This document shows positions 1-64,000 of a stretch of 64,000 nt of DNA, one piece after another (position 1 is the first letter of the stretch; every line of letters begins with the position of its first letter). Below the pieces are notes generated by a model that saw only the letters and a program-made list of their open reading frames with translations, was not told where the DNA came from and did not search any database. The stretch is taken from positions 1-64,000 of the forward strand of contig JAPPCX010000003.1 of assembly GCA_028875655.1 (NCBI GenBank). Reading direction: 5' to 3'. This DNA comes from Chloroflexota bacterium. GTDB taxonomy: Bacteria; Chloroflexota; Dehalococcoidia; Lucifugimonadales; UBA3495. The translations under genes were made by a program, and so were the position numbers.

Positions 1-59
1 GTGGCAAAGATCTGCTGGGGGCCATCCCGTTGGGAGTAGCGGTAGCGTTGGTACAGCAT
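1..59 (-). CDS. N-terminus of a gene running off the left edge (possibly VWA-domain protein)
   Basis: Reverse strand from ATG at 59 reads MLYQRYRYSQRDGPQQIFAT without stop to the window edge; resembles the N-terminus of VWA-domain proteins, weak call. Confidence 0.3.
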   Translation of the reverse strand, partial: MLYQRYRYSQRDGPQQIFA

Positions 60-288
60 GGGCGACCTCCGGCCACAGGTCCGCCTCCGGCGGATGCCTG
101 GCGGCGACAATGGGCGGATGATAACACACGGCATCGGCGGGACGGGGCTGGGGTTGTCTGAATCAGGATTCGCAGGATTTGGGGATTTACAGGATTGGGG
201 CGTTCCGCATTTGGTGACGGCAACAGCCCCGGCCCGGCAAAGTCGGGGTGATATATTGGCGTTCGGGACACTTCCCAGGATTGCAGCC

Positions 289-936
289 ATGACCAGCGTT
301 TCGCAACACCAGACGTTTTTTGCCCGCGCCCTGGCCGACGGCCACGCTGAAATCAGCGGAGAGGGGCGCAACGAGCGGATTCATTACGTTGCGGCCATGC
401 ACTCGGAGCGGTGGAGCGATCCCGAGGAGAAGGTGCGGGCCGAGCTGTGGGCGGAGCTGATTTACAAGTACGAATACCTGCCGCAGAACATCGGCTTTGA
501 GGTCAACGTGCCCCGGCGGACGCCCAACGACTATGCCGACCTGGTGATTTTCAGCGATGACGAGAAGAAGATGCCCTGGTTCGTCATCGAGTGCAAGCGG
601 GGCGACTTATCCGACGCGGCCTTTGACCAGGCTATCGAGCAGGCTTGCGGCAATCGGGCCAGCCTGGGCGCGCTGTATTGCGGCGCGGTGGACGGCATCC
701 GCCGCCGCCTGCTGCGCTTTGACAAGTATCCCCCCAGCGAGCGGGAGCGCAACCATATTACCGACTTTCCGGTGCGTTACGGCGCGCCACCGCCATGGCG
801 GTTTTACAAGAACGAACCCGGCAAAGACCTGCCCGCCGTGCCCCGGGAGGAACTGCGGGCGGCCATCCGTAAGTGCCATCAAACGCTGTGGGAGGGTGGA
901 CGACGCAGCCCCATCGCCGCCTTTGTCCAAGGTTGA
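289..936 (+). pseudogene. N-terminal remnant of Type I R-M-like protein (HsdR_N/HSDR_N_2 domain)
   Basis: MTSVSQHQTFFARAL...ERIHYVAAMHSERWSDPEEKVRAELWAELI...DLVIFSDDEKKMPWFVIECKRGD...CHQTLWEGGRRSPIAAF then abrupt stop; family members normally continue into an N6_Mtase domain. Confidence 0.75.
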
Positions 937-990
937 TTCACATCCCGAACGCTGTTACCCTTCGCTGCCAACCTTATCGGAGGTGATCAA

Positions 991-1848
991 ATGGCCACAC
1001 AAGATCAGTACAAAAACTTCACTGCACGATTGAAATTGCTCATCAGCAAACGCCCTGACTTAACGACAACCACCCTCAGCAATATATTCACGATGCGGTT
1101 GATTGGGAATAAAACTCACGGAGACCTCGCGGAGATTGCAATTTCCGAATTTATCAATCAGTATATGTACGATTTCCGTTCGATACACGTCGGCAAGGAT
1201 CTGTATCGAGCCAAATCACGCGAGGAAGACATTACGATCATCAACGAAATCGACAATACGGAATTTCCAGTAAGCCTTAAAGCTTACGGAGACGGGCCTC
1301 TCCAACTCTCCACTGACAAAAATTTCACGATGTTCCCCAAGCTTGAAGAAGCGAGAGCAAGCTGGGGCGAAATAATGGAGGGGAATACTATTGATTCTGT
1401 CCTCAGTGATCCGGCATTTTCAGAATTCACAGATATAAATGTGCTTCCTCTCATTTATGATGAGAAAAACCAGCGATGCAACATTCTTGTGTTCGATTCA
1501 GAACGTGCGATTGCCGATACAGTTCGCATTGTCTATGAAATAAGTGGACGCGGCCGCAGGCATCCAGTTTACAGATTCTATAACGAATCGAACGAATACA
1601 TATGTGAAGTTCGTTACGGCGGTGCTTCTGCGAACGCACTACAGCGTGGACTATGGACTCACACGAAAAACGGGATAAATTACTTTGACAGTATCACTGG
1701 CGGGTGGATTACATACGCACATAACCACGTGTTAGTGCGGCTATTCTCACATGCACTGGTGTCCAGTGATCAGGGGCATAGTGCCGCGTTGCAGACTGTG
1801 ATCGAGGACATTGAACGCCTCAACAACATTCCGGAGTCGTCATTATGA
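991..1848 (+). CDS. Putative Type II restriction endonuclease (PD-(D/E)XK-like)
   Basis: Overlaps the downstream methyltransferase by 4 nt; contains EEDITIINE...FPVSLKAYG, a possible PD-(D/E)XK core; visibly lower GC than flanks. Confidence 0.6.
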   Translation: MATQDQYKNFTARLKLLISKRPDLTTTTLSNIFTMRLIGNKTHGDLAEIAISEFINQYMYDFRSIHVGKDLYRAKSREEDITIINEIDNTEFPVSLKAYGDGPLQLSTDKNFTMFPKLEEARASWGEIMEGNTIDSVLSDPAFSEFTDINVLPLIYDEKNQRCNILVFDSERAIADTVRIVYEISGRGRRHPVYRFYNESNEYICEVRYGGASANALQRGLWTHTKNGINYFDSITGGWITYAHNHVLVRLFSHALVSSDQGHSAALQTVIEDIERLNNIPESSL

Positions 1849-2981
1849 TTATGCAACCTCGGCTGTTTGATGGTGATGCCCCTGGTTATCTTTTCACGGA
1901 GGGGATCAAATACATCGGTTCAAAGTCAAAGATTATCCCATACATTCTCCAGATAGCTCAAGGACTAGGTGGTTCCACGGTCTTCGATGGCTTCTCTGGC
2001 ACTACCCGGGTTTCCCAAGCTTTCGCAAAATCAGGATACCGGGTCATTTGCAATGACATAGCCCCTTGGTCGGAGGTCTTTGGTACCTGCTACCTCTTGA
2101 GCAAAAAACCTGCCAGCGAATATGTTGATCTTATCAACCACCTCAATGGAGTCGTGCCGGTCGACGGCTGGTTCACAGAACACTATGGCGGCTATCCTAA
2201 CGGAGGATGCGCGGTTCAACAAGACGGCCTCAAAAAGCCTTGGCAAGTTCATAACACGCGAAAACTGGATGCTATTCGCCAAGAAATCGAGATTCTCAAC
2301 TTGCCCCCAGAAGATAAAGCAGTCGTATTGAGCAGCCTCATTTTGGCACTGGACCGTGTGGATAACACAGTAGGTCACTACGTGTCATATCTTAAGGACT
2401 GGTCAAGCCGTTCATATGACTCACTTGTCTTGCGTGTGCCAAATTTGTTCGAGTCCATGCAAGATCACAGCGTATTGCGCTGCGATATTTCTGAGATCGC
2501 TTCAAGTATTAATGCCGACATCACATATTTAGACCCTCCTTATGGTTCCAACAATGAAAAGATGCCTCCATCTCGAGTGAGGTACGCCTCTTACTACCAC
2601 GTCTGGGCTAGTGTATGCCTATTTGATGATCCCGCGGTATTTGGAAGAGCTAAGCGACGGAGCGATAGCACAGATTCCCTCGCATCATCTGCTTTTGAAG
2701 AGTTCCGAAAGAGCGTAAGCGGACGCTATATCGCTGTGGAGGCTATCGATGAAACTCTCAATATGATTCAATCTCAGTGGATTATACTGTCATATAGCTC
2801 AGGCGGCAGAGCTACCGCAGAAGAATTGCGTGATGTTATCGATAGCAACGGCAAATTGATTGATGTGGTGTCTATTGATCACAAAAAGAACGTCATGGCT
2901 TCAATGAAATGGACGCATCAATGGATTAATGATTGTAACGAATTCAATAAGGAATTTTTGTTTCTAATTGAAAAACGATGA
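1845..2981 (+). CDS. DNA adenine methyltransferase, D12 class
   Basis: KYIGSKSKIIPYI, FDGFSGTTRVSQAF (motif I) and TYLDPPYGSN (motif IV). Confidence 0.85.
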   Translation: MIMQPRLFDGDAPGYLFTEGIKYIGSKSKIIPYILQIAQGLGGSTVFDGFSGTTRVSQAFAKSGYRVICNDIAPWSEVFGTCYLLSKKPASEYVDLINHLNGVVPVDGWFTEHYGGYPNGGCAVQQDGLKKPWQVHNTRKLDAIRQEIEILNLPPEDKAVVLSSLILALDRVDNTVGHYVSYLKDWSSRSYDSLVLRVPNLFESMQDHSVLRCDISEIASSINADITYLDPPYGSNNEKMPPSRVRYASYYHVWASVCLFDDPAVFGRAKRRSDSTDSLASSAFEEFRKSVSGRYIAVEAIDETLNMIQSQWIILSYSSGGRATAEELRDVIDSNGKLIDVVSIDHKKNVMASMKWTHQWINDCNEFNKEFLFLIEKR

Positions 2982-3334
2982 TGTTTTGCTTTATTCAAGA
3001 GCGGATGAGTATCGGCATGGGCTGTTGCTCAACGGAGTTTCACGTGTTGCGGGTCAAGGATGGCGTGGAATTGCTACCCGAATATCTGGCGGCGATACTC
3101 CGCAGCCGCCTGGCGCTTTCGCAAACCGTCCACATGATGACGGGCAACACGCATCCGCGCCTGACTAATGACGACGTGGCGAACCTGACGATTCCGATAC
3201 CGTTGCTGGATGTTCAGGAGAGTATCGCCGGCGAGATAGTGTGGCGGCGGGATGAGGCGCGGCGGCTGCGTGGTGAGGCGGAAGCGGGTTGGGAAGGGGC
3301 GAAGGGGTGGTTTGAGGGGGAGTTGCTAGCGTGA
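2978..3334 (+). pseudogene. C-terminal remnant of Type I R-M specificity (HsdS-like) region
   Basis: CSTEFHVLRVKDGVELLPEYLAAILRSRLALSQTVHMMTGNTHPRLTNDDVANLTIPIPLLDVQESIAGEI is a typical HsdS second-half TRD plus conserved region. Confidence 0.75.
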
Positions 3335-3410
3335 CGGGTTGCCTATCCGCGCCTATGCCGTCGGCGTCGTCTGACTGATGGCCTGCTCAAAGTGGTGGGC
3401 CCAGGATGAG

Positions 3411-3740
3411 CTAATCTGCCCACACCATGGCGAAGGATTTGAGTTCGCGGATGCGCTGTAGCCGGCCGTCGGGCGAGTATTCGCCGATGCCGGTTACGAC
3501 AGCGCGGCGGACGTCGTTGGCCTGGAACGCGCCGGCTACTTCAATGTGCCACTTGGCCGGATAGGAGCTGACGATAATGTCGCCGTTGTCCAGCAGCAAC
3601 TGGAAAGCGCCGCCCTCGGGTTCGTCATCGGGATTTGGCGGGTCCATTTGCACGGCGCGCACCTGGCCTCGCACTTCCACCGGGCGGAGGTTCGCGGGGT
3701 GACTATCAGGATCAAGCCCCGTAGTTGTTTGCTCCGTCAT
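3411..3740 (-). CDS. Small conserved protein, paralog of 4173..4508
   Basis: Shares RPVEVRGQVR.VQM.PP...FQLLL..G..IVS.YP..WH.EV..A.QAND...A.V.GIGEYSPDG.LQRI.ELKSF with 4173..4508. Confidence 0.6.
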   Translation of the reverse strand: MTEQTTTGLDPDSHPANLRPVEVRGQVRAVQMDPPNPDDEPEGGAFQLLLDNGDIIVSSYPAKWHIEVAGAFQANDVRRAVVTGIGEYSPDGRLQRIRELKSFAMVWAD

Positions 3741-3744
3741 AACG

Positions 3745-4176
3745 TTACGTCCTCGCCGGCCTCAACAAAACGGTAAAGCCGGCTTGCCTGAAATGGTGGT
3801 CTCCGGACAGGGCATTGGCGATATTCAACCGCTCCATCACCAGGAAGCTGGCACAATCCGTGATGCTTCATTCCTTGTCGTCCGCCACGGTGCGGAACAT
3901 GGCAAAGGCTTCGTCAAATTGCTCCGGCGACTGAGGGATGATAGATACTCGTGGATCTTGGATAATCCGGTCGATCAGATCAACGGCGGCGCGCCTCAAT
4001 CCGGCAGAAGAACCGCTTCGGGGAGCGAGCGTCTCGTTGAGCACCAATTGGGTAGTTACGATCCGGTCGTTTTGAGATTGCAACAGCGCGTCGTATTCCG
4101 TAGCCAACGAATGAAACTCGTCGCCGGGCGTAATCAGGGCAATCCAATATCCGGAGTCGGCAAAGTAGTCATTCAT
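3745..4176 (-). pseudogene. PIN-domain (VapC-like) gene interrupted by an in-frame TGA
   Basis: ORF 3868..4176 ends VADDKE*; reading through gives SITDCASFLVMERLNIANALSGDHHFQAGFTVLLRPART* ending at 3745, the expected PIN C-terminal half; TGA sits at a usual Trp position (K[DE]WS.TDC). Confidence 0.8.
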
Positions 4177-4508
4177 GCGCTAGCCCGGATTCTGCCACGG
4201 CGCAGAAACGCCTCTTTCCAATTCGGAACACGAAAGGTATCGAAGGATTTGAGCTCGTGGATGCGCTGTAGCTTGCCATCAGGAGAATACTCACCGATGC
4301 CGGAAACGATGGCGTGATCCATATCGTTTGCCTGGTAGGCGGCTCCGACCTCGACGTGCCACTCCTTCGGGTAAGGGCTGACGATGGTGTTGCCGTCTTC
4401 CAGCAGCAACTGGAAAGTTCCGCCGCCGCCTTCGCCCGGCGGGTTCATCTGGACGCCGCGCACTTGGCCCCTGACTTCGACCGGGCGGCAGTTTTCGGGC
4501 TGGTTCAT
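4173..4508 (-). CDS. Small conserved protein, putative PIN partner/antitoxin-like
   Basis: 4-nt overlap with the PIN gene start; paralogous to 3411..3740. Confidence 0.6.
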   Translation of the reverse strand: MNQPENCRPVEVRGQVRGVQMNPPGEGGGGTFQLLLEDGNTIVSPYPKEWHVEVGAAYQANDMDHAIVSGIGEYSPDGKLQRIHELKSFDTFRVPNWKEAFLRRGRIRASA

Positions 4509-4584
4509 GTTGCTGCTCCTGGCGAACCATACGGGCGATTATGGGTTCTATTGTAGCATTACGCCTCGTCAGTAGGCCGGCTGG

Positions 4585-5106
4585 CTACACCACCTGGGCG
4601 CCGAGGATGCGGGTGATGTGGTTCAGGGCCCAGCGGTGGGCTTCGGTGTCGAAGGAGGCTACGCAGTTCTCGGGGATTTCTACGGTGTAGTCGCGGTTGC
4701 GGGCGTCGGAGGTGGTGTGCATGACGCAGATGTCGGTGCAGACGCCGCAGATGATGACCTTGTCGGGGTTCAGAACGGCCAGGCGTTGCTCCAGGTCGGT
4801 GTTGAAGAAGCCGCTGTAACGGTTCTTGGGAACGACGTTGGAATCGGTGACCCACTCGGACAGTGCGGGTATCACCTCCGGCTCCTCGGTGCCGATGACG
4901 CAATGCACCGGGAACATCTGGAACTCCAGGTCATCGGGCAGGTGGTGGTCGGAAATGAACAGGATTGTTGACCCGGATTCCGACTCGCGTCGCAGCAGGT
5001 TTTGCACCGGCTCGATGATGCTGCGGGAATCGTCGCCGCAGTAGAGGTTGTGGCCGGGTTCCAGGAACCCGCGCACCATATCGACTACCAGGACTGCGTT
5101 GGGCAT
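4585..5106 (-). CDS. Isochorismatase-family cysteine hydrolase
   Basis: VLVVDMVRGF, VVPKNRYSGFFNTDLE, IICGVCTDICVMHT: Asp/Lys/Cys triad motifs present. Confidence 0.88.
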   Translation of the reverse strand: MPNAVLVVDMVRGFLEPGHNLYCGDDSRSIIEPVQNLLRRESESGSTILFISDHHLPDDLEFQMFPVHCVIGTEEPEVIPALSEWVTDSNVVPKNRYSGFFNTDLEQRLAVLNPDKVIICGVCTDICVMHTTSDARNRDYTVEIPENCVASFDTEAHRWALNHITRILGAQVV

Positions 5107-5112
5107 ATCGGC

Positions 5113-5625
5113 TCACCTCGCTTGTTCCATGCCGGGGTTAAAGGGCCGGCCGTCAACCAGCACCTCCTTGATTACCGCGTTGCCGGAGGCGCTGAGCGAC
5201 ACCACGACCTTGACGTCCTGCGCCCGTTCGACGATGTGGCCGGTTCCTTCGGGCACGAAGAAGGTGCCGATGCCGAAATCGATTCGTCCGCGGTCATTTA
5301 TTCGTCCGCGGATATACACGTCAGTCGGGTCCGGTTGGCGCGGGGATTGCTCGGCGCCACACCAGACGTCGCCGCATTCCCGCAGCACAACAAACACCTG
5401 GCTGCCGACCGGACGATCCCTGAGAGATTCGTGCAGTTCGGCAATCTCATAGTCCAGGATGGCATAGTCGCCCTGTAGCAACGACCGCGGGTCAACGGGG
5501 ACGGTTTGCAGCGTAACCTCCCGGCCCTGGGTCAACGCAACCTGGCGCACGGTGGCAAACACCACCAGGCCGATGACCTGGGCCGCTACCACGGCGAACA
5601 GCAGGATGGTCATTCGCCGGCTCAT
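5113..5625 (-). CDS. GDYXXLXY domain-containing protein
   Basis: LLQGDYAILDYEI motif; overlaps upstream DUF2157 gene. Confidence 0.8.
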   Translation of the reverse strand: MSRRMTILLFAVVAAQVIGLVVFATVRQVALTQGREVTLQTVPVDPRSLLQGDYAILDYEIAELHESLRDRPVGSQVFVVLRECGDVWCGAEQSPRQPDPTDVYIRGRINDRGRIDFGIGTFFVPEGTGHIVERAQDVKVVVSLSASGNAVIKEVLVDGRPFNPGMEQAR

Positions 5626-6881
5626 GATGCGGCCTCAGATTCCCGTATGCGTCGCACCAGCCGCCGGCGCAGGTACTCCATGCCGAACCCGCCGGCGAGC
5701 AGGATCACGCCGGCTACGATGAACGCCACCGACTGGCCGAGCAGGCCAAGCCCGAACTCGAAGTAGCGGGTGAACAGCGTGATCGCAAAGATGGGCACGG
5801 CGAGATTGATGAGATATGCGCGGTTCCAGCGATAGCCGGCGGCGATCATCGCCAGGACGCCGGCCAGCATCACCAGGTTGAACACCCACCAGAGCCATGC
5901 GCCGCCGAAGGCCAGGCCGAGCCACATCACGGCGGCGACGAGCGCCATTGAGCCCACTGCTCCGGCTTCCCACCAGATCTGACCGGTGCGCTGCCCTGCA
6001 TCCCGCCACGCGGCAACGGCGAACAGCGCGGCAATGACAATGACGGCGATGGCGACCATCCCCCAGTATTCGACGGTCAACGCATTGAATGAAAGTTTAG
6101 ACCTGCCGATGTCCCACCACAACTCGTCGAAACTCAAAAAGTAGATTCCGGCGGCGGCTACCAGCAGGCCGGAAATGTCGCAGAGTCGCGCGAATTGACG
6201 CGTATCGGGGAAGCGCGCCTGCATCCGTCCGGCCGCGAACAGGAACGCTCCCAACGGGAGCAAGCCGGGTAACAACAGGATTGTGTCTTCGGAATTCAGT
6301 TCGGGCACCCATTCCTGCGCCCGGAATCCGGCCGCCGCCAGGAACAGGATTATCGACAGGGCAAACACGGCTTGCGAACGGGTGATGTAGGCTAAAGGAA
6401 TCACGCCCAGGAACCACAGCGGCACCAGGTTGGGGTGGTTCACCGGAACGTGATAGGTCTGGGCAACGAGGTGGATGGACGCGCCGAACGCGATGGCGCC
6501 GAGCAGGATGACCGCGACGCCGATGCGAACGTAGCCGAAGCGGTATCCGATGAACCAGCCGATGACGTAGATAGCGGGAGTTCCCACCACCATTAGCGCC
6601 AGTTTCGCCAGCTTGGGGATTTCCGACCAGTTGGCGGCGATGAAGGCGATGATGCCCAGGCCGATGAGCGCCGCGCCCATGATGGCGATGACGGTGACGA
6701 CCCGGTTGCCGATGGCGCTGCCGCCCGCTTCCGGTGAATCCGACGCGTATCGATTTCTTATCGCCTCGGCCTGTTCGGCGGTGATTATGCCGTCGGCTTC
6801 CCAGCGAGCGACTTCCGCCGGCAGTTGCCGGGTGAAATCGACGTCAGGCGTTGATGGGTTGTCAGGCGCATCGGAAGTCAT
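5622..6881 (-). CDS. DUF2157 domain-containing membrane protein
   Basis: N-terminal WEADGIITAEQAEAIRNRY followed by many TM segments; start chosen at MTSDAPDN. Confidence 0.8.
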   Translation of the reverse strand: MTSDAPDNPSTPDVDFTRQLPAEVARWEADGIITAEQAEAIRNRYASDSPEAGGSAIGNRVVTVIAIMGAALIGLGIIAFIAANWSEIPKLAKLALMVVGTPAIYVIGWFIGYRFGYVRIGVAVILLGAIAFGASIHLVAQTYHVPVNHPNLVPLWFLGVIPLAYITRSQAVFALSIILFLAAAGFRAQEWVPELNSEDTILLLPGLLPLGAFLFAAGRMQARFPDTRQFARLCDISGLLVAAAGIYFLSFDELWWDIGRSKLSFNALTVEYWGMVAIAVIVIAALFAVAAWRDAGQRTGQIWWEAGAVGSMALVAAVMWLGLAFGGAWLWWVFNLVMLAGVLAMIAAGYRWNRAYLINLAVPIFAITLFTRYFEFGLGLLGQSVAFIVAGVILLAGGFGMEYLRRRLVRRIRESEAAS

Positions 6882-7279
6882 TAGTCCCAGGCTCGCCACG
6901 CTTCGGACGGTTCGGTTATTGACACCCATCCATTTTCGCGTACCGCCATGGCAACGTCGCTACCCAACAGGAGAGACATGCCGATGAGCGGTCTGCCGGG
7001 CATGGCGGGCGCCGAAATCGTTACCATATTGCCATGCCACATTATTTTTGCGGAATAGGCCCGAAAGCGCCGGGCGCTGCCATCGGCCAACCGCATCATC
7101 CTCTCCCTGGTCCGCTCCAATCCCAAAGCGCTGACGATCTCAATAGGCAGGGTCATATATCCGGTGAATCCAGTGTCAATGACGGCTTCTACAGGGACAG
7201 TAGTTCCTCGATTGTCCAGGATGGCTACGGTCAGGCGGGGTTCTGGCTCTTTTGCGCTGACGTATCCGGTCATAGTCAT
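6881..7279 (-). CDS. Retropepsin-like (clan AA) aspartic protease
   Basis: VEAVIDTGFTGYMTLP catalytic motif and PLIGMSLLLGSD. Confidence 0.75.
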   Translation of the reverse strand: MTMTGYVSAKEPEPRLTVAILDNRGTTVPVEAVIDTGFTGYMTLPIEIVSALGLERTRERMMRLADGSARRFRAYSAKIMWHGNMVTISAPAMPGRPLIGMSLLLGSDVAMAVRENGWVSITEPSEAWRAWD

Positions 7280-8430
7280 TATGGGATGCCTTCAGGGGAA
7301 ATGCCACGTATCAGGATCGGTTCCTGCTCTCCGATTGGCATGAGATACACCGGGGCTTCGCGATTATACTCGCCAAGACGCTGCAACCCTTCAAACTCGG
7401 TTGGCAGAACCTCGTAACTCTCACTTTCCGCGTTGATGATCAGCCACTTGCCCTGATCGGCGTCGGTCAGGTTAGGCTCAATCCGGTTGCGGTAAATGGC
7501 CAGAGCCTTTCTTTCCAGCGCACGGAAACGCCGGTCTTCTGCTTGAACGTAATCAGAGGGTCCATCCCCAACAGCATACCCGGCGTCGCGTTCCAGCATT
7601 TCGGTAAGGCCCATGAGCTCGAACGCATCGTTGAGCGGGGTCATCTGATTGACCAGGCGCTCGGTTGTGCCCTTGGCTTTGAGTTCCTCCATCACCTTGG
7701 CCACCGTGTAGGCTACCGACATGAAGGCGCTGCCGGGGAAAATGACCATCTTGAACCCCAGCCGCTCCAGCTCCGACACGTTGAGCAAGGGGGACTTGCC
7801 AGTCTCCACGAAGTTGTAGAGCAGGGGTACGCTGGTGCGCGCCACCACCTCGGCCGCTTCTTCCGCCGAGCGGATGGCCTCCACGAACAGGGCGTCGGCG
7901 CCGGCCTCGGTGAAAGCGTCGCAGCGGCGCATGGTGTCGTCCCAGCCGGTTACGGCCAGCGCGTCGGTGCGCACGATGATGGTGAAATCGTCGTCGGTGC
8001 GGGCGTCCACGGCGGCGCGGATCTTCTGGACCATTTCGTCGATGGGTACCACGCGCTTGTCTTCAAGGTGGCCGCAACGCTTGGGGAACTGTTGGTCTTC
8101 GATGTGGACGGCGGCGACGCCGGTGCGCTCGTACTCCCGGATGGTGCGGCGCACGTTCATGGTGCCGCCGTATCCGGTATCGGCGTCCGCGATTACGGGG
8201 ACATCCACGGCGCCGGTGATTGCGGCGGCGTTGGCCAGCATCTCGGTAGCCGTTGTGAGCGCAAGGTCGGGGTAGCCGATGCGCGCGACGGACGTTCCGG
8301 CGCCGGTCATGTACACGGCGGGAAAGCCTGTCCGCTCGATAATGGCGGCAGTCAGGCAATCATAGGCCCCGGGCGCCGTGATTATGCCGGGTTGGTTCAG
8401 CAGTTGGCGAAATCTCTTGGTCGCTCGCAT
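7279..8430 (-). CDS. Isocitrate lyase/PEP mutase family protein
   Basis: GAYDCLTAAIIERTGFPAVYMTGAGTS, PVIADADTGYGG, HIEDQQFPKRCGH. Confidence 0.88.
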   Translation of the reverse strand: MRATKRFRQLLNQPGIITAPGAYDCLTAAIIERTGFPAVYMTGAGTSVARIGYPDLALTTATEMLANAAAITGAVDVPVIADADTGYGGTMNVRRTIREYERTGVAAVHIEDQQFPKRCGHLEDKRVVPIDEMVQKIRAAVDARTDDDFTIIVRTDALAVTGWDDTMRRCDAFTEAGADALFVEAIRSAEEAAEVVARTSVPLLYNFVETGKSPLLNVSELERLGFKMVIFPGSAFMSVAYTVAKVMEELKAKGTTERLVNQMTPLNDAFELMGLTEMLERDAGYAVGDGPSDYVQAEDRRFRALERKALAIYRNRIEPNLTDADQGKWLIINAESESYEVLPTEFEGLQRLGEYNREAPVYLMPIGEQEPILIRGISPEGIP

Positions 8431-8444
8431 CGTAAAGCCCCCGT

Positions 8445-9209
8445 TTATGCTGTCATGCCGCCGTCTATGGTCAAGGTTTGCCCGGTGATGTAGCTGGCGG
8501 CGGGACTGACCAGGTACAGCACTGCCGAAGCCACGTCCTCGGCGGATCCGAACCGTCCGGCCGGCACTCGGGACAGCACCTGGTTTCGCTGTTCGTCATT
8601 CAGTTCGCCGGTCATGCCGCCGGTGTCGCCGATCTCGATGAATCCCGGCGCGACCGCGTTGACCGTGATGTTCCGGCTGGCCACCTCCCGGGCGATGGCC
8701 TTAGCAAGTCCGATCTGGCCGGCCTTGGACGCCGCATAGTTAGCCTGGCCCGGGTTGCCAGACAACCCGACCACTGACGAAACGTTAACAACCCTCCCGT
8801 AGCGTTGCCGCACCATCAGGGGTATAGCGAACCGCGTGGGCAGGAACGTGCCGCGGAGGTTGACGGTTAACACATCATCCCAGTCCTCGACGTTCATCCG
8901 CATCACCAGCCGGTCGCGGGTGATGCCGGCGTTGTTCACCAGGATGTCCAGGCGGCCCAGGCGATCCGCAGTTGTCTTGACCACCGCCTCGGCGGCGTTC
9001 TCGTCCGATACGTCGCCAGGAACCCGCAAAGCCTCGCCCCCGGCGGCCCTGATTTCATCGATCACCCGGTCCGCGGCGTTTGCGTTGGTCCGGTAGTTGA
9101 TGCCCACCGAGGCTCCGGCGGCGGCCAGCTCCTTCGCTATCGCCGCGCCGATTCCACGGGACGAGCCCGTCACCAGCGCAACCTGTCCGCTCAAGTCAAT
9201 CGTGTACAT
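8445..9209 (-). CDS. fabG: 3-oxoacyl-ACP reductase (SDR)
   Basis: VALVTGSSRGIGAAIA, NNAGITRD, YAASKAGQIGLAKAIA, GMTA C-terminus. Confidence 0.88.
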   Translation of the reverse strand: MYTIDLSGQVALVTGSSRGIGAAIAKELAAAGASVGINYRTNANAADRVIDEIRAAGGEALRVPGDVSDENAAEAVVKTTADRLGRLDILVNNAGITRDRLVMRMNVEDWDDVLTVNLRGTFLPTRFAIPLMVRQRYGRVVNVSSVVGLSGNPGQANYAASKAGQIGLAKAIAREVASRNITVNAVAPGFIEIGDTGGMTGELNDEQRNQVLSRVPAGRFGSAEDVASAVLYLVSPAASYITGQTLTIDGGMTA

Positions 9210-9238
9210 GGACGCACCTGTTCCTTTATACGACACGC

Positions 9239-10276
9239 TCACGCTTCAAGCACGCCCGTATGACGCAACTCGGACAGCTCTTCCCTGAATCCTTCCACCA
9301 GATCTATGCTGTGGCAAAGCAGGCCGGTGTTGATTGCCCCGGCGATGCCCTCGGCGGTGGATGAACCATGTCCCACCATCACCAGGCCGTCCACGCCGAA
9401 CAGCGGCCCGCCCATGGTGCGGGGGAGGTTCATACTGGTCCACAACGCTCCGGCAATCTGTCTGAGCTGGGCTTCCGGCAAGAACTCGGCCAGCTGATGT
9501 TGCAGGTATGGCGCCAGCGCAGAACCCAACCCCTCAGCGAACTTGATCAGTATGTTGCCGATGAAACCGTCGCACACGATGACGTCAGCCTTGTCGGTGA
9601 AAAAGTCCATCCCCTCCACGTTGCCAACAAAATTCAGGTGGCTGTCCCGAAAGAGCGAATGACTTTCCTGTACCTGACGGTTTCCCTTAGCCGCCTCTTC
9701 TCCAACACTCAGCAATGCCACGCGGGGATTTTCAATCTGTAACCGACGCCGGGCGAACACCACGCCCAGGGCCGCGAAACTCAGCAGCAGCGACGGGCGG
9801 GCATCAACGTTGCTGCCCAAGTCAACGACGGTGGTGTTGGGGGCCAGTCCGAGGAAGTTGCCGCCGATGCACGGGCGTTCCAGACCTTCAAGCAGCCCCA
9901 ACGTGATCGTAGCCGTAGCCATGGACGCGCCGGTTGAACCTACCGACACCACCATGTCGGCTTCGCCGGCGCGCAGCAGATTCATCGCTGTCACGATAGA
10001 CGAACGGGGTTTCCGGCGTAAGGCGGATATGGGGTGCTCGTCATCCTCGATTTTGCCTTCAGAGGGCGCGATGGCGATGGGCAGAGCCTGGATGTCCGCG
10101 CCGTGTCTGGACAGTTCAGCGTCAACCGCCTCCTGGTCTCCAACCAGAGTTACGTGCAGTTGGGGATGGGCCGCCACCGCCGCCAGGGCACCGGGCACCG
10201 TAACGTCCGGGCCGTAGTCTCCCCCCATGGCGTCCAATGCGACGCGCACCCGCGCGGTATTCCCGTTACTACTCAT
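9239..10276 (-). CDS. plsX: Phosphate acyltransferase PlsX
   Basis: VALDAMGGDYGPDVTVPGA...SVGSTGA...GNVEG...CDGFIGNILIKFAEG. Confidence 0.93.
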   Translation of the reverse strand: MSSNGNTARVRVALDAMGGDYGPDVTVPGALAAVAAHPQLHVTLVGDQEAVDAELSRHGADIQALPIAIAPSEGKIEDDEHPISALRRKPRSSIVTAMNLLRAGEADMVVSVGSTGASMATATITLGLLEGLERPCIGGNFLGLAPNTTVVDLGSNVDARPSLLLSFAALGVVFARRRLQIENPRVALLSVGEEAAKGNRQVQESHSLFRDSHLNFVGNVEGMDFFTDKADVIVCDGFIGNILIKFAEGLGSALAPYLQHQLAEFLPEAQLRQIAGALWTSMNLPRTMGGPLFGVDGLVMVGHGSSTAEGIAGAINTGLLCHSIDLVEGFREELSELRHTGVLEA

Positions 10277-10734
10277 TATCGAGCTGCCCCTTGCTGCTCC
10301 GTTCCGACCAGCAGGCTGGCCGTGCCGGTGATGATCCGGTCTCCATTATCGGCGTTACGTACTTCGATGTTACAGGTGATTGTCGCGCCGGTTTCCCCGG
10401 ATTCAGCCTTGGCTACGACACCGTTCGCCTCGATAGTGTCGCCGGGATACGCCGCGCCGCGGAACCTTACCCGAAGACTGCCTGAGGTCAACCAATCCGC
10501 TCCGTATGCCTTGGTCATCATTTCCGACACGAGTGTCAGCGTCAACATCCCGTGGGCGATTACGCCGCCGAACCGGGTCGCCGCCGCGAATTCGTCGTCG
10601 TAGTGTATGCGATTGTGGTCCCCGGAGGCGTTGCGATACGCATTTATGCCGTCTCGCGAGATTGCGCGCCGGACGGCCGGCAACTCATCACCTACTGCCG
10701 TACAGACGGGTGCGATGATTCCCGTGTCAACCAT
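10276..10734 (-). CDS. MaoC-like (R)-hydratase, HadB-like catalytic subunit
   Basis: ASGDHNRIHYDDEFAAATRFGGVIAHGMLTL hot-dog hydratase active-site motif. Confidence 0.82.
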   Translation of the reverse strand: MVDTGIIAPVCTAVGDELPAVRRAISRDGINAYRNASGDHNRIHYDDEFAAATRFGGVIAHGMLTLTLVSEMMTKAYGADWLTSGSLRVRFRGAAYPGDTIEANGVVAKAESGETGATITCNIEVRNADNGDRIITGTASLLVGTEQQGAAR

Positions 10735-11170
10735 CGGAATCCTCGCCGGCCCGCTCGTCCGCGGATGGGGGCAGCAGGACCGTAGTGCGGCCACGCTGCA
10801 ACTCGGCGCCGGAGTCGGCGTCGGTTACGCTGTAATTTACGGTCAGGAACCGCAAGCCGCCTCTTTCACGGGGCGGGTCAACCCGCGCGGTAGTCGCGGC
10901 GGTTATTCCGATGCGTGGGGCACGGACGGTTTCTACGTCCTGTAGGCTGTGGATCGCGCCGTCGGGCAGGGACAGGCGATCCAGCAACAGGCCCACCACC
11001 CGGGCCGTCAGCATCAATGGCGGCGCGATGCCAGTGGCGCCGTAAATCGGCAGGTCGTCGCCCACCGCATCCAGGTATTCCCGTGCCGCGTCGGCAGTGA
11101 TCTGCCAGCTTCCCAAGTCTATGGCGGTGTCTTCCACAGTTATCCTGCGGCGTGCATATCCGGTATCCAT
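10727..11170 (-). CDS. FAS1-like dehydratase-family protein, HadA-like subunit
   Basis: Hot-dog-like sequence directly upstream of and overlapping the catalytic MaoC; lacks the hydratase Asp/His motif. Confidence 0.6.
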   Translation of the reverse strand: MDTGYARRRITVEDTAIDLGSWQITADAAREYLDAVGDDLPIYGATGIAPPLMLTARVVGLLLDRLSLPDGAIHSLQDVETVRAPRIGITAATTARVDPPRERGGLRFLTVNYSVTDADSGAELQRGRTTVLLPPSADERAGEDSDG

Positions 11171-11204
11171 AGCGCGCCCGGATACACTATACACCATGCC
11201 CCGG

Positions 11205-12452
11205 TTACGCCTGCGGCAACCCGAAATCGTCCACCGCCATTTCTGACAGATATTCGCCAATCGCCAGCGATGACGTGGCGCCCGGCGACGGCGCGTTGAG
11301 CACGTGCAGGGCCTTCTGCCCCCGCAGGATGTGAAAGTCGTCCAGGATGGCGCCAGACGATGACACCGCCTGGGCCCGCACTCCGCTACCGCCGGGTTCC
11401 AGGTCGCTGGACTGGATTTCCGGTATCAGCTTTTGCAGGTCGCCCACGAACACCGACTTTCTGTACGAACGGTGCATCTCCTTCATACCGGTGCGCCAGT
11501 GCTTCGCGGTCATCTTCCAGAATCCGGGAAACGTCAGCGCGCCGGCCGTTTCGCCCACGCTGATGTTGCCCTTGCGATAGCCCTCCCGCGCCCACGCCAG
11601 CACCGCATTGGGGCCCGCCTCGACGTAGCCGTGGATGTTGCGCGTGTAGTGAACGCCGAGGAACGGGAACCGGGGGTCGGGCACCGGATAGATCAACCCC
11701 TTCACCAGGTCGTGGCTCGATTCGGCCAGCTTGTAGTACTCGCCGCGGAACGGGATGATGCGGACGTCGGTTTCCTCGCCCATCATACGGGCCAGCTTGT
11801 CGGCGTACAGGCCGCCACAGTTGATGACGTGTTTGGCTTGCAGCGCGCCGCGCTCGGTTTCCAGCGCCGTTCCGCTGCCAGTCTGCCGCGCCTGCCTTAC
11901 TGCTGCTCCGGTGAAGATGTCCCCGCCGGCAGACTGGAACTTGCCGGCATAGGCGTTGGCGACGCGCACGTAATCGACGATGCCGGTGTGGGGCGCCCAC
12001 AGCGCGCGCACGCCCCTGGTGTGCGGCTCAATCTCCGCCAGCCGGTCCGGCTCCACGATTTGCAGGTCGGGCACGCCGTTGGCCACTCCACGCTCGTACA
12101 GGTCCTGTAGTCGGCCCAGCTCGCTCTCGTGGGTGGCAACGATCACCTTACCGCAGGGGTCGTACTCAATCTCGTTCTCGTCGCAGAACCTGATCAGGCG
12201 GTCCTTGCCGCCCACGCAGAAACGGGCTTTCCACGAGCCGGGGCGATAGTAGATGCCGGAATGAATCACGCCGCTGTTGTGTCCGGTCTGGTGCTGGGCC
12301 AGTTGGTCCTCTTTCTCGATGACCGCGACGCTGAGATCGGGCGACCGTTCCAGCAACTGCATGGCGGTGGACAGGCCGATGATGCCGCCGCCGACAATCG
12401 CCACGTCGTAAACGCGCGTTTCCACCGAACTAGCATTGCCATTGGTCGTCAT
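11205..12452 (-). CDS. lhgO: L-2-hydroxyglutarate oxidase
   Basis: DVAIVGGGIIGLSTAMQLLE FAD motif; HQTGHNSGVIHSGIYYRPGSWKARFCVGG characteristic of LhgO. Confidence 0.88.
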   Translation of the reverse strand: MTTNGNASSVETRVYDVAIVGGGIIGLSTAMQLLERSPDLSVAVIEKEDQLAQHQTGHNSGVIHSGIYYRPGSWKARFCVGGKDRLIRFCDENEIEYDPCGKVIVATHESELGRLQDLYERGVANGVPDLQIVEPDRLAEIEPHTRGVRALWAPHTGIVDYVRVANAYAGKFQSAGGDIFTGAAVRQARQTGSGTALETERGALQAKHVINCGGLYADKLARMMGEETDVRIIPFRGEYYKLAESSHDLVKGLIYPVPDPRFPFLGVHYTRNIHGYVEAGPNAVLAWAREGYRKGNISVGETAGALTFPGFWKMTAKHWRTGMKEMHRSYRKSVFVGDLQKLIPEIQSSDLEPGGSGVRAQAVSSSGAILDDFHILRGQKALHVLNAPSPGATSSLAIGEYLSEMAVDDFGLPQA

Positions 12453-12542
12453 AGTTGCCTCCGAATCCGTACTGTCCACAAACGCGCATTTCACCGGCAG
12501 TTTGTCAAAACTGCGACGGCTGCGCAAGGTGCAATGCAAAGG

Positions 12543-12920
12543 TTAGAGCCCGACCTGCGCGGCCAGGCTGAGCGGCGCGAGGATGAGCGTTGCCACGAAA
12601 AACACCAGCGCAAAACAGGTTGAGGCCCAGCTCAGAAAACTCACGAAGCTTGCGATCGTCTGACCCTCGCCTAAACGGTTGTGCCAGGTGCAACAGACCG
12701 CTGCCGAAATGGCGAAGAATATAGTCGCTGCGGCGACCAGCACGCCGGGATTAACCGTCGCCCCCACTGCCAGATTGACATCTACACCGGCGACTTCGGG
12801 CTTTTCCAATAGCTGCACGACTTTCACGTTACCGCCAACCGCCGCCATCAGCAGCGCCGATATTACGGCCAACGCGAGGTTGACAGCAAGCAGGTCATAG
12901 CGTGCCCTTTGCGGCGACAT
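12543..12920 (-). CDS. Hypothetical membrane protein
   Basis: Three to four hydrophobic segments; no family recognised. Confidence 0.45.
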   Translation of the reverse strand: MSPQRARYDLLAVNLALAVISALLMAAVGGNVKVVQLLEKPEVAGVDVNLAVGATVNPGVLVAAATIFFAISAAVCCTWHNRLGEGQTIASFVSFLSWASTCFALVFFVATLILAPLSLAAQVGL

Positions 12921-12950
12921 GGACGACGGGTCAGCGAAAACGGTATCGGC

Positions 12951-13724
12951 CTATACCGTTGAAACCGGCTCCCCGTAAACTTCCCGGTATTCCCTGGAAT
13001 CCAAAGACGCTTCCCGTTCCGTCAGCGCTTCCACCACAATCAGTGCGACGGTATCCGCCGCGTCAGGATGCGCCAGTACATCGGAGGCTGAACTGGGGTT
13101 GGGAATGGATGCTCCGTTGGTAGCCAGATTAGCCAAGTGGCGAGCTAACGCCGGCCGCGCCGCCTTACAGGTTTGTTCAAGGGTGTTGCCGTAAGCGACA
13201 CAACCGGGGAGGTCAGGAAAGCCGACGGAAAACTCGCCGGCCGCATCCTGGCGAACCAACGCGGCGTAGATATGATCCGCGTCAGCGCCCGCTACCGGCC
13301 GCAATGCAATGCCGGCCTTGACTGCCTCGGATTCGAAAGAATCTTCATAATAGGGCAAGTCATTCAATTCATCTTCAGTGAGCGGATCGCCGTAGATTTC
13401 GCGGTACTCGTCCGATGCCAGAAACGCCTCCAACTCCGCCTGCGCTTCTTCTTCCGTCCGTTCCGGCAGGGCTTCTACCACAATCAGTGCGATGGCATAG
13501 TCCGCGTCTTCACTAGCCAAAGCAGCATCAGGGGGGCAGGGCGGCGGGATGTGCACGCCGTCGGCGGCCATTCCTTCCAGGCACAGGGCCAAAGCTTCCC
13601 GCGCCATTTCGCGAGCTTCTTCAAAAGTATCACCGCCGGATGTACAGCCCGGAAAATCAGGAAACGTTACTCCAAAACTGCTGCCTGGGTCCTTGTGGAT
13701 CAGGGCCAGGTAAGTTCGTTCCAT
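12951..13724 (-). CDS. HicB-like antitoxin with two tandem HicB domains
   Basis: MERTYLALIHKDPGSSFGVTFPDFPGCTSGGDTFEEA and IYAALVRQDAAGEFSVGFPDLPGCVAYGNTLEQT in one ORF. Confidence 0.85.
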   Translation of the reverse strand: MERTYLALIHKDPGSSFGVTFPDFPGCTSGGDTFEEAREMAREALALCLEGMAADGVHIPPPCPPDAALASEDADYAIALIVVEALPERTEEEAQAELEAFLASDEYREIYGDPLTEDELNDLPYYEDSFESEAVKAGIALRPVAGADADHIYAALVRQDAAGEFSVGFPDLPGCVAYGNTLEQTCKAARPALARHLANLATNGASIPNPSSASDVLAHPDAADTVALIVVEALTEREASLDSREYREVYGEPVSTV

Positions 13725-13927
13725 CACCGCCTCCTTTGTGGTCGCAGCCTCACGCCAGACTGCTTTTCGATGTTCACCAGGGTTCCTATTGGGACGTCTT
13801 GCTGGGGATGGGTCACAGTGGTTGTGCCGGGTTTGTCGGGGTGTCGCATCTGGTGATGCGAACCGGTGATGTGGTGAACATACCACCCATCCTCACGCAA
13901 CAATCGCAACACCTCTCTGCTGTGCAT
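13724..13927 (-). CDS. HicA-family mRNA interferase toxin
   Basis: REVLRLLREDGWYVHHITGSHHQMRHPDKPGTTTVTHPQQDVPIGTLVNIEKQSG; stop overlaps the HicB start (TGATG). Confidence 0.85.
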   Translation of the reverse strand: MHSREVLRLLREDGWYVHHITGSHHQMRHPDKPGTTTVTHPQQDVPIGTLVNIEKQSGVRLRPQRRR

Positions 13928-14002
13928 GGGCGGTATTATACACTCAGCTTGTGTTCAGCCCGCGTTGCGCCAACCCTCGGCCCTCGCTATGCTTACCCTG
14001 CC

Positions 14003-15325
14003 ATGACTGCATCCCAACCTGATTTTACCCAGCGAATTGCCCGGTTCGGCGCAAGCATCGCCGCTAATCCCGACGATCTGCCCGCGCCCGTCGCCGACAT
14101 CTGCCGCGACATGATGCTCAACGCCGCCGCCGCCGCGCTGGCCGGCGCCGCTCACCCCGATGGCACCGCCATGGCTCGCGGTCTGCGCGCCATGGGTGGA
14201 AACGGACGCAGCACCATCATTGGGATGGGGCAGCGCACGTCCCCGGTATATGCCGCGCTCGTGAACGGAACACTGATCCGCCTGCTGGATTACGACGACA
14301 ATCTCTTCGACTCTACTGCGGCAAGCGCGGCGCAGGTGAATCCGACGGCCGCCGTGTTTCCGGCGGTGATGGCACTGGGCGAGATGCACGGCTATGCGGG
14401 GAACTCGGTCCTGGCGGCTTTCGCAGTGGGTTGTGAAGTCATCGCCCGACTTTCGGCGGTTCCGCAGATAGTAGGCTCCGCCGGAGCCATCGGAGCCTCC
14501 ACCGCCTCGGCCATGCTGTTCGCGCCGGAGGAAGGGACGATTGCCAACGCGGTTGGCTTGGCCGCGTTTGCCGCCGACTCCGGCGTGGCTTACGGGTCTG
14601 CCGGGGCATCCAGTCTGGCCAGTGGATACGCGGCAATGCACGGCGTCCTCGCCGCCATCACCGCCGCCGAAGAGATCGAGGCATCGCCGGCGCATGATCC
14701 GGTCGCGTCCGATGTGCTGGCCGACTTGGGACGGGACTGGCGCTTGCTGGATCCGGGTGTAACCATCCGCTTGTATCCCTGCCATCCGGCCAGCCACAGC
14801 GTCATCGATGCCGTCCTGGGATTGTCGCAACTCCATCGATTCGAGCCCCACGAAATCGCGTCCGCGCACGTTGGAGTGACCGCCGAGACGCTGGCGCATC
14901 TTCCCAATCACGTGCCCTCGGACGGCTGGCAGGCGCGCACTTCGATTGGATTCATCGCCGCTGCGACGCTGTGCCACGGCCAGCCGCTGATCAATTACTT
15001 CTCCGATGCGGCAGTACGGGATGAGGGAGTCCGAGCCGTGATGGAACGTATCTCCGTGGAGGCGACGCTTCCCGCATCCCCGCTGGCGCCCAACCCGGCC
15101 GAGGTGTCGGTTACCCTCACCGACGGGCAGGTTCTGCGCCACCGCGTTGACCATTCGCGCGGCACGCCGGCGGTGCCCCTCGACCCGGAAGAGCTGGAGG
15201 CCAAGTTCCTCTACTGCACCCGTTACATCCTGCCGGCCGACCACATCGACGAGGCCATCGCCAGCTTCCGAGGCATCGCGGAAATCGAAAACGTAACCGG
15301 CATGGCGTCCGTCCTGGGCGGCTAG
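14003..15325 (+). CDS. MmgE/PrpD family protein
   Basis: LIRLLDYDDNLFDS, FAVGCEVIARL, KLYPCH-like IRLYPCHPASHSVIDA. Confidence 0.82.
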   Translation: MTASQPDFTQRIARFGASIAANPDDLPAPVADICRDMMLNAAAAALAGAAHPDGTAMARGLRAMGGNGRSTIIGMGQRTSPVYAALVNGTLIRLLDYDDNLFDSTAASAAQVNPTAAVFPAVMALGEMHGYAGNSVLAAFAVGCEVIARLSAVPQIVGSAGAIGASTASAMLFAPEEGTIANAVGLAAFAADSGVAYGSAGASSLASGYAAMHGVLAAITAAEEIEASPAHDPVASDVLADLGRDWRLLDPGVTIRLYPCHPASHSVIDAVLGLSQLHRFEPHEIASAHVGVTAETLAHLPNHVPSDGWQARTSIGFIAAATLCHGQPLINYFSDAAVRDEGVRAVMERISVEATLPASPLAPNPAEVSVTLTDGQVLRHRVDHSRGTPAVPLDPEELEAKFLYCTRYILPADHIDEAIASFRGIAEIENVTGMASVLGG

Positions 15326-15392
15326 CCAAGTCAAATGAAATCCCGTTCATCCCGTTCGTCCATGTGAATAAATCCCCGGGAGGCTAAACACC

Positions 15393-16361
15393 ATGAAAGG
15401 CATCCGCGCTTACGAAACCGGCAGCCCCGACGTCCTCAAGTATGAAGAAATGCCTGAACCGGCGCCGGCGTCCGGCGAGGCGGTCGTCGCCATCCGCAAC
15501 ATCGGCGTCAACTACACCGACGTATCCAGCCGTAAGGGAACCAACCCGCCGGCGACGTTTCCCTGGACGCCGGGCCGGGAAGCCTCCGGCGTCGTCACCG
15601 CCATCGGTGAGGGCGTCACCGAGGTATCGGTAGGCGACCGGGTGGCCTACGCCATGCACACCGGCTCCTACGCTGAGCAGCAGGCAGTATCCGCTTGGTT
15701 GCTGGTGCGGATCCCCGATGAAATGGACTTTGAGACCGGCGCGGCCACGCTGCTCCAGTGCATGACGGCGCACTTCCTGGTCAACGACATCATCCCTTTA
15801 CGGGCAGGGCAGCGGGCGCTGGTTCACGCCGGCGCCGGCGGCATGGGCCTGCTGTTGATCCAGATGCTCAAGCGCATGGGGCTGCACGTGTACACCACCG
15901 TGTCCACCGATGAGAAAGCGGCCATGGCCAACGAGGCCGGCGCGGACGACGTGATCCTGTACACGCAGCAGGATTTCGAGGAGGAGATTCGCCGGATGAC
16001 CGATGGCGAGGGCGTCAAGATAATCTACGACGCGGTGGGCGCGACCACCTTCGAGAAGGGTTTGCGCATCCTGGGACGGCGCGGTTGCATGGCGCTATAC
16101 GGGCAGGCCGGCGGGCCGGTAGGCATGGTGGACTCCGGGATGCTGCGCAACGGGTCGCTGTTCCTGACCCGGCCGACGCTGGGCGACTACACCGCAACAC
16201 GCCCGGAGTTGCTGCAAAGGGCGGAGGAATGCCTGGCTTGGGTGCAATCCGGCGAAATCAAGCTCAACGTAACCCTGAACCTGCCGCTGTCAGAAGCGTC
16301 TGAAGCGCACCGCAGGCTGGAGGGACGGGAGACCACCGGGAAGATTTTGCTGACGCCGTGA
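15393..16361 (+). CDS. Quinone oxidoreductase (zinc-independent MDR family)
   Basis: PWTPGREASGVVTAIGEGV, ALVHAGAGGMGLLLIQMLKRMG, IIYDAVGATTFEKGL. Confidence 0.88.
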   Translation: MKGIRAYETGSPDVLKYEEMPEPAPASGEAVVAIRNIGVNYTDVSSRKGTNPPATFPWTPGREASGVVTAIGEGVTEVSVGDRVAYAMHTGSYAEQQAVSAWLLVRIPDEMDFETGAATLLQCMTAHFLVNDIIPLRAGQRALVHAGAGGMGLLLIQMLKRMGLHVYTTVSTDEKAAMANEAGADDVILYTQQDFEEEIRRMTDGEGVKIIYDAVGATTFEKGLRILGRRGCMALYGQAGGPVGMVDSGMLRNGSLFLTRPTLGDYTATRPELLQRAEECLAWVQSGEIKLNVTLNLPLSEASEAHRRLEGRETTGKILLTP

Positions 16362-16410
16362 TAGACTCAAAAAGCACTGTGCAGAATCATCCGCACCGCC
16401 GGAGGAAACC

Positions 16411-16728
16411 ATGACTGAGGCAATTCCCTTTCAAGATAAACTGCATACGCTCACCGTTGAAGAATTCGGTGAGCAATACCGGTCAATCATCGAAGCCGTT
16501 TTCAAGCAGGACGGATTAGCCATCATCTTTGATGGCGACAAGCCTATAGTGGAGATAACCCGCTACGAAGAAGTACATGACCCCATCCGAGGCTCTCTCA
16601 AAGGGAAGATGGAAATCCACGGCGACATCGTATCTCCGCTACCGTCAGAATGGTACGCCTTACGCACCGACCAAGATGAAGAGTGGTACGGCCCGTACAC
16701 CGGCCAGGATGAGGAGCAACCTGCTTGA
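16411..16728 (+). CDS. VapB/Phd-like antitoxin
   Basis: Short acidic protein with LKGKMEIHGDIVSPLPSEWYAL C-terminal toxin-binding-like region; overlaps PIN toxin start. Confidence 0.72.
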   Translation: MTEAIPFQDKLHTLTVEEFGEQYRSIIEAVFKQDGLAIIFDGDKPIVEITRYEEVHDPIRGSLKGKMEIHGDIVSPLPSEWYALRTDQDEEWYGPYTGQDEEQPA

Positions 16729-17123
16729 TACTGCCGGACACGCACACCCTGCTATGGTATATGGCTTTAAATCCTAGGCTTGGAACACAGGCCGAACACC
16801 GGATACTAAGATCCAGAATACTCGGAGAGGTCGCATTTTCGGCGATCTCAGTTTGGGAAGTTGCCCTGCTGCTGGCGAAGGGCCGTCTCACCCTCAACGT
16901 CTCTGCCATACAGTGGCGTCAAAACTTGCTGGGCGCGGGGTTCATCGAAATTCCGGTTGACGGCGCAATCGCCGCTCGTTCCGTCGCCCTGCCTGATTTT
17001 CACGATGATCCCGCCGACCGTATCATCGTAGCCACCGCTCTGGATGGCCACCAGCTGATCACCGACGACCGCGACATACTCAACTGGCCCGGCCTGCTCA
17101 ACCGATTTCCGGCTGGCCGGTGA
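16725..17123 (+). CDS. PIN-domain VapC-like toxin
   Basis: ILPDTHTLLWYM, AISVWEVALLL, HDDPADRIIVATAL, LITDDRDI: conserved acidic residues intact; TTG start overlaps the antitoxin stop. Confidence 0.87.
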   Translation: MILPDTHTLLWYMALNPRLGTQAEHRILRSRILGEVAFSAISVWEVALLLAKGRLTLNVSAIQWRQNLLGAGFIEIPVDGAIAARSVALPDFHDDPADRIIVATALDGHQLITDDRDILNWPGLLNRFPAGR

Positions 17124-17545
17124 ACGGTGCCCAAATGGCAGCTCACCGCCGCATTTACCTGGTTTCCTGCGTTTCGCAGAAAACGCCGTACCGTGCTCCC
17201 GCTCAGGATTTATATACGTCCTCTTGGTTTCAAAAAGCCCGCGCTTATGTGTTAAAGTCCGGCTCCCCTTGGTTCATTCTGTCGGCAGAGCACGGCTTGG
17301 TACACCCTGACGACGTTTTGGATCCCTACGAAAAGACCTTGAACAATATGCGCGCTGCCGAGCGACGTGCCTGGGCGGAAAAAGTCCAACATCAAATGGA
17401 AACGACGCTGCCGGACGCCGACGAGATCGTCCTTTTTGCTGGCCAGCGTTACCGAGAGTACATCGAACCCTGGTTGCGTGGCCGCTTCGTCAGTGTCCAG
17501 GTTCCGATGCAGGGCCTTCCGATTGGCAAGCAATTGCAATTGTAA
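17120..17545 (+). CDS. DUF6884-like protein
   Basis: RIYLVSCVSQKTPYRAPAQDLYTSSWFQKARAYV...WFILSAEHGLVHPDDVLDPYEKTL; GTG start overlaps the PIN stop. Confidence 0.7.
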   Translation: MNGAQMAAHRRIYLVSCVSQKTPYRAPAQDLYTSSWFQKARAYVLKSGSPWFILSAEHGLVHPDDVLDPYEKTLNNMRAAERRAWAEKVQHQMETTLPDADEIVLFAGQRYREYIEPWLRGRFVSVQVPMQGLPIGKQLQL

Positions 17546-17552
17546 TCTGAAA

Positions 17553-18245
17553 ATGAGCCGTGCTGAAGACATCGTGACGTTTTACGCTTTGCTGCAAGAG
17601 TTGGAGCAGAGCATATACGGGAAGCGCACTCTGACCGATTGCGACGGCAAAATGGATTGGCCGAAACGGGGCGTTTATTTCTTTTTCGAGCCAGTTGAGC
17701 ATCGTTCTGGCGGCGGTAGTTGCCCCAGAGTGGTTCGCGTAGGCACCCACGCAATAAAGGGAAAAGCCGACACAACATTGTGGAATCGTCTCAGGCAGCA
17801 TCGGGGAACGCTGAACCCTCCAAGTGGCAATCATCGCGGATCGGTGTTTCGCAAACTGATCGGCGAAGCACTGATCCGCCGCGATTGTCTGACCAACGGC
17901 GCCGACACTTGGGGACGTGGCAATACCGCTCCGCGTGATGTGAGGGATGTCGAGCGGCCTATCGAAATGGCAGTCAGTCGCTACATCGGCGCAATGCCGT
18001 TCCTTATCGTGCCAGTATTGGATGCTCCCGGCCCCGACAGCAAACGCGGTTACATCGAACGTAACGCTATCGCCCTGCTCAGTGCCTACAACACCGCTGA
18101 CGCTGACACGCCTTCTCCGCAATGGCTCGGCTGCCATTCTTCTAGAGAGCGCGTCCGACGCTCTGGTCTATGGAACAACGACCACGTGAACGAGGACTAC
18201 TCCCCTGAATTTCTGAATGTTCTTGCAGAGTTGTTTGGGCGATGA
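17553..18245 (+). CDS. GIY-YIG-like nuclease family protein
   Basis: RGVYFFFEP (GIY), RVVRVGTHA (YIG), LWNRLRQHRG (Arg), YIERNAIALL (Glu); begins 7 nt after the DUF6884-like stop. Confidence 0.72.
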   Translation: MSRAEDIVTFYALLQELEQSIYGKRTLTDCDGKMDWPKRGVYFFFEPVEHRSGGGSCPRVVRVGTHAIKGKADTTLWNRLRQHRGTLNPPSGNHRGSVFRKLIGEALIRRDCLTNGADTWGRGNTAPRDVRDVERPIEMAVSRYIGAMPFLIVPVLDAPGPDSKRGYIERNAIALLSAYNTADADTPSPQWLGCHSSRERVRRSGLWNNDHVNEDYSPEFLNVLAELFGR

Positions 18246-18258
18246 AACGAACCCCGCA

Positions 18259-18287
18259 TTGACGCCCCAATCGTCCCGCCATACAAT
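18259..18287 (+). promoter_or_regulatory. Putative sigma70-type promoter for T-box/trpE
   Basis: TTGACG - 17 nt - TACAAT. Confidence 0.6.
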
Positions 18288-18293
18288 AATCCC

Positions 18294-18556
18294 ACAAATC
18301 CGAATACCCAATCGCTGTGAAGGGGATTAGTAAGCGTCCAGCGAGGCCCAGAGAGCCGGAGTTGCTGTGAACCGGCGCCTGGCGCAGACGCCCAATGGAC
18401 CCCGGAGCCGTCCGCCGAAAGGACTCTGTTCCGCTTGATACGGAGCTAAGTAGGCCGGAACGCCTGGGCCGCGTTATTCGCCCAACCAACACCGTACGCA
18501 GGGTGGCATTGCGACCATTTGGCTCGTCCCTCAAGGGACGGGCTTTTTCTTTTGCC
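18294..18556 (+). promoter_or_regulatory. T-box leader, predicted tRNA-Trp specific
   Basis: AGTA and AGAGAGCCGG...GCTGTGAACCGG stem I elements, CCAATGGACCCCGGAGCC specifier region (TGG at 18396-18398), T-box GCAGGGTGGCATTGCG, terminator, then trpE. Confidence 0.88.
18522..18552 (+). terminator. Intrinsic terminator of the T-box leader
   Basis: GCTCGTCCC-TCAA-GGGACGGGC followed by TTTTTCTTTT. Confidence 0.85.
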
Positions 18557-18587
18557 ATCCACTTCAAACTGCATTGGACACCATACC

Positions 18588-20048
18588 GTGAGCACGTACT
18601 ATCCTACATTGGAACAAGTTAGATCCCTGGCCGGTCAGGGCAACCTCTGCCCTGTCTATCGCACCATCAACGCCGACCTGGAGACTCCCGTGTCGGCCTA
18701 CCTGAAGGTGGCCCGCCCGCCGTACTCCTTCCTGCTGGAATCGGTGGCCGGCGGCGAGCGCATCGGGCGCTACAGCTTTATCGGCACCGAACCCTACGAC
18801 GTTTTCAGCACCGGCGCCGATCAACCGTCCGGTCAGGTTGACCCGTTGACCCTGGTGGAACGGGAAATGGACTCGTTCCAACTCATCCCCGTTGAGGGTC
18901 TGCCTCCGTTCCATGGCGGCGGCGTGGGTTACGTGGCCTACGACGCCGTGCATTACTTCGAGCCGCGCGTGCCCATGCTGGAGTCGGATCCGCAGGGCCT
19001 GCCCGAGTCGGTGTTCATGTTCACCGATACCCTGCTGGTGTTCGACCATCTGCGCCACGACATCAAGGTGGTCAGCCACGCCCGGCTGGACAATGGTGAT
19101 ATCGACGCCGCCTACAAGGCGGCCATCGCCAAGATCGAGCGCATGGTGGATCGCTTGGAACGTCCTCTGGAAATCCCGGCCGAATTGCTGGCAAGCCCTG
19201 CCGTAACGTCCGGCGGGGAGTTCACCTCCAACTTCACCGTTCCCGAATACGAGGCCGTGGTGGACAAGTGCGTCGAGTACATTTACGCCGGCGACGTTAT
19301 CCAGGTGGTCAACTCACAACGGTTCAGCCGGCGCACCGACGCCCACCCCTTCCAGGTGTACCGCGCCCTGCGAGGCAGCAACCCGTCGCCCTACATGTAC
19401 TACCTGGACCTCAACGGCTTCCAGATTGTCGGCGCGGCCATCGAGACGGTAGCCACCGTGCACGACGGCATCGTCAACACACATCCCATCGCCGGCACCC
19501 GCCCGCGAGGCCAGACGCCGGCCGAGGACGCAGCGCTTGAAGCGGAACTGAAAGGCAGCGAAAAGCAGCAGGCCGAGCACATCATGCTGCTGGACCTGGG
19601 GCGCAACGACATCGGCCGCGTCAGCGTGCCCGGCACCGTCGAGGTCACACAGTACATGGACGTGGAACGGTTCTCCCACGTCATGCACCTGGTGTCCCAC
19701 GTGGAAGGCCAGCTGCGCCCCGACATGACGCCCTACGACGCGCTGCGAGCCTGTTTCCCGGCCGGCACGGTGTCCGGCGCGCCCAAGATCCGCGCCATGG
19801 AGATCATCGCCGAGGTGGAGCAGGAACGCCGCGGGCCATACGGCGGCGCGGTGGCCTACTTCAGCTACAACGGCAACATGGACACCGCCCTCGTGCTGCG
19901 CACCGGAATCTTCAAGGACGGCATCATGTACGTTCAGGCCGGCGGGGGCGTGGTCGCCGACAGTGTCGCCGAGGACGAATACATGGAAACCCGCCACAAG
20001 TCCGGCGCAATGATGCGCGCCATCGACACCGCCGAAGGCATCACCTAA
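18588..20048 (+). CDS. trpE: Anthranilate synthase component I
   Basis: PVSAYLKVARPPYSFLLESVAGGERIGRYSFIG, PSPYMYYLD, HPIAGTRPRG, RNDIGRVS, GTVSGAPKIRAMEII; GTG start after the terminator. Confidence 0.95.
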   Translation: MSTYYPTLEQVRSLAGQGNLCPVYRTINADLETPVSAYLKVARPPYSFLLESVAGGERIGRYSFIGTEPYDVFSTGADQPSGQVDPLTLVEREMDSFQLIPVEGLPPFHGGGVGYVAYDAVHYFEPRVPMLESDPQGLPESVFMFTDTLLVFDHLRHDIKVVSHARLDNGDIDAAYKAAIAKIERMVDRLERPLEIPAELLASPAVTSGGEFTSNFTVPEYEAVVDKCVEYIYAGDVIQVVNSQRFSRRTDAHPFQVYRALRGSNPSPYMYYLDLNGFQIVGAAIETVATVHDGIVNTHPIAGTRPRGQTPAEDAALEAELKGSEKQQAEHIMLLDLGRNDIGRVSVPGTVEVTQYMDVERFSHVMHLVSHVEGQLRPDMTPYDALRACFPAGTVSGAPKIRAMEIIAEVEQERRGPYGGAVAYFSYNGNMDTALVLRTGIFKDGIMYVQAGGGVVADSVAEDEYMETRHKSGAMMRAIDTAEGIT

Positions 20049-20053
20049 CCCTA

Positions 20054-20084
20054 CCGTCATTCCCGCGAAAGCGGGAATCCAGGA
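20054..20084. repeat. Short palindromic dispersed repeat
   Basis: CCGTCATTCCCGCGAAAGCGGGAATCCAGGA; related copies at 32742 and 61392. Confidence 0.8.
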
Positions 20085-20091
20085 GACCAAA

Positions 20092-20532
20092 ATGCTCAAA
20101 TCCTTCTTTCACACTGGCTTCATCGTCAAGGACCTGGAAGCCGCCATTGACTTCTACTCCGACGTGCTCGGCTTGACGCTGACCATGCGCACCGAGCGCA
20201 CCGGCGAGTTTCCCACCACGCTGCTGGGGTTCCCCGACACTCACATCAAGGGCGCTTTCTTTGACATGGGCGACGGCCACCAGTTGGAGCTCATCCAGTA
20301 CATGAACCCCGAGGGCGGTTACGCCGATTTCGACAAGAACGACGTTCGCGCCGCCCATCTAGCGTTCTTCGTTGAGGACATCGACGCCTTTTACGAAAAC
20401 ACCCGCAACCGTGGCCTCACGTATCCGACGCCGCCGGTTGCCATGTACGACGACGATGGCAAGATGGTGCGCAAGGCGTCCTACTGCCAGGACCCGGACG
20501 GCAACTGGCTGGAACTGGTGGAGCTTTACTGA
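20092..20532 (+). CDS. VOC/glyoxalase family protein
   Basis: HTGFIVKDLEAAIDFYSDVLGLTL and DPDGNWLELVELY. Confidence 0.88.
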   Translation: MLKSFFHTGFIVKDLEAAIDFYSDVLGLTLTMRTERTGEFPTTLLGFPDTHIKGAFFDMGDGHQLELIQYMNPEGGYADFDKNDVRAAHLAFFVEDIDAFYENTRNRGLTYPTPPVAMYDDDGKMVRKASYCQDPDGNWLELVELY

Positions 20533-21119
20533 TGCTGCTGCTCATCGACAACTACGACAGCTTCACCTACAACCTCTACCAGTACCTCTGCGAACTGGGC
20601 GCAGAGGTTGAGGTGATTCGCAACGACAAGACCACCATCGAGGATATTGAGGCGATGCAGCCCGAGGGCATCGTGGTGTCTCCCGGGCCCTGCACGCCGC
20701 GGGAGGCCGGCATATCCAACGATGTGATCCGGCACTTCGGACCCAAGCTACCGGTGCTGGGCGTCTGCCTGGGCCACCAGTGCATCGGCGACGCCTACGG
20801 CGCGACGGTGGACCGCGCCGGTGAAATCCGCCACGGCAAGACTTCGATGATCCACCACGACGGCGAGGGGGTTTTCGCCGGCCTGCCCAGCCCCTTCGAG
20901 GCCATCCGCTACCACAGCCTGGTCATCTACCCCGACACGGTGCCCGACTTCCTGGAAGTTACCGCCTGGACTGACAACGGCCTCATCATGGGGGTTCGTC
21001 ACAAGGAACTCCCCGTCGAGGGCATCCAGTTCCACCCCGAGTCCATCATGACGCTGGTGGGCCACGATCTGCTCCAGAACTACCTCAACCAGGTGGCAGC
21101 GTTCCACGGCAAGGGTTAG
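20532..21119 (+). CDS. trpG: Anthranilate/aminodeoxychorismate synthase glutamine amidotransferase
   Basis: LLIDNYDSFTYNLYQYL, VVSPGPCTPREAG, VLGVCLGHQCIG, VEGIQFHPESI. Confidence 0.93.
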   Translation: MLLLIDNYDSFTYNLYQYLCELGAEVEVIRNDKTTIEDIEAMQPEGIVVSPGPCTPREAGISNDVIRHFGPKLPVLGVCLGHQCIGDAYGATVDRAGEIRHGKTSMIHHDGEGVFAGLPSPFEAIRYHSLVIYPDTVPDFLEVTAWTDNGLIMGVRHKELPVEGIQFHPESIMTLVGHDLLQNYLNQVAAFHGKG

Positions 21120-21195
21120 CCTTCCCTGGGTTTAGGGTTCCGGTTGCTATACTGGATAGACGCGCCTACACGGGCATCTTGAAAAGGAGGCAACC

Positions 21196-22377
21196 ATGAA
21201 CCCACGCAACATCGGCCCCAACGTCCTGTCGTGGCTCCCCGCCGACCAGATCGAAGAGTCGGCGATGCAGCAGATTGAAAACCTCTCCCGGATGCCCTTT
21301 ATCTTCAAGCACGTCGCGGTCATGCCGGACTGCCACTTTGGCATGGGCGCTACCGTGGGGTCGGTCATCCCGACCAACCGCGCCATCATCCCCGCCGCCG
21401 TCGGCGTGGACATCGGCTGCGGTATGATCGCCGTCAAGACTCCGCTCACCCGCGAGGACCTGCCCGAAGACCTTTCCGACATTCGCAAGGCCATCGAACA
21501 CCAGGTGCCCCTCAGCGCCGGCCACTACAACCGCAGCATCAAGAAGACCGCCAAGCCCCGTATCGAGCAGCTTGAAGCCAAGGCCGCGGAGCTTGACCGG
21601 CTGGACTTCTACGACAAGCTCGATAAGAACTGGCGCAAGCAGCTGGGTTCTCTTGGGTCGGGCAACCACTTCATCGAGGTCGTGCTGGATGAGGAAGGGT
21701 ACGCGTGGGCGTTCCTGCACTCCGGTTCCAGGGGCGTGGGCAACCGCATGGCTGCCCACCACATCAAAATCGCCAAGGCGTTGATGGAAAAGTGGTATAT
21801 CAACCTGCCCGACGCCGACCTCGCCTACCTGGTCGAGGATACGCCGGAGTTCGACGACTACATGAAGGACCTCGAATGGGCCCAGGAGTTCGCCCTGCTC
21901 AACCGCGAGGAGATGATGGAGCGCATCATCCGGCTGCTCCAGTACCGTTGCGGCGACTTTGAGCCGGTTGAAACCGTCCAGTGCCACCACAACTTTACCC
22001 AGCGCGAGCATCACTTCGGCAAGAATATCCTGGTGTCCCGCAAGGGGGCCATCGAAGCGCGGGAAGGGCAGCTTGGCCTGATTCCCGGGTCCATGGGCAC
22101 CCGCAGCTACGTGGTGCGCGGCAAGGGCAACGCGGCGTCATTCAATACGGCCCCCCACGGAGCGGGCCGCCGCCTCAGCCGCAACAAGGCCCGCGCCAAC
22201 TTCACCATGGAAGACTTCGACCGGGACATGGTCGGCATTGAGGTCAACCGCTCGGAGGCTTTCCTGGACGAGTTGCCCGGGGCCTACAAGGACATCGACG
22301 TAGTGATGGAGCAGTCCGCCGGCCTGGTGGAAATCCTCCACACGTTCCGGCAGATCGTGAACGTGAAGGGCGCGTAA
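21196..22377 (+). CDS. rtcB: RtcB family RNA-splicing ligase
   Basis: AVMPDCHFGMGATVGSVIPT, VGVDIGCGMIAV, LGSLGSGNHFIEV, SGSRGVGN, GSMGTRSYVV, HGAGR. Confidence 0.95.
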   Translation: MNPRNIGPNVLSWLPADQIEESAMQQIENLSRMPFIFKHVAVMPDCHFGMGATVGSVIPTNRAIIPAAVGVDIGCGMIAVKTPLTREDLPEDLSDIRKAIEHQVPLSAGHYNRSIKKTAKPRIEQLEAKAAELDRLDFYDKLDKNWRKQLGSLGSGNHFIEVVLDEEGYAWAFLHSGSRGVGNRMAAHHIKIAKALMEKWYINLPDADLAYLVEDTPEFDDYMKDLEWAQEFALLNREEMMERIIRLLQYRCGDFEPVETVQCHHNFTQREHHFGKNILVSRKGAIEAREGQLGLIPGSMGTRSYVVRGKGNAASFNTAPHGAGRRLSRNKARANFTMEDFDRDMVGIEVNRSEAFLDELPGAYKDIDVVMEQSAGLVEILHTFRQIVNVKGA

Positions 22378-22417
22378 TGTAGGTAGTCCGTCGTGGTCGA
22401 AACGGCAGGGCAATCCG

Positions 22418-22445
22418 GTAGGGGCGAATAATTATTCGCCCCTAC
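22418..22445. repeat. Perfect 28-bp palindrome
   Basis: GTAGGGGCGAATAATTATTCGCCCCTAC. Confidence 0.9.
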
Positions 22446-22496
22446 TTGTCATATAATCTCTACAATCCTCTGCAACGACGTGAAACGGAGCCTGCC

Positions 22497-23870
22497 ATGA
22501 CCACCATCGCCGAATACGTCTCGAACTACTCTGCCAATCTGCACTTCCGCGACATCCCCGCCGAAACCGTTCACGACCTCAAGCGCATGACCATCGACAC
22601 CATCGGCTGCGCCATCGGGGGCTACACATCGGAACCGAGCAAGATTGCCCGCGACCTGGCTGGGGAAATTACCGGACACCGCCGCCCGGTCACCGTCATC
22701 GGCAGCGGCCTCACCAGTAGCCCCGAGCTGGCCACCTTCGCCAACGGCGTGATGATCCGCTACCTGGACTTCAATGACGGTTACACCACCCTGGAATCCG
22801 GCCATCCCAGCGACAGCATCGCCGCTACTCTGGCCGGCGCGGAATTGGCCGGGGCCGGCGGCCGGCGATTCATCGCCGCCACGGCCGTGGCCTACGAGGC
22901 GTTCTGCCGCTTTGGCGACGCTTTCAACATCAGGGCGCTCGGGTTTGACCACGTCACCAACGGGGCCATCGCCAGCTCGCTGGGCGCGGCTCGCGCCATG
23001 GGCCTCTCCGTCGCGCAGACGGAGCAGACGTTGAACCTGGGCATCACGCCTAACCTCGCGCTGGGCCAGACCCGCGTTGGCGAGCTTTCCCACTGGAAGG
23101 GTTGCGCTTATGCCAACGCCAGCCGCAACGCCGTGTTTGCCGCCCTGCTGGCCGAGCGCGGACTCACCGGGCCGGGGTCGATATTTGAGGGCGAGCTTGG
23201 TTTCTTCAACGCAGTGACGAAGGAGCCTTACCAGCTGGAACCCTTCGGCGGCGACCGGGGCCAACCTTTCAAGGTCCACGAGTGCAACATCAAGCACTTC
23301 GCCCTCGGCCTGTACTCACAAACCGTCGTGGAGGCCGCCCTGGAAGCCCGCCAGCAGGTGCCGGATTTCAATGAGGCCAACGTCGCCGGCGTCCATATCC
23401 GCACCCTCCAGAAGGCTATCGACATCATGGCCGGCGACGAGGAAAAGTATCACCCCCAGACTCGGGAGTCCGCCGACCACAGTATGCCCTACGCCACAGC
23501 CATCGCCCTGAAGCACAACACTCTGAACCAGAGCCACTTTTCGGACGAGCACATCAACGATCCGGCCATCGCTACCCTCATCGGCAACACGCGCATCGAA
23601 GCTTCCGAAGAGGCCGCCCGCCGGTTCCCCGACGCCATGCTGTGCAATCTGGACCTGCGGATGAACAACGGGCAGACCTATAGCGCCGAGGTTGGGCACT
23701 TCCGCGGCCATCATCGCAACCCGATGACCGACGCCGAGGTGGAAGCCAAGTTCCGCGGCCTGTGCGAGGACCTGCTGTCACCGGATCAGACGGAGGAATT
23801 GCTGGGCCGTCTCTGGAACCTGGAAGAAGAGGAAAACATCAGCGTGCTATTGCGCCTGACGCGGATTTAA
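22497..23870 (+). CDS. MmgE/PrpD family protein
   Basis: TIDTIGCAIGGYTSEPSKIA, YLDFNDGY, GHPSDSIAATLAGAE. Confidence 0.85.
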   Translation: MTTIAEYVSNYSANLHFRDIPAETVHDLKRMTIDTIGCAIGGYTSEPSKIARDLAGEITGHRRPVTVIGSGLTSSPELATFANGVMIRYLDFNDGYTTLESGHPSDSIAATLAGAELAGAGGRRFIAATAVAYEAFCRFGDAFNIRALGFDHVTNGAIASSLGAARAMGLSVAQTEQTLNLGITPNLALGQTRVGELSHWKGCAYANASRNAVFAALLAERGLTGPGSIFEGELGFFNAVTKEPYQLEPFGGDRGQPFKVHECNIKHFALGLYSQTVVEAALEARQQVPDFNEANVAGVHIRTLQKAIDIMAGDEEKYHPQTRESADHSMPYATAIALKHNTLNQSHFSDEHINDPAIATLIGNTRIEASEEAARRFPDAMLCNLDLRMNNGQTYSAEVGHFRGHHRNPMTDAEVEAKFRGLCEDLLSPDQTEELLGRLWNLEEEENISVLLRLTRI

Positions 23871-24296
23871 TCACGCTCCGATGCGCGTCCCGTCCGGATA
23901 CGTATAGCCCACCCTGTCGCTGTACCCGCCGGCGGCGGGGAAGATCTGCCGGTACAGCCCGCGGGCGCGGTTTTTTACCACCGCTCCGGCCGCGTCCTTG
24001 GTGGGCGTCGGCTTGGCGTTCTGGTCCTTGTAGAACTGGGATTGCAACGGGCTGTCGTCCTCCATCTCCCAGATGCACAGGTAGCGCATCACGTTGTTGG
24101 CCTGCCCATCCTCCGGGTCCAGCATGAACCGTCGCGCGCTGATGTAGCCGGGGATCGACATACGCTCCGGCAGGTGCTCCTCGTTGTACCACTTGTTGAA
24201 CACCTCGTCGTCCGCTGGATCAACCTCCATCATTACCACCAACACGCTGGTGCCTACCTGTTGATTGCTGACTTTGCTGCCGTTTGTGCTGGTCAT
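23871..24296 (-). CDS. DUF4286/EthD-like small protein
   Basis: VVMMEVDPADDEVFNKWYNEEHLPERMSIPGYISARRF. Confidence 0.55.
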   Translation of the reverse strand: MTSTNGSKVSNQQVGTSVLVVMMEVDPADDEVFNKWYNEEHLPERMSIPGYISARRFMLDPEDGQANNVMRYLCIWEMEDDSPLQSQFYKDQNAKPTPTKDAAGAVVKNRARGLYRQIFPAAGGYSDRVGYTYPDGTRIGA

Positions 24297-24313
24297 GCTT
24301 GGTTCCTCCACGT

Positions 24314-24706
24314 CTATGTTTCCAGTAGTTCGGTGACGGTCACATTGCCGCCGTGTGTGAAATCAATGGACAGGTTGTTGTCCCATAACAAGCCGACTCC
24401 GATGAGGGGAAAGGTTTCAGATTCCAATACGTTAATCACGTGTTCGCGGCCGTGCCATAAAATGTTCCCGCGATAGGTGTCAAAATCTGCAAACTGGCCG
24501 GTTCCTGTTCTAAAGCCGGTAATCGAGATGAACGGAAACCCCAATTGTTCAATCGCTGACGCCGGCAGCGTCATATCGCCGGTAAATCCAGTGTCTAATC
24601 GCGCCTCTATGGTTCGTTCTTGCCCGTTTGAGTCAACCAACACGACGGCGATAGTTGCCCACCGCAACAGATGCACGGATCCGCTGATCATGCTCGGGAC
24701 GATCAT
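24314..24706 (-). CDS. Retropepsin-like (clan AA) aspartic protease
   Basis: IEARLDTGFTGDMTLP and FPLIGVGLLWDN; similar to 6881..7279. Confidence 0.75.
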   Translation of the reverse strand: MIVPSMISGSVHLLRWATIAVVLVDSNGQERTIEARLDTGFTGDMTLPASAIEQLGFPFISITGFRTGTGQFADFDTYRGNILWHGREHVINVLESETFPLIGVGLLWDNNLSIDFTHGGNVTVTELLET

Positions 24707-24960
24707 GGGCTAAGCGACTCAAACGCGGCGGGAAAGCCAACTCTAAATCCATATACGTCGGCTTCAGGCTTGCGCTGCCTCAGACGCGCCGCCGCCTTAT
24801 GCAGCGCTTCGTCCAGTTCCCAATCCATGCTATCGTGATCTACGGTCAGGAAATAGCCAATCGGTTCCTCGGCTCCTTTCAATGTCGGGCGCACCTTTTC
24901 TTGATACACCTTCCGGCCGACTTCCTCGGCTTCTTCGGGGCTCATGTCTCGCCATCCCAT
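24703..24960 (-). CDS. Small protein coupled to the retropepsin-like protease
   Basis: MGWRDMSPEEAEEVGRKVYQEKVRPTLKGAEEPIGYFLTVDHDSMDWELDEALHKAAARLRQRKPEADVYGFRVG; 4-nt overlap with protease start. Confidence 0.65.
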   Translation of the reverse strand: MGWRDMSPEEAEEVGRKVYQEKVRPTLKGAEEPIGYFLTVDHDSMDWELDEALHKAAARLRQRKPEADVYGFRVGFPAAFESLSP

Positions 24961-25007
24961 TTCCTCCTCCTGCTTGTGGTTGTATCCCGACAAACTTGCG
25001 GGCTTTA

Positions 25008-25994
25008 TCACAGCCGCCGGTAGATCTGCACACGGTGGCGGTAGCAGTCGGCCACGAACACGAGGCCGTCGTCGCTGACCGTAACCGCCGCCGGTCGGTA
25101 GAACCGCCGCTTCAGCTCGATGTTCTGTGTGGCCGCGTTCAGCTTTTCCTCGATGTCCGGGTTGGCGTCCAGGAAAGTCCTCGCCCACTTGGACGTGCCT
25201 GAATGTCCAATCAACGTGTCAACGACACGGCCATCTGAATCCAGAACTTGCACGCGATCCTTCCACCAGTCGCACACGTAGATGCGACCCTCCGAATCCA
25301 GCGTCAATCCGTTGGGCCGGGAAAACCCGTTGCCGCCGCCCCGCCCGTCAAACTCGGCGATGAACCTGCCGGCGGCGTCGAATTTCTGCACCCGGTCATT
25401 CCGCCAGTCGGTAACGTACACATCACCACCCCCGTCCACGGCTACGCCCCAGGGCATGCTGAACTGGCCCGGCCCTTCGCCTTCAGATCCCCAACCCGCC
25501 AAATACTCGCCGTCCGCCGTGAACCGCTGCACCCGGTGATTCAACGAGTCCACCACCAGCAGCGACCCGTCCGGCGCAAACGCCATGCCCGACGGCCGAT
25601 TCAGCTGCCCCGGCTCCGCGCCAAGCTCGCCCCAGCAGCGCAGAAACTCCCCTTCCGGCGTGAAAACGCTGATGCGGTGGGTGTTCTCGTCCGACAGGTA
25701 CAGGTTGCCGTCCGGCCCGAAACGGATTTCGGTTATCCAGATGAATTGGCCGGGCGCATCGCCCCAGCCGGAAAACTCGCCCACGTAGTCGCCGTCAAAG
25801 GTGCAGCGGCTGACTCGAACTCCCTCGGGTTGGTTTGGATTGGCCCGACTGGCGACATGGAGCAACCCATCCGGCCCCAGCGCCAGCGATACCGGCCCGC
25901 TGAACCCTGGCCCGCTGGCCGACAGCAATCCGATCACGTCATGGTACTGATACAGCCCCGCAACCGACACGGGATATTCAACGACGGTGCTCAT
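25008..25994 (-). CDS. NHL-repeat beta-propeller protein
   Basis: Repeated GxxxGQFxxPxGxAxxxDGxxxVxDxxNxRVQxF units. Confidence 0.85.
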   Translation of the reverse strand: MSTVVEYPVSVAGLYQYHDVIGLLSASGPGFSGPVSLALGPDGLLHVASRANPNQPEGVRVSRCTFDGDYVGEFSGWGDAPGQFIWITEIRFGPDGNLYLSDENTHRISVFTPEGEFLRCWGELGAEPGQLNRPSGMAFAPDGSLLVVDSLNHRVQRFTADGEYLAGWGSEGEGPGQFSMPWGVAVDGGGDVYVTDWRNDRVQKFDAAGRFIAEFDGRGGGNGFSRPNGLTLDSEGRIYVCDWWKDRVQVLDSDGRVVDTLIGHSGTSKWARTFLDANPDIEEKLNAATQNIELKRRFYRPAAVTVSDDGLVFVADCYRHRVQIYRRL

Positions 25995-26023
25995 CAAATC
26001 ACCTTCCTGCGTCCAAGTAATTA

Positions 26024-27232
26024 CTACGTCAACTCAATCGTAACCGCCGGCAGGCCGCACTCCAGCTTGCCGATGGTTTCCAGGCACCGGTCGTTGGCCG
26101 GCGGCATCACCGGACCGGACAGGGCGTCGCGCCGTAGCCGTTCCAACGGCGACGACTTCAGTAGTCCCCCGCCACCGGCCAATCTCATAGCCGCATCGGT
26201 TACTGACACGCCCACCTCGGCGCAATACTGTTTGGCCCGGTTCACCGCCAGGACCGCGCCCGTCGGGTCTGTGTTCCGGTCGGTCAGCGCGGCGTCCACC
26301 ACCAGCAGCCGGCCCGACTGTATCGCAACCGACATCTCACCGATGGCCCGTTGTGTGCTGGGGTGGTTGATGATTGCCCCGCCCTCGGGCGTCCAGGATT
26401 TCTCGCTGACGTAATCGGTGATGTAGCCGTAGGCCGCCTCTGCGATGCCCAGGTACACCGCCGCGTATCCTAACGAAAAGCTGCCCCAGTCGGCGCTCAG
26501 GATCCGACCCGGCGGCCCAAAGATGGCGTGAACCGGCGCCACGGTGTTGTAGGAAACCGTGTGGCTCGACGTCGCGCGCATACCCACCGCGTCCCATTGT
26601 TCCGTCACCGCAACGCCGCTCATGTCGCTGCGGATCATGGCCGAAACTATATTGTCCGAACCGCCGCCGCTGCCCGCGATGATGCCGGTGACGAAAAAGT
26701 AGTCTGCCGCGTCCGCCAACGAGCAGAAGTGCTTCGTGCCGGTCACGCGGTACCCGCCGCCGGCCTCAGGTGTGAATATGGTTGACAGCACGAACCGTTC
26801 TCGCGCCGACGCTCCGGGTTCGCTGGTGATCGACGCGAAAAGCTGCCCGTCGTCCACCGCCTCACGGAAGTACCAGTTCCGTTGCTCCGGCGTGCCCAGA
26901 CCGCCGACGAACGATCCCAGGACGTTGGTGTGCATGGCCAGCGTCAGCGCGGTGGATGGGCAGCCCCGCGCCACCGCCAGGATGCACATGGCGTAGGTGA
27001 GCGGATCCACCTCCGGCCCGCCGTACTCAGCCGGAACGCGCAGCGTCAGCAACCCGGCATCCCGCAGGTCGGCGTAGTTTTCTTTAGGAAACTCCGCCGC
27101 CGCATCGTAGCCCGCCGCCCGACCGGCAAACCGCTCGTTAGCCAGTTGGTCCGCCAACTCGATCAGCGCGATGGACTCGTCGCTCATCATCCGCGCCGCT
27201 GCCGACGGTATTGGTTCCAGGCGGATAATCAT
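26024..27232 (-). CDS. Acyl-CoA dehydrogenase family protein
   Basis: LRVPAEYGGPEVDPLTYAMCILAVARGCPSTALTLAMH and ACAD C-terminal arrangement. Confidence 0.82.
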   Translation of the reverse strand: MIIRLEPIPSAAARMMSDESIALIELADQLANERFAGRAAGYDAAAEFPKENYADLRDAGLLTLRVPAEYGGPEVDPLTYAMCILAVARGCPSTALTLAMHTNVLGSFVGGLGTPEQRNWYFREAVDDGQLFASITSEPGASARERFVLSTIFTPEAGGGYRVTGTKHFCSLADAADYFFVTGIIAGSGGGSDNIVSAMIRSDMSGVAVTEQWDAVGMRATSSHTVSYNTVAPVHAIFGPPGRILSADWGSFSLGYAAVYLGIAEAAYGYITDYVSEKSWTPEGGAIINHPSTQRAIGEMSVAIQSGRLLVVDAALTDRNTDPTGAVLAVNRAKQYCAEVGVSVTDAAMRLAGGGGLLKSSPLERLRRDALSGPVMPPANDRCLETIGKLECGLPAVTIELT

Positions 27233-27281
27233 GCTCGAATATCCTGAGCGGCGAGGTACATGGCTATCTTGCCGCCGCCAG

Positions 27282-28730
27282 TTACGCGAACTGGTATTCC
27301 CGCGTTGACCCGATCATGCGCAGCGCGTTCAGGATCACCGATTCCAAATCCGCCCCGTTTTCCAGCAGTTCCGCCGCTTGCGCCACCAGCGCCGTCCGGT
27401 TGTCTTCCCGCAGCGCGACGCAACCCAGCAACTCAAGGCACCCGTCCACGATGCTGGCGGCGTCCAAGCCTGACTCCTGTTCCAGCAGCGCGCCCACGAT
27501 GTTCCGCACTCCCCGGTGCGAGGGATTGCCCAACTCGTCTGCCACAAAGTTGATGCGCTCCACCATGCTGCCGCTGTCGATCCACTCCTTGCCGGTGTGC
27601 CAGCCCTCCACCGACGGCGGATTCAGCAGGTCCTGGTTCATGTACCGGCACTCCAACGCGGTGTCCATGACGCCCGTTCTGGGGAATTTCAGATCGCCCA
27701 CCAGGTGCAGCGTGCCCACAACTACCTCGGCCGGGCTTTTCACGCGAGCGAACCGCGCGGCCTCCGACTTGAAGAAATCCGACGTGAATAACACCTTCAA
27801 CATCGAGCGGATGTCGTAGCCCGACCGGAAATACTCGGCTTCCAGCAGGGCGATGGCATCCGGATCGGCCGGCGGCGTGTTCTGCCAGGCCGGAACCTGC
27901 ACGTCGTCGGCTACGAAGAAGTTGTACATGTGGCGGCTGATGAACCGCGCCGTGGACGGCTGCCGGCAGATGATCTCAATGATGTCGTCGCCGTTGAAGT
28001 TGCCCGTTTCGCCCTGGAAAGTCTTGATGCCGTCGTCATGGTCGTCGGGGTCGTAGCGGAAGAGCCACGGCGTCTTGCCGAAGGGGATGCTGGCCACGTT
28101 GTCGTCGTCGATGGTCCAGCCGGTGAAGGCCCGCGCCGCCTCCTGCACATCGTCCTCGGTGTAGTTTTCCTTGCCGTCCATACCCACGCCCATGGAGAAC
28201 AGTTCCAACAGCTCCCGGCCCCAGTTCTCGTTGATGGCGTCCTTGTGGTTAAAGTTGTTGTCCAGCCAGAAAATCATCGCCGGGTCGCGAGCCAGCCGCT
28301 CCAGCAGCATGCGGAAACTGCCCAGGCCGTATTCCCGGAACATGTCAATCTGGTTCAGCATGGTCTTCTCGTGCAGCACCTTTGCCAGCCCGGTGGCAAA
28401 GACGCCGTGCCAGAACAGCGCAACCTTCTCCTGCAAAGGCCGCGTCGCGGCGCTGCCGTTCATCCGGTACACCGTCTCGGTCAGCGCGCCCTCGATGTTG
28501 CGGCTCTCCTTCCAGTCGATGTAGTACCGCTCGATGATGTCTTCGTCCAGGCCCGGCTGGGCCTCGGGATGCAGCAGCCATTCCACCGTGGCGTCGTAAC
28601 CCCACCCGCAGTACTTGTCCAGTTCGGCAGGCGTCGCGCCGAAACCCGCTCGCCGCACGAGGTGTGCGATCAGGGCTCGGTGGGAACTCTGGATGTCATT
28701 CGTATCGGCGTTAGCGCTGACCATAGTCAT
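27282..28730 (-). CDS. DUF1800 domain-containing protein
   Basis: HLVRRAGFGATPAELDKY, WHGVFATGLAKV, NENWGRELLELFSMGVG.GKENYTEDDVQEAARAFTGW. Confidence 0.88.
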   Translation of the reverse strand: MTMVSANADTNDIQSSHRALIAHLVRRAGFGATPAELDKYCGWGYDATVEWLLHPEAQPGLDEDIIERYYIDWKESRNIEGALTETVYRMNGSAATRPLQEKVALFWHGVFATGLAKVLHEKTMLNQIDMFREYGLGSFRMLLERLARDPAMIFWLDNNFNHKDAINENWGRELLELFSMGVGMDGKENYTEDDVQEAARAFTGWTIDDDNVASIPFGKTPWLFRYDPDDHDDGIKTFQGETGNFNGDDIIEIICRQPSTARFISRHMYNFFVADDVQVPAWQNTPPADPDAIALLEAEYFRSGYDIRSMLKVLFTSDFFKSEAARFARVKSPAEVVVGTLHLVGDLKFPRTGVMDTALECRYMNQDLLNPPSVEGWHTGKEWIDSGSMVERINFVADELGNPSHRGVRNIVGALLEQESGLDAASIVDGCLELLGCVALREDNRTALVAQAAELLENGADLESVILNALRMIGSTREYQFA

Positions 28731-28952
28731 CAGAACAACCTCAGCGTCCGTTTGTGTCGTGGGATGAGTTTGCGAAATCATACCACAGGCGCCGGCGTGT
28801 CTCATTATCGGCATTGACAACCTTCGGCCGTCGGCGCACTATGTTGCGGCCCGGCTCCTCGCGAAAAATGAGGTTCGGGGGCATCATCCAAGCCGCCAAC
28901 CCGGTTCGAGGGTATCTTCATTTTCGGCATCAGACTCCCCCGCCCACGCACC

Positions 28953-30176
28953 ATGGACTCGTGGGTGGCGTACCGGGACTTCCGCTTCCTCTGGTTTGCC
29001 AACTTCTGCGCTTTCACCGGCCAGTGGCTCCAGCTGTTGAGCATCGGATGGTTGGTCAAGGAGTTGTCCGCCGGTTCGGGTGTGGGCGGTCTCCTCGTGC
29101 TGTCGGCCAGCGCGCTCAACACCTTGCCCGGCCTGGCGGTCAACCCGCTCACCGGCGTCCTGGGCGATCGGCTGGACCGGCGCAAACTCGCCATCGTCGT
29201 GCAGTCCATCGCGGCGGCGCTGGCCCTGGGTTTCGCCTTCCTGGTCGATTCCAACTACATCCGGCCGTGGCATGCCTACGCCTACGTCCTGACCTCCGGC
29301 TGCTGCCTGGCCATCACCCAGCCGATCCAGCAGGTGATGATCTCCAACACGGTGCCCCGGGGCGCGCTCACCAACGCCTACGCCATCAACACCCTTACCG
29401 TCACCGGCACCCGCGTCTTCGGCCCTTTTGTTGGCGGCATCCTCATCGCCAGCATCGGGTTTTTCTGGAATTTCGCCATGGAGGCCGCGTTGTACCTGGG
29501 CGTGGTGCTGATGCTGGTCCCCATGCGCACCCCCTACACATCGAATGAGCCGGCCGGTCCGAGCCGGCGTATCACCCCCATCGCCGACATACGCGACGGC
29601 CTGCTGCATCTGTGGCGTCAGCAGCGCGAGGTGCTGGAAATCGCGCTGATTTCAGTCATCCCGAACACCATTCTCCACCCGCTGTGGTTCCTGCTGCCCC
29701 TGTTTACGGTGGAGGTGCTCCAAGCCCACGCCGACATGGGCGGCTATCTGCTGGCCGTCACCGGCGTCGGCGGGTTGATCTCCACCCTCTGCATCGCCAC
29801 CTGGGGATTCCCATTTCGTCGCGGCCCTATTCTCGTGGCGACCTGTATCCTCGGATCCCTCAGCACCATGCTGTTTTCGCAGTGCTCGTGGCTCTGGGCG
29901 GCATTCATAGTGCTGGCCGTCATGTCATTCTTCCAAGCGTACTTCCGCACCACCGCCGGCACCCTGGTGCTCACCATCGTCCCCGACCAGTATCGCGCGC
30001 GCACCATGGCCCTGCTCGCCTACGAGCGTTCCTCCCTGATCGGCGTCAGCATCCTCGTGGGCATCCTCGCCGACTTCACTTCCGCGTCCATCGCCATACT
30101 CGCCATCGGAGCCCTGGGCCTGAGCCTCTCCCTCGCGTGTCTGGCCACCCTGCGCCGCGTCCGCGCCCTGCAGTAA
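28953..30176 (+). CDS. MFS transporter
   Basis: FRFLWFANFCAFTGQWLQLLSIGWLVKEL, GVLGDRLDRRK, many TM segments. Confidence 0.85.
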   Translation: MDSWVAYRDFRFLWFANFCAFTGQWLQLLSIGWLVKELSAGSGVGGLLVLSASALNTLPGLAVNPLTGVLGDRLDRRKLAIVVQSIAAALALGFAFLVDSNYIRPWHAYAYVLTSGCCLAITQPIQQVMISNTVPRGALTNAYAINTLTVTGTRVFGPFVGGILIASIGFFWNFAMEAALYLGVVLMLVPMRTPYTSNEPAGPSRRITPIADIRDGLLHLWRQQREVLEIALISVIPNTILHPLWFLLPLFTVEVLQAHADMGGYLLAVTGVGGLISTLCIATWGFPFRRGPILVATCILGSLSTMLFSQCSWLWAAFIVLAVMSFFQAYFRTTAGTLVLTIVPDQYRARTMALLAYERSSLIGVSILVGILADFTSASIAILAIGALGLSLSLACLATLRRVRALQ

Positions 30177-30187
30177 GAGGAACCGCT

Positions 30188-31429
30188 TTGCGCCTGCCCC
30201 GACTGCACACCCTGGACGCCTGGCTGGGCTACCGCAACTACCGCCTGCTGTGGTGCGGCAACTTCTTCGCCAACAGTGCCCAGTGGTTGCAGTTGCTCAG
30301 CGTGGGCTGGCTGGTGCGCGAGCTTTCCGAGGGTTCAGCCGTCGCCGGCCTGCTGGTCGTAACGGTCGGCGGCATCAACACCCTGCCCGGCCTGATCGTC
30401 GGCCCCTGGGGCGGTGTCCTCAGCGACCGTTTCGACCGCCGCCGGCTGGTGATTACCTTCCAGTTAATCATGTGCGCCCTGGCGTTCAGCTTCGCGCTGC
30501 TGGTGCTGTCAGACCGGGTTACCATCTGGCACGCTTACCTCTACGTGATCCTGGCCGGGGTTTGCCATTCCATCGCGCAGCCCATGCGCCAGGCCCTGGT
30601 CGCCGCCACCGTGCCTCGGGACATGCTGGGCAACGCCCTGGCCGCCAACGTCCTCACCATCACCGGCACCCGCATCTTCGGTCCCTTCATCGGCGGCATC
30701 CTGATTTTCACCCTGGGGTTTTTCTGGAATTTCACCATCGAGGCCTGCCTTTATCTAGCGAACGTGATGATGCTGTGGCCGATGCGCACTCCGTACTATC
30801 GGCCCGGCGACGCCCGCGCACGCGGCTCCGCCATCGCCAACATGGTGGAGGGCATCCGTTACGTCTGGAGCGGAGAGCGGGCCATATTCCAGATGATTCT
30901 CCTGTCGATCATCCCCAACATCATCCTCCATCCCACGTGGTTCCTGTTCCCCGTTTTCACCACCGACGTGCTCATGCGCGAGGCCGACGTGGGCGGCTAT
31001 CTGCTGGCCGTAACCGGCGTCGGCGGATTTCTGGCCGCCCTGTTCATGGCGTCCTTCGGGTTCGTTTTCGACAAGGGCAAGGTGGTGCTGGGGGCCGCCG
31101 TCGCCAGTTCCATAACCTGTGTGCTGTTTGCCTATTCGCACTGGATGGCGGTGGCCTTCATCGTCATCGCGGCCATGGCGTTCAGCCAGGCGGTATTCCG
31201 CACCACGCGCGGCACGCTGATCCAGACCCTGGCGCCGGACCGGCTGCGCGGCCGCCTGACCAGCCTGCAAAGCTTCGACCGGGGATTCCTGGTGGTCGCC
31301 AGCCTGGGGGTGGGCGCCCTGTCCGACGCCACGTCGCCGGTGACGGCCATCGCCATCGTCGGCGCGCTGGGGCTGGTCCTCTCCATAATCTGCACCGCCA
31401 CCCTGGGCCGCGTGCGACGGCTGCCTTAG
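30188..31429 (+). CDS. MFS transporter, tandem paralog of upstream gene
   Basis: YRLLWCGNFFANSAQWLQLLSVGWLVREL, GVLSDRFDRRR; TTG start assumed. Confidence 0.85.
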   Translation: MRLPRLHTLDAWLGYRNYRLLWCGNFFANSAQWLQLLSVGWLVRELSEGSAVAGLLVVTVGGINTLPGLIVGPWGGVLSDRFDRRRLVITFQLIMCALAFSFALLVLSDRVTIWHAYLYVILAGVCHSIAQPMRQALVAATVPRDMLGNALAANVLTITGTRIFGPFIGGILIFTLGFFWNFTIEACLYLANVMMLWPMRTPYYRPGDARARGSAIANMVEGIRYVWSGERAIFQMILLSIIPNIILHPTWFLFPVFTTDVLMREADVGGYLLAVTGVGGFLAALFMASFGFVFDKGKVVLGAAVASSITCVLFAYSHWMAVAFIVIAAMAFSQAVFRTTRGTLIQTLAPDRLRGRLTSLQSFDRGFLVVASLGVGALSDATSPVTAIAIVGALGLVLSIICTATLGRVRRLP

Positions 31430-31511
31430 AGGGCGTCCAAAACGCCGGGCGCGTGGTTCGCTGGCAGCGGGGTTGGTAAACTGCACTGCCACGACCGGAA
31501 AGAGGTGAACC

Positions 31512-32687
31512 ATGACCAGATCTCCCGCCACCCGCATCCAGCGAGTACAACCCCCGGCGACCCTGGCCGCCGGCGAAAAAGCCCGACAGCTGGCCCGGCA
31601 GGGTCACGACGTAATTGACCTGGGTCAGTCGAGTCCGCACCACGTGACCCCCCGGCACATCATCGACGCTGGGGTTGCGGCCCTCAACGCCGGCCATACC
31701 AACATCAGCTCGTCCCGCGGCCTGCCCGAGCTGCGCCACGCCATGGCCGCCAAGCTGGCCGCCCACAACGCCCGCGCCATTGATCCCGACGGTGATATCC
31801 TGGTAACTCCCGGCAGCAAGATGGGCCTGTACGAGGCCATCAACGCCTACGTCGAGGCCGGCGACGAAGCGCTGGTGCTCGAGCCCACCTGGGTCAGCTT
31901 CGCCCAGCAGGTGGAGATGGCCGAGGGCGTGCCCGTAGCCGTGCCTCTCAGCGAGGAAGAGGAGTACCACATCAGCTACGAGCAGTTGAGGGAGTACGTC
32001 ACCCCGCGCACCAAGCTGATCGTCATCAACAACCCCAACAATCCCACCGGCCGGGTGTACACCGAGGAGGAACTGGCGGCCGTGGCGCGTCTGGCCCGGG
32101 AGCGCGACCTGCTGGTGCTCTGCGACGAGACCTACGAGTACTTCCTCTACGACTCCAACCGGCACGTCACCATCGCGAACCTGGAGGGCATGGCGGAACG
32201 CACCCTCACCAGTTACACCTTCACCAAGGCTTATTCGATGTCCGGCTGGCGGTTGGGCTGTATCGTGGGTCAGTCGAACCTGCTGGAACCGCTGCTGAAA
32301 ATCCAGGAGCAAACGGCCAGTTTCGTTTCTCCCTTTGTACAGATGGCCGGGGTGGCCGCCCTCGAAGGCCCCCAGGATCACCTGACCAGGTGGCGCGAGG
32401 ACTGCGACGAACTGCGCGCGCGCTGCGCCGACCGGCTGTCCCAGTTTCCCGGCGTACACTGTCCGCGGCCCGAGGGGGCTACTTTCCTGTTCCCCCGCTA
32501 CGCGGTGGACGTGTCGTCCACGGCGATGGCCGAGCTGTTGGTGGAGCGGGAAGGAGTGGTGGTAACCCCCGGCATCGGATTTGGCGAAAGCGGAGAGAGC
32601 CACTTCCGCATTGCCTTGATGCGGTCTCCCGCCGACCGGGTTCTGGAAGGAGTGGAACGCATCGCGCGAGTCCTGGAAACGCTCTAG
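31512..32687 (+). CDS. PLP-dependent class I/II aminotransferase
   Basis: INNPNNPTGRVYTEEEL, LCDETYEYFLYD, TSYTFTKAYSMSGWRLG. Confidence 0.9.
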   Translation: MTRSPATRIQRVQPPATLAAGEKARQLARQGHDVIDLGQSSPHHVTPRHIIDAGVAALNAGHTNISSSRGLPELRHAMAAKLAAHNARAIDPDGDILVTPGSKMGLYEAINAYVEAGDEALVLEPTWVSFAQQVEMAEGVPVAVPLSEEEEYHISYEQLREYVTPRTKLIVINNPNNPTGRVYTEEELAAVARLARERDLLVLCDETYEYFLYDSNRHVTIANLEGMAERTLTSYTFTKAYSMSGWRLGCIVGQSNLLEPLLKIQEQTASFVSPFVQMAGVAALEGPQDHLTRWREDCDELRARCADRLSQFPGVHCPRPEGATFLFPRYAVDVSSTAMAELLVEREGVVVTPGIGFGESGESHFRIALMRSPADRVLEGVERIARVLETL

Positions 32688-32741
32688 CGTGAGTCAATCC
32701 GTAGGGTTCCTCCAAAGTTACTTCATCATTCCCGAGTTACT

Positions 32742-32822
32742 CCGTCATTCCCGCGAAGGCGGGAATCCAGGAAGTCGTTGCGTTTGGACTGCTCCGGATT
32801 CCGGCTTTCGCCGGAATGACGG
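32742..32822. repeat. MITE/BIME-like element: two 27-bp palindromic units in inverted orientation
   Basis: CCGTCATTCCCGCGAAGGCGGGAATCC (32742-32768) and GGATTCCGGCTTTCGCCGGAATGACGG (32796-32822) with 27-bp spacer. Confidence 0.85.
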
Positions 32823-32891
32823 TTGGGGATGATATGATAGTAGGCCGCCGCTCTAATTGTCGCCGCTGTTGCATTTCCCGCCCACGCTGCT

Positions 32892-34400
32892 TTGATTCAA
32901 CGCATCACATCCAGTCCCGCCTACAGATGGTGGAACTTCTGGACCATCGCCACCGGCACCTTCTTCTCCGTCGTTGACCACGGCAGCGTGCTCATTGCCC
33001 TGCCGGGGATCGAGTCGCACTTCGACGCCACGCTGGAATCCGTCCAATGGGTCGTGGTTGCCTACGCTCTGGTTATCAGCGTCCTGCTGCTGCCCATGGG
33101 CCGCCTGGGCGACGTCGTCGGTCGGCGGCGGGTGTATATCACGGGCACCGCCATCTTCGTGATTGCCTCGCTGGGAGCGACTTTCGCCCCGTCCCTGGAA
33201 ATCCTGGTTGCCATGCGCGTCTGCAAGGGCATCGGCGCCGGAATGGTGCAGGGCTGTGGCATGGGCATGATGCTCGCTGCCTTCTCCGACTCCGAGCGAG
33301 GCAAAGCCCTGGGGACGCATCTGAGCGTGGTGGGAATGGGCGCCATCGCCGGGCCGGCAATCGGCGGATTCCTGGTCGCCTACCTGGGCTGGCAATCAGT
33401 GTTCTTTGTGAACGTGCCCGCCGGGTGCATCGTGCTGGCGCTGTCCTGGTTCCTGCTGGAACGCGGTCCCGTCGTCGGGCAGGGCCGCCCGCGCAGCTCG
33501 ACCTTTGATTGGGCCGGCGCGGGGGTGTCCGGCGTCATCCTTCTGGTCCTGTTGTTGGTGGTGGGCAACGGCAACAGCCTGGGCTGGCAGTCTGCCCCGG
33601 TCATCGTCGGCGGGACTGCCGTGGCCATCGGCATGGCGTTCTTCGTCTGGTGGGAGTTGAAAACGGCATCGCCAATGCTGGACCTGCGTCTGTTCGCCAA
33701 TCGCGTCTTCGGTATCGGCGCGGCGGCGGCGTGGCTCTCGTTCTTTGGCACCTCGGCCGCCCGGTTCCTGATGCCCTTTTACCTACAGCGCGTGCTGGGC
33801 TATTCGCCGGAGCAGGTGGGGCTGATGATGATTCCGGCGGCGCTGTGCATGGTGATTCTGGGGCCGCCCAGCGGTCGCCTTTCCGACCGTTTCGGCTGGC
33901 AGGCGCTCACCGTGATTGGCCTTGCCATGAGCGCGGCCGGCGCGCTGGTGCTGGCGTTCGCCCTCCAGGAACGGTCGGCGGTGTGGTTCGTCATCGCCAC
34001 TATGATGATGCAGAGCGCCGGGAACGCCGTGTTCAACTCCCCCAACAGCAGCAGCATCATCAGCGTGGTGGACCGGAGCCGCTACGGGGTGGTGTCGGCC
34101 CTGACGCAACTGATCCGCAATTCCGCCAATGTGGTCAGCGTGGCGGTGTCCACCACCATCGTCGTATCTACCATGGCGACCTACGGCGTGGAGCCCAAGC
34201 TGGAAGCCGTCAACCCCAGCGTCGCAACGGCTTTCGTCGCCGGATTGCGCTGGGCCTACCTGGCCATGGGCTGCGCGGTGGGAACCGGTGTGGTCATATC
34301 GCTATACCGCGCTGTTACCTCTCGCCGCCCGACGCAGCCGTCCGCGCCGGTATCACAGGCTGAGCCGTCGCCCTCGGCCAGTGGCAACGGCGACGGCTGA
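32892..34400 (+). CDS. MFS transporter, DHA2-like drug efflux
   Basis: VALPGIES-like LIALPGIESHFDATLESVQWVVVAYAL, GRLGDVVGRRRVY, about 14 TM. Confidence 0.83.
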   Translation: MIQRITSSPAYRWWNFWTIATGTFFSVVDHGSVLIALPGIESHFDATLESVQWVVVAYALVISVLLLPMGRLGDVVGRRRVYITGTAIFVIASLGATFAPSLEILVAMRVCKGIGAGMVQGCGMGMMLAAFSDSERGKALGTHLSVVGMGAIAGPAIGGFLVAYLGWQSVFFVNVPAGCIVLALSWFLLERGPVVGQGRPRSSTFDWAGAGVSGVILLVLLLVVGNGNSLGWQSAPVIVGGTAVAIGMAFFVWWELKTASPMLDLRLFANRVFGIGAAAAWLSFFGTSAARFLMPFYLQRVLGYSPEQVGLMMIPAALCMVILGPPSGRLSDRFGWQALTVIGLAMSAAGALVLAFALQERSAVWFVIATMMMQSAGNAVFNSPNSSSIISVVDRSRYGVVSALTQLIRNSANVVSVAVSTTIVVSTMATYGVEPKLEAVNPSVATAFVAGLRWAYLAMGCAVGTGVVISLYRAVTSRRPTQPSAPVSQAEPSPSASGNGDG

Positions 34401-34409
34401 CCATACCCG

Positions 34410-35450
34410 TCACGCGAAACGCGGCATCACTTCCTTCGCAAACAGTTCCATGGACTTCAACTGCTTGCCTTGGTCCAGGCCGCCGAAGGCGAAGTTGCAG
34501 CCGAAGTAGCGCACCCCCGCGTCGTGCAGGGCCTGTATCTTGGCCGCGCACTGGTCCGGCGAGCCAATGAACGCCCGGTTTTCCGCCAGGTATTCGTAGC
34601 TGGGCGGGAACTCGGTGCGCCGGTTCAGGTATTCCGCCATCGGCTGGTACACCTCGCTGCCCACCGAGAACTCGCGCCGCCAGGTGTTCAGGTCCAGCGT
34701 CCAGTTCAGCGCCTCCCGCGCGTCCCGGTGCGCCTGCTCCTCGGTTTCCGCGACGTAGAAATAGCGGAAAAAGGGCACGTCGGCCGGCCCGACCGCATGC
34801 CCGGCTTGCTTTGACTGCTGCAAGAATCGCTGCATCAAATCCACCGCGTCGTCCGTGTTCAGCACCACGCCCACAATCAGCCGGCGCCCTGTTGACGCCA
34901 CGAAATCCAGCGACTCTGCGCTCCGCGTCGCCGCCACGTAAACCGGCGGGTGCGGGTTCTGCAACGGCGTCGGCACCAGGTTGACGTGCTTCACCGTATG
35001 GTATTCGCCGTCAAAGGTGTAGTCGCGGTTGGTCCATAGCGCCTCTACCATCTCGATGGTTTCCCGGTAGCGCGCCTGACTCTCGGCGTGGTCGATGCCG
35101 AAGTTGGCGTACTCCGACGACGACGCGCCCCGGCCGAATCCCACGTCCAGCCGGCCGTCGCTCAGCACGTCCAGCGTCGCCGTGTCCTCCGCCAGCCGCA
35201 CCGGGTGATGCAGCGGCGGTATGAGCACCGCCGTCCCCAGCCGGATTCGCTCCGTCCTGGCGGCGATGTTGCTGGCGATGATGAGTGAAGACGCCCCCAG
35301 CCCGTACCGGGTGAAATGGTGCTCGGCCAGCCAGACCGCCTTGAATCCGAGCTCCTCGCCCGCCGTCGCCTGCTCGGTCAAATCCGAGTACAGGCCCTTG
35401 GGCGTATATTCCTCAGGCCACGGTATGTGGGAAAACAGGGCAAAATCCAT
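34410..35450 (-). CDS. LLM-class flavin-dependent oxidoreductase
   Basis: MDFALFSHIPWPEEY, WLAEHHFTRYG, GRLDVGFGRGASSSEYANFG. Confidence 0.88.
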   Translation of the reverse strand: MDFALFSHIPWPEEYTPKGLYSDLTEQATAGEELGFKAVWLAEHHFTRYGLGASSLIIASNIAARTERIRLGTAVLIPPLHHPVRLAEDTATLDVLSDGRLDVGFGRGASSSEYANFGIDHAESQARYRETIEMVEALWTNRDYTFDGEYHTVKHVNLVPTPLQNPHPPVYVAATRSAESLDFVASTGRRLIVGVVLNTDDAVDLMQRFLQQSKQAGHAVGPADVPFFRYFYVAETEEQAHRDAREALNWTLDLNTWRREFSVGSEVYQPMAEYLNRRTEFPPSYEYLAENRAFIGSPDQCAAKIQALHDAGVRYFGCNFAFGGLDQGKQLKSMELFAKEVMPRFA

Positions 35451-35707
35451 TCTGCGCTCCTCGAATTTGGTGCCGGAGCAGTGTACACACTGCCGGGCTT
35501 GAATTTCAAACCCCGACGCGCCAGTGTATTGCTTCCCCATCTTCACAACCGCTTAACATCGTTGCCCTAATCTCCACCGCGGCCCTTGACGTTAAATTCG
35601 GGGCAATCCGTCCATCTGGTATCATTTAGTCCCGATACATTCGAGGCGCCGGTACGTTCCCCAACTTCCATTGCGGCGCGCTTCGTAACTAAACCACAGG
35701 AGCAACT

Positions 35708-38700
35708 TTGACTTTCCTGACTGAACTAGCCTTGCGCCGCAAGTCGGTTACCGTCATGGCGATGATCCTGCTCCTGATAGCGGGCGTGTTTTCCTACAAC
35801 CAGCTCCGCCAGGAGCTGTTCCCCGAAATTAGCTTCTCCATAGTTTATGTCGTCACCTCGTACCAGCAGGGCGATCCTTCAACCGTCGCCGCCGATGTGA
35901 CCTCCAAAGTGGAGGATCTCATCATCGGGATGCCCGACCTGGAGAAAATCACCTCGATTTCCACGGGCAATCTCTCCCTGGTGACCGCCAACTTCATCCC
36001 CGGCGCCGACGTGGAAGACGCGGAAGAGGAAATCAGGAGCCGGGCCAGCGGTCTCGCTTTGCCCGACGATGCCGGCGAGCCCTACGTCCTGCGACTGACC
36101 TCGGACGTTTTCCCGGTCATGCTCCTCAGCGTCAGCGGACAGCAGGACATTCCCGCTCTGCGACGCCTCACCGACGACGAGATTATCCCACGACTGGAAG
36201 CCATCAACGGTGTTTACGACGTAACGGTCGAAGGCGGCGTTCCGGAGCGGGTCTCCGTGATCGTTGACCCGGCCCGCACCAACGAGCACAACCTCACCAT
36301 CCAGGACGTGGTCAACGCGGTTTCCGGCAACTCCATCGACCTCAGCGCCGGCACGTTGACCCGCGATGAGCGCTCCATCGGCCTGCGCGCCTACCAGGGC
36401 TACGCCAACCTGGATTCCATCCGCGACCTGCCGGTGGGATACACCAGGCCCGCGTCAAACCCCGCCAACCCCGCATCCGGGAACGCCACCGTCACGCCAA
36501 TCCTTCTCTCCGACGTCGCCACCGTAACCATCGACACACCGGAATCGGATACGGTTTCCCGCACCAACGGGCAGCCCAGCCTCTCGCTTCAGGTGCTCCG
36601 ACTCCCCGACGGCAACACCATCGAGATGACCCGCGAACTCCTGGTCGTCATCAACGGCCTCGACCTTCCGCCCGACGTGCAGGTCGATGTCCTCTACAAC
36701 GATGGGCCGGCACTTGAGGAGCAGCTTGCCAACGTCGTTGGGCAGGGCGGCCTGGGTTTCCTCATCGCCGTTTCCGCAATCTTTATTTTCTTGCTGCAAC
36801 TGCGCCCTACGGCAATCCGTGGCATTCTGCATACCCTGCGACCCACGCTGATCATCGCCATCTCCATACCGCTCAGCATCATGATCACCGTGCTCATCAT
36901 GTCCATATTCGACTGGACGCTCAATTTCATGAGCCTGGCCGGGCTGGCCATCGCGGTGGGGCGTATTGTGGATGACAGCATCGTCGTGCTGGAAAACATC
37001 TACCGCCACATTCAGGCCGGCCCCCAGCGCATTCCCACCGGAGGCACGGACCCCCCCACGGCTTACCGGTTCGCCCCCCTGGGCGACAACCCCGGAGTGG
37101 CCGCCGCCATTCGGGGAACCCGCGAAGTGGCCGCCGCCATCATCGCTTCCACGTTGACCACGGTTGCCGTGTTTCTGCCTTTGGCATTCATCCCCGGCAT
37201 TGTCGGCGAGTTTTTCCTCCCCTTTGCGCAAACCGTATGCGTCTCTCTGCTTGCTTCCACCTGCATTGCGCTGACCGCCGTGCCAGTTCTTGGTTCCATT
37301 CTCCTGCGCCGGGGTGATATGGCCGACGAGGAGGAAACGGCGGTAGAAGACACCTGGCTCCAGCGTATCTACACGCCGGTCCTCAGGTGGGCGCTCAACC
37401 ACCCGCTTTTGACCGTTCTGGGTTGCATCGCCGCTGTCGCGGCCAGTCTGCCCCTCCTGATCATCCTGCCCATCACGCTCTTCTCCTCGGGTGAAGCCGA
37501 GTCCATGCGTATCGACGTCACCATGCCCGAGAATACCGGCCCGTCCGCCATGTTCCGTGAAATACGGGATATTGAACAGGTTCTCGACGGCTACCTGGGC
37601 GCCGGTTACATCACCTCCTACCAGGGCACCATGGGTTCCACCAGCCAGGATTTTGGCCCCAACGTCGGGGAAACCGGGTTTGACATAGCCGGGTTCTTCC
37701 TGGCCCTGTCCGACGACGTGCCCGCCGACTTCGCCGACGAACTCCGGCAAGCTTTGCCCGATAAAGAAAACGTGGACATACAGGTCTTTGTGGATTCTGC
37801 CGGTCCGCCTCAGGCCGGCATTGAAATTGCCGTAACCGGCGGCAACTACAGTGAGGTCCAAAGCGCCGCCAACAACCTCGTTGAGCGTATCGCCCCTCTT
37901 GACGGCGTGGTCAACCTGAAAACCAACGTCAGCGATAACAAGGAGGAACTCACCTTCGAAGTGGACACCGCCGAGGCCGGACGCTACGGCTTGAGTTCCC
38001 TTGCGGTTGCCGGCCAGATTCGCACTTGGGTGTACGGTAACGATGCTGCCGACGTCAGCCTGTCCGGCGATACCTATGACGTGGTGGTTCGCGGCGAGGA
38101 CGAACAGGTTGACGAAATCGGCGAACTCCAGAACCTGCCCATTGCCGGCCCCTTTGGCGCCGTGCCCCTCGGGTCCATTAGTGATGTTAAGACCACCGTC
38201 GGCCCGGCCGTAGTCACGCACTACGACGGCGACCGTTCCGTCACCATCACTGGGGAGATCGAAGCCCGCGATCCCCAGGCCACCAGCGCCCGCATCGACC
38301 GGGCCATCGACGACGCGAATTTGCCGCCGAACGTGAGGGTGCAGCAGGGCGGTTTCGCCAGTGATATTGAGGAGCAATTTCAGAGCGTCTATATTGCCAT
38401 GGCCGTCGGTGTGGCGTTGGTGTATCTTGTCATGGTGGCGACCCTGGGTTCACTCCGCGACCCCTTCATCGTGGTGCTGAGCATGCCCTTGGCCGTGGTT
38501 GGCGCGCTGATCGCTCTCACGGTCACCGGGCGAGCGTTGAGCCTGCCCTCAATGATGGGACTCCTCTTCCTGATCGGCATTGTTGTCACCAATGCCATCG
38601 TGCTGATTATTTTCATCGATCAAATGCGTCAGCAGGGGTTGGCCGTAGTGGACGCCATCATGCTCGCCGGCCGCACTCGCCTCCGGCCGATTTTGATGAC

Positions 38701-38935
38701 CGCCTTCACCACCATCCTGGCCCTGTTCCCCCTGGCATTCAGCAACGCCAGTGGCCTGGTTGGGTCGGAACTGGCTACCGTCGTGATCGGCGGCCTCATC
38801 AGCTCCACCTTCCTTACCCTAGTCGCGGTGCCCGTTACCTACGTGCTCCTCCACCAGGCGGTTCCCGATTTATTCGCGCGCGTTCGCCGGCTAATCCTCC
38901 GACCTGCCCCCGCCGAAATGGACGCCGTTCCGTGA
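35708..38935 (+). CDS. RND-family efflux transporter permease
   Basis: AcrB/CzcA-like length and topology; GLAIAVGRIVDDSIVVLENIYRH, TALFPLAFSN-like TM12 region. Confidence 0.92.
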   Translation: MTFLTELALRRKSVTVMAMILLLIAGVFSYNQLRQELFPEISFSIVYVVTSYQQGDPSTVAADVTSKVEDLIIGMPDLEKITSISTGNLSLVTANFIPGADVEDAEEEIRSRASGLALPDDAGEPYVLRLTSDVFPVMLLSVSGQQDIPALRRLTDDEIIPRLEAINGVYDVTVEGGVPERVSVIVDPARTNEHNLTIQDVVNAVSGNSIDLSAGTLTRDERSIGLRAYQGYANLDSIRDLPVGYTRPASNPANPASGNATVTPILLSDVATVTIDTPESDTVSRTNGQPSLSLQVLRLPDGNTIEMTRELLVVINGLDLPPDVQVDVLYNDGPALEEQLANVVGQGGLGFLIAVSAIFIFLLQLRPTAIRGILHTLRPTLIIAISIPLSIMITVLIMSIFDWTLNFMSLAGLAIAVGRIVDDSIVVLENIYRHIQAGPQRIPTGGTDPPTAYRFAPLGDNPGVAAAIRGTREVAAAIIASTLTTVAVFLPLAFIPGIVGEFFLPFAQTVCVSLLASTCIALTAVPVLGSILLRRGDMADEEETAVEDTWLQRIYTPVLRWALNHPLLTVLGCIAAVAASLPLLIILPITLFSSGEAESMRIDVTMPENTGPSAMFREIRDIEQVLDGYLGAGYITSYQGTMGSTSQDFGPNVGETGFDIAGFFLALSDDVPADFADELRQALPDKENVDIQVFVDSAGPPQAGIEIAVTGGNYSEVQSAANNLVERIAPLDGVVNLKTNVSDNKEELTFEVDTAEAGRYGLSSLAVAGQIRTWVYGNDAADVSLSGDTYDVVVRGEDEQVDEIGELQNLPIAGPFGAVPLGSISDVKTTVGPAVVTHYDGDRSVTITGEIEARDPQATSARIDRAIDDANLPPNVRVQQGGFASDIEEQFQSVYIAMAVGVALVYLVMVATLGSLRDPFIVVLSMPLAVVGALIALTVTGRALSLPSMMGLLFLIGIVVTNAIVLIIFIDQMRQQGLAVVDAIMLAGRTRLRPILMTAFTTILALFPLAFSNASGLVGSELATVVIGGLISSTFLTLVAVPVTYVLLHQAVPDLFARVRRLILRPAPAEMDAVP

Positions 38936-38981
38936 TGGGCCGCTATCCTACGTGCGCCCCAACCTTGTCTCGCGAGGAACG

Positions 38982-40928
38982 ATGTTGAAATTCAAACTTG
39001 ATCTGCCGCCACTACGCCTGGTTTCTCGCGTCGGTTCTGCTCCGCTGGCGCTGGCTATCCTGTCGTCGATGCTGTTCATCGGCTGCGGGTCCAGCGCCGA
39101 TAGCGCGACCGCGACCGAATCCGGAGGCGCTCCAAGCGTCGCGGCTGCGGAAATCAATAACGCGGTCAGCGACTTTCGCGTACGCAGCGAGCTGATATTC
39201 TCCACCCGGGCCGATCTGTCCTTCCAGATGTCCGGAGAAGTGGGCTCAGTCAACGTGTCCGTTGGCGACCTTGTTTCCGCTGGCGACGCGCTGGCCACCC
39301 TGGACTCCGACACTGTGACCAACCTCCGGCATGCCGAAGCCCTCGCCAAGTTCAAGGTCGAGGATACGCAGGACAAGTTGGACAGTGTCCTGGGCTTGCA
39401 GTCCGACGACTCGTTGGTTCGCGCCCGCGCCGAAAACGCCCTGGCGCAAGCCGAGAACGCCCTGGCGCAAGCCGAGGTGGCGCTGGAAAATGCTCAGGAC
39501 GCTCTTGAAGACTATCAGTTGGATCATGACGTCGCTCTCAGCGCCGCCGTCCAGCGCGTCGCCGACGCCACCGCCGCCCTTGACCGCGCCGAGGAGGCGG
39601 TTACCGACTTCGCCGATGCCCACGGCCAGCAGTTCGCCAACGCACTGGCCGCTCGCGCCCAGGCCCGCACTGCCCTTGACGCCGCCCAGGACGCCGTAAC
39701 CGACTTCCTCCCGCTCTATGACGAATCCGTCAGCAAGCTCCGCAGCCGCATTTCCCAAACCGAAATTGCCCTGGATCAGTCTCGGGACAATCTCCGGGAT
39801 TTCGATAAGAATCACGCCGACCGGCTGTCTCAGGCCCGGCAGAATCTGGGCGCGGCCGAAACCACGCTGGACGCCGCGCAAGACCGGCTGGACGCGTTCT
39901 ACGTGAAAATCGTCAACGAGGAATTCCATCAGCTCAGGGACGGACAGAACTTTGACGTCGTTCAGCTCAACTCCCTCCAGGCTGCGGTGGACGCCGCCCA
40001 ACGATCCGTTGAAACGTTGGAGAGAGACATTACCGAGCTCGAAGCCGGGCCCAAGGAGATCGATCGCGCGGCTATCGAGACGCGCATCGCCGAATTGGAA
40101 GTCACTCTGACTACCCTCAACCGCGAGCTGAATGACGCCCTGGACGGCCCCGATCAGGATGAGCTGAATCGTTTGGAAGCCAACGTCCTGGTTGCCCAGG
40201 AGCGTCTCAACACCGCAGAGCGCAACTTGGCCGAAGTAGAAGAGGGGGTCGATCAGATCGAACTCGCTCGACTCGAAACCGCGGTTGACACAGCCATGGT
40301 CGCGCTGGAATCGGCCCGGTACAGGCTGGAACGCCTTGAGGAAGGGCCGGATGCCGCCACCGTCACCGCGCTCACTCAGGCTGTCGCCGCGCGCGCCCAG
40401 GCCGTCGCCACCGCCCGCGAAACCCGCCACGATCTTGCCGCCGGGCCCGACCCCGCGGCCGTCGCCCTGGCTGAGGCCAACGTCGCCGATGCCCTCGTTG
40501 ATTACGCCGACGTGCAGGAAGACCTGGAGGATACCGTCATACGCGCTCCGTTTGACGGCCTGGTGCGTCTGGTGACCATCGAACCCGAGGACGCCATCAG
40601 GGTCGATGCCCGCGTCATCCAGCTGGTTGACCCGACGGATATCAGCGTGCAGGGCCTTCTGGAAACCAACTACATCGAGCGCGTAACCCCTGGTACTGCT
40701 GCCACCGTAACCGTAGCCGCCTTGCCGGGAGTGACGTTCGACGCCACCGTGGAGTCGGTCAATCAGGACGCGCGCACTGAGCGCGGCGTGATCAGCTTCC
40801 CGGTGAACTTCAGCGTCGTCATCCCCGATGGAGTCCAGATCCCACCGAATCCCGGCCTGGTAACTACCACCGTCATTATGGGAGATGCGCCGCCTCCGTC
40901 TGGAAGACCTGACCGGCAGCGGGGCTGA
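38982..40928 (+). CDS. HlyD-like efflux RND adaptor, predicted lipoprotein with long coiled coil
   Basis: Lipobox-like SSMLFIGC, lipoyl half-motifs flanking a long coiled coil, VIRAPFDGLV. Confidence 0.85.
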   Translation: MLKFKLDLPPLRLVSRVGSAPLALAILSSMLFIGCGSSADSATATESGGAPSVAAAEINNAVSDFRVRSELIFSTRADLSFQMSGEVGSVNVSVGDLVSAGDALATLDSDTVTNLRHAEALAKFKVEDTQDKLDSVLGLQSDDSLVRARAENALAQAENALAQAEVALENAQDALEDYQLDHDVALSAAVQRVADATAALDRAEEAVTDFADAHGQQFANALAARAQARTALDAAQDAVTDFLPLYDESVSKLRSRISQTEIALDQSRDNLRDFDKNHADRLSQARQNLGAAETTLDAAQDRLDAFYVKIVNEEFHQLRDGQNFDVVQLNSLQAAVDAAQRSVETLERDITELEAGPKEIDRAAIETRIAELEVTLTTLNRELNDALDGPDQDELNRLEANVLVAQERLNTAERNLAEVEEGVDQIELARLETAVDTAMVALESARYRLERLEEGPDAATVTALTQAVAARAQAVATARETRHDLAAGPDPAAVALAEANVADALVDYADVQEDLEDTVIRAPFDGLVRLVTIEPEDAIRVDARVIQLVDPTDISVQGLLETNYIERVTPGTAATVTVAALPGVTFDATVESVNQDARTERGVISFPVNFSVVIPDGVQIPPNPGLVTTTVIMGDAPPPSGRPDRQRG

Positions 40929-40930
40929 TA

Positions 40931-41824
40931 CTAAAGCAGTCCCGCTCCTCGAAGCGTCTGTTGCGCCGTAACCCCGATATCCGCCGGCGTCGGGATGATG
41001 ACCGCTCCGGCGGCTTCCAGGGCGCGGGTTTTCGATTCCGCAGTGGCGCTTTCGCCGGTGATGATCGCTCCGGCGTGTCCCATTCGTTTTCCCGACGGCG
41101 CGGTTGCGCCCACGATGAGCGAGCAAATCGGCTTTGTGAACTCCGACGACCCGATGTACTCGGCCGCTTCCTGCTCCATGGTCCCGCCGATCTCACCGAT
41201 GAACACCACCATATCGGTGTTCGGATCGTCGTTGTAGAGATTGAGAATGTCCACAAAGCTGCTGCCGATGATGGGGTCTCCTCCGATGCCCACGCAAGAC
41301 GACTGCCCGATGCCCAGGTCCGTCAACTGCCCCACCGCCTCGTAGGTCAAAGTCCCGCTGCGCGAAACTACGCCCACCCGGCCCGGCATGTGGATGTTCC
41401 CCGGCATGATGCCCACCTTGCAGCGCGCGCCGGGGTTGATCATGCCCGGGCAGTTCGGCCCGATCAGTCGCACGCCGCTAGCCTTCACGTAGCGGTACAC
41501 TCCCACCATGTCCTGCACCGGTATCCCCTCGGTGATGCAGGCAATGAGCGGAACTCCCGCGTCCACCGACTCGGCAATGGCGTCGGCTGCGAACGGCGGC
41601 GGCACAAAGATCAGCGCCACGTTCGCCCGCGTCGCGTCCACCGCATCGCCCACGGAGTCGAACACCGGCACGGCGTCGTCAAACAACTGCCCGCCGCGGC
41701 CCGGCGTCACTCCCGCCACCACCTGCGTGCCGTAAGCCTTGCACGCCCGCGCGTGGAAACTGCCTTCGCGACCGGTGATGCCCTGCACCAAGATGCGCGA
41801 TTGCTCGTCGAGTAAGATCCCCAT
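40931..41824 (-). CDS. sucD: Succinate-CoA ligase subunit alpha
   Basis: [52 protein letters not shown]. Confidence 0.94.
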
Positions 41825-41831
41825 TTGCCGC

Positions 41832-42998
41832 TCAGCCCTGCGCGCCAGCGCGCGCCGAGAGGGCCGCCGCCGCTTCCGTCAAAGTGTCGGTGAAAGTTAC
41901 GTCTAGGCCCGAATGCGCCAGGATTTCCTTGCCTTCTTCAAGGTTTGTGCCCAGCATCCGCACCACCATCGGTTGCGTTGCCCGGTGCTCCTCGTAGGCC
42001 ATCACTATGCCTCGCGCCGCCACATCGCACCGCAGGATCCCGCCGAAGATGTTCACCAGCACCTGGCTTACCTTGGGATCCGACAGGATGATCCCCACTG
42101 CGGTGGCAACCTTCTCTTCCGTCGCCCCGCCGCCCACGTCCAGGAAGTTGGCGGGAGCCGCTCCGGCTGCATTGGCGACATCCAGCGTCGCCATGGCGAG
42201 GCCGGCGCCGTTCACCAGGCAGCCCACGCTGCCGTCCAGGCTGACGTATGCTATGTCGTCGTCCGCGGCCCGCGCCTCAAGCTGGTCTTCCTGGCTGCGG
42301 TCCCGCAACGCGTGCAGGTTGGAATGCCGGAACAGCGCGTCGTCCTCAACGTCCATCTTGGCGTCCAGGGCAACCACCTCGCCTTCCCCGGTAACAATCA
42401 GGGGGTTCACTTCCACCAGGGAGCAGTCGTTCTCGGTGAATATCCGATACAGCCTGCTCAATATGTCGGCTCCCTGCCGCGCCGTCGCTCCCGACATTCC
42501 CAGCCGGGCCGCCACCCGCCGGCACTGGAACGGCATCAGGCCAAGCGTCGGTTCCACCGCCTCCGTGATGATGGCGTCCGGATTAGTGGCGGCCACCTCT
42601 TCAATCGACATCCCGCCGGCCGCGCTGGCGATGAGCACCGGCCCCCGGTGGTTCCGGTCCATGGTCAATGCTACGTACATCTCGCTGGCGATGTCGGCCA
42701 GTTCCTCCACCAGCACCGTGTCAACCGGGACGCCGCTTGCGTCGGTCTGGTGCGTCACCAGGCGCGAACCCAACAGTCCGTCGGTAAATTCACGTCCTTC
42801 TTCGGCCGAACCGACTACCTTCACGCCGCCGGCCAGTCCCCGCCCTCCGGCATGGACCTGCGCCTTGACAACCCCCCTGCCGCCGAATGATGAGATGGCT
42901 TCGGCTGCTTCTGCCGGTGTACTCGCCACCTTCCCGTTGGGAATTGGAATACCGTACTCGGCGAAAATCGTTTTCGCTTGATGCTCGTGCAGTTTCAT
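41832..42998 (-). CDS. sucC: Succinate-CoA ligase subunit beta
   Basis: [53 protein letters not shown]. Confidence 0.94.
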
Positions 42999-43144
42999 CG
43001 CGCCGGGTATTTTGCCCTACGCCGGCCCTGCCGTCAACGCGCCGCCCCTCAATGTCAAATCAGGCAGGCGTGAAGCCCCGCGCATGGCGCATAATGTCAC
43101 ATAGCCTTTCAAGGTAGAGAGTTCCTGCCTGCTACCGTAATTCC

Positions 43145-44563
43145 ATGTCTGAACCAAGACCCCGAACCCTCCGTGCCGAAACCATGGGCACCGCGCCCAT
43201 GTAGTTCCTGCTGCTGCAAATGTCGTTGCCCCCGATGCTGGCTATCGTCGTGATGGCCCTCTACAGCATCGTTGACCGCGCCTTCGTCGGCAACGTCATC
43301 GGGGTGGATGCCCTCAGCGGATTATCCGCAGCCTTTCCCGCGCAGATTGCCGCCGTCGCCATCGGTCTCCTGCCCGGCCTCGGCGGCATGTCGGTCGTGT
43401 CCCGCGCCCTGGGCACCCGGGACACCCGGCAGGCATCCCGCGTCATCGGATCGTCGCTGGCGATTTTGGCCCCCATCTACCTGGCTATCACGATAGCCGG
43501 TTTGCTGTACCTGGACGGACTTACCTCGTTGCTGGGCGCATCGCCCGACACCGCTCCTTACGCTCGCGAGTACCTGGCAATCATCCTGCCGGGCGGCTTC
43601 CTCACCATGCTGGCGATTGCGGCGAATAACCTGTTTATGGCCGAGGGCCGGCCGGGCTCCGCGACCATCGTTCTGGCCGGCGGAGCCGTTGCCAACGTGA
43701 TTCTGGACGCCCTGTTCATCCTGGTGTTCGGTTGGGGAATTACCGGGGCCGCCGCCGCTACCGTCCTGGCCCAGGGGCTGGCCGTCCTCTACATCGCGTG
43801 GTTTTATCTCTCGGGCCGCAGCGCGCTCACTATCACGTTCGACGCGTTGCGACCGCGCCTCGGCCTGGGTCGGGAAATCGTTGCCCTGGGCTTGCCCATT
43901 TTCATCATCGAGGCGGCCCGTTCCATCGTCGTTGTGGTCATCAACAACATCCTGGCCCGATACGCCGACGGAGACGCTTACATCGCCCTGTTCGGGGTAA
44001 TCAATTCGGTGCTGGAATTCGCGCTGGCGCCGTTCATTGGGGTCGCGCTGGCGTTCCTGCCCCTGGCAGCCTACAACTACGGCGCGCGCAACTATCCCCG
44101 CATACGTCAGGCGATGTGGCAAAGCTGCCTGGGCGCGACGGTCGCCGGCGCGCTGGTGATTGCCCTCCTGCTGCCGCTCTGTGGACACATCATACGCCTG
44201 TTCGCCGAGGCGAACGCGCTGCCATCCGAGGCCGCCGACGCCCTGCGCGTTGCCTTGCTGGCCCTGCCCATCGTGGGCGTGGAGTTCGTCAGCTCAGTCG
44301 CGTTTCAGGCTCTGGGCAAAGCGTGGCCCTCCGTGGCTCTCACCGTCACTCAGCGTGTGCTCATGTTGCTGCTGTGGGTCTTCGTCTTGTCGGAGGCTTT
44401 GGGCGTATGGGGTGTCTGGTGGTCCTTTCCCGTCACCGACGTCACCGCCATGCTCCTGGGCTTCGGAGCGTTGGCCCTGGTCTGGCGCCGCGCCGAAAAG
44501 TGGGGCGAGGCAGACTATGGTCGCAGAGTGGGCAATTTTGACACCGCCGTAGGTCGGCAGTAG
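43145..44563 (+). pseudogene. MATE-family transporter with an in-frame TAG near the N-terminus
   Basis: Same frame from ATG 43145 reads MSEPRPRTLRAETMGTAPM*FLLLQMSLPPMLAIVVMALYSIVDRAFVG; ORF intact from 43220; TAG at 43202-43204. Confidence 0.7.
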
Positions 44564-44616
44564 CATGGGCGCAACTCTCAGCATCCGCGCCACGATGTAC
44601 CAACGGAGGGAACACC

Positions 44617-45072
44617 ATGGCAATGCACTCTTCCGGCGTTTCCCATATCGCCGTCTGCGTCCGCGACCTGGACGAATCTCTCAAGTTCTACCGCGACATA
44701 CTGGGCATGACCGTAACCGTTGACCGTGTGCAGGATACGTCCACCGGCGGCCTGCCCCACGTGTACGCCCACGATCGCGCTACCCGGCGACAGGCCATAC
44801 TATCCTACGGCGACGGCGCGATACCCACGCTGGTAATGACCAGCCATCCCGGCGACAATGCCGACGGCGCGGCCATCAAGCTCGACCAGGTTGGTATCAG
44901 CCACATTTCCTTCACCGTGCCCGACGTAAAGGCCCTTGCTGACGAACTAATCGCCGCCGGCGTGGAACTGGCCGGCCCCATGGACGGGTTCACCAACGCC
45001 GACGGCCATGTCTCCAGCATCTTCGTGTACGATCCCGACGGCATCCTGGTGCAGTTCGACGCCGGTGGTTAG
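44617..45072 (+). CDS. VOC/glyoxalase family protein
   Basis: VSHIAVCVRDLDESLKFYRDILGMTV and DPDGILVQF. Confidence 0.88.
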   Translation: MAMHSSGVSHIAVCVRDLDESLKFYRDILGMTVTVDRVQDTSTGGLPHVYAHDRATRRQAILSYGDGAIPTLVMTSHPGDNADGAAIKLDQVGISHISFTVPDVKALADELIAAGVELAGPMDGFTNADGHVSSIFVYDPDGILVQFDAGG

Positions 45073-45086
45073 CGGAGGATTACCCC

Positions 45087-45554
45087 ATGGCAACAGTGCA
45101 GAAAATCACCCCCTTTCTCTGGCTGGACGGCGTCGCCCGCGAAGCCGCCGATTTCTACGTGTCGATCTTCCCCAACTCCCGGATCGTCTCCAGCGAGACC
45201 TTCGGCGACGGTCCGGCCGCCGGCAGCTCCACCGTGGCTTTCGAGTTGGAAGGCGTGCAATTCGTCGCCTTCGATGGCATTCCCGCCATCGAGTTCACCG
45301 AAGCGATCTCCTTCATGGTCTCGTGCGACTCCCAGGACGAGATCGACCACCTATGGGATAATCTCACCGCCGGCGGAACCGAGATCCAATGCGGGTGGCT
45401 TAAGGATCGCTACGGCGTCACCTGGCAGATTATTCCCAAAGATCTCCCCGCGTGGCTGATGAGCGGCCCCAATGCCAACCGGGTCATGGAGGCGATGCTG
45501 CCCATGAAGAAGCTGGATCTGCGAAAACTGTCGGAAGTGCACCAGGGAGGTTAG
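45087..45554 (+). CDS. VOC/PhnB-like protein
   Basis: KITPFLWLDGVAREAADFYVSIFPNSRI and CGWLKDRYGVTWQIIPKDL. Confidence 0.88.
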   Translation: MATVQKITPFLWLDGVAREAADFYVSIFPNSRIVSSETFGDGPAAGSSTVAFELEGVQFVAFDGIPAIEFTEAISFMVSCDSQDEIDHLWDNLTAGGTEIQCGWLKDRYGVTWQIIPKDLPAWLMSGPNANRVMEAMLPMKKLDLRKLSEVHQGG

Positions 45555-45560
45555 CCCATC

Positions 45561-46100
45561 ATGTCCCACCACTACGACGAGCACGACCACGATAAACTGC
45601 TGCGCTGGCGCGACGACTTGCAAGGCGCTGCTATCGTGGACGGCGATTTCCCGGCCATAGCCCTTTTCCTGGTTAAACCGCAGGCCGCCGGTTCCCACGA
45701 AATCTTCCGGAGGTTCCGCACCGAGTTTGAACAGCGCGACGCCAGCTTTGCCCACCTGGTAATATTCGGAATGCACGGCGTCTCATCCGCGGTGCGCAGT
45801 CTGCTGGCCCAAACCAGCCTGTCTGAATCCGACCTGCCGGTGATGCTGCTGGCGCCGGCCGCCGAACCCGCCGCCGTCATCGCCGTGCAACTCCCCTCCG
45901 GCGATAGTCTGGAGGGTGGAAACGATCCCAACGGCGACGGCACGTGCGACTATCTCGCTCCCTGGCAGGATGTCCTCGACCGGATCCGCATCACCAAACG
46001 TGGCCGACCGCTGCGCCTCATGGGCGTCCAGGGCCGCAAGCTCGACGGCCCCGACCTGCGCGATTTGGCAGCAGCGGCGCTGGAAACTGTTGCCGCCTGA
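45561..46100 (+). CDS. Hypothetical protein
   Basis: ORF in the same gene run as the VOC genes; no family recognised. Confidence 0.5.
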   Translation: MSHHYDEHDHDKLLRWRDDLQGAAIVDGDFPAIALFLVKPQAAGSHEIFRRFRTEFEQRDASFAHLVIFGMHGVSSAVRSLLAQTSLSESDLPVMLLAPAAEPAAVIAVQLPSGDSLEGGNDPNGDGTCDYLAPWQDVLDRIRITKRGRPLRLMGVQGRKLDGPDLRDLAAAALETVAA

Positions 46101-46127
46101 TGCGATCTTGACAGGCTACTCGATGCC

Positions 46128-46760
46128 TCATCTTTTGTTCTTGCATGGCCCTAAGCGCCGCAGCGTCTCCGCCAGCGCTTCCTCCATATCCTCCGGCCCT
46201 TGCACCAGGATGTGCGGGCGGGGCACTGGCAGGTCTGCCACCGCCATGCGAGAGTACACCTCCCAACCGGCATCGCTCTGAGCGGCGTCGCCGACTCCGC
46301 TCTCCCGTTCGGCCATGCGCTTCCGGATCAGGTTCGGATGCGCCGTAAAACGAATGATCACCGGTTCAACGCCCACGTCGTCCGCCGCCGCATACAGGGG
46401 TAACCGCACGTTCTCGTTCAGGTTGGTGGCGTCAAATACCACGGAGTAACCGTCCCGCAGGTACCCGCGCGTCAGCACGTGCATGGCCGCAAAGACCCGT
46501 CGATGCTCCCGGCGGCTGTACTGCGGACGTGCCACCAGTAGTTTGCGTGTCCGATCACTGTTCAGCCAGACGAACGGCGCCCGCGATGCAAGCTCTCGGG
46601 CGAAATGTGACTTGCCGGTTCCGGGCAGCCCGCACAGCACCACCAGGCAGGGGGACTCCGAACGGGCCGGCATCCCATCGGCATGAACTGTCCGCAGGAA
46701 AGACAGGTCCTTTGGACGCAGACCGCCGGCGGTCCAGAATTTTCCGCGAGGCCGTGGCAT
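46128..46760 (-). CDS. P-loop AAA/kinase-like ATP-binding protein
   Basis: LVVLCGLPGTGKSHFARELA Walker A, VVFDATNLNE; likely start MPARSESP near 46673. Confidence 0.8.
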   Translation of the reverse strand: MPRPRGKFWTAGGLRPKDLSFLRTVHADGMPARSESPCLVVLCGLPGTGKSHFARELASRAPFVWLNSDRTRKLLVARPQYSRREHRRVFAAMHVLTRGYLRDGYSVVFDATNLNENVRLPLYAAADDVGVEPVIIRFTAHPNLIRKRMAERESGVGDAAQSDAGWEVYSRMAVADLPVPRPHILVQGPEDMEEALAETLRRLGPCKNKR

Positions 46761-46784
46761 CCCTGGGCGCCCGTTGCCGTCAGG

Positions 46785-47057
46785 TTATAACAACGCTCTG
46801 ACCGCGTATTGAATCACCACCAGGATGACCATTACCACCAATGGGCTGAAGTCAATCATCCCGGTCTGCGGCAGCTTCCGCCGTATTGGGCCCAGCACCG
46901 GCTCCGTGAGGCTGAACACCACCTCGTACACCTTGACCAGGGTTTCTGGAGCGCCGCTCCCCTGCATCGACATGTACTGCACCACGAACCCGAGGATGAT
47001 CCGGGCCAGCAGCAGCAGGTAGCACAGCGTTATGAGGAGGCTGATCAGTTGCAGCAT
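46785..47057 (-). CDS. YggT family membrane protein
   Basis: SLTEPVLGPIRRKLPQTGMIDFSPLVVMVIL. Confidence 0.88.
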   Translation of the reverse strand: MLQLISLLITLCYLLLLARIILGFVVQYMSMQGSGAPETLVKVYEVVFSLTEPVLGPIRRKLPQTGMIDFSPLVVMVILVVIQYAVRALL

Positions 47058-47064
47058 GACGGGT

Positions 47065-47868
47065 CTAGTCCTGGCCCAGCTTGATGGATTTCAGGTAAGC
47101 GGCGTTCACCGCGTCAACCACCGCTGCCGGCACGCCGGCGCGCTCCAGCGCCTGCAAACCCTCTGCCGTAGTTCCACCCGGAGACGTAACCATATCCTTC
47201 AGCTCCGCCGGATGCCGGCCTGTCTGCACGACCAACTCGGTGCTGCCCTTCACGGTTTGCAGCGCCAACCGGCGCGCCACGTCCCGCGGCAGTCCCACGT
47301 ACACTCCGGCGTCAATCATCGCTTCCAGGATCATAAAGACATACGCCGGGCCGCTGGCGCTCAACGCCGTTGCCATGTCCAGGTACTTCTCGTCATCGAC
47401 GTAAATCTCGTCGCCAACGGTGGACAGAATCGCCGCCGTCGTGTCTCGGTGCGCCTTGCTCACCGAGGAGGCGCACGTCCACATCGTCATCCCCTCGCCA
47501 ATCTGCGCCGGCGTGTTCGGCATCACCCGGATGATACCGTTGTGCCGCATCCCCTCCGACAGGGATTTCATTTTGGCGCCGGCCACGATGGACATAATCG
47601 ACTGGCCGTCGCTGAAGCCGCCGCCGATGTCTGAATATACCTTGGGCAAATCTTGCGGCTTCACCGCCATAACTACCAGATCCGAACCGTCAACCACCGC
47701 GCCATTGGCGTCCGAAACGCCCACGCCGTACCGCTCGGCCAGGTAGTCACGCCGCGCCGGTACCGGCTCGCCGATCATCACATCCCCCGCTGCGGCAACT
47801 CCGCCGTCCAGCATCCCGCCGAGGATCGCCTCGGCCATGGTTCCGCCGCCAATAAAGCCGATGTTCAT
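47065..47868 (-). CDS. proC: Pyrroline-5-carboxylate reductase
   Basis: IGFIGGGTMAEAILGGML, MPNTPAQIGEGMT, SASGPAYVFMILEAMIDAGV, TSPGGTTAEGL. Confidence 0.93.
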   Translation of the reverse strand: MNIGFIGGGTMAEAILGGMLDGGVAAAGDVMIGEPVPARRDYLAERYGVGVSDANGAVVDGSDLVVMAVKPQDLPKVYSDIGGGFSDGQSIMSIVAGAKMKSLSEGMRHNGIIRVMPNTPAQIGEGMTMWTCASSVSKAHRDTTAAILSTVGDEIYVDDEKYLDMATALSASGPAYVFMILEAMIDAGVYVGLPRDVARRLALQTVKGSTELVVQTGRHPAELKDMVTSPGGTTAEGLQALERAGVPAAVVDAVNAAYLKSIKLGQD

Positions 47869-47872
47869 CGCG

Positions 47873-48916
47873 CTATTCCTCGCCCCAGCCGTCCGCCAGC
47901 CCGTCGCCCCGGGCGAATGCCACCGCCATGCGGATTGACTCCACCATCGACGTGTGGTCGGCCAGGTTCTTGCCGGCGATGTCGAACGCCGTCCCATGGT
48001 CCACCGACGTCCGAATGAACGGCAGCCCTAGGTTGGCGGTGATGCTTTCCTCGAATCCGTACACTTTGACCGGAATATGCCCCTGGTCGTGGTACATGCA
48101 CAGCGTAACGTCGTACCGGTCCTGAATCGCCTGGTGGAAAATGATGTCCGCCGGCACCGGCCCAATCGCGTTGATGCCTTCGGACTGCGCCTGTTGTACC
48201 GCCGGCGCGATCTCCTCCGCTTCCTCGTTGCCCAGCAATCCGCCGTCGCTCCCGTGCGGATTCAACGCCGCCACGCCGATGCGCGGGTTGGCGAACCCCC
48301 ACCGCCGGAAGTTATCGTCCGTCAGCCGCAGGTAGTCCAGTATCCGGTCCTGCTTCACGTAGTCGCAGGCCACCCGCAGCGAACGGTGCGTAGTCAGGTG
48401 GACCACCCGCAAGTTTTTCGCCATCAGCATGGTGGCCACGGTCCTGGCGCCCGAAAGCTCTTGCAGCAATTCCATGTGCCCGATGGCTTCGTAGCCCGCC
48501 ATCGCCGCCGCTTCCTTGTTCAGCGGCGCCGTCGCCAGACCGTCAACCACGCCGGCCATGGCCAGCTGACCGGCCTTGCTCACCCACTCCATCGCCGCCT
48601 TGCCGCATGGCACACTGATCTCGCCCACCGTGATGTCTTCCGAATTCAGGTTGCCGATGTCCACCACGTCAATCCTGGTGGGGTCTTCGCCCGATGAAGT
48701 CGGGTCGTCGGTGTGATTGATGCCCATGGGCAGGCCCGTCAGCGCGGCCGCCTGCTCCATAGCGTACACGTTGCCGATCACTACCGGCCGGCACGCGGCG
48801 TAAACTCGCGGGTCCGCCAGCGCCTTGACCACCACCTCCGGCCCGATGCCGCAGGGGTCGCCCATGGTAATCGCGATGGCCGGACGGGTAATTGTGGTGC
48901 CGTTTGCTTCGGGCAT
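47873..48916 (-). CDS. pdxA: 4-hydroxythreonine-4-phosphate dehydrogenase
   Basis: ITMGDPCGIGPEVVVKAL, ATAPLNKEA, LNPHGSDGG, MYHDQGHIPVK, VDHGTAFDIAGK. Confidence 0.93.
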   Translation of the reverse strand: MPEANGTTITRPAIAITMGDPCGIGPEVVVKALADPRVYAACRPVVIGNVYAMEQAAALTGLPMGINHTDDPTSSGEDPTRIDVVDIGNLNSEDITVGEISVPCGKAAMEWVSKAGQLAMAGVVDGLATAPLNKEAAAMAGYEAIGHMELLQELSGARTVATMLMAKNLRVVHLTTHRSLRVACDYVKQDRILDYLRLTDDNFRRWGFANPRIGVAALNPHGSDGGLLGNEEAEEIAPAVQQAQSEGINAIGPVPADIIFHQAIQDRYDVTLCMYHDQGHIPVKVYGFEESITANLGLPFIRTSVDHGTAFDIAGKNLADHTSMVESIRMAVAFARGDGLADGWGEE

Positions 48917-48979
48917 TATGCGCCTCGCGTCGTCGAAAAGCAGGTCCCAACTCGGTGGTGTCGGATTATAGCACTCTGC

Positions 48980-51487
48980 TCACTCGCACTTGTTCCAGCC
49001 GCACGAATAGCAGGTTGAACAGCCCTCCTGGTTCACCACCGCTCCGTTGCACTCCGGGCACCGTTGCGAGTACGCCAGCCCGGCCGCCATCGGGGCGGCG
49101 TGTCCGTTGCCGTTGCCATGACCGTTCCCGTTCCCGGTTTCGGACGTTGCGTTGCCGTTTCCTACCAGAGTTCCCGGCGGCAGGAATGAGCGCACTTCCG
49201 GTCCGTCACCGCCGTACCCGGGTAGCCCGGATGGCAGCGTCAACTGCACCCCGTCCGGCGCGTTGGATTCACCGTCCAATCCTCCCGTCAGGTTGTCCAG
49301 CACAATGGCTACGGCGTCCGGACCGGACCGGACCAGCGTTCCGTCGTCCCACGCCGGACAGCAGGTTATCCCCCGCAGTTGCCGCGTCACCTCGCTGGTG
49401 TCGATGCCGGCTCGCAGCGCCAGCGACACCAGTCGAGACACCGCTTCCAGCAACGCCGCGTCGCAGCCGCCGGCCTTGCCCATCGTCCCGAACACCTCAA
49501 ACGGTTTGCCCACGTCGTCCAGGTTCACGGTTACGTACATGTTCCCGTGTCCTGTCCGTACCCGCTCGGTGATGCCCTGGATTTTCCGGGGACGCTCGCG
49601 CGGAACTCGCGGCCCAGGCACCTCAATCTCCACAACGGCCGGCTGTGTGCCGGTTTCGGACGCTTCTTCATTTGTGCCGGTGCTCAACACCTGCTCGGCC
49701 TTGCTGCCGTCCCGGTACACCGTGATCCCTTTGCAGCCCAGGGCATACGCCGACTGGTACGCTTCGGCGACATCATCCACCGTCGCGTCGTGGGGGAAGT
49801 TGATGGTCTTGGACACCGCGTTGTCGGTGTACTTCTGGAACGCGCCCTGCATTTTGACGTGCCATCGGGGATCGATGTCGTGCGATACCCTGAAAACCTC
49901 TTTAACCCAACCCGGAACGTCCAGATCTTCCAGCGAACCCACGGCGGCCAGTTGCTCCATCAGCTCTTTTGAGTAGAACCCTTCGTTTCGGGCCACCGCC
50001 TCAAAGTAGTTGTTGCCTTCCACCAACCGCGTGTTGTCCATCACGTTCCGCACGTAGGACAGCGCGAACAGCGGCTCAATCCCGCTGGACGCGCCGGCGA
50101 TGATGCTGATGGTTCCCGTCGGCGCGATGGTAACGGGAGCCGAATTTCGCATCCGCTGCGGGTTTTCTCCCCGGTTGTACGCGCTCCGCTCCCATTCCGG
50201 GAATGGGCCGCGCGCCTCCGCCAGCTCTTCGGACGCCCGGTAGGTTTCCCGCTGGATGAACTGCATCACCCGTTCCGCCAGTTCCAGGGCCTCGTCGCTG
50301 TCGTAACGAACTCCCATCTGGATCAATAGATCCGACCAGCCCATCACGCCCAGGCCGATGCGCCGCGTCCGGCGGCTCATGTCGGCAATCTCATCAATGG
50401 GGTAGTCGTTCATGTCGATGACGCTGTCCAGCATGTGAACCGCGGTCCCGATTACCTCCGACATCCGCTCCCAATCGATCGCCACGTCGTCCCCGTCGTA
50501 CTGCACCATCCGTGCTAGGTTCAGTGAACCCAGGTTGCACGACTCATAGGGCAGCAGAGGCTGCTCGCCGCAGGGGTTCGTGCTCTCAATATCCCCCAGC
50601 TGCGGGTTCGGGTTGTCCCGGTTGATTCGGTCCAGGAAGACTATTCCGGGGTCCCCCGTCCGCCAGGCCAGTTCCGTCATCCGTTCGAACACTTCCCTGG
50701 CGTTCAGCTGGCCGGTAATCCGCCCGGTGCGCGGGTTCACCAGGTCATACGCCTGGTCATGTTCCACCCGGCGCATGAAGTCTTCCGTGACTGCCACCGA
50801 GATGTTGAAGTTGCTCAGGTGTAGGCCATCCTCTTTGGACGTTATGAACGACAGGATGTCCGGGTGCGTCACGTGCAGGATGCCCATGTTCGCGCCCCGG
50901 CGGGTCCCGCCCTGCTTCACCACGTCCGTGGCGGCGTCAAAAGCGTTGATGAAGCTCACCGGGCCGGACGCCACGCCTCCCGTGGAGCCGACCACGTCCC
51001 CTTCCGGCCGCAGCCTGGAGAACGCGAAACCGGTGCCGCCGCCGCTCTTGTGAATCAGCGCCGTTTGCTTCACCTTCGTGAAGATCGAGTCCAGGGAGTC
51101 CTCAACAGGCAGCACGAAGCAGGCCGATAGCTGCTGCAACTCCCGGCCCGCGTTCATCAGCGTCGGTGAGTTGGGCAGAAATTCCAGGCGACGCATCACC
51201 TGGTAAAAGGCATCCTCGGTAGCCTGCCGCTTTGCTTCGGTAGCGCCATACTCCAACTCCGATTGGGAAAGGTTGCAGGCCACGCGACGGAACATGCCGT
51301 CCGGGTCCTCCAGGACCTTCCCTTCCCGGTCCTTGGAAAGATAGCGCCGTTGCAGCACTACTCTGGCGTTGTCGGTCAGCTCGCCGGTCCGTTCGTTATA
51401 GGACTCGGCGATGCCGGCCGCTGCCATTGCATCCCGAATGCGCCGCCTTATCGATACCGCAGTATCACGATCAACCTTCTCCGTCAT
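48980..51487 (-). CDS. nrdJ: Adenosylcobalamin-dependent (class II) ribonucleotide reductase
   Basis: FLPNSPTLMNAGRELQQLSACFVLPVEDSLDSIF, ESTNPCGEQPLLPYESCNLGSLNL, C-terminal zinc-finger-like CPECNGAVVNQEGCSTCYSCGWNKC. Confidence 0.93.
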   Translation of the reverse strand: MTEKVDRDTAVSIRRRIRDAMAAAGIAESYNERTGELTDNARVVLQRRYLSKDREGKVLEDPDGMFRRVACNLSQSELEYGATEAKRQATEDAFYQVMRRLEFLPNSPTLMNAGRELQQLSACFVLPVEDSLDSIFTKVKQTALIHKSGGGTGFAFSRLRPEGDVVGSTGGVASGPVSFINAFDAATDVVKQGGTRRGANMGILHVTHPDILSFITSKEDGLHLSNFNISVAVTEDFMRRVEHDQAYDLVNPRTGRITGQLNAREVFERMTELAWRTGDPGIVFLDRINRDNPNPQLGDIESTNPCGEQPLLPYESCNLGSLNLARMVQYDGDDVAIDWERMSEVIGTAVHMLDSVIDMNDYPIDEIADMSRRTRRIGLGVMGWSDLLIQMGVRYDSDEALELAERVMQFIQRETYRASEELAEARGPFPEWERSAYNRGENPQRMRNSAPVTIAPTGTISIIAGASSGIEPLFALSYVRNVMDNTRLVEGNNYFEAVARNEGFYSKELMEQLAAVGSLEDLDVPGWVKEVFRVSHDIDPRWHVKMQGAFQKYTDNAVSKTINFPHDATVDDVAEAYQSAYALGCKGITVYRDGSKAEQVLSTGTNEEASETGTQPAVVEIEVPGPRVPRERPRKIQGITERVRTGHGNMYVTVNLDDVGKPFEVFGTMGKAGGCDAALLEAVSRLVSLALRAGIDTSEVTRQLRGITCCPAWDDGTLVRSGPDAVAIVLDNLTGGLDGESNAPDGVQLTLPSGLPGYGGDGPEVRSFLPPGTLVGNGNATSETGNGNGHGNGNGHAAPMAAGLAYSQRCPECNGAVVNQEGCSTCYSCGWNKCE

Positions 51488-51533
51488 GCTGGTTGCCCTG
51501 GCCTCCACGATTTCCTCCCTGCAAGTGTGCCGG

Positions 51534-52076
51534 CTAATATGCGCCGGCTTTTTCCATATGGTTCAGGGCTTTCAGCCTCGCTGACAGTTCCAGGTCGAAC
51601 TTCAACCCCTTGTAAAAGTAGAGCACCGGGATTTCGCGCGCCGGCCTCCAGTCAATGCCCGTGAGGCTTGCGGCAAGGTCCTGCGCCCTTTGGAAAGCGC
51701 CGGCGTGGTAAGACCCCTGCCGCGTGACCAGACGCACCACGCCGGTGGTCATCACGATGCCGAATCCGGTCAGCGTGTCCCCCACCATGTCCGCGAAGTC
51801 CTTTAACGCCCCATCAGCGAATCGGTGCCCCGAAGTCATCCGCATCGCCAAGCCGGTGCTGGTGCTCTTGCAACTGGTCACCGGAAAAGCCGTTCGCAGT
51901 TGCCTCGCGATCCGCGACGCATACCCTTCCGGGCACGGGCCGCAGTTGATTTCAACATTGTACTGAACAATCTGTTGCATCAGTTCAAGCTCCGAAGCCA
52001 CTGGCTCCTGAAGGCGCGCGAGCCGAAAGCCGGTCGGCTCTGCGCGCCGCGTTGTCGTGTCGTCCCTTTTACGCAA
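51534..52076 (-). CDS. Uncharacterised protein in the nrdR-nrdJ interval
   Basis: Overlaps 52069..52377 by 8 nt in a same-strand run; no family recognised. Confidence 0.5.
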   Translation of the reverse strand: MRKRDDTTTRRAEPTGFRLARLQEPVASELELMQQIVQYNVEINCGPCPEGYASRIARQLRTAFPVTSCKSTSTGLAMRMTSGHRFADGALKDFADMVGDTLTGFGIVMTTGVVRLVTRQGSYHAGAFQRAQDLAASLTGIDWRPAREIPVLYFYKGLKFDLELSARLKALNHMEKAGAY

Positions 52077-52377
52077 AAAGGTCGTCCTCCTCTCGCTGAA
52101 CCGGCAAGGCTGCCCAGCAGCTCACCAGGCAAGCGCGGGACTCACGGTCCATATCGTCTTGCAGTTCCGCGAAGGGGTTCGGTATCCACGATTCGCCATC
52201 GTCCACGTCGCTGGTCTCCCAAGCCGACGGGACCCACATCTTCCGCAGCATCTCCTCCATGTCGTGAACCCGGTTGTTGTGGGTTAATAGCCTCGTAAAG
52301 GCGGAGTACTGAACGCTGCTGCTCATGATGGTGTCAAACACCTCCATCAAATGTAGTGGTTGGCGAGCAGTAAGCAT
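52069..52377 (-). CDS. Uncharacterised small protein in the nrdR-nrdJ interval
   Basis: Same-strand run with nrdR and nrdJ; no family recognised. Confidence 0.45.
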   Translation of the reverse strand: MLTARQPLHLMEVFDTIMSSSVQYSAFTRLLTHNNRVHDMEEMLRKMWVPSAWETSDVDDGESWIPNPFAELQDDMDRESRACLVSCWAALPVQREEDDLFA

Positions 52378-52421
52378 TAGAAAATCCCCTACGGCAACGG
52401 TGGCTGATGCCGTGGTTTGGG

Positions 52422-52967
52422 TTACGATTTGGGCCGGTTGGCTGAACCGCTTTGGCGTGTGGCGCGCCTCTGCCGGGTGCGCCGCGAGGAGATCGCGGCC
52501 ACGCTCAGCAACGGTTCCGGTTGGCCCTCCCGCAGGGTGCGGGCACGTTCTTCAAAGTCGGCGGCGTTCTGAAAGTCGTAATAGACCGATGCGTAGCGCA
52601 TGTACGCCACTTCATCCAGCGGACGAAGCCGCTCCAGCACCATCAAGCCCAAGTCCCTGGACTGCACCAGTCCGCTTCCCAGCCGCTGCAATTCCGTTTC
52701 TATGTCGTCGATCAGTCGGTCCACGTCCCGCCCCGGTATGGGCCTCCGGGTGCAGGCCATATTCACTCCGGTGAGCAATTTCTGGCGGTCAAATTCCTGC
52801 CGCCGGCCGTCCCTTTTCTCCACAAGCAGCGCCGGCAGCCTGACCAGTTCGTGGGTCGTAAACCGACGCCCGCAGGACAGGCATTCGCGCCGTCGCCGGA
52901 TGCCGTTCTCCGTATCCCGGGAGTCGGTCACCTTGCTCTGGTTCTCTTCGCAATATGGACATTTCAT
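52422..52967 (-). CDS. nrdR: Transcriptional repressor NrdR
   Basis: MKCPYCEENQSKVTDSRDTENGIRRRRECLSCGRRFTTHE; ATP-cone region. Confidence 0.95.
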   Translation of the reverse strand: MKCPYCEENQSKVTDSRDTENGIRRRRECLSCGRRFTTHELVRLPALLVEKRDGRRQEFDRQKLLTGVNMACTRRPIPGRDVDRLIDDIETELQRLGSGLVQSRDLGLMVLERLRPLDEVAYMRYASVYYDFQNAADFEERARTLREGQPEPLLSVAAISSRRTRQRRATRQSGSANRPKS

Positions 52968-53011
52968 AAAGTTGGTTGCCTTTTGGTCAAGTTTTCAAAC
53001 AATTTTTGAAA

Positions 53012-53058
53012 ACAGCATATATTGTGCTTTCGCACGCAATGACCACAATTTCTTGTAT
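53012..53058 (-). promoter_or_regulatory. Two putative NrdR boxes separated by a 15-bp linker
   Basis: ACAGCATATATTGTGC (53012-53027) and CCACAATTTCTTGTAT (53043-53058), close to acaCwAtATaTwGtgt. Confidence 0.7.
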
Positions 53059-53063
53059 GCCGG

Positions 53064-53094
53064 ATTATAGACCAGTCCCTCGCAAGCCTGTCAA
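53064..53094 (-). promoter_or_regulatory. Putative sigma70-type promoter of nrdR
   Basis: Reverse strand TTGACA - 19 nt - TATAAT. Confidence 0.55.
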
Positions 53095-53210
53095 TTTACT
53101 TCCGGCCAGAGTTTTCCGCAATTTTCGCCGGTCCGGCCCCGCGCCGCCGCCAACCCAACACTGGAAATCCCCAAATCCGGCAAATGCTGATCACGACGAT
53201 CCCAATGAAA

Positions 53211-53239
53211 AGCCCCGGCTCCGCGCTGGAGCCGGGGCT
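53211..53239 (-). terminator. Intrinsic terminator downstream of ftsZ
   Basis: AGCCCCGGCTCC-GCGCT-GGAGCCGGGGCT, followed by TTTT on the minus strand. Confidence 0.75.
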
Positions 53240-53262
53240 TGTGGTAGGCAATTTTTCCGGGC

Positions 53263-54405
53263 TTACCGGAAGAAACCCCTCCGATTCTGCCGGTGCTGCA
53301 GGAACGTCGGCAACTCGTAGTCGCTCCGTTCAGGAACGTCCATATCGCCCAGCAACTTCGCGATGTCGTCCTCGGCTTCCAGCGATTGCTCCGGGAAATC
53401 CGCCGCCACCATCGTCATCTTCACCTCGTCCTCCAGACGGGCATCCTTGTTGGTTCCGAAGATGATGTTGGCGTTGGGATCCGCCAACTCTTCAACAACC
53501 GCCGCCGCGTCCTGCACCTCCTGCAGCGACAGGTTGTTGCCGCCCGTCAACACAAACAGAATCCGACGTGCGCCTTCCAGGGACATGTCGAGCATCGGGC
53601 TGTCGGTGCACTGGCGCGCCGCGTCCTTGGCGCGCTCCGGGCCCCGGCCTCGTCCTATCGACAGCCAGGCCTGCCCGGCTCCGTTTAGAATCGTCTTCAC
53701 GTCTGCGAAGTCAACGTTGATCTCACCGGGAACCGTAACCACCTCAGCGATGGCGCTGATCCCCTGGTGCAGCACCGAGTCCGCCAGTTTGAGGGCGTCT
53801 TCCCACGAATAGGAGTCAGATTGCTCCTCGTTCAGGGACAACAGCCGGTCGTTGGGAATCACGATCATCGTGTCCACCTGGTCCCGCAGCTTTTCCAGGC
53901 CTTCCTCGGCGTTACGCCGCCGAGTCTGCGCCTCAAAGCCGAAGGGGCGGCTGACCACCGCTATGGTGAGGGCTCCGCATTCCTTGGCGACTTGAGCTAC
54001 TAACGGCGCCGCGCCGGTGCCCGTTCCACCGCCCATGCCGACTGCGACGAAAACCATGTCAGCTCCCTGCATGGCTTGCTGGATTTCGGAGCGCGACTCC
54101 TCGGCCGCCTGCCGGCCCAGTTCCGGTTGCGCTCCTGCTCCTAGCCCGCGGGTCAGATTGCGCCCCAACGCTATACGATAGTGCACGTCGCATCGCGCCA
54201 GGTGTTGGGCGTCCGTATTCAGGGCGTAGTACTCCACCACCAGCAGCTTGTCCTTGTACATGCGGCTCACCGCGTTTGATCCCCCGCCGCCAACACCCAC
54301 CACCTTGATGAGCGGAACGCCGCGGCCGATTTCCGGAAACATGCCGTCGCTCTCCTCAAAACCGCCAGCCGGTTCCCATGATGCGGAATTGTCGGGGAAA
54401 ATCAT
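53263..54405 (-). CDS. ftsZ: Cell division protein FtsZ
   Basis: VVGVGGGGSNAVSRM, GMGGGTGTGAAP, C-terminal ELPTFLQHR. Confidence 0.95.
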   Translation of the reverse strand: MIFPDNSASWEPAGGFEESDGMFPEIGRGVPLIKVVGVGGGGSNAVSRMYKDKLLVVEYYALNTDAQHLARCDVHYRIALGRNLTRGLGAGAQPELGRQAAEESRSEIQQAMQGADMVFVAVGMGGGTGTGAAPLVAQVAKECGALTIAVVSRPFGFEAQTRRRNAEEGLEKLRDQVDTMIVIPNDRLLSLNEEQSDSYSWEDALKLADSVLHQGISAIAEVVTVPGEINVDFADVKTILNGAGQAWLSIGRGRGPERAKDAARQCTDSPMLDMSLEGARRILFVLTGGNNLSLQEVQDAAAVVEELADPNANIIFGTNKDARLEDEVKMTMVAADFPEQSLEAEDDIAKLLGDMDVPERSDYELPTFLQHRQNRRGFFR

Positions 54406-54470
54406 ATCGTGGTTCCTCCTGATGTTGGCGCGCCTTTGACGCTCTGGTTGGATTCTTTATTCCTGGTTAG

Positions 54471-55760
54471 CTATTCCTGGCTAACGGTCTCTTGGTTAGC
54501 CGTCTCTCTTGCGCCTGCTTTTGCGAACGGCCGGCGGAACAGTGACCGGCGCGACCGGACCTCTTCGCCTTCTCCACTCGTTGACCCGCCGCGCGAGGAC
54601 AAATGGCGATGTTTCACCGCCCATTGCAAGGATCCCAGGGCTGCGGCGAACTCCGGTTGCCGCAACGATTCGGGCAACCCCGCATACCACAGCGGCGCTC
54701 CTACCCTTACCTGCGTCCTGAATCCGCGCGACGTCATCTCGGCAAGCCCGCGCATCCTGGCCCCTCCCCCCGTCAGCACGATCCCTCCCGGCAGATCCGT
54801 CAGTTCGGCCTTGCACAATTCCGCGTGTACCAGCTTCAACATCTGCAAACATCGCAGGTACAGCGGTTCGCAAAGCTCCCGTCGCTGCATCACTCGTTTC
54901 GGATGCATCTGCGTGTCCGGCAGCAGGACTTCGTCCGTCGGCGGCAGGTCGTCGGGCAGCGCGTGGCCGTGCTCTATTTTCAGCTCTTCGGCCATCTGGT
55001 ACGGAACCCGCAGAGACACCGCCAGGTCGCGGGTCAGTTGATTGCTGCCCATCGCCACTACCGATGAGTAGTAAGGAGTTCCGCCACGGTACACTGCCAA
55101 CTTCATCGTCCCGGCCCCTATGTCCACCACCGCAACGCCCATCTCGCGCTCATCCGCCGTCAACACGCCCTCCGCGGAGGCCAGCGGATGCGCTACCAAT
55201 CCATCCACCTGCACCTTGCACGACTGCAACGCCCTGACTGTGTTGCCCAGAGGTATCGACGTCCCCCGCACTACGTGGGCCTCCAGCTGCAATTCGTTGG
55301 TGTGCAACCCCGTGGGATTGCGGACGCCTTCAATGCCGTCCAGCCGGTAACGCATGGGAATGATGTGCAGCGTCTGCTGGCTCTTGCTGTCGGCTTCCCG
55401 TAACGTCCCGGCCGCGCCGCTGATCAACGAGCGCAGGTGCTGGTCGGTCACCGTCACCGGCTCCTCGCCGTTGCTTAATCCTTCCGCAGTGTTGAAGCCA
55501 GTCAGGTGTTCGCCGTTCATCACGGCGTAAACTCCGCCCAGGGGATTGCGCCCCATGTATCTCAGGCATTCGTCAAGGCACTCGCGAATCCCCTCCCGGA
55601 CTTCGCTGAAGTCGTCAATGACTCCTTGCTGTACGCCAAGCGAAGGCACAATCCCCATGCCCAGGGGCTTCAGCTCGCCCTCCGGCCCCAGCCTGGCCAC
55701 CACTGACACTATTTTGCTCGTCCCGATATCGATGACGGCGTAAATCGGTTCCCTTGCCAT
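54471..55760 (-). CDS. ftsA: Cell division protein FtsA
   Basis: IYAVIDIGTSKIVSVVAR, VAVVDIGAGTMKLAVYRGG, GGIVLTGGGARMRGL. Confidence 0.92.
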   Translation of the reverse strand: MAREPIYAVIDIGTSKIVSVVARLGPEGELKPLGMGIVPSLGVQQGVIDDFSEVREGIRECLDECLRYMGRNPLGGVYAVMNGEHLTGFNTAEGLSNGEEPVTVTDQHLRSLISGAAGTLREADSKSQQTLHIIPMRYRLDGIEGVRNPTGLHTNELQLEAHVVRGTSIPLGNTVRALQSCKVQVDGLVAHPLASAEGVLTADEREMGVAVVDIGAGTMKLAVYRGGTPYYSSVVAMGSNQLTRDLAVSLRVPYQMAEELKIEHGHALPDDLPPTDEVLLPDTQMHPKRVMQRRELCEPLYLRCLQMLKLVHAELCKAELTDLPGGIVLTGGGARMRGLAEMTSRGFRTQVRVGAPLWYAGLPESLRQPEFAAALGSLQWAVKHRHLSSRGGSTSGEGEEVRSRRSLFRRPFAKAGARETANQETVSQE

Positions 55761-55792
55761 TATCGAGGTTCCCTCTCTCCAAATGTCCTGAC

Positions 55793-56821
55793 TTATATCC
55801 GTTCCGCGACCCTCAACCGGGCGCTGCGGCTCCGGGGGTTGATGGTCTGCTCCTCCTCTGACGGTCGGACCGTGCGCCGCCGCACCGAGCGGAACCTTGG
55901 CTGCTGTTCACATGCGCACACCGGCAAGTCGGGCGGACAGATGCACGCCGCCGTCTCCCGGTCGACCCAGTCCTTCACCAACCGGTCTTCCAAGCTGTGG
56001 TAGCTGATGACCGCCACGCGCCCGCCCGGTTTCAACAATTCTCCCGCCGCCGCCAGCCCTGCCTCCACGTGCGTCAACTCCCCGTTTACGGCGATGCGCA
56101 GCGCCTGGAATGTCCGCGTCGCCGGGTGCCGCCCACCCCGTCGTCCGCCGACGGACCGCGCCACCACCTGGGCCAGTTGTCCGGTGGTCAAAACGGGCCG
56201 GCTACTCAGGATCGCCCGCGCGATGGCCCGACTCCTCCGCTCTTCGCCATACTGGAAAATCACGTCGGCCAACTCCCGCTCGCTCAGCGTATTGACCAGG
56301 TCCGCCGCCGTTTCCCCCGATCGGTCGTACCGCATATCCAGGGGTTCATCCGTCTGGAACGAAAAGCCGTACCCGGCCGCGCTTACCTGGCGCGACGAAA
56401 ATCCCAGGTCCAGGAGAATCCCGTCAACGGCGTTGATGCCATTGGACTCGGCGATCCGCTGCATGTCCGCGTAGTTTCCGTGTGCCAGTCTGGCCCGGGT
56501 CCCGAATGCGTCCAGCCGTCGCCGCGCCACCGCCAGGGAGCGCGGATCCCGGTCTATTCCCAGCACCACGCCGTCCGGCCCCGACGCTTCCAGTATCCGC
56601 TGCGAGTGGCCTCCCTCGCCCAAGGTGCCGTCCACGTACACTCCGCCCGCCGATACCGCCAGGAATTGCAGCGTTTCTTCGAGCAGAACCGGACGATGGA
56701 TCACTTCCCCGTCGTCGCGCTCCGCCGGGGCGAATCCATGACGCGCAGTCAACGACATCAGGAAGCCGGCCCAACGGAAGTGGGGCTTCACCCAGGTCGC
56801 AGTCGTCGGTGCCGTAACCAT
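55793..56821 (-). CDS. rsmH: 16S rRNA m4C1402 methyltransferase
   Basis: HRPVLLEETLQFL, YVDGTLGEGGHSQRILE, DGILLDLGFSSRQV, AVISYHSLEDRLVK. Confidence 0.95.
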   Translation of the reverse strand: MVTAPTTATWVKPHFRWAGFLMSLTARHGFAPAERDDGEVIHRPVLLEETLQFLAVSAGGVYVDGTLGEGGHSQRILEASGPDGVVLGIDRDPRSLAVARRRLDAFGTRARLAHGNYADMQRIAESNGINAVDGILLDLGFSSRQVSAAGYGFSFQTDEPLDMRYDRSGETAADLVNTLSERELADVIFQYGEERRSRAIARAILSSRPVLTTGQLAQVVARSVGGRRGGRHPATRTFQALRIAVNGELTHVEAGLAAAGELLKPGGRVAVISYHSLEDRLVKDWVDRETAACICPPDLPVCACEQQPRFRSVRRRTVRPSEEEQTINPRSRSARLRVAERI

Positions 56822-57001
56822 TTCAAATTGACTCTGCCAATGCTATTGAACAGCCACGGGTCTGGCCCAAAATGCCAACCCGCGCGTGATGCGGAATGTA
56901 ACAAAGCCAGGGTCATTCGCGCCCATTGTGCGCAATGCGTAATTTGCCGATTTTTTGAAACTTACCAAAAGCCATTGACCCAACCCGCCGCCGCTCGCCT
57001 T

Positions 57002-57029
57002 TTGCCTTGCTGACTCGGTGTGCTATACT
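57002..57029 (+). promoter_or_regulatory. Putative sigma70-type promoter for tig
   Basis: TTGCCT - 16 nt - TATACT. Confidence 0.45.
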
Positions 57030-57112
57030 GCCTCCCATATCGGGTAGGCCGGCGAACACCGCGCTGCCCGTCGCTTTTTGCCCAATCTTTCTCCCACAGG
57101 AGTGTATCGGCG

Positions 57113-58549
57113 GTGAAGGTCACCAGGGACAACGCAACACCAATTGAGCTAACGCTGACGGTGGAACTCGAACCCGAGGATGAGAACCCGTTTCTCGAAC
57201 GTTCTTACCGCCGCACCGTCTCCCGTATCAACATCCCTGGCTTCCGTCGCGGCAAGGCCCCTCGCCGTATCGTCGAAAGCATGGTCGGGCGCACCGCCCT
57301 CTTGCAGGAAGCGCTGGACTTTATGGTCCCGGAAACCCTCGACAAGGTGCTTACCGACGAGGAGGTCTCCGCTTTCGCCGAACCCAGCATCGAAGTTACC
57401 GAGTTGGAACCCGTCTCATTCACCGCCACCATTCCCCTTGAACCCACCATCGACCTCGGCGACTACCGTTCCCTCCGTATTGAGTCCGAACCTGTGGAGG
57501 TCGGTGAAGAGCAGGTTGACGACGTAATCTCCCGCCTTCAGGAAGAGCAAGCCGTCTGGGAACCCGTCGAACGCCCCGCTCAATATGGCGACCGCCTCAA
57601 CCTCGATGTCAACGGCGAAATCGATGGCGAAATCGTGGTTGACGACCAGGACGTCGAATACATTCCCAACGAGGAAAACGTCCTTCCCTTCCCCGGTTTC
57701 GCGCCCAACCTCGTGGGCCTGTCCGAGGAGGAAGAGAGCGAGTTCACCATCACTATCCCCGAAGACTACCCCCGTGAGCAATACGCCGGCAAAGACGTTC
57801 AGTTCAAGGTGTCCGTCCTTTCCGTAAAGGAAAGGAACCTGCCCGAGCTGGACGACGAATTCGCCAAATCCGTGGGCCAGGGATTCGATGACGTCGATGC
57901 CTTGCGCGAGAGCGTCCGCGAGTCGCTCACCAACCAGGCCGAAGCCGCCGCCCGCAACGAGCTGGAGCAGAAGAGCCTCGAAGCCCTCTGTGAAGCGGCC
58001 GTCGTCAACGCCTCCCCCATCCTCTACGAGCGCGAACTCGAGGCGATGCAGGCTGACCGCGAGCGCATGCTCCGCCAGCAGGGTCTCGACCTGCCTACCT
58101 ATCTGCGCTTCATGGGCAAATCCACGGAAGAGTTCCTGGAAGAAATGCGCCCCAACGCCGAGCGTCGCCTGGTGGGCGGGCTGGTGCTGCGCAAACTCGC
58201 CGAGGTCGAAGAGATCGAGGTCACCGACGAGGACATCCAGGGCGAGGCTGACCGCCTCCTGGAAATGTCCACCACCGAAGAAGCCGAACCGGAAAGCCTC
58301 GACAACCTGCGCGAATTCCTCGGTTCCGAATCCACCCGCGACAACATCCGATCTTCCCTCCACAGCCGCCTGGTGCTGGAGCGCCTCACCGACATAACCC
58401 AGGGCAAACTCGACGCGTCGGACGATGAAGCGGAAGCCGACTCGGAAGAAGGAGAACCTTCGACCGCTGAGTCCAACGACGAAGCCTCGGCGGAATCAGA
58501 GGCCGAACCCACGGCAGAAACCGACGTCGAAAACCCGGCCTCTGCCTAG
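57113..58549 (+). CDS. tig: Trigger factor
   Basis: VKVTRDNATPIELTLTVELE, INIPGFRRGKAPRRIVE; acidic C-terminal tail; GTG start. Confidence 0.92.
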   Translation: MKVTRDNATPIELTLTVELEPEDENPFLERSYRRTVSRINIPGFRRGKAPRRIVESMVGRTALLQEALDFMVPETLDKVLTDEEVSAFAEPSIEVTELEPVSFTATIPLEPTIDLGDYRSLRIESEPVEVGEEQVDDVISRLQEEQAVWEPVERPAQYGDRLNLDVNGEIDGEIVVDDQDVEYIPNEENVLPFPGFAPNLVGLSEEEESEFTITIPEDYPREQYAGKDVQFKVSVLSVKERNLPELDDEFAKSVGQGFDDVDALRESVRESLTNQAEAAARNELEQKSLEALCEAAVVNASPILYERELEAMQADRERMLRQQGLDLPTYLRFMGKSTEEFLEEMRPNAERRLVGGLVLRKLAEVEEIEVTDEDIQGEADRLLEMSTTEEAEPESLDNLREFLGSESTRDNIRSSLHSRLVLERLTDITQGKLDASDDEAEADSEEGEPSTAESNDEASAESEAEPTAETDVENPASA

Positions 58550-58582
58550 CACTTTGCCGCACAATCTCAGGAGCCCCTCCAA

Positions 58583-59206
58583 ATGTTGCAACTCCCCACC
58601 AACGTCCTGCCCGGGATCATCCGCCCTACCACCGAGGGTGAACGCGCCTTCAACCCCTACTCCCTGCTGCTTCAGGCTCGGATCATCTACCTGGGAACTC
58701 CGGTGGATGACGATGTCTCCAACGCGGTGGTTTCCCAGTTGCTCTACCTGGCTTGGGAAAACCCGGAAGAGGACATTTACCTTTACATAAACTCTCCCGG
58801 CGGTTCCGTCCTCGATGGCATGGCCATCTACGACACAATGCAGCTCATCAAGCCTGACGTGGCCACCGTCTGCTTGGGCAAGGCCGCCAGCATGGGCGCC
58901 GTGCTGCTGTCCGGTGGCGCCAAAGGCAAGCGCTACTGCACACGCAACTCCACCGTGTTGATCCACCAGGTCATGGGCGGTATCCAGGGCTCCGCTTCCG
59001 ACATCGAAATCACCGCTCAGGAAATCCTGCGCCTCCGCGAACGCCTCAACACTATCCTGTCCGAAAACTGCGACCAGCCCTTCGATAAAATATCCCGCGA
59101 TTCCGACCGCGACTACTGGATGGACGCCGAAACTGCCGTCGAGTACGGCATCGTTGACCACGTCCTCGACCAACTCCCCGACGTTTTCACCCGCGCTATC
59201 GCTTAG
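58583..59206 (+). CDS. clpP: ATP-dependent Clp protease proteolytic subunit
   Basis: YINSPGGSVLDGMAIYDTM, GKAASMGAVLL, STVLIHQVMGG. Confidence 0.95.
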   Translation: MLQLPTNVLPGIIRPTTEGERAFNPYSLLLQARIIYLGTPVDDDVSNAVVSQLLYLAWENPEEDIYLYINSPGGSVLDGMAIYDTMQLIKPDVATVCLGKAASMGAVLLSGGAKGKRYCTRNSTVLIHQVMGGIQGSASDIEITAQEILRLRERLNTILSENCDQPFDKISRDSDRDYWMDAETAVEYGIVDHVLDQLPDVFTRAIA

Positions 59207-59237
59207 CTAGCGTTCCGTAAATCATCAGGAGACCCCA

Positions 59238-59888
59238 ATGGCCCTTCCTTTTGAAGATTCCCCCCTGCTGCAACCCACCAACATCGTCCCCATGGTCATC
59301 GAGACCAGTCCCCGGGGCGAGCGCGCTTTCGACATCTACTCGCTCCTCCTGAGGGAGCGGATCATCTACCTGGGCACCCCCATCACCGACCAGGTCGCCA
59401 ACGTCATCATCGCTCAGTTGCTCTACCTGGAGCGCGAAGATCGCGACCGGGACATCAGCCTCTACATTAACAGCCCGGGCGGTTACATCGCTTCCGGTCT
59501 CGCTATCCTGGACACCATGCGCCTGATCAATTCCGAGGTCTCAACCATCTGCGTCGGCACCGCCGCCAGCATGGCCACCGTCCTTCTCGCCAACGGCGCC
59601 CGGGGCAAGCGCTACTGCCTCGCGAACTCCACCGTCCATATGCACCAGCCCAACGTGGGCAGCTTCCAGGGCCAGGCCGCCGATATCGAAATTCAGGCCA
59701 AGGAAATCGTTCGCCTCAAGGAACGCCTGTCCAAGATCCTTTCCGAGGCTACCGGCCAATCCATTGAGAAAATCTCCGATGACACCGACCGGGACTTCTT
59801 CCTCACCGCCGAGGAAGCCATCGAGTACGGCATCGTGGATGAGATACTCGGAGCACCAACGGAGGAAGCCGCCGCAGAAGCCGCCTGA
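59238..59888 (+). CDS. clpP: ATP-dependent Clp protease proteolytic subunit, second copy
   Basis: [42 protein letters not shown]. Confidence 0.95.
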
Positions 59889-59929
59889 TCGTATCTCTCA
59901 CTACTTTCCCAGACACCAGGCGGCCCTTC

Positions 59930-61333
59930 ATGACTACCCGAAACCGCAACGGCAACTCCAACCGTAATTCTCACCGCTGCGCTTTTTGCGGCAGCCTGTT
60001 CCCCCAGGGTCGCCTCATGCGCCCGCCCGGCCAGAACCGTGGCGGTATCTGCTTCGACTGCATCCGCGAACTTGCCGCTTACGTCGCCGACCGGGGTGGC
60101 AAACAACGCCCCGGCGAAAGTGGTCGCCGTACTCCTGGCAGCTCTGATCGGGTGGAGCTGACGGAAAAAACGCTCGCGGAATCCGACGGCCGACCTCGTC
60201 CCCTGGTGCCCCGCGAAATCTACGCCAGCCTCGACGCCTATGTAATCGGCCAGGAGAAGGCCAAAAAGACCCTTGCCGTGGCCGTCTATAACCACTTCAA
60301 GCGCATTCGCAGCGAATCCACCACCTCCGACGTTGAGGTTCAGAAGTCCAACATCCTGCTGATCGGCCCCACCGGCTCCGGCAAGACCCTGCTCGCCGAG
60401 ACCCTGGCGCGCACCTTGGACGTCCCCTTCGCAATCTGCGATGCCACGTCTTTAACCGAATCGGGCTACGTTGGCGAGGACGTGGAAAACATCCTGCTTC
60501 GGCTCATCCAGGCCGCCGATTGGGACATCCCACGCGCTGAACAGGGCATCATCTACATCGACGAGCTGGACAAGATCGCCCGCAAAGAGGGCGTCAACCG
60601 CTCTATCACCCGCGATGTCGCCGGGGAGGGCGTCCAGCAGGAACTACTCAAAATCATCGAGGGCTGCATCGCCAACGTTCCGCCCCAGGGCGGACGCAAG
60701 CACCCCCACCAGGAGATGTTGCAGATCAACACCCGCAACATCCTCTTCATCTGCGGCGGCGCTTTCGACGGCCTGGAAGAGATGATTGCCAAGCGGCTGG
60801 CCGTCGGTTCCTCCATGGGGTTCCTGGCCAGCAATCCCGACCGCGCCGATAAAACCGCTGACGTTTCCACACCACTGGAGCAGGTTACCCCTGAAGACCT
60901 GCTCCAATTCGGTTTCATCCCCGAGCTCGTCGGACGCTTGCCCATCGTGTCCGCCCTCCAGCCGCTGGACCGCGAAGCGCTGGTGCGCGTCCTCGTCGAA
61001 CCCAGAAACGCCATCGTCAAGCAGTACCAGCGGCTGTTTGCCCTGGACGACGTAAAGTTGGAGTTCACCGATGACGCCTTGGACGCCGCCGCCGACCGCG
61101 CCCTCACCTACCAGACCGGCGCCCGCGTCCTCCGCCACATCGTCGAAGACGCTCTGCTGGAGGTCATGTACGAATTGCCCTCCCTGGATGACATCGGACG
61201 CTGCGTGGTCCACGGCGACGCCATCAACGGCGAGTCGTCGCCCCGCCTCTACCGCCGCAGCGGTGGCCGCTACCTGACCCTCAAATCAGCGCTGTCCCGC
61301 TCAAACCAGCAGGCGCGCAGAAAAACCGCCTGA
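59930..61333 (+). CDS. clpX: ATP-dependent Clp protease ATP-binding subunit ClpX
   Basis: [14 protein letters not shown] zinc finger, [44 protein letters not shown]. Confidence 0.95.
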
Positions 61334-61348
61334 CCAATCCCCAGCCTA

Positions 61349-61420
61349 CCGTCACTCCCGCTTTTTCCCGTCATTCCCCATTCTCTAACTGCCATTCCCG
61401 CGAAAGCGGGAATCCAGCAT
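61349..61420. repeat. Cluster of palindromic dispersed-repeat units
   Basis: CCATTCCCGCGAAAGCGGGAATCCAGCAT at 61392 plus half-units CCGTCACTCCCG and CCCGTCATTCCCC upstream. Confidence 0.7.
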
Positions 61421-62231
61421 CCCGGGAAATCGCCGCCTCTATTTCCGCCGTCAGCGAAAACCCTGCGGCGTGCGTGTCGGCCAGGGCATTTCCCTTCGCG
61501 TCCAGCGCCTCACCGGGCCGCACCCTGACCCGACCGTCAGCCACCGCCTGCAACGTCGCCAGCAGCAGGTGTGGTTCCCGTCGATAACCTTCCGCCCTGA
61601 TCAGGCGGAACAGCTCGTTTTCTTCCCCTTCTTCGCGCCTCACTTGCCCCGTGTCCCGACCTGCTAATGCCTTCCGCGCTTCATCAAACTGACCGCCCAC
61701 GATGGGCAGCTCGCAGTGGGACAAGACCGGCCCCCGGTCCACCTCTTCGGTTGCCAGGTGAATCATAGACCCGGTTCGCGTCGCCCCCGATGCAATCAAA
61801 TCCCATACTACCGATTGCCAGGTTCCCGTCGGCCCGTCCGGCAGCGCCCCGTGCAGGTTCAACAACGGATACTGCCGGCACATCTCACCGCTGCAGATGA
61901 GCATGTAACCGGCCAACGCGCAAACGTCGGGCTGGTACGGTTGCAGCAGGCTTATCACCGCCCGGTCAAACCCTTCCCGGTGCTGCGACATAGGCCCGCC
62001 GCCATGCTCCCGCCGGTATCGCGCCGACGACAGCGTCACCAGCGGAAAACCGTATGACCGCACCAGTTCAAAAAAGGCGTCCGATCCTTCCGCCTCACCC
62101 GGTTCCCGGTTGCTGAACACGAACTCGATCCGGGCGTCCAGCCGTCCCTCCCCAATCGCGTCCGCCACGAACCGCAACAGCCCCCGCGACCCTTCACCCC
62201 GCCCAGTGGCAAACCACCCAATCCTCAACAT
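61371..62231 (-). CDS. Formyltransferase family protein (PurN/Fmt-like)
   Basis: MLRIGWFATGRGEGSRGLLRFV, LLNLHGALPDGPTGTWQSV, GSMIHLATEEVDRGPVL. Confidence 0.85.
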   Translation of the reverse strand: MLRIGWFATGRGEGSRGLLRFVADAIGEGRLDARIEFVFSNREPGEAEGSDAFFELVRSYGFPLVTLSSARYRREHGGGPMSQHREGFDRAVISLLQPYQPDVCALAGYMLICSGEMCRQYPLLNLHGALPDGPTGTWQSVVWDLIASGATRTGSMIHLATEEVDRGPVLSHCELPIVGGQFDEARKALAGRDTGQVRREEGEENELFRLIRAEGYRREPHLLLATLQAVADGRVRVRPGEALDAKGNALADTHAAGFSLTAEIEAAISRDAGFPLSREWQLENGE

Positions 62232-62258
62232 TCCGTTGCTCCGGCTAGATTTTCTGAC

Positions 62259-62293
62259 TGTCATTGTGAGGAGCGGAGCGACGCGGCAATCTC
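62259..62293. repeat. Dispersed-repeat fragment
   Basis: TGTCATTGTGAGGAGCGGAGCGACGCGGCAATCTC; this repeat type is familiar from other bacterial genomes. Confidence 0.6.
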
Positions 62294-62303
62294 GCCAATA
62301 ACC

Positions 62304-62666
62304 CTAGAATGGCGCGTCGTCATCCTCAAACAACGATGGATCATCTGGCTCCAGCGGCGGCGGCAAATCCCAATCGTCGCCATCGCCATCGCCCGACGCT
62401 TCTCCAACTGGCGGAGCCGCTACTCTCCGACTATCTCCAATCTGCGTAATCCGCAGTTCCGCCTCGGTCAACAATTGCTGGCAGCGATTGGCCAACTCCA
62501 TCCCCCGACGATACAACGATTCGGCGTCGGTCAACGCCAACTCGCCCTGTTCCAGCCGACCAACCGTTTCCTCCAACCGTTGGTAAGCGTCCTCAAACGA
62601 CAACCCCGCCAGCTCCGCTCGCCAACTCTCACTCGGCTCGGTCATAACGTCTGGACCTGCACTCAC
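62304..62666 (-). CDS. xseB: Exodeoxyribonuclease VII small subunit
   Basis: SFEDAYQRLEETVGRLEQGELALTDAESLYRRGMELANRCQQLL. Confidence 0.93.
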   Translation of the reverse strand: MSAGPDVMTEPSESWRAELAGLSFEDAYQRLEETVGRLEQGELALTDAESLYRRGMELANRCQQLLTEAELRITQIGDSRRVAAPPVGEASGDGDGDDWDLPPPLEPDDPSLFEDDDAPF

Positions 62667-62669
62667 CGG

Positions 62670-64000
62670 TTACAGCAGCGGCCGCATCGCCGGCTGTGCT
62701 TCCGCACTACCGCCACGACGCCGGCGCGTCGAGCTTGGCGTCGGCTTCGCGGCGCCATTCCCGTTATTGTTGGCCCCGGTTTCCTTGACCGGCTCGCTTT
62801 GCGCCGCTGACGGGCCAACGGGAGAGTTACCTGCGACCGCCTGCATGCCGCCGCCGCTCAGCGTTATATCCAGCAGGTCACCGTCCCGCGCCTGCTCCGG
62901 AGCCGTCAGCGCGCCCGGCTTTGCCGACAGGCTCACCACCGCGTAACCTCGCCGCAACGTCGCCGCCGGATCCAGCGCGGAGAGCTTGGCCTGCTGCGCT
63001 TCAAGATCCCGCTGCAATCGTTCCTTGCGCCGCGTCATCGCCGCCGTCGCTCGCTCAGTCAGCCCGTCGATCTGACGCATCAACACGGCCACGTCCGGCC
63101 CACGTCGTTGCAGACGCTGCCTTTGCAGTTTCACATCGCCGCGCCTCCGGTCAATCTGCCCTAGCATCAACGCGGTGAGTTGCTGGCCCGCCGCGAAAAC
63201 GTTGGCGAGCAACTGCCGGCGATCCGGCGTCGCCAACTCCGCCGCTGCCGATGGCGTGGGCGCGCGCTGGTCGGCTACGTCGTCTGCTATGGTGTGGTCG
63301 GTCTCGTGTCCCACGCCTGATACCACCGGGATGCCGCTCCCGAAAATGGCCCGCGCCACTTCCTCTGAATTAAAACACCACAGGTCTTCCAGTGACCCGC
63401 CGCCCCGCGCTACGATGATTACGTCGGCCAACCCCTCATCGTTCAATTGCTTGATCGCTTCGGCAATCTGCCCGCCGGCCGCGTCGCCCTGCACCGCTGT
63501 TGGCGACAAGCGCAGTTCCACCAGCGGGTACCTCCGCCGCGCCACGTTCTGAATATCCTGCCACACCGCTCCGCTCGGCGACGTCACCACGCCGATCACC
63601 TTGGGAAACAACGGCGGCGGACGCTTCCGCGACGCCTCAAAGAGTCCTTCCCCCGCCAACTGTTGCCGGAGCCGTGCCAGTTCCAGCGCCATCGCCCCCT
63701 CCCCCACCGGCAACACCGCCGCCACCTGCATGTTGGCTTCCCCGTATGGCGCGTAGAACGTGAAATTCCCGCCGGCCAGAACCTCGTGCCCTTCTTCCAG
63801 GTATTCCTGGCCCGACCGGCCACGGAACATCACGCAACGGATGGTACTCCCATCCTCCCGCAGGCTGAAGTACGAATGTCCCGACGCCACCGTCCGAAGG
63901 TTCGCCACCTCGCCCTGCACCGTCAGCCGAGACAGCACCCCGTCGGACTCGAGCTTGTCCTTCAGGTAGGTGGCCACCTCCCCCACGGAATAAACTACCG
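62670..64000 (-). CDS. xseA: Exodeoxyribonuclease VII large subunit, start outside window
   Basis: VYSVGEVATYLKDKLESD, VIGVVTSPSGAVWQDI, IIVARGGGSLEDLWCFNSEEVARAIF, SGVGHETDHTIAD; reading frame open to the window edge. Confidence 0.93.
   Translation of the reverse strand, partial: VVYSVGEVATYLKDKLESDGVLSRLTVQGEVANLRTVASGHSYFSLREDGSTIRCVMFRGRSGQEYLEEGHEVLAGGNFTFYAPYGEANMQVAAVLPVGEGAMALELARLRQQLAGEGLFEASRKRPPPLFPKVIGVVTSPSGAVWQDIQNVARRRYPLVELRLSPTAVQGDAAGGQIAEAIKQLNDEGLADVIIVARGGGSLEDLWCFNSEEVARAIFGSGIPVVSGVGHETDHTIADDVADQRAPTPSAAAELATPDRRQLLANVFAAGQQLTALMLGQIDRRRGDVKLQRQRLQRRGPDVAVLMRQIDGLTERATAAMTRRKERLQRDLEAQQAKLSALDPAATLRRGYAVVSLSAKPGALTAPEQARDGDLLDITLSGGGMQAVAGNSPVGPSAAQSEPVKETGANNNGNGAAKPTPSSTRRRRGGSAEAQPAMRPLL

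Follow-up and report, generated by a model that had tools for sequence, protein, structure and literature searches.

Four genes on the forward strand of a Chloroflexota bacterium stand so close together that a sequence-only reading took them for a single coupled operon, encoding a VapB-like antitoxin, a PIN toxin, a DUF6884-like protein and a GIY-YIG-like nuclease. They lie in the first 64,000 nucleotides of contig JAPPCX010000003.1 (hereafter the window). Do these genes belong to one undescribed system, and what might the last two of them do?

Gene content of the locus

All four open reading frames have been found where the sequence-only reading placed them, on the + strand: an antitoxin gene (16411–16728, 105 aa), a PIN-domain toxin gene (16725–17123, 132 aa, TTG start), a DUF6884 gene (17135–17545, the longest frame running from GTG 17120) and the gene of a GIY-YIG-like predicted nuclease (17553–18245, 230 aa, ATG start). 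Since they are kept in four further genomes of the genus at dN/dS values of about 0.07–0.34, these frames are far from chance; they are real and under purifying selection.

The PIN protein belongs to PF01850 (Pfam, E 1e-9, 39.5 bits), and by eye its acidic-type motifs D5, WEVAL, DDPAD and TDD are present (P0002), which bears out the earlier statement that the acidic residues are intact. The overlap TTGA between the antitoxin stop and the PIN start (16725–16728) is also real; it spans 4 nt and recurs in three of four relatives examined, with CTGA in the remaining one. The antitoxin itself (dN/dS 0.07–0.27) is conserved together with the PIN gene in the genus. However, it has no family match in Pfam, NCBIfam or PADLOC, so that the proposed VapB (AbrB-like) membership is not borne out, and by eye it looks Phd/YefM-like rather than VapB. 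The pair thus resembles a type II toxin-antitoxin (TA) system in its PIN domain and its overlapping small upstream gene, but differs in an antitoxin that fits no curated family searched. A second TA pair lies near the cassette (12951–13927, − strand), with a HicA toxin (PF07927) and a HicB-like antitoxin frame that seems to contain two HicB-like units.

The third and fourth proteins match an existing entry. The DUF6884 protein scores 177.1 bits against PF21818 (E 2.3e-52), far above the cut-off of 30, in agreement with its first naming, and it matches the PADLOC profile PDC-M57A (E 3.5e-41, 138.8 bits), while the fourth protein matches PDC-M57B (E 9.9e-77, 255.8 bits). Therefore the pair is not undescribed, as had been supposed; it is already listed as the phage-defence candidate PDC-M57 (M57 below), which is uncharacterised. 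A literature search for the name 'PDC-M57' found no paper, and we know of no phage-defence test for it. The PDC entries of PADLOC are putative systems with no earlier experimental verification (PMC12409345).

An atypical DUF6884 copy

Although the frame of the DUF6884 gene does run from GTG 17120, whose overlap with the PIN stop (GTGA, 17120–17123) had been read as part of a coupled operon, this GTG is not conserved. The gene start of the relatives corresponds to ATG 17135, which lies 12 nt after the PIN stop and is preceded in some of them by a GGAGG-like site, and ATG 17135 is the likely start here as well. At the other end, the 7-nt gap before the nuclease start is present as described, but it arises because the window copy has TTG-TAA where the relatives have TGG-TTA/CTG. 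In the relatives, the DUF6884 stop overlaps the ATG of the nuclease gene, and the alignment to the PDC-M57A profile continues through the TAA of the window copy. The window protein is about 8 C-terminal residues short and misses the conserved WLSENEP-, and because of this truncation the M57 copy of the window may be impaired.

The core motifs are in place. The CxxxK motif (C17-x3-K21) and L54-S-A of the LSAxxG motif are invariant in 19 sequences, the latter motif reading LSAEHG in the window copy.

Two modules stacked at one variable site

The cassette occupies a site with well-defined borders. On the left stands a zinc-binding dehydrogenase/quinone oxidoreductase gene (15393–16361, +, PF00107, E 8e-24), which adjoins the site in relatives whether or not they carry the cassette. 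On the right is the T-box leader of trpE (18308–18534, +), whose match to RF00230 (67.3 bits, E 1.3e-14) falls below the gathering score of 93, followed by trpE (18576–20048), conserved in 14/14 genus genomes.

We have compared the site between these borders in the 14 genomes. TA, DUF6884 and nuclease genes occur together in five of them (the window genome, G005, G006, G008 and G012), and this constant order, with the tight spacing and the TTGA overlap, would fit a single integrated system with the PIN toxin as effector and with infection sensed by the DUF6884/GIY-YIG-like pair. On the other hand, the same site holds the TA alone in G001, G009 and G010, and the DUF6884 and nuclease genes without the TA in G002. 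It further holds the TA plus DUF6884 in G003, a PIN gene with an unrelated frame in G007, neither module in G004 and G011, and a transposase in G013. In addition, among the 80 loci of the survey below, a TA of the window type is carried by same-genus loci only. Because each module is found at this site without the other, TA and M57 are two separable modules stacked on each other, not one system. The idea that the TA pair belongs with the nuclease module thus finds no support, and the integrated four-gene system, to which we leave a very small probability, is rejected as a candidate on these natural combinations.

Recombination seems to reach into the cassette itself, since in G005 the TA and DUF6884 genes resemble those of G008 and the nuclease gene resembles that of G002; this pattern suggests an exchange inside the cassette.

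M57 as a two-gene unit

When genome contigs were scanned with the M57B alignment, 264 relatives came up, and we studied 80 loci among them. These span Chloroflexota, Proteobacteria, Acidobacteriota, Nitrospinae, Thermaceae, Firmicutes, haloarchaea and Thermoplasmata. In 75/80 of the M57B loci, in bacteria as well as archaea, a CxxxK protein of the YaaA/DUF6884 superfamily is adjacent or fused.

The partners come in two main forms. In type 1, to which the window pair belongs, a partner of 140 aa lies upstream of the nuclease (17 loci plus 3 fusions), whereas in the commoner type 2 a partner of about 220 aa lies downstream (44 loci, 1 fusion and 2 degraded copies), most of these pairs overlapping by exactly 4 nt. 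Other YaaA-like partners are found at 8/80 loci, some of them carrying a winged-helix or DUF7662 domain. A fifth fusion, L025, lies beyond the four among the 80 loci and comes from the same order as the window genome. Compared with the PADLOC entry, both window proteins match the component profiles almost full length in the type 1 order, A then B, while differing in the TA pair directly upstream and in the short C-terminus of DUF6884; the divergent type 2 partner matches the PDC-M57A profile weakly (2e-7). The two partner types are nevertheless related, with an hhalign E of 3e-7 and a single BLAST cluster over 61 loci. Their structural matches also agree: the L025 fusion, as modelled by AlphaFold (pLDDT 90.8), matches E. 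coli YaaA best among PDB entries (5caj, prob 1.00), and the type 2 partner likewise has 5caj as its best match.

Some loci depart from these patterns. At L086, L100 and L051, M57B is followed by a winged-helix plus YaaA-like protein (CxxxK, LSGGYG), a third partner class, with an HNH protein in between at L051. Within the genus, three type 2 loci (L034, L054 and L024) have PaREP1/HEPN-like genes of 131 aa after the pair, and at L054 (L021) PaREP1 stands in place of the DUF6884 partner, leaving the nuclease without one. A 602-aa protein (L064:1382-3187) carries an N-terminal domain of ~210 aa ahead of DUF6884 and the GIY-YIG-like domain; the suspicion by eye of an HhH-glycosylase-like N-terminus found no Pfam or PDB support and was dropped. 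We also rejected a DNA glycosylase partner at L023 (OGG-like, PF21790, 8e-6), which is below the family cut-off, is separated by a small frame and has no PDB match.

The adjacency that holds from the nuclease side fails from the other side, where a nuclease is found beside only 3/25 DUF6884 loci in the phylum. With 75/80 in one direction and 3/25 in the other, DUF6884 thus has other roles without the nuclease, whereas M57B needs a DUF6884 partner. DUF6884 is not defence-specific either, since it is widespread without the nuclease and is found in phages. A structure search has returned phage DUF6884 proteins such as A0A386KQF6 (Caulobacter phage Kronos), A0A481V9V6 and others, the best two at 33–42% identity; possibly they are counter-defence or DNA-modification enzymes.

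The nuclease tree tracks the type of partner, which has switched at least 8 times. It places the window clade next to Rhodobacteraceae, an apparent transfer of M57 between phyla. The distribution of M57 is patchy (9/301 genomes of the phylum; 12/147 relatives); phage records gave no match, 2.9 million viral contigs gave 8, and there are 9 plasmid copies, mostly haloarchaeal. Overall, M57 is a near-obligate two-protein unit, repeatedly fused and spread patchily over bacterial phyla and archaea.

Is M57B a nuclease?

GIY-YIG enzymes in general are DNA nucleases. M57B has no match in Pfam, NCBIfam or PDB, and PF01541, the GIY-YIG profile itself, does not match it. When it is aligned by hhalign with GIY-YIG proteins of its own genome, the probability is weak (0.9–3.5%), though GVY, VG and R..H come into register. 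Among the best 50 Foldseek matches of the L025 fusion model there is no GIY-YIG structure. The profile and structure comparison called for by the earlier reading has confirmed DUF6884 as PF21818 but has not recovered GIY-YIG through Pfam, PDB or Foldseek, and the GIY-YIG assignment of M57B is statistically unsupported.

The conservation pattern speaks more in favour of it. G40, Y42, R62, G64, H66, R79, H83, E138, E169 and N208 are invariant in all M57B homologues aligned at those positions, and the candidate catalytic residues are conserved across the family as predicted (Y42 in 80/80, R79 in 80/80, E169 in 81/81). GVY, R79-x3-H83 and E169 also follow each other in GIY-YIG order. Of the positions that had been called intact, those of GVY, Arg79, His83 and Glu169 hold, but the tyrosine of YIG is Arg62 in 80/80 homologues (R-[VI]-G).

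A different interpretation is that M57B is no nuclease, but an unrecognised fold that helps DUF6884 to modify bases. The lack of any significant link to a GIY-YIG profile or structure would fit this, as would the invariant residues beyond the GIY-YIG motif set (H66, R100, E138, W207-N208). Against it stand the motif order GVY, (R)VG, R79-x3-H83, E169, the modelled strand and helix order (beta-beta-alpha...beta-alpha), which agrees with the GIY-YIG layout, and the register of the weak hhalign alignments, and we consider this interpretation very unlikely. M57B is, on its motifs, GIY-YIG-like and a probable nuclease.

Defence context

The PADLOC neighbour scan has placed strong defence genes beside some M57 copies, namely HmaC (L104), HamB (L102), a type I methyltransferase (L094), ZacC (L073) and a type III restriction enzyme (L084); the expected defence neighbourhood is thus seen at some loci, but these are occurrences without a control set, and no enrichment is claimed. 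With such neighbours and the pairing in 75/80 loci, the description of the DUF6884/GIY-YIG-like pair as a conserved, experimentally uncharacterised nuclease-type module is upheld. No methyltransferase gene recurs beside the pair in the 80 loci, so that what is found there corresponds to the type IV restriction pattern of a nuclease without cognate methyltransferase, M57B being a putative nuclease. Elsewhere in the window, a probable restriction-modification island at 58–3334 (GC 46% vs 62%) encodes an HsdR-N-like protein, a 285-aa protein, a D12 adenine methyltransferase and a type I specificity-domain fragment.

What M57 may act on

Proteins related to DUF6884 give hints on the substrate. The window protein shares with YaaA/DUF328 (PF03883; 5caj) and with YfjM of Bacillus subtilis (PF21818) the 177-bit family match, the CxxxK and LSAxxG motifs and YaaA as the best structural match; the difference is that YaaA and YfjM are described as standalone, whereas the window protein comes coupled with a nuclease-like partner. 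Double-stranded DNA co-purifies with YaaA, and mutation increases when YaaA is lost (PMC4834066), while YfjM has been found among the interactors of abasic and RNA-base DNA lesions, with a flipped base predicted (PMC11701544, the Pfam paper). DpdC, to which the DUF6884 protein shows a weak profile match (2e-5), hydrolyses dPreQ0 carried in DNA to dADG (PMC12839542; the reaction is cited in PMC6884629 as well). Unlike in the Dpd 7-deazaguanine DNA-modification system, however, no other Dpd genes are among the four genes or recur beside the relatives.

Considering the DNA-acting relatives, the probable nuclease, the absence of a recurring methyltransferase, the patchiness, the turnover at the site and the defence neighbours, the simplest reading of M57 would be base-dependent restriction of foreign DNA. 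The DUF6884 protein would bind DNA and flip out an unusual base, be it phage-modified, of the 7-deazaguanine type or damaged; the base would enter the Cys/Lys pocket and be recognised or processed there, and the GIY-YIG-like partner would then cut that strand or the duplex. Incoming modified DNA would so be restricted in a type IV-like manner, with no need of a methyltransferase, and the TA pair would contribute stabilisation or abortive infection independently. The proposal as a whole, namely a variable site stacking two independent selfish or defence-type modules (a Phd/PIN TA at 16411–17123 and a type 1 PDC-M57 at 17135–18245), the second being a type IV-like restriction system for modified DNA, has in our estimation just under an even chance of being right.

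The main rival is DNA repair of the host, where DUF6884 would locate bases that are damaged or misincorporated (abasic, ribonucleotide, oxidised) for the GIY-YIG-like protein to nick alongside, as UvrC does. The lesion binding and modelled base flipping of YfjM and the DNA binding and mutation phenotype of YaaA point in this direction; a nuclease tree that follows the partner is also what an enzyme pair would give, and M57 copies occur outside obvious defence islands too, the window being an example. But the patchy occurrence, the presence and absence at one site within a genus, the apparent transfer between phyla and the defence neighbours all suit an accessory gene pair better than a housekeeping one, and we regard repair as rather unlikely.

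Action on RNA such as tRNA has less probability still. Here DUF6884 would read a tRNA base like ArcS and the partner would cleave RNA, leading to abortive infection. The second-best PDB match of the L025 fusion model is AF0587, which we take to be ArcS-like. ArcS acts on preQ0 carried by tRNA (PMC6884629). DpdC, YaaA and YfjM, the near relatives that have been characterised, in contrast act on or bind DNA. DNA is also the general substrate of GIY-YIG enzymes, and an RNA target is accordingly quite unlikely in our view.

Returning to base-dependent restriction, single proteins with each half of the proposed activity are known: by their descriptions, the anti-phage protein PD-T4-3 has a GIY-YIG domain (PMC12409345), and the anti-phage glycosylase Brig1 recognises and excises bases (PMC11078745). 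M57 would differ by joining both ideas in two chains. We further put forward, tentatively and as a rather unlikely reading, that YaaA/DUF6884-superfamily proteins with a divergent GIY-YIG nuclease may make up a widespread group of restriction systems that read bases, come in two or more architectures (type 1 A-B, type 2 B-A2) and have fused repeatedly, in which the Cys/Lys pocket would sense an abnormal base covalently or catalytically and license cleavage, distinct from the SRA/McrB-type type IV enzymes and from Brig1-like glycosylases.

New in this work are two architectures, fusions that recur, a coupling that is nearly universal and the natural combinations seen at a single site. An attractive four-gene operon has turned out to be a stack of separable modules, which is a caution for guilt by association. 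The core of PDC-M57 is the coupling of a YaaA-superfamily base-handling protein with a nuclease-like protein, found in both gene orders and fused several times independently, which gives a testable mechanism, and the survey thereby provides a lead to the function of DUF6884 and YaaA.
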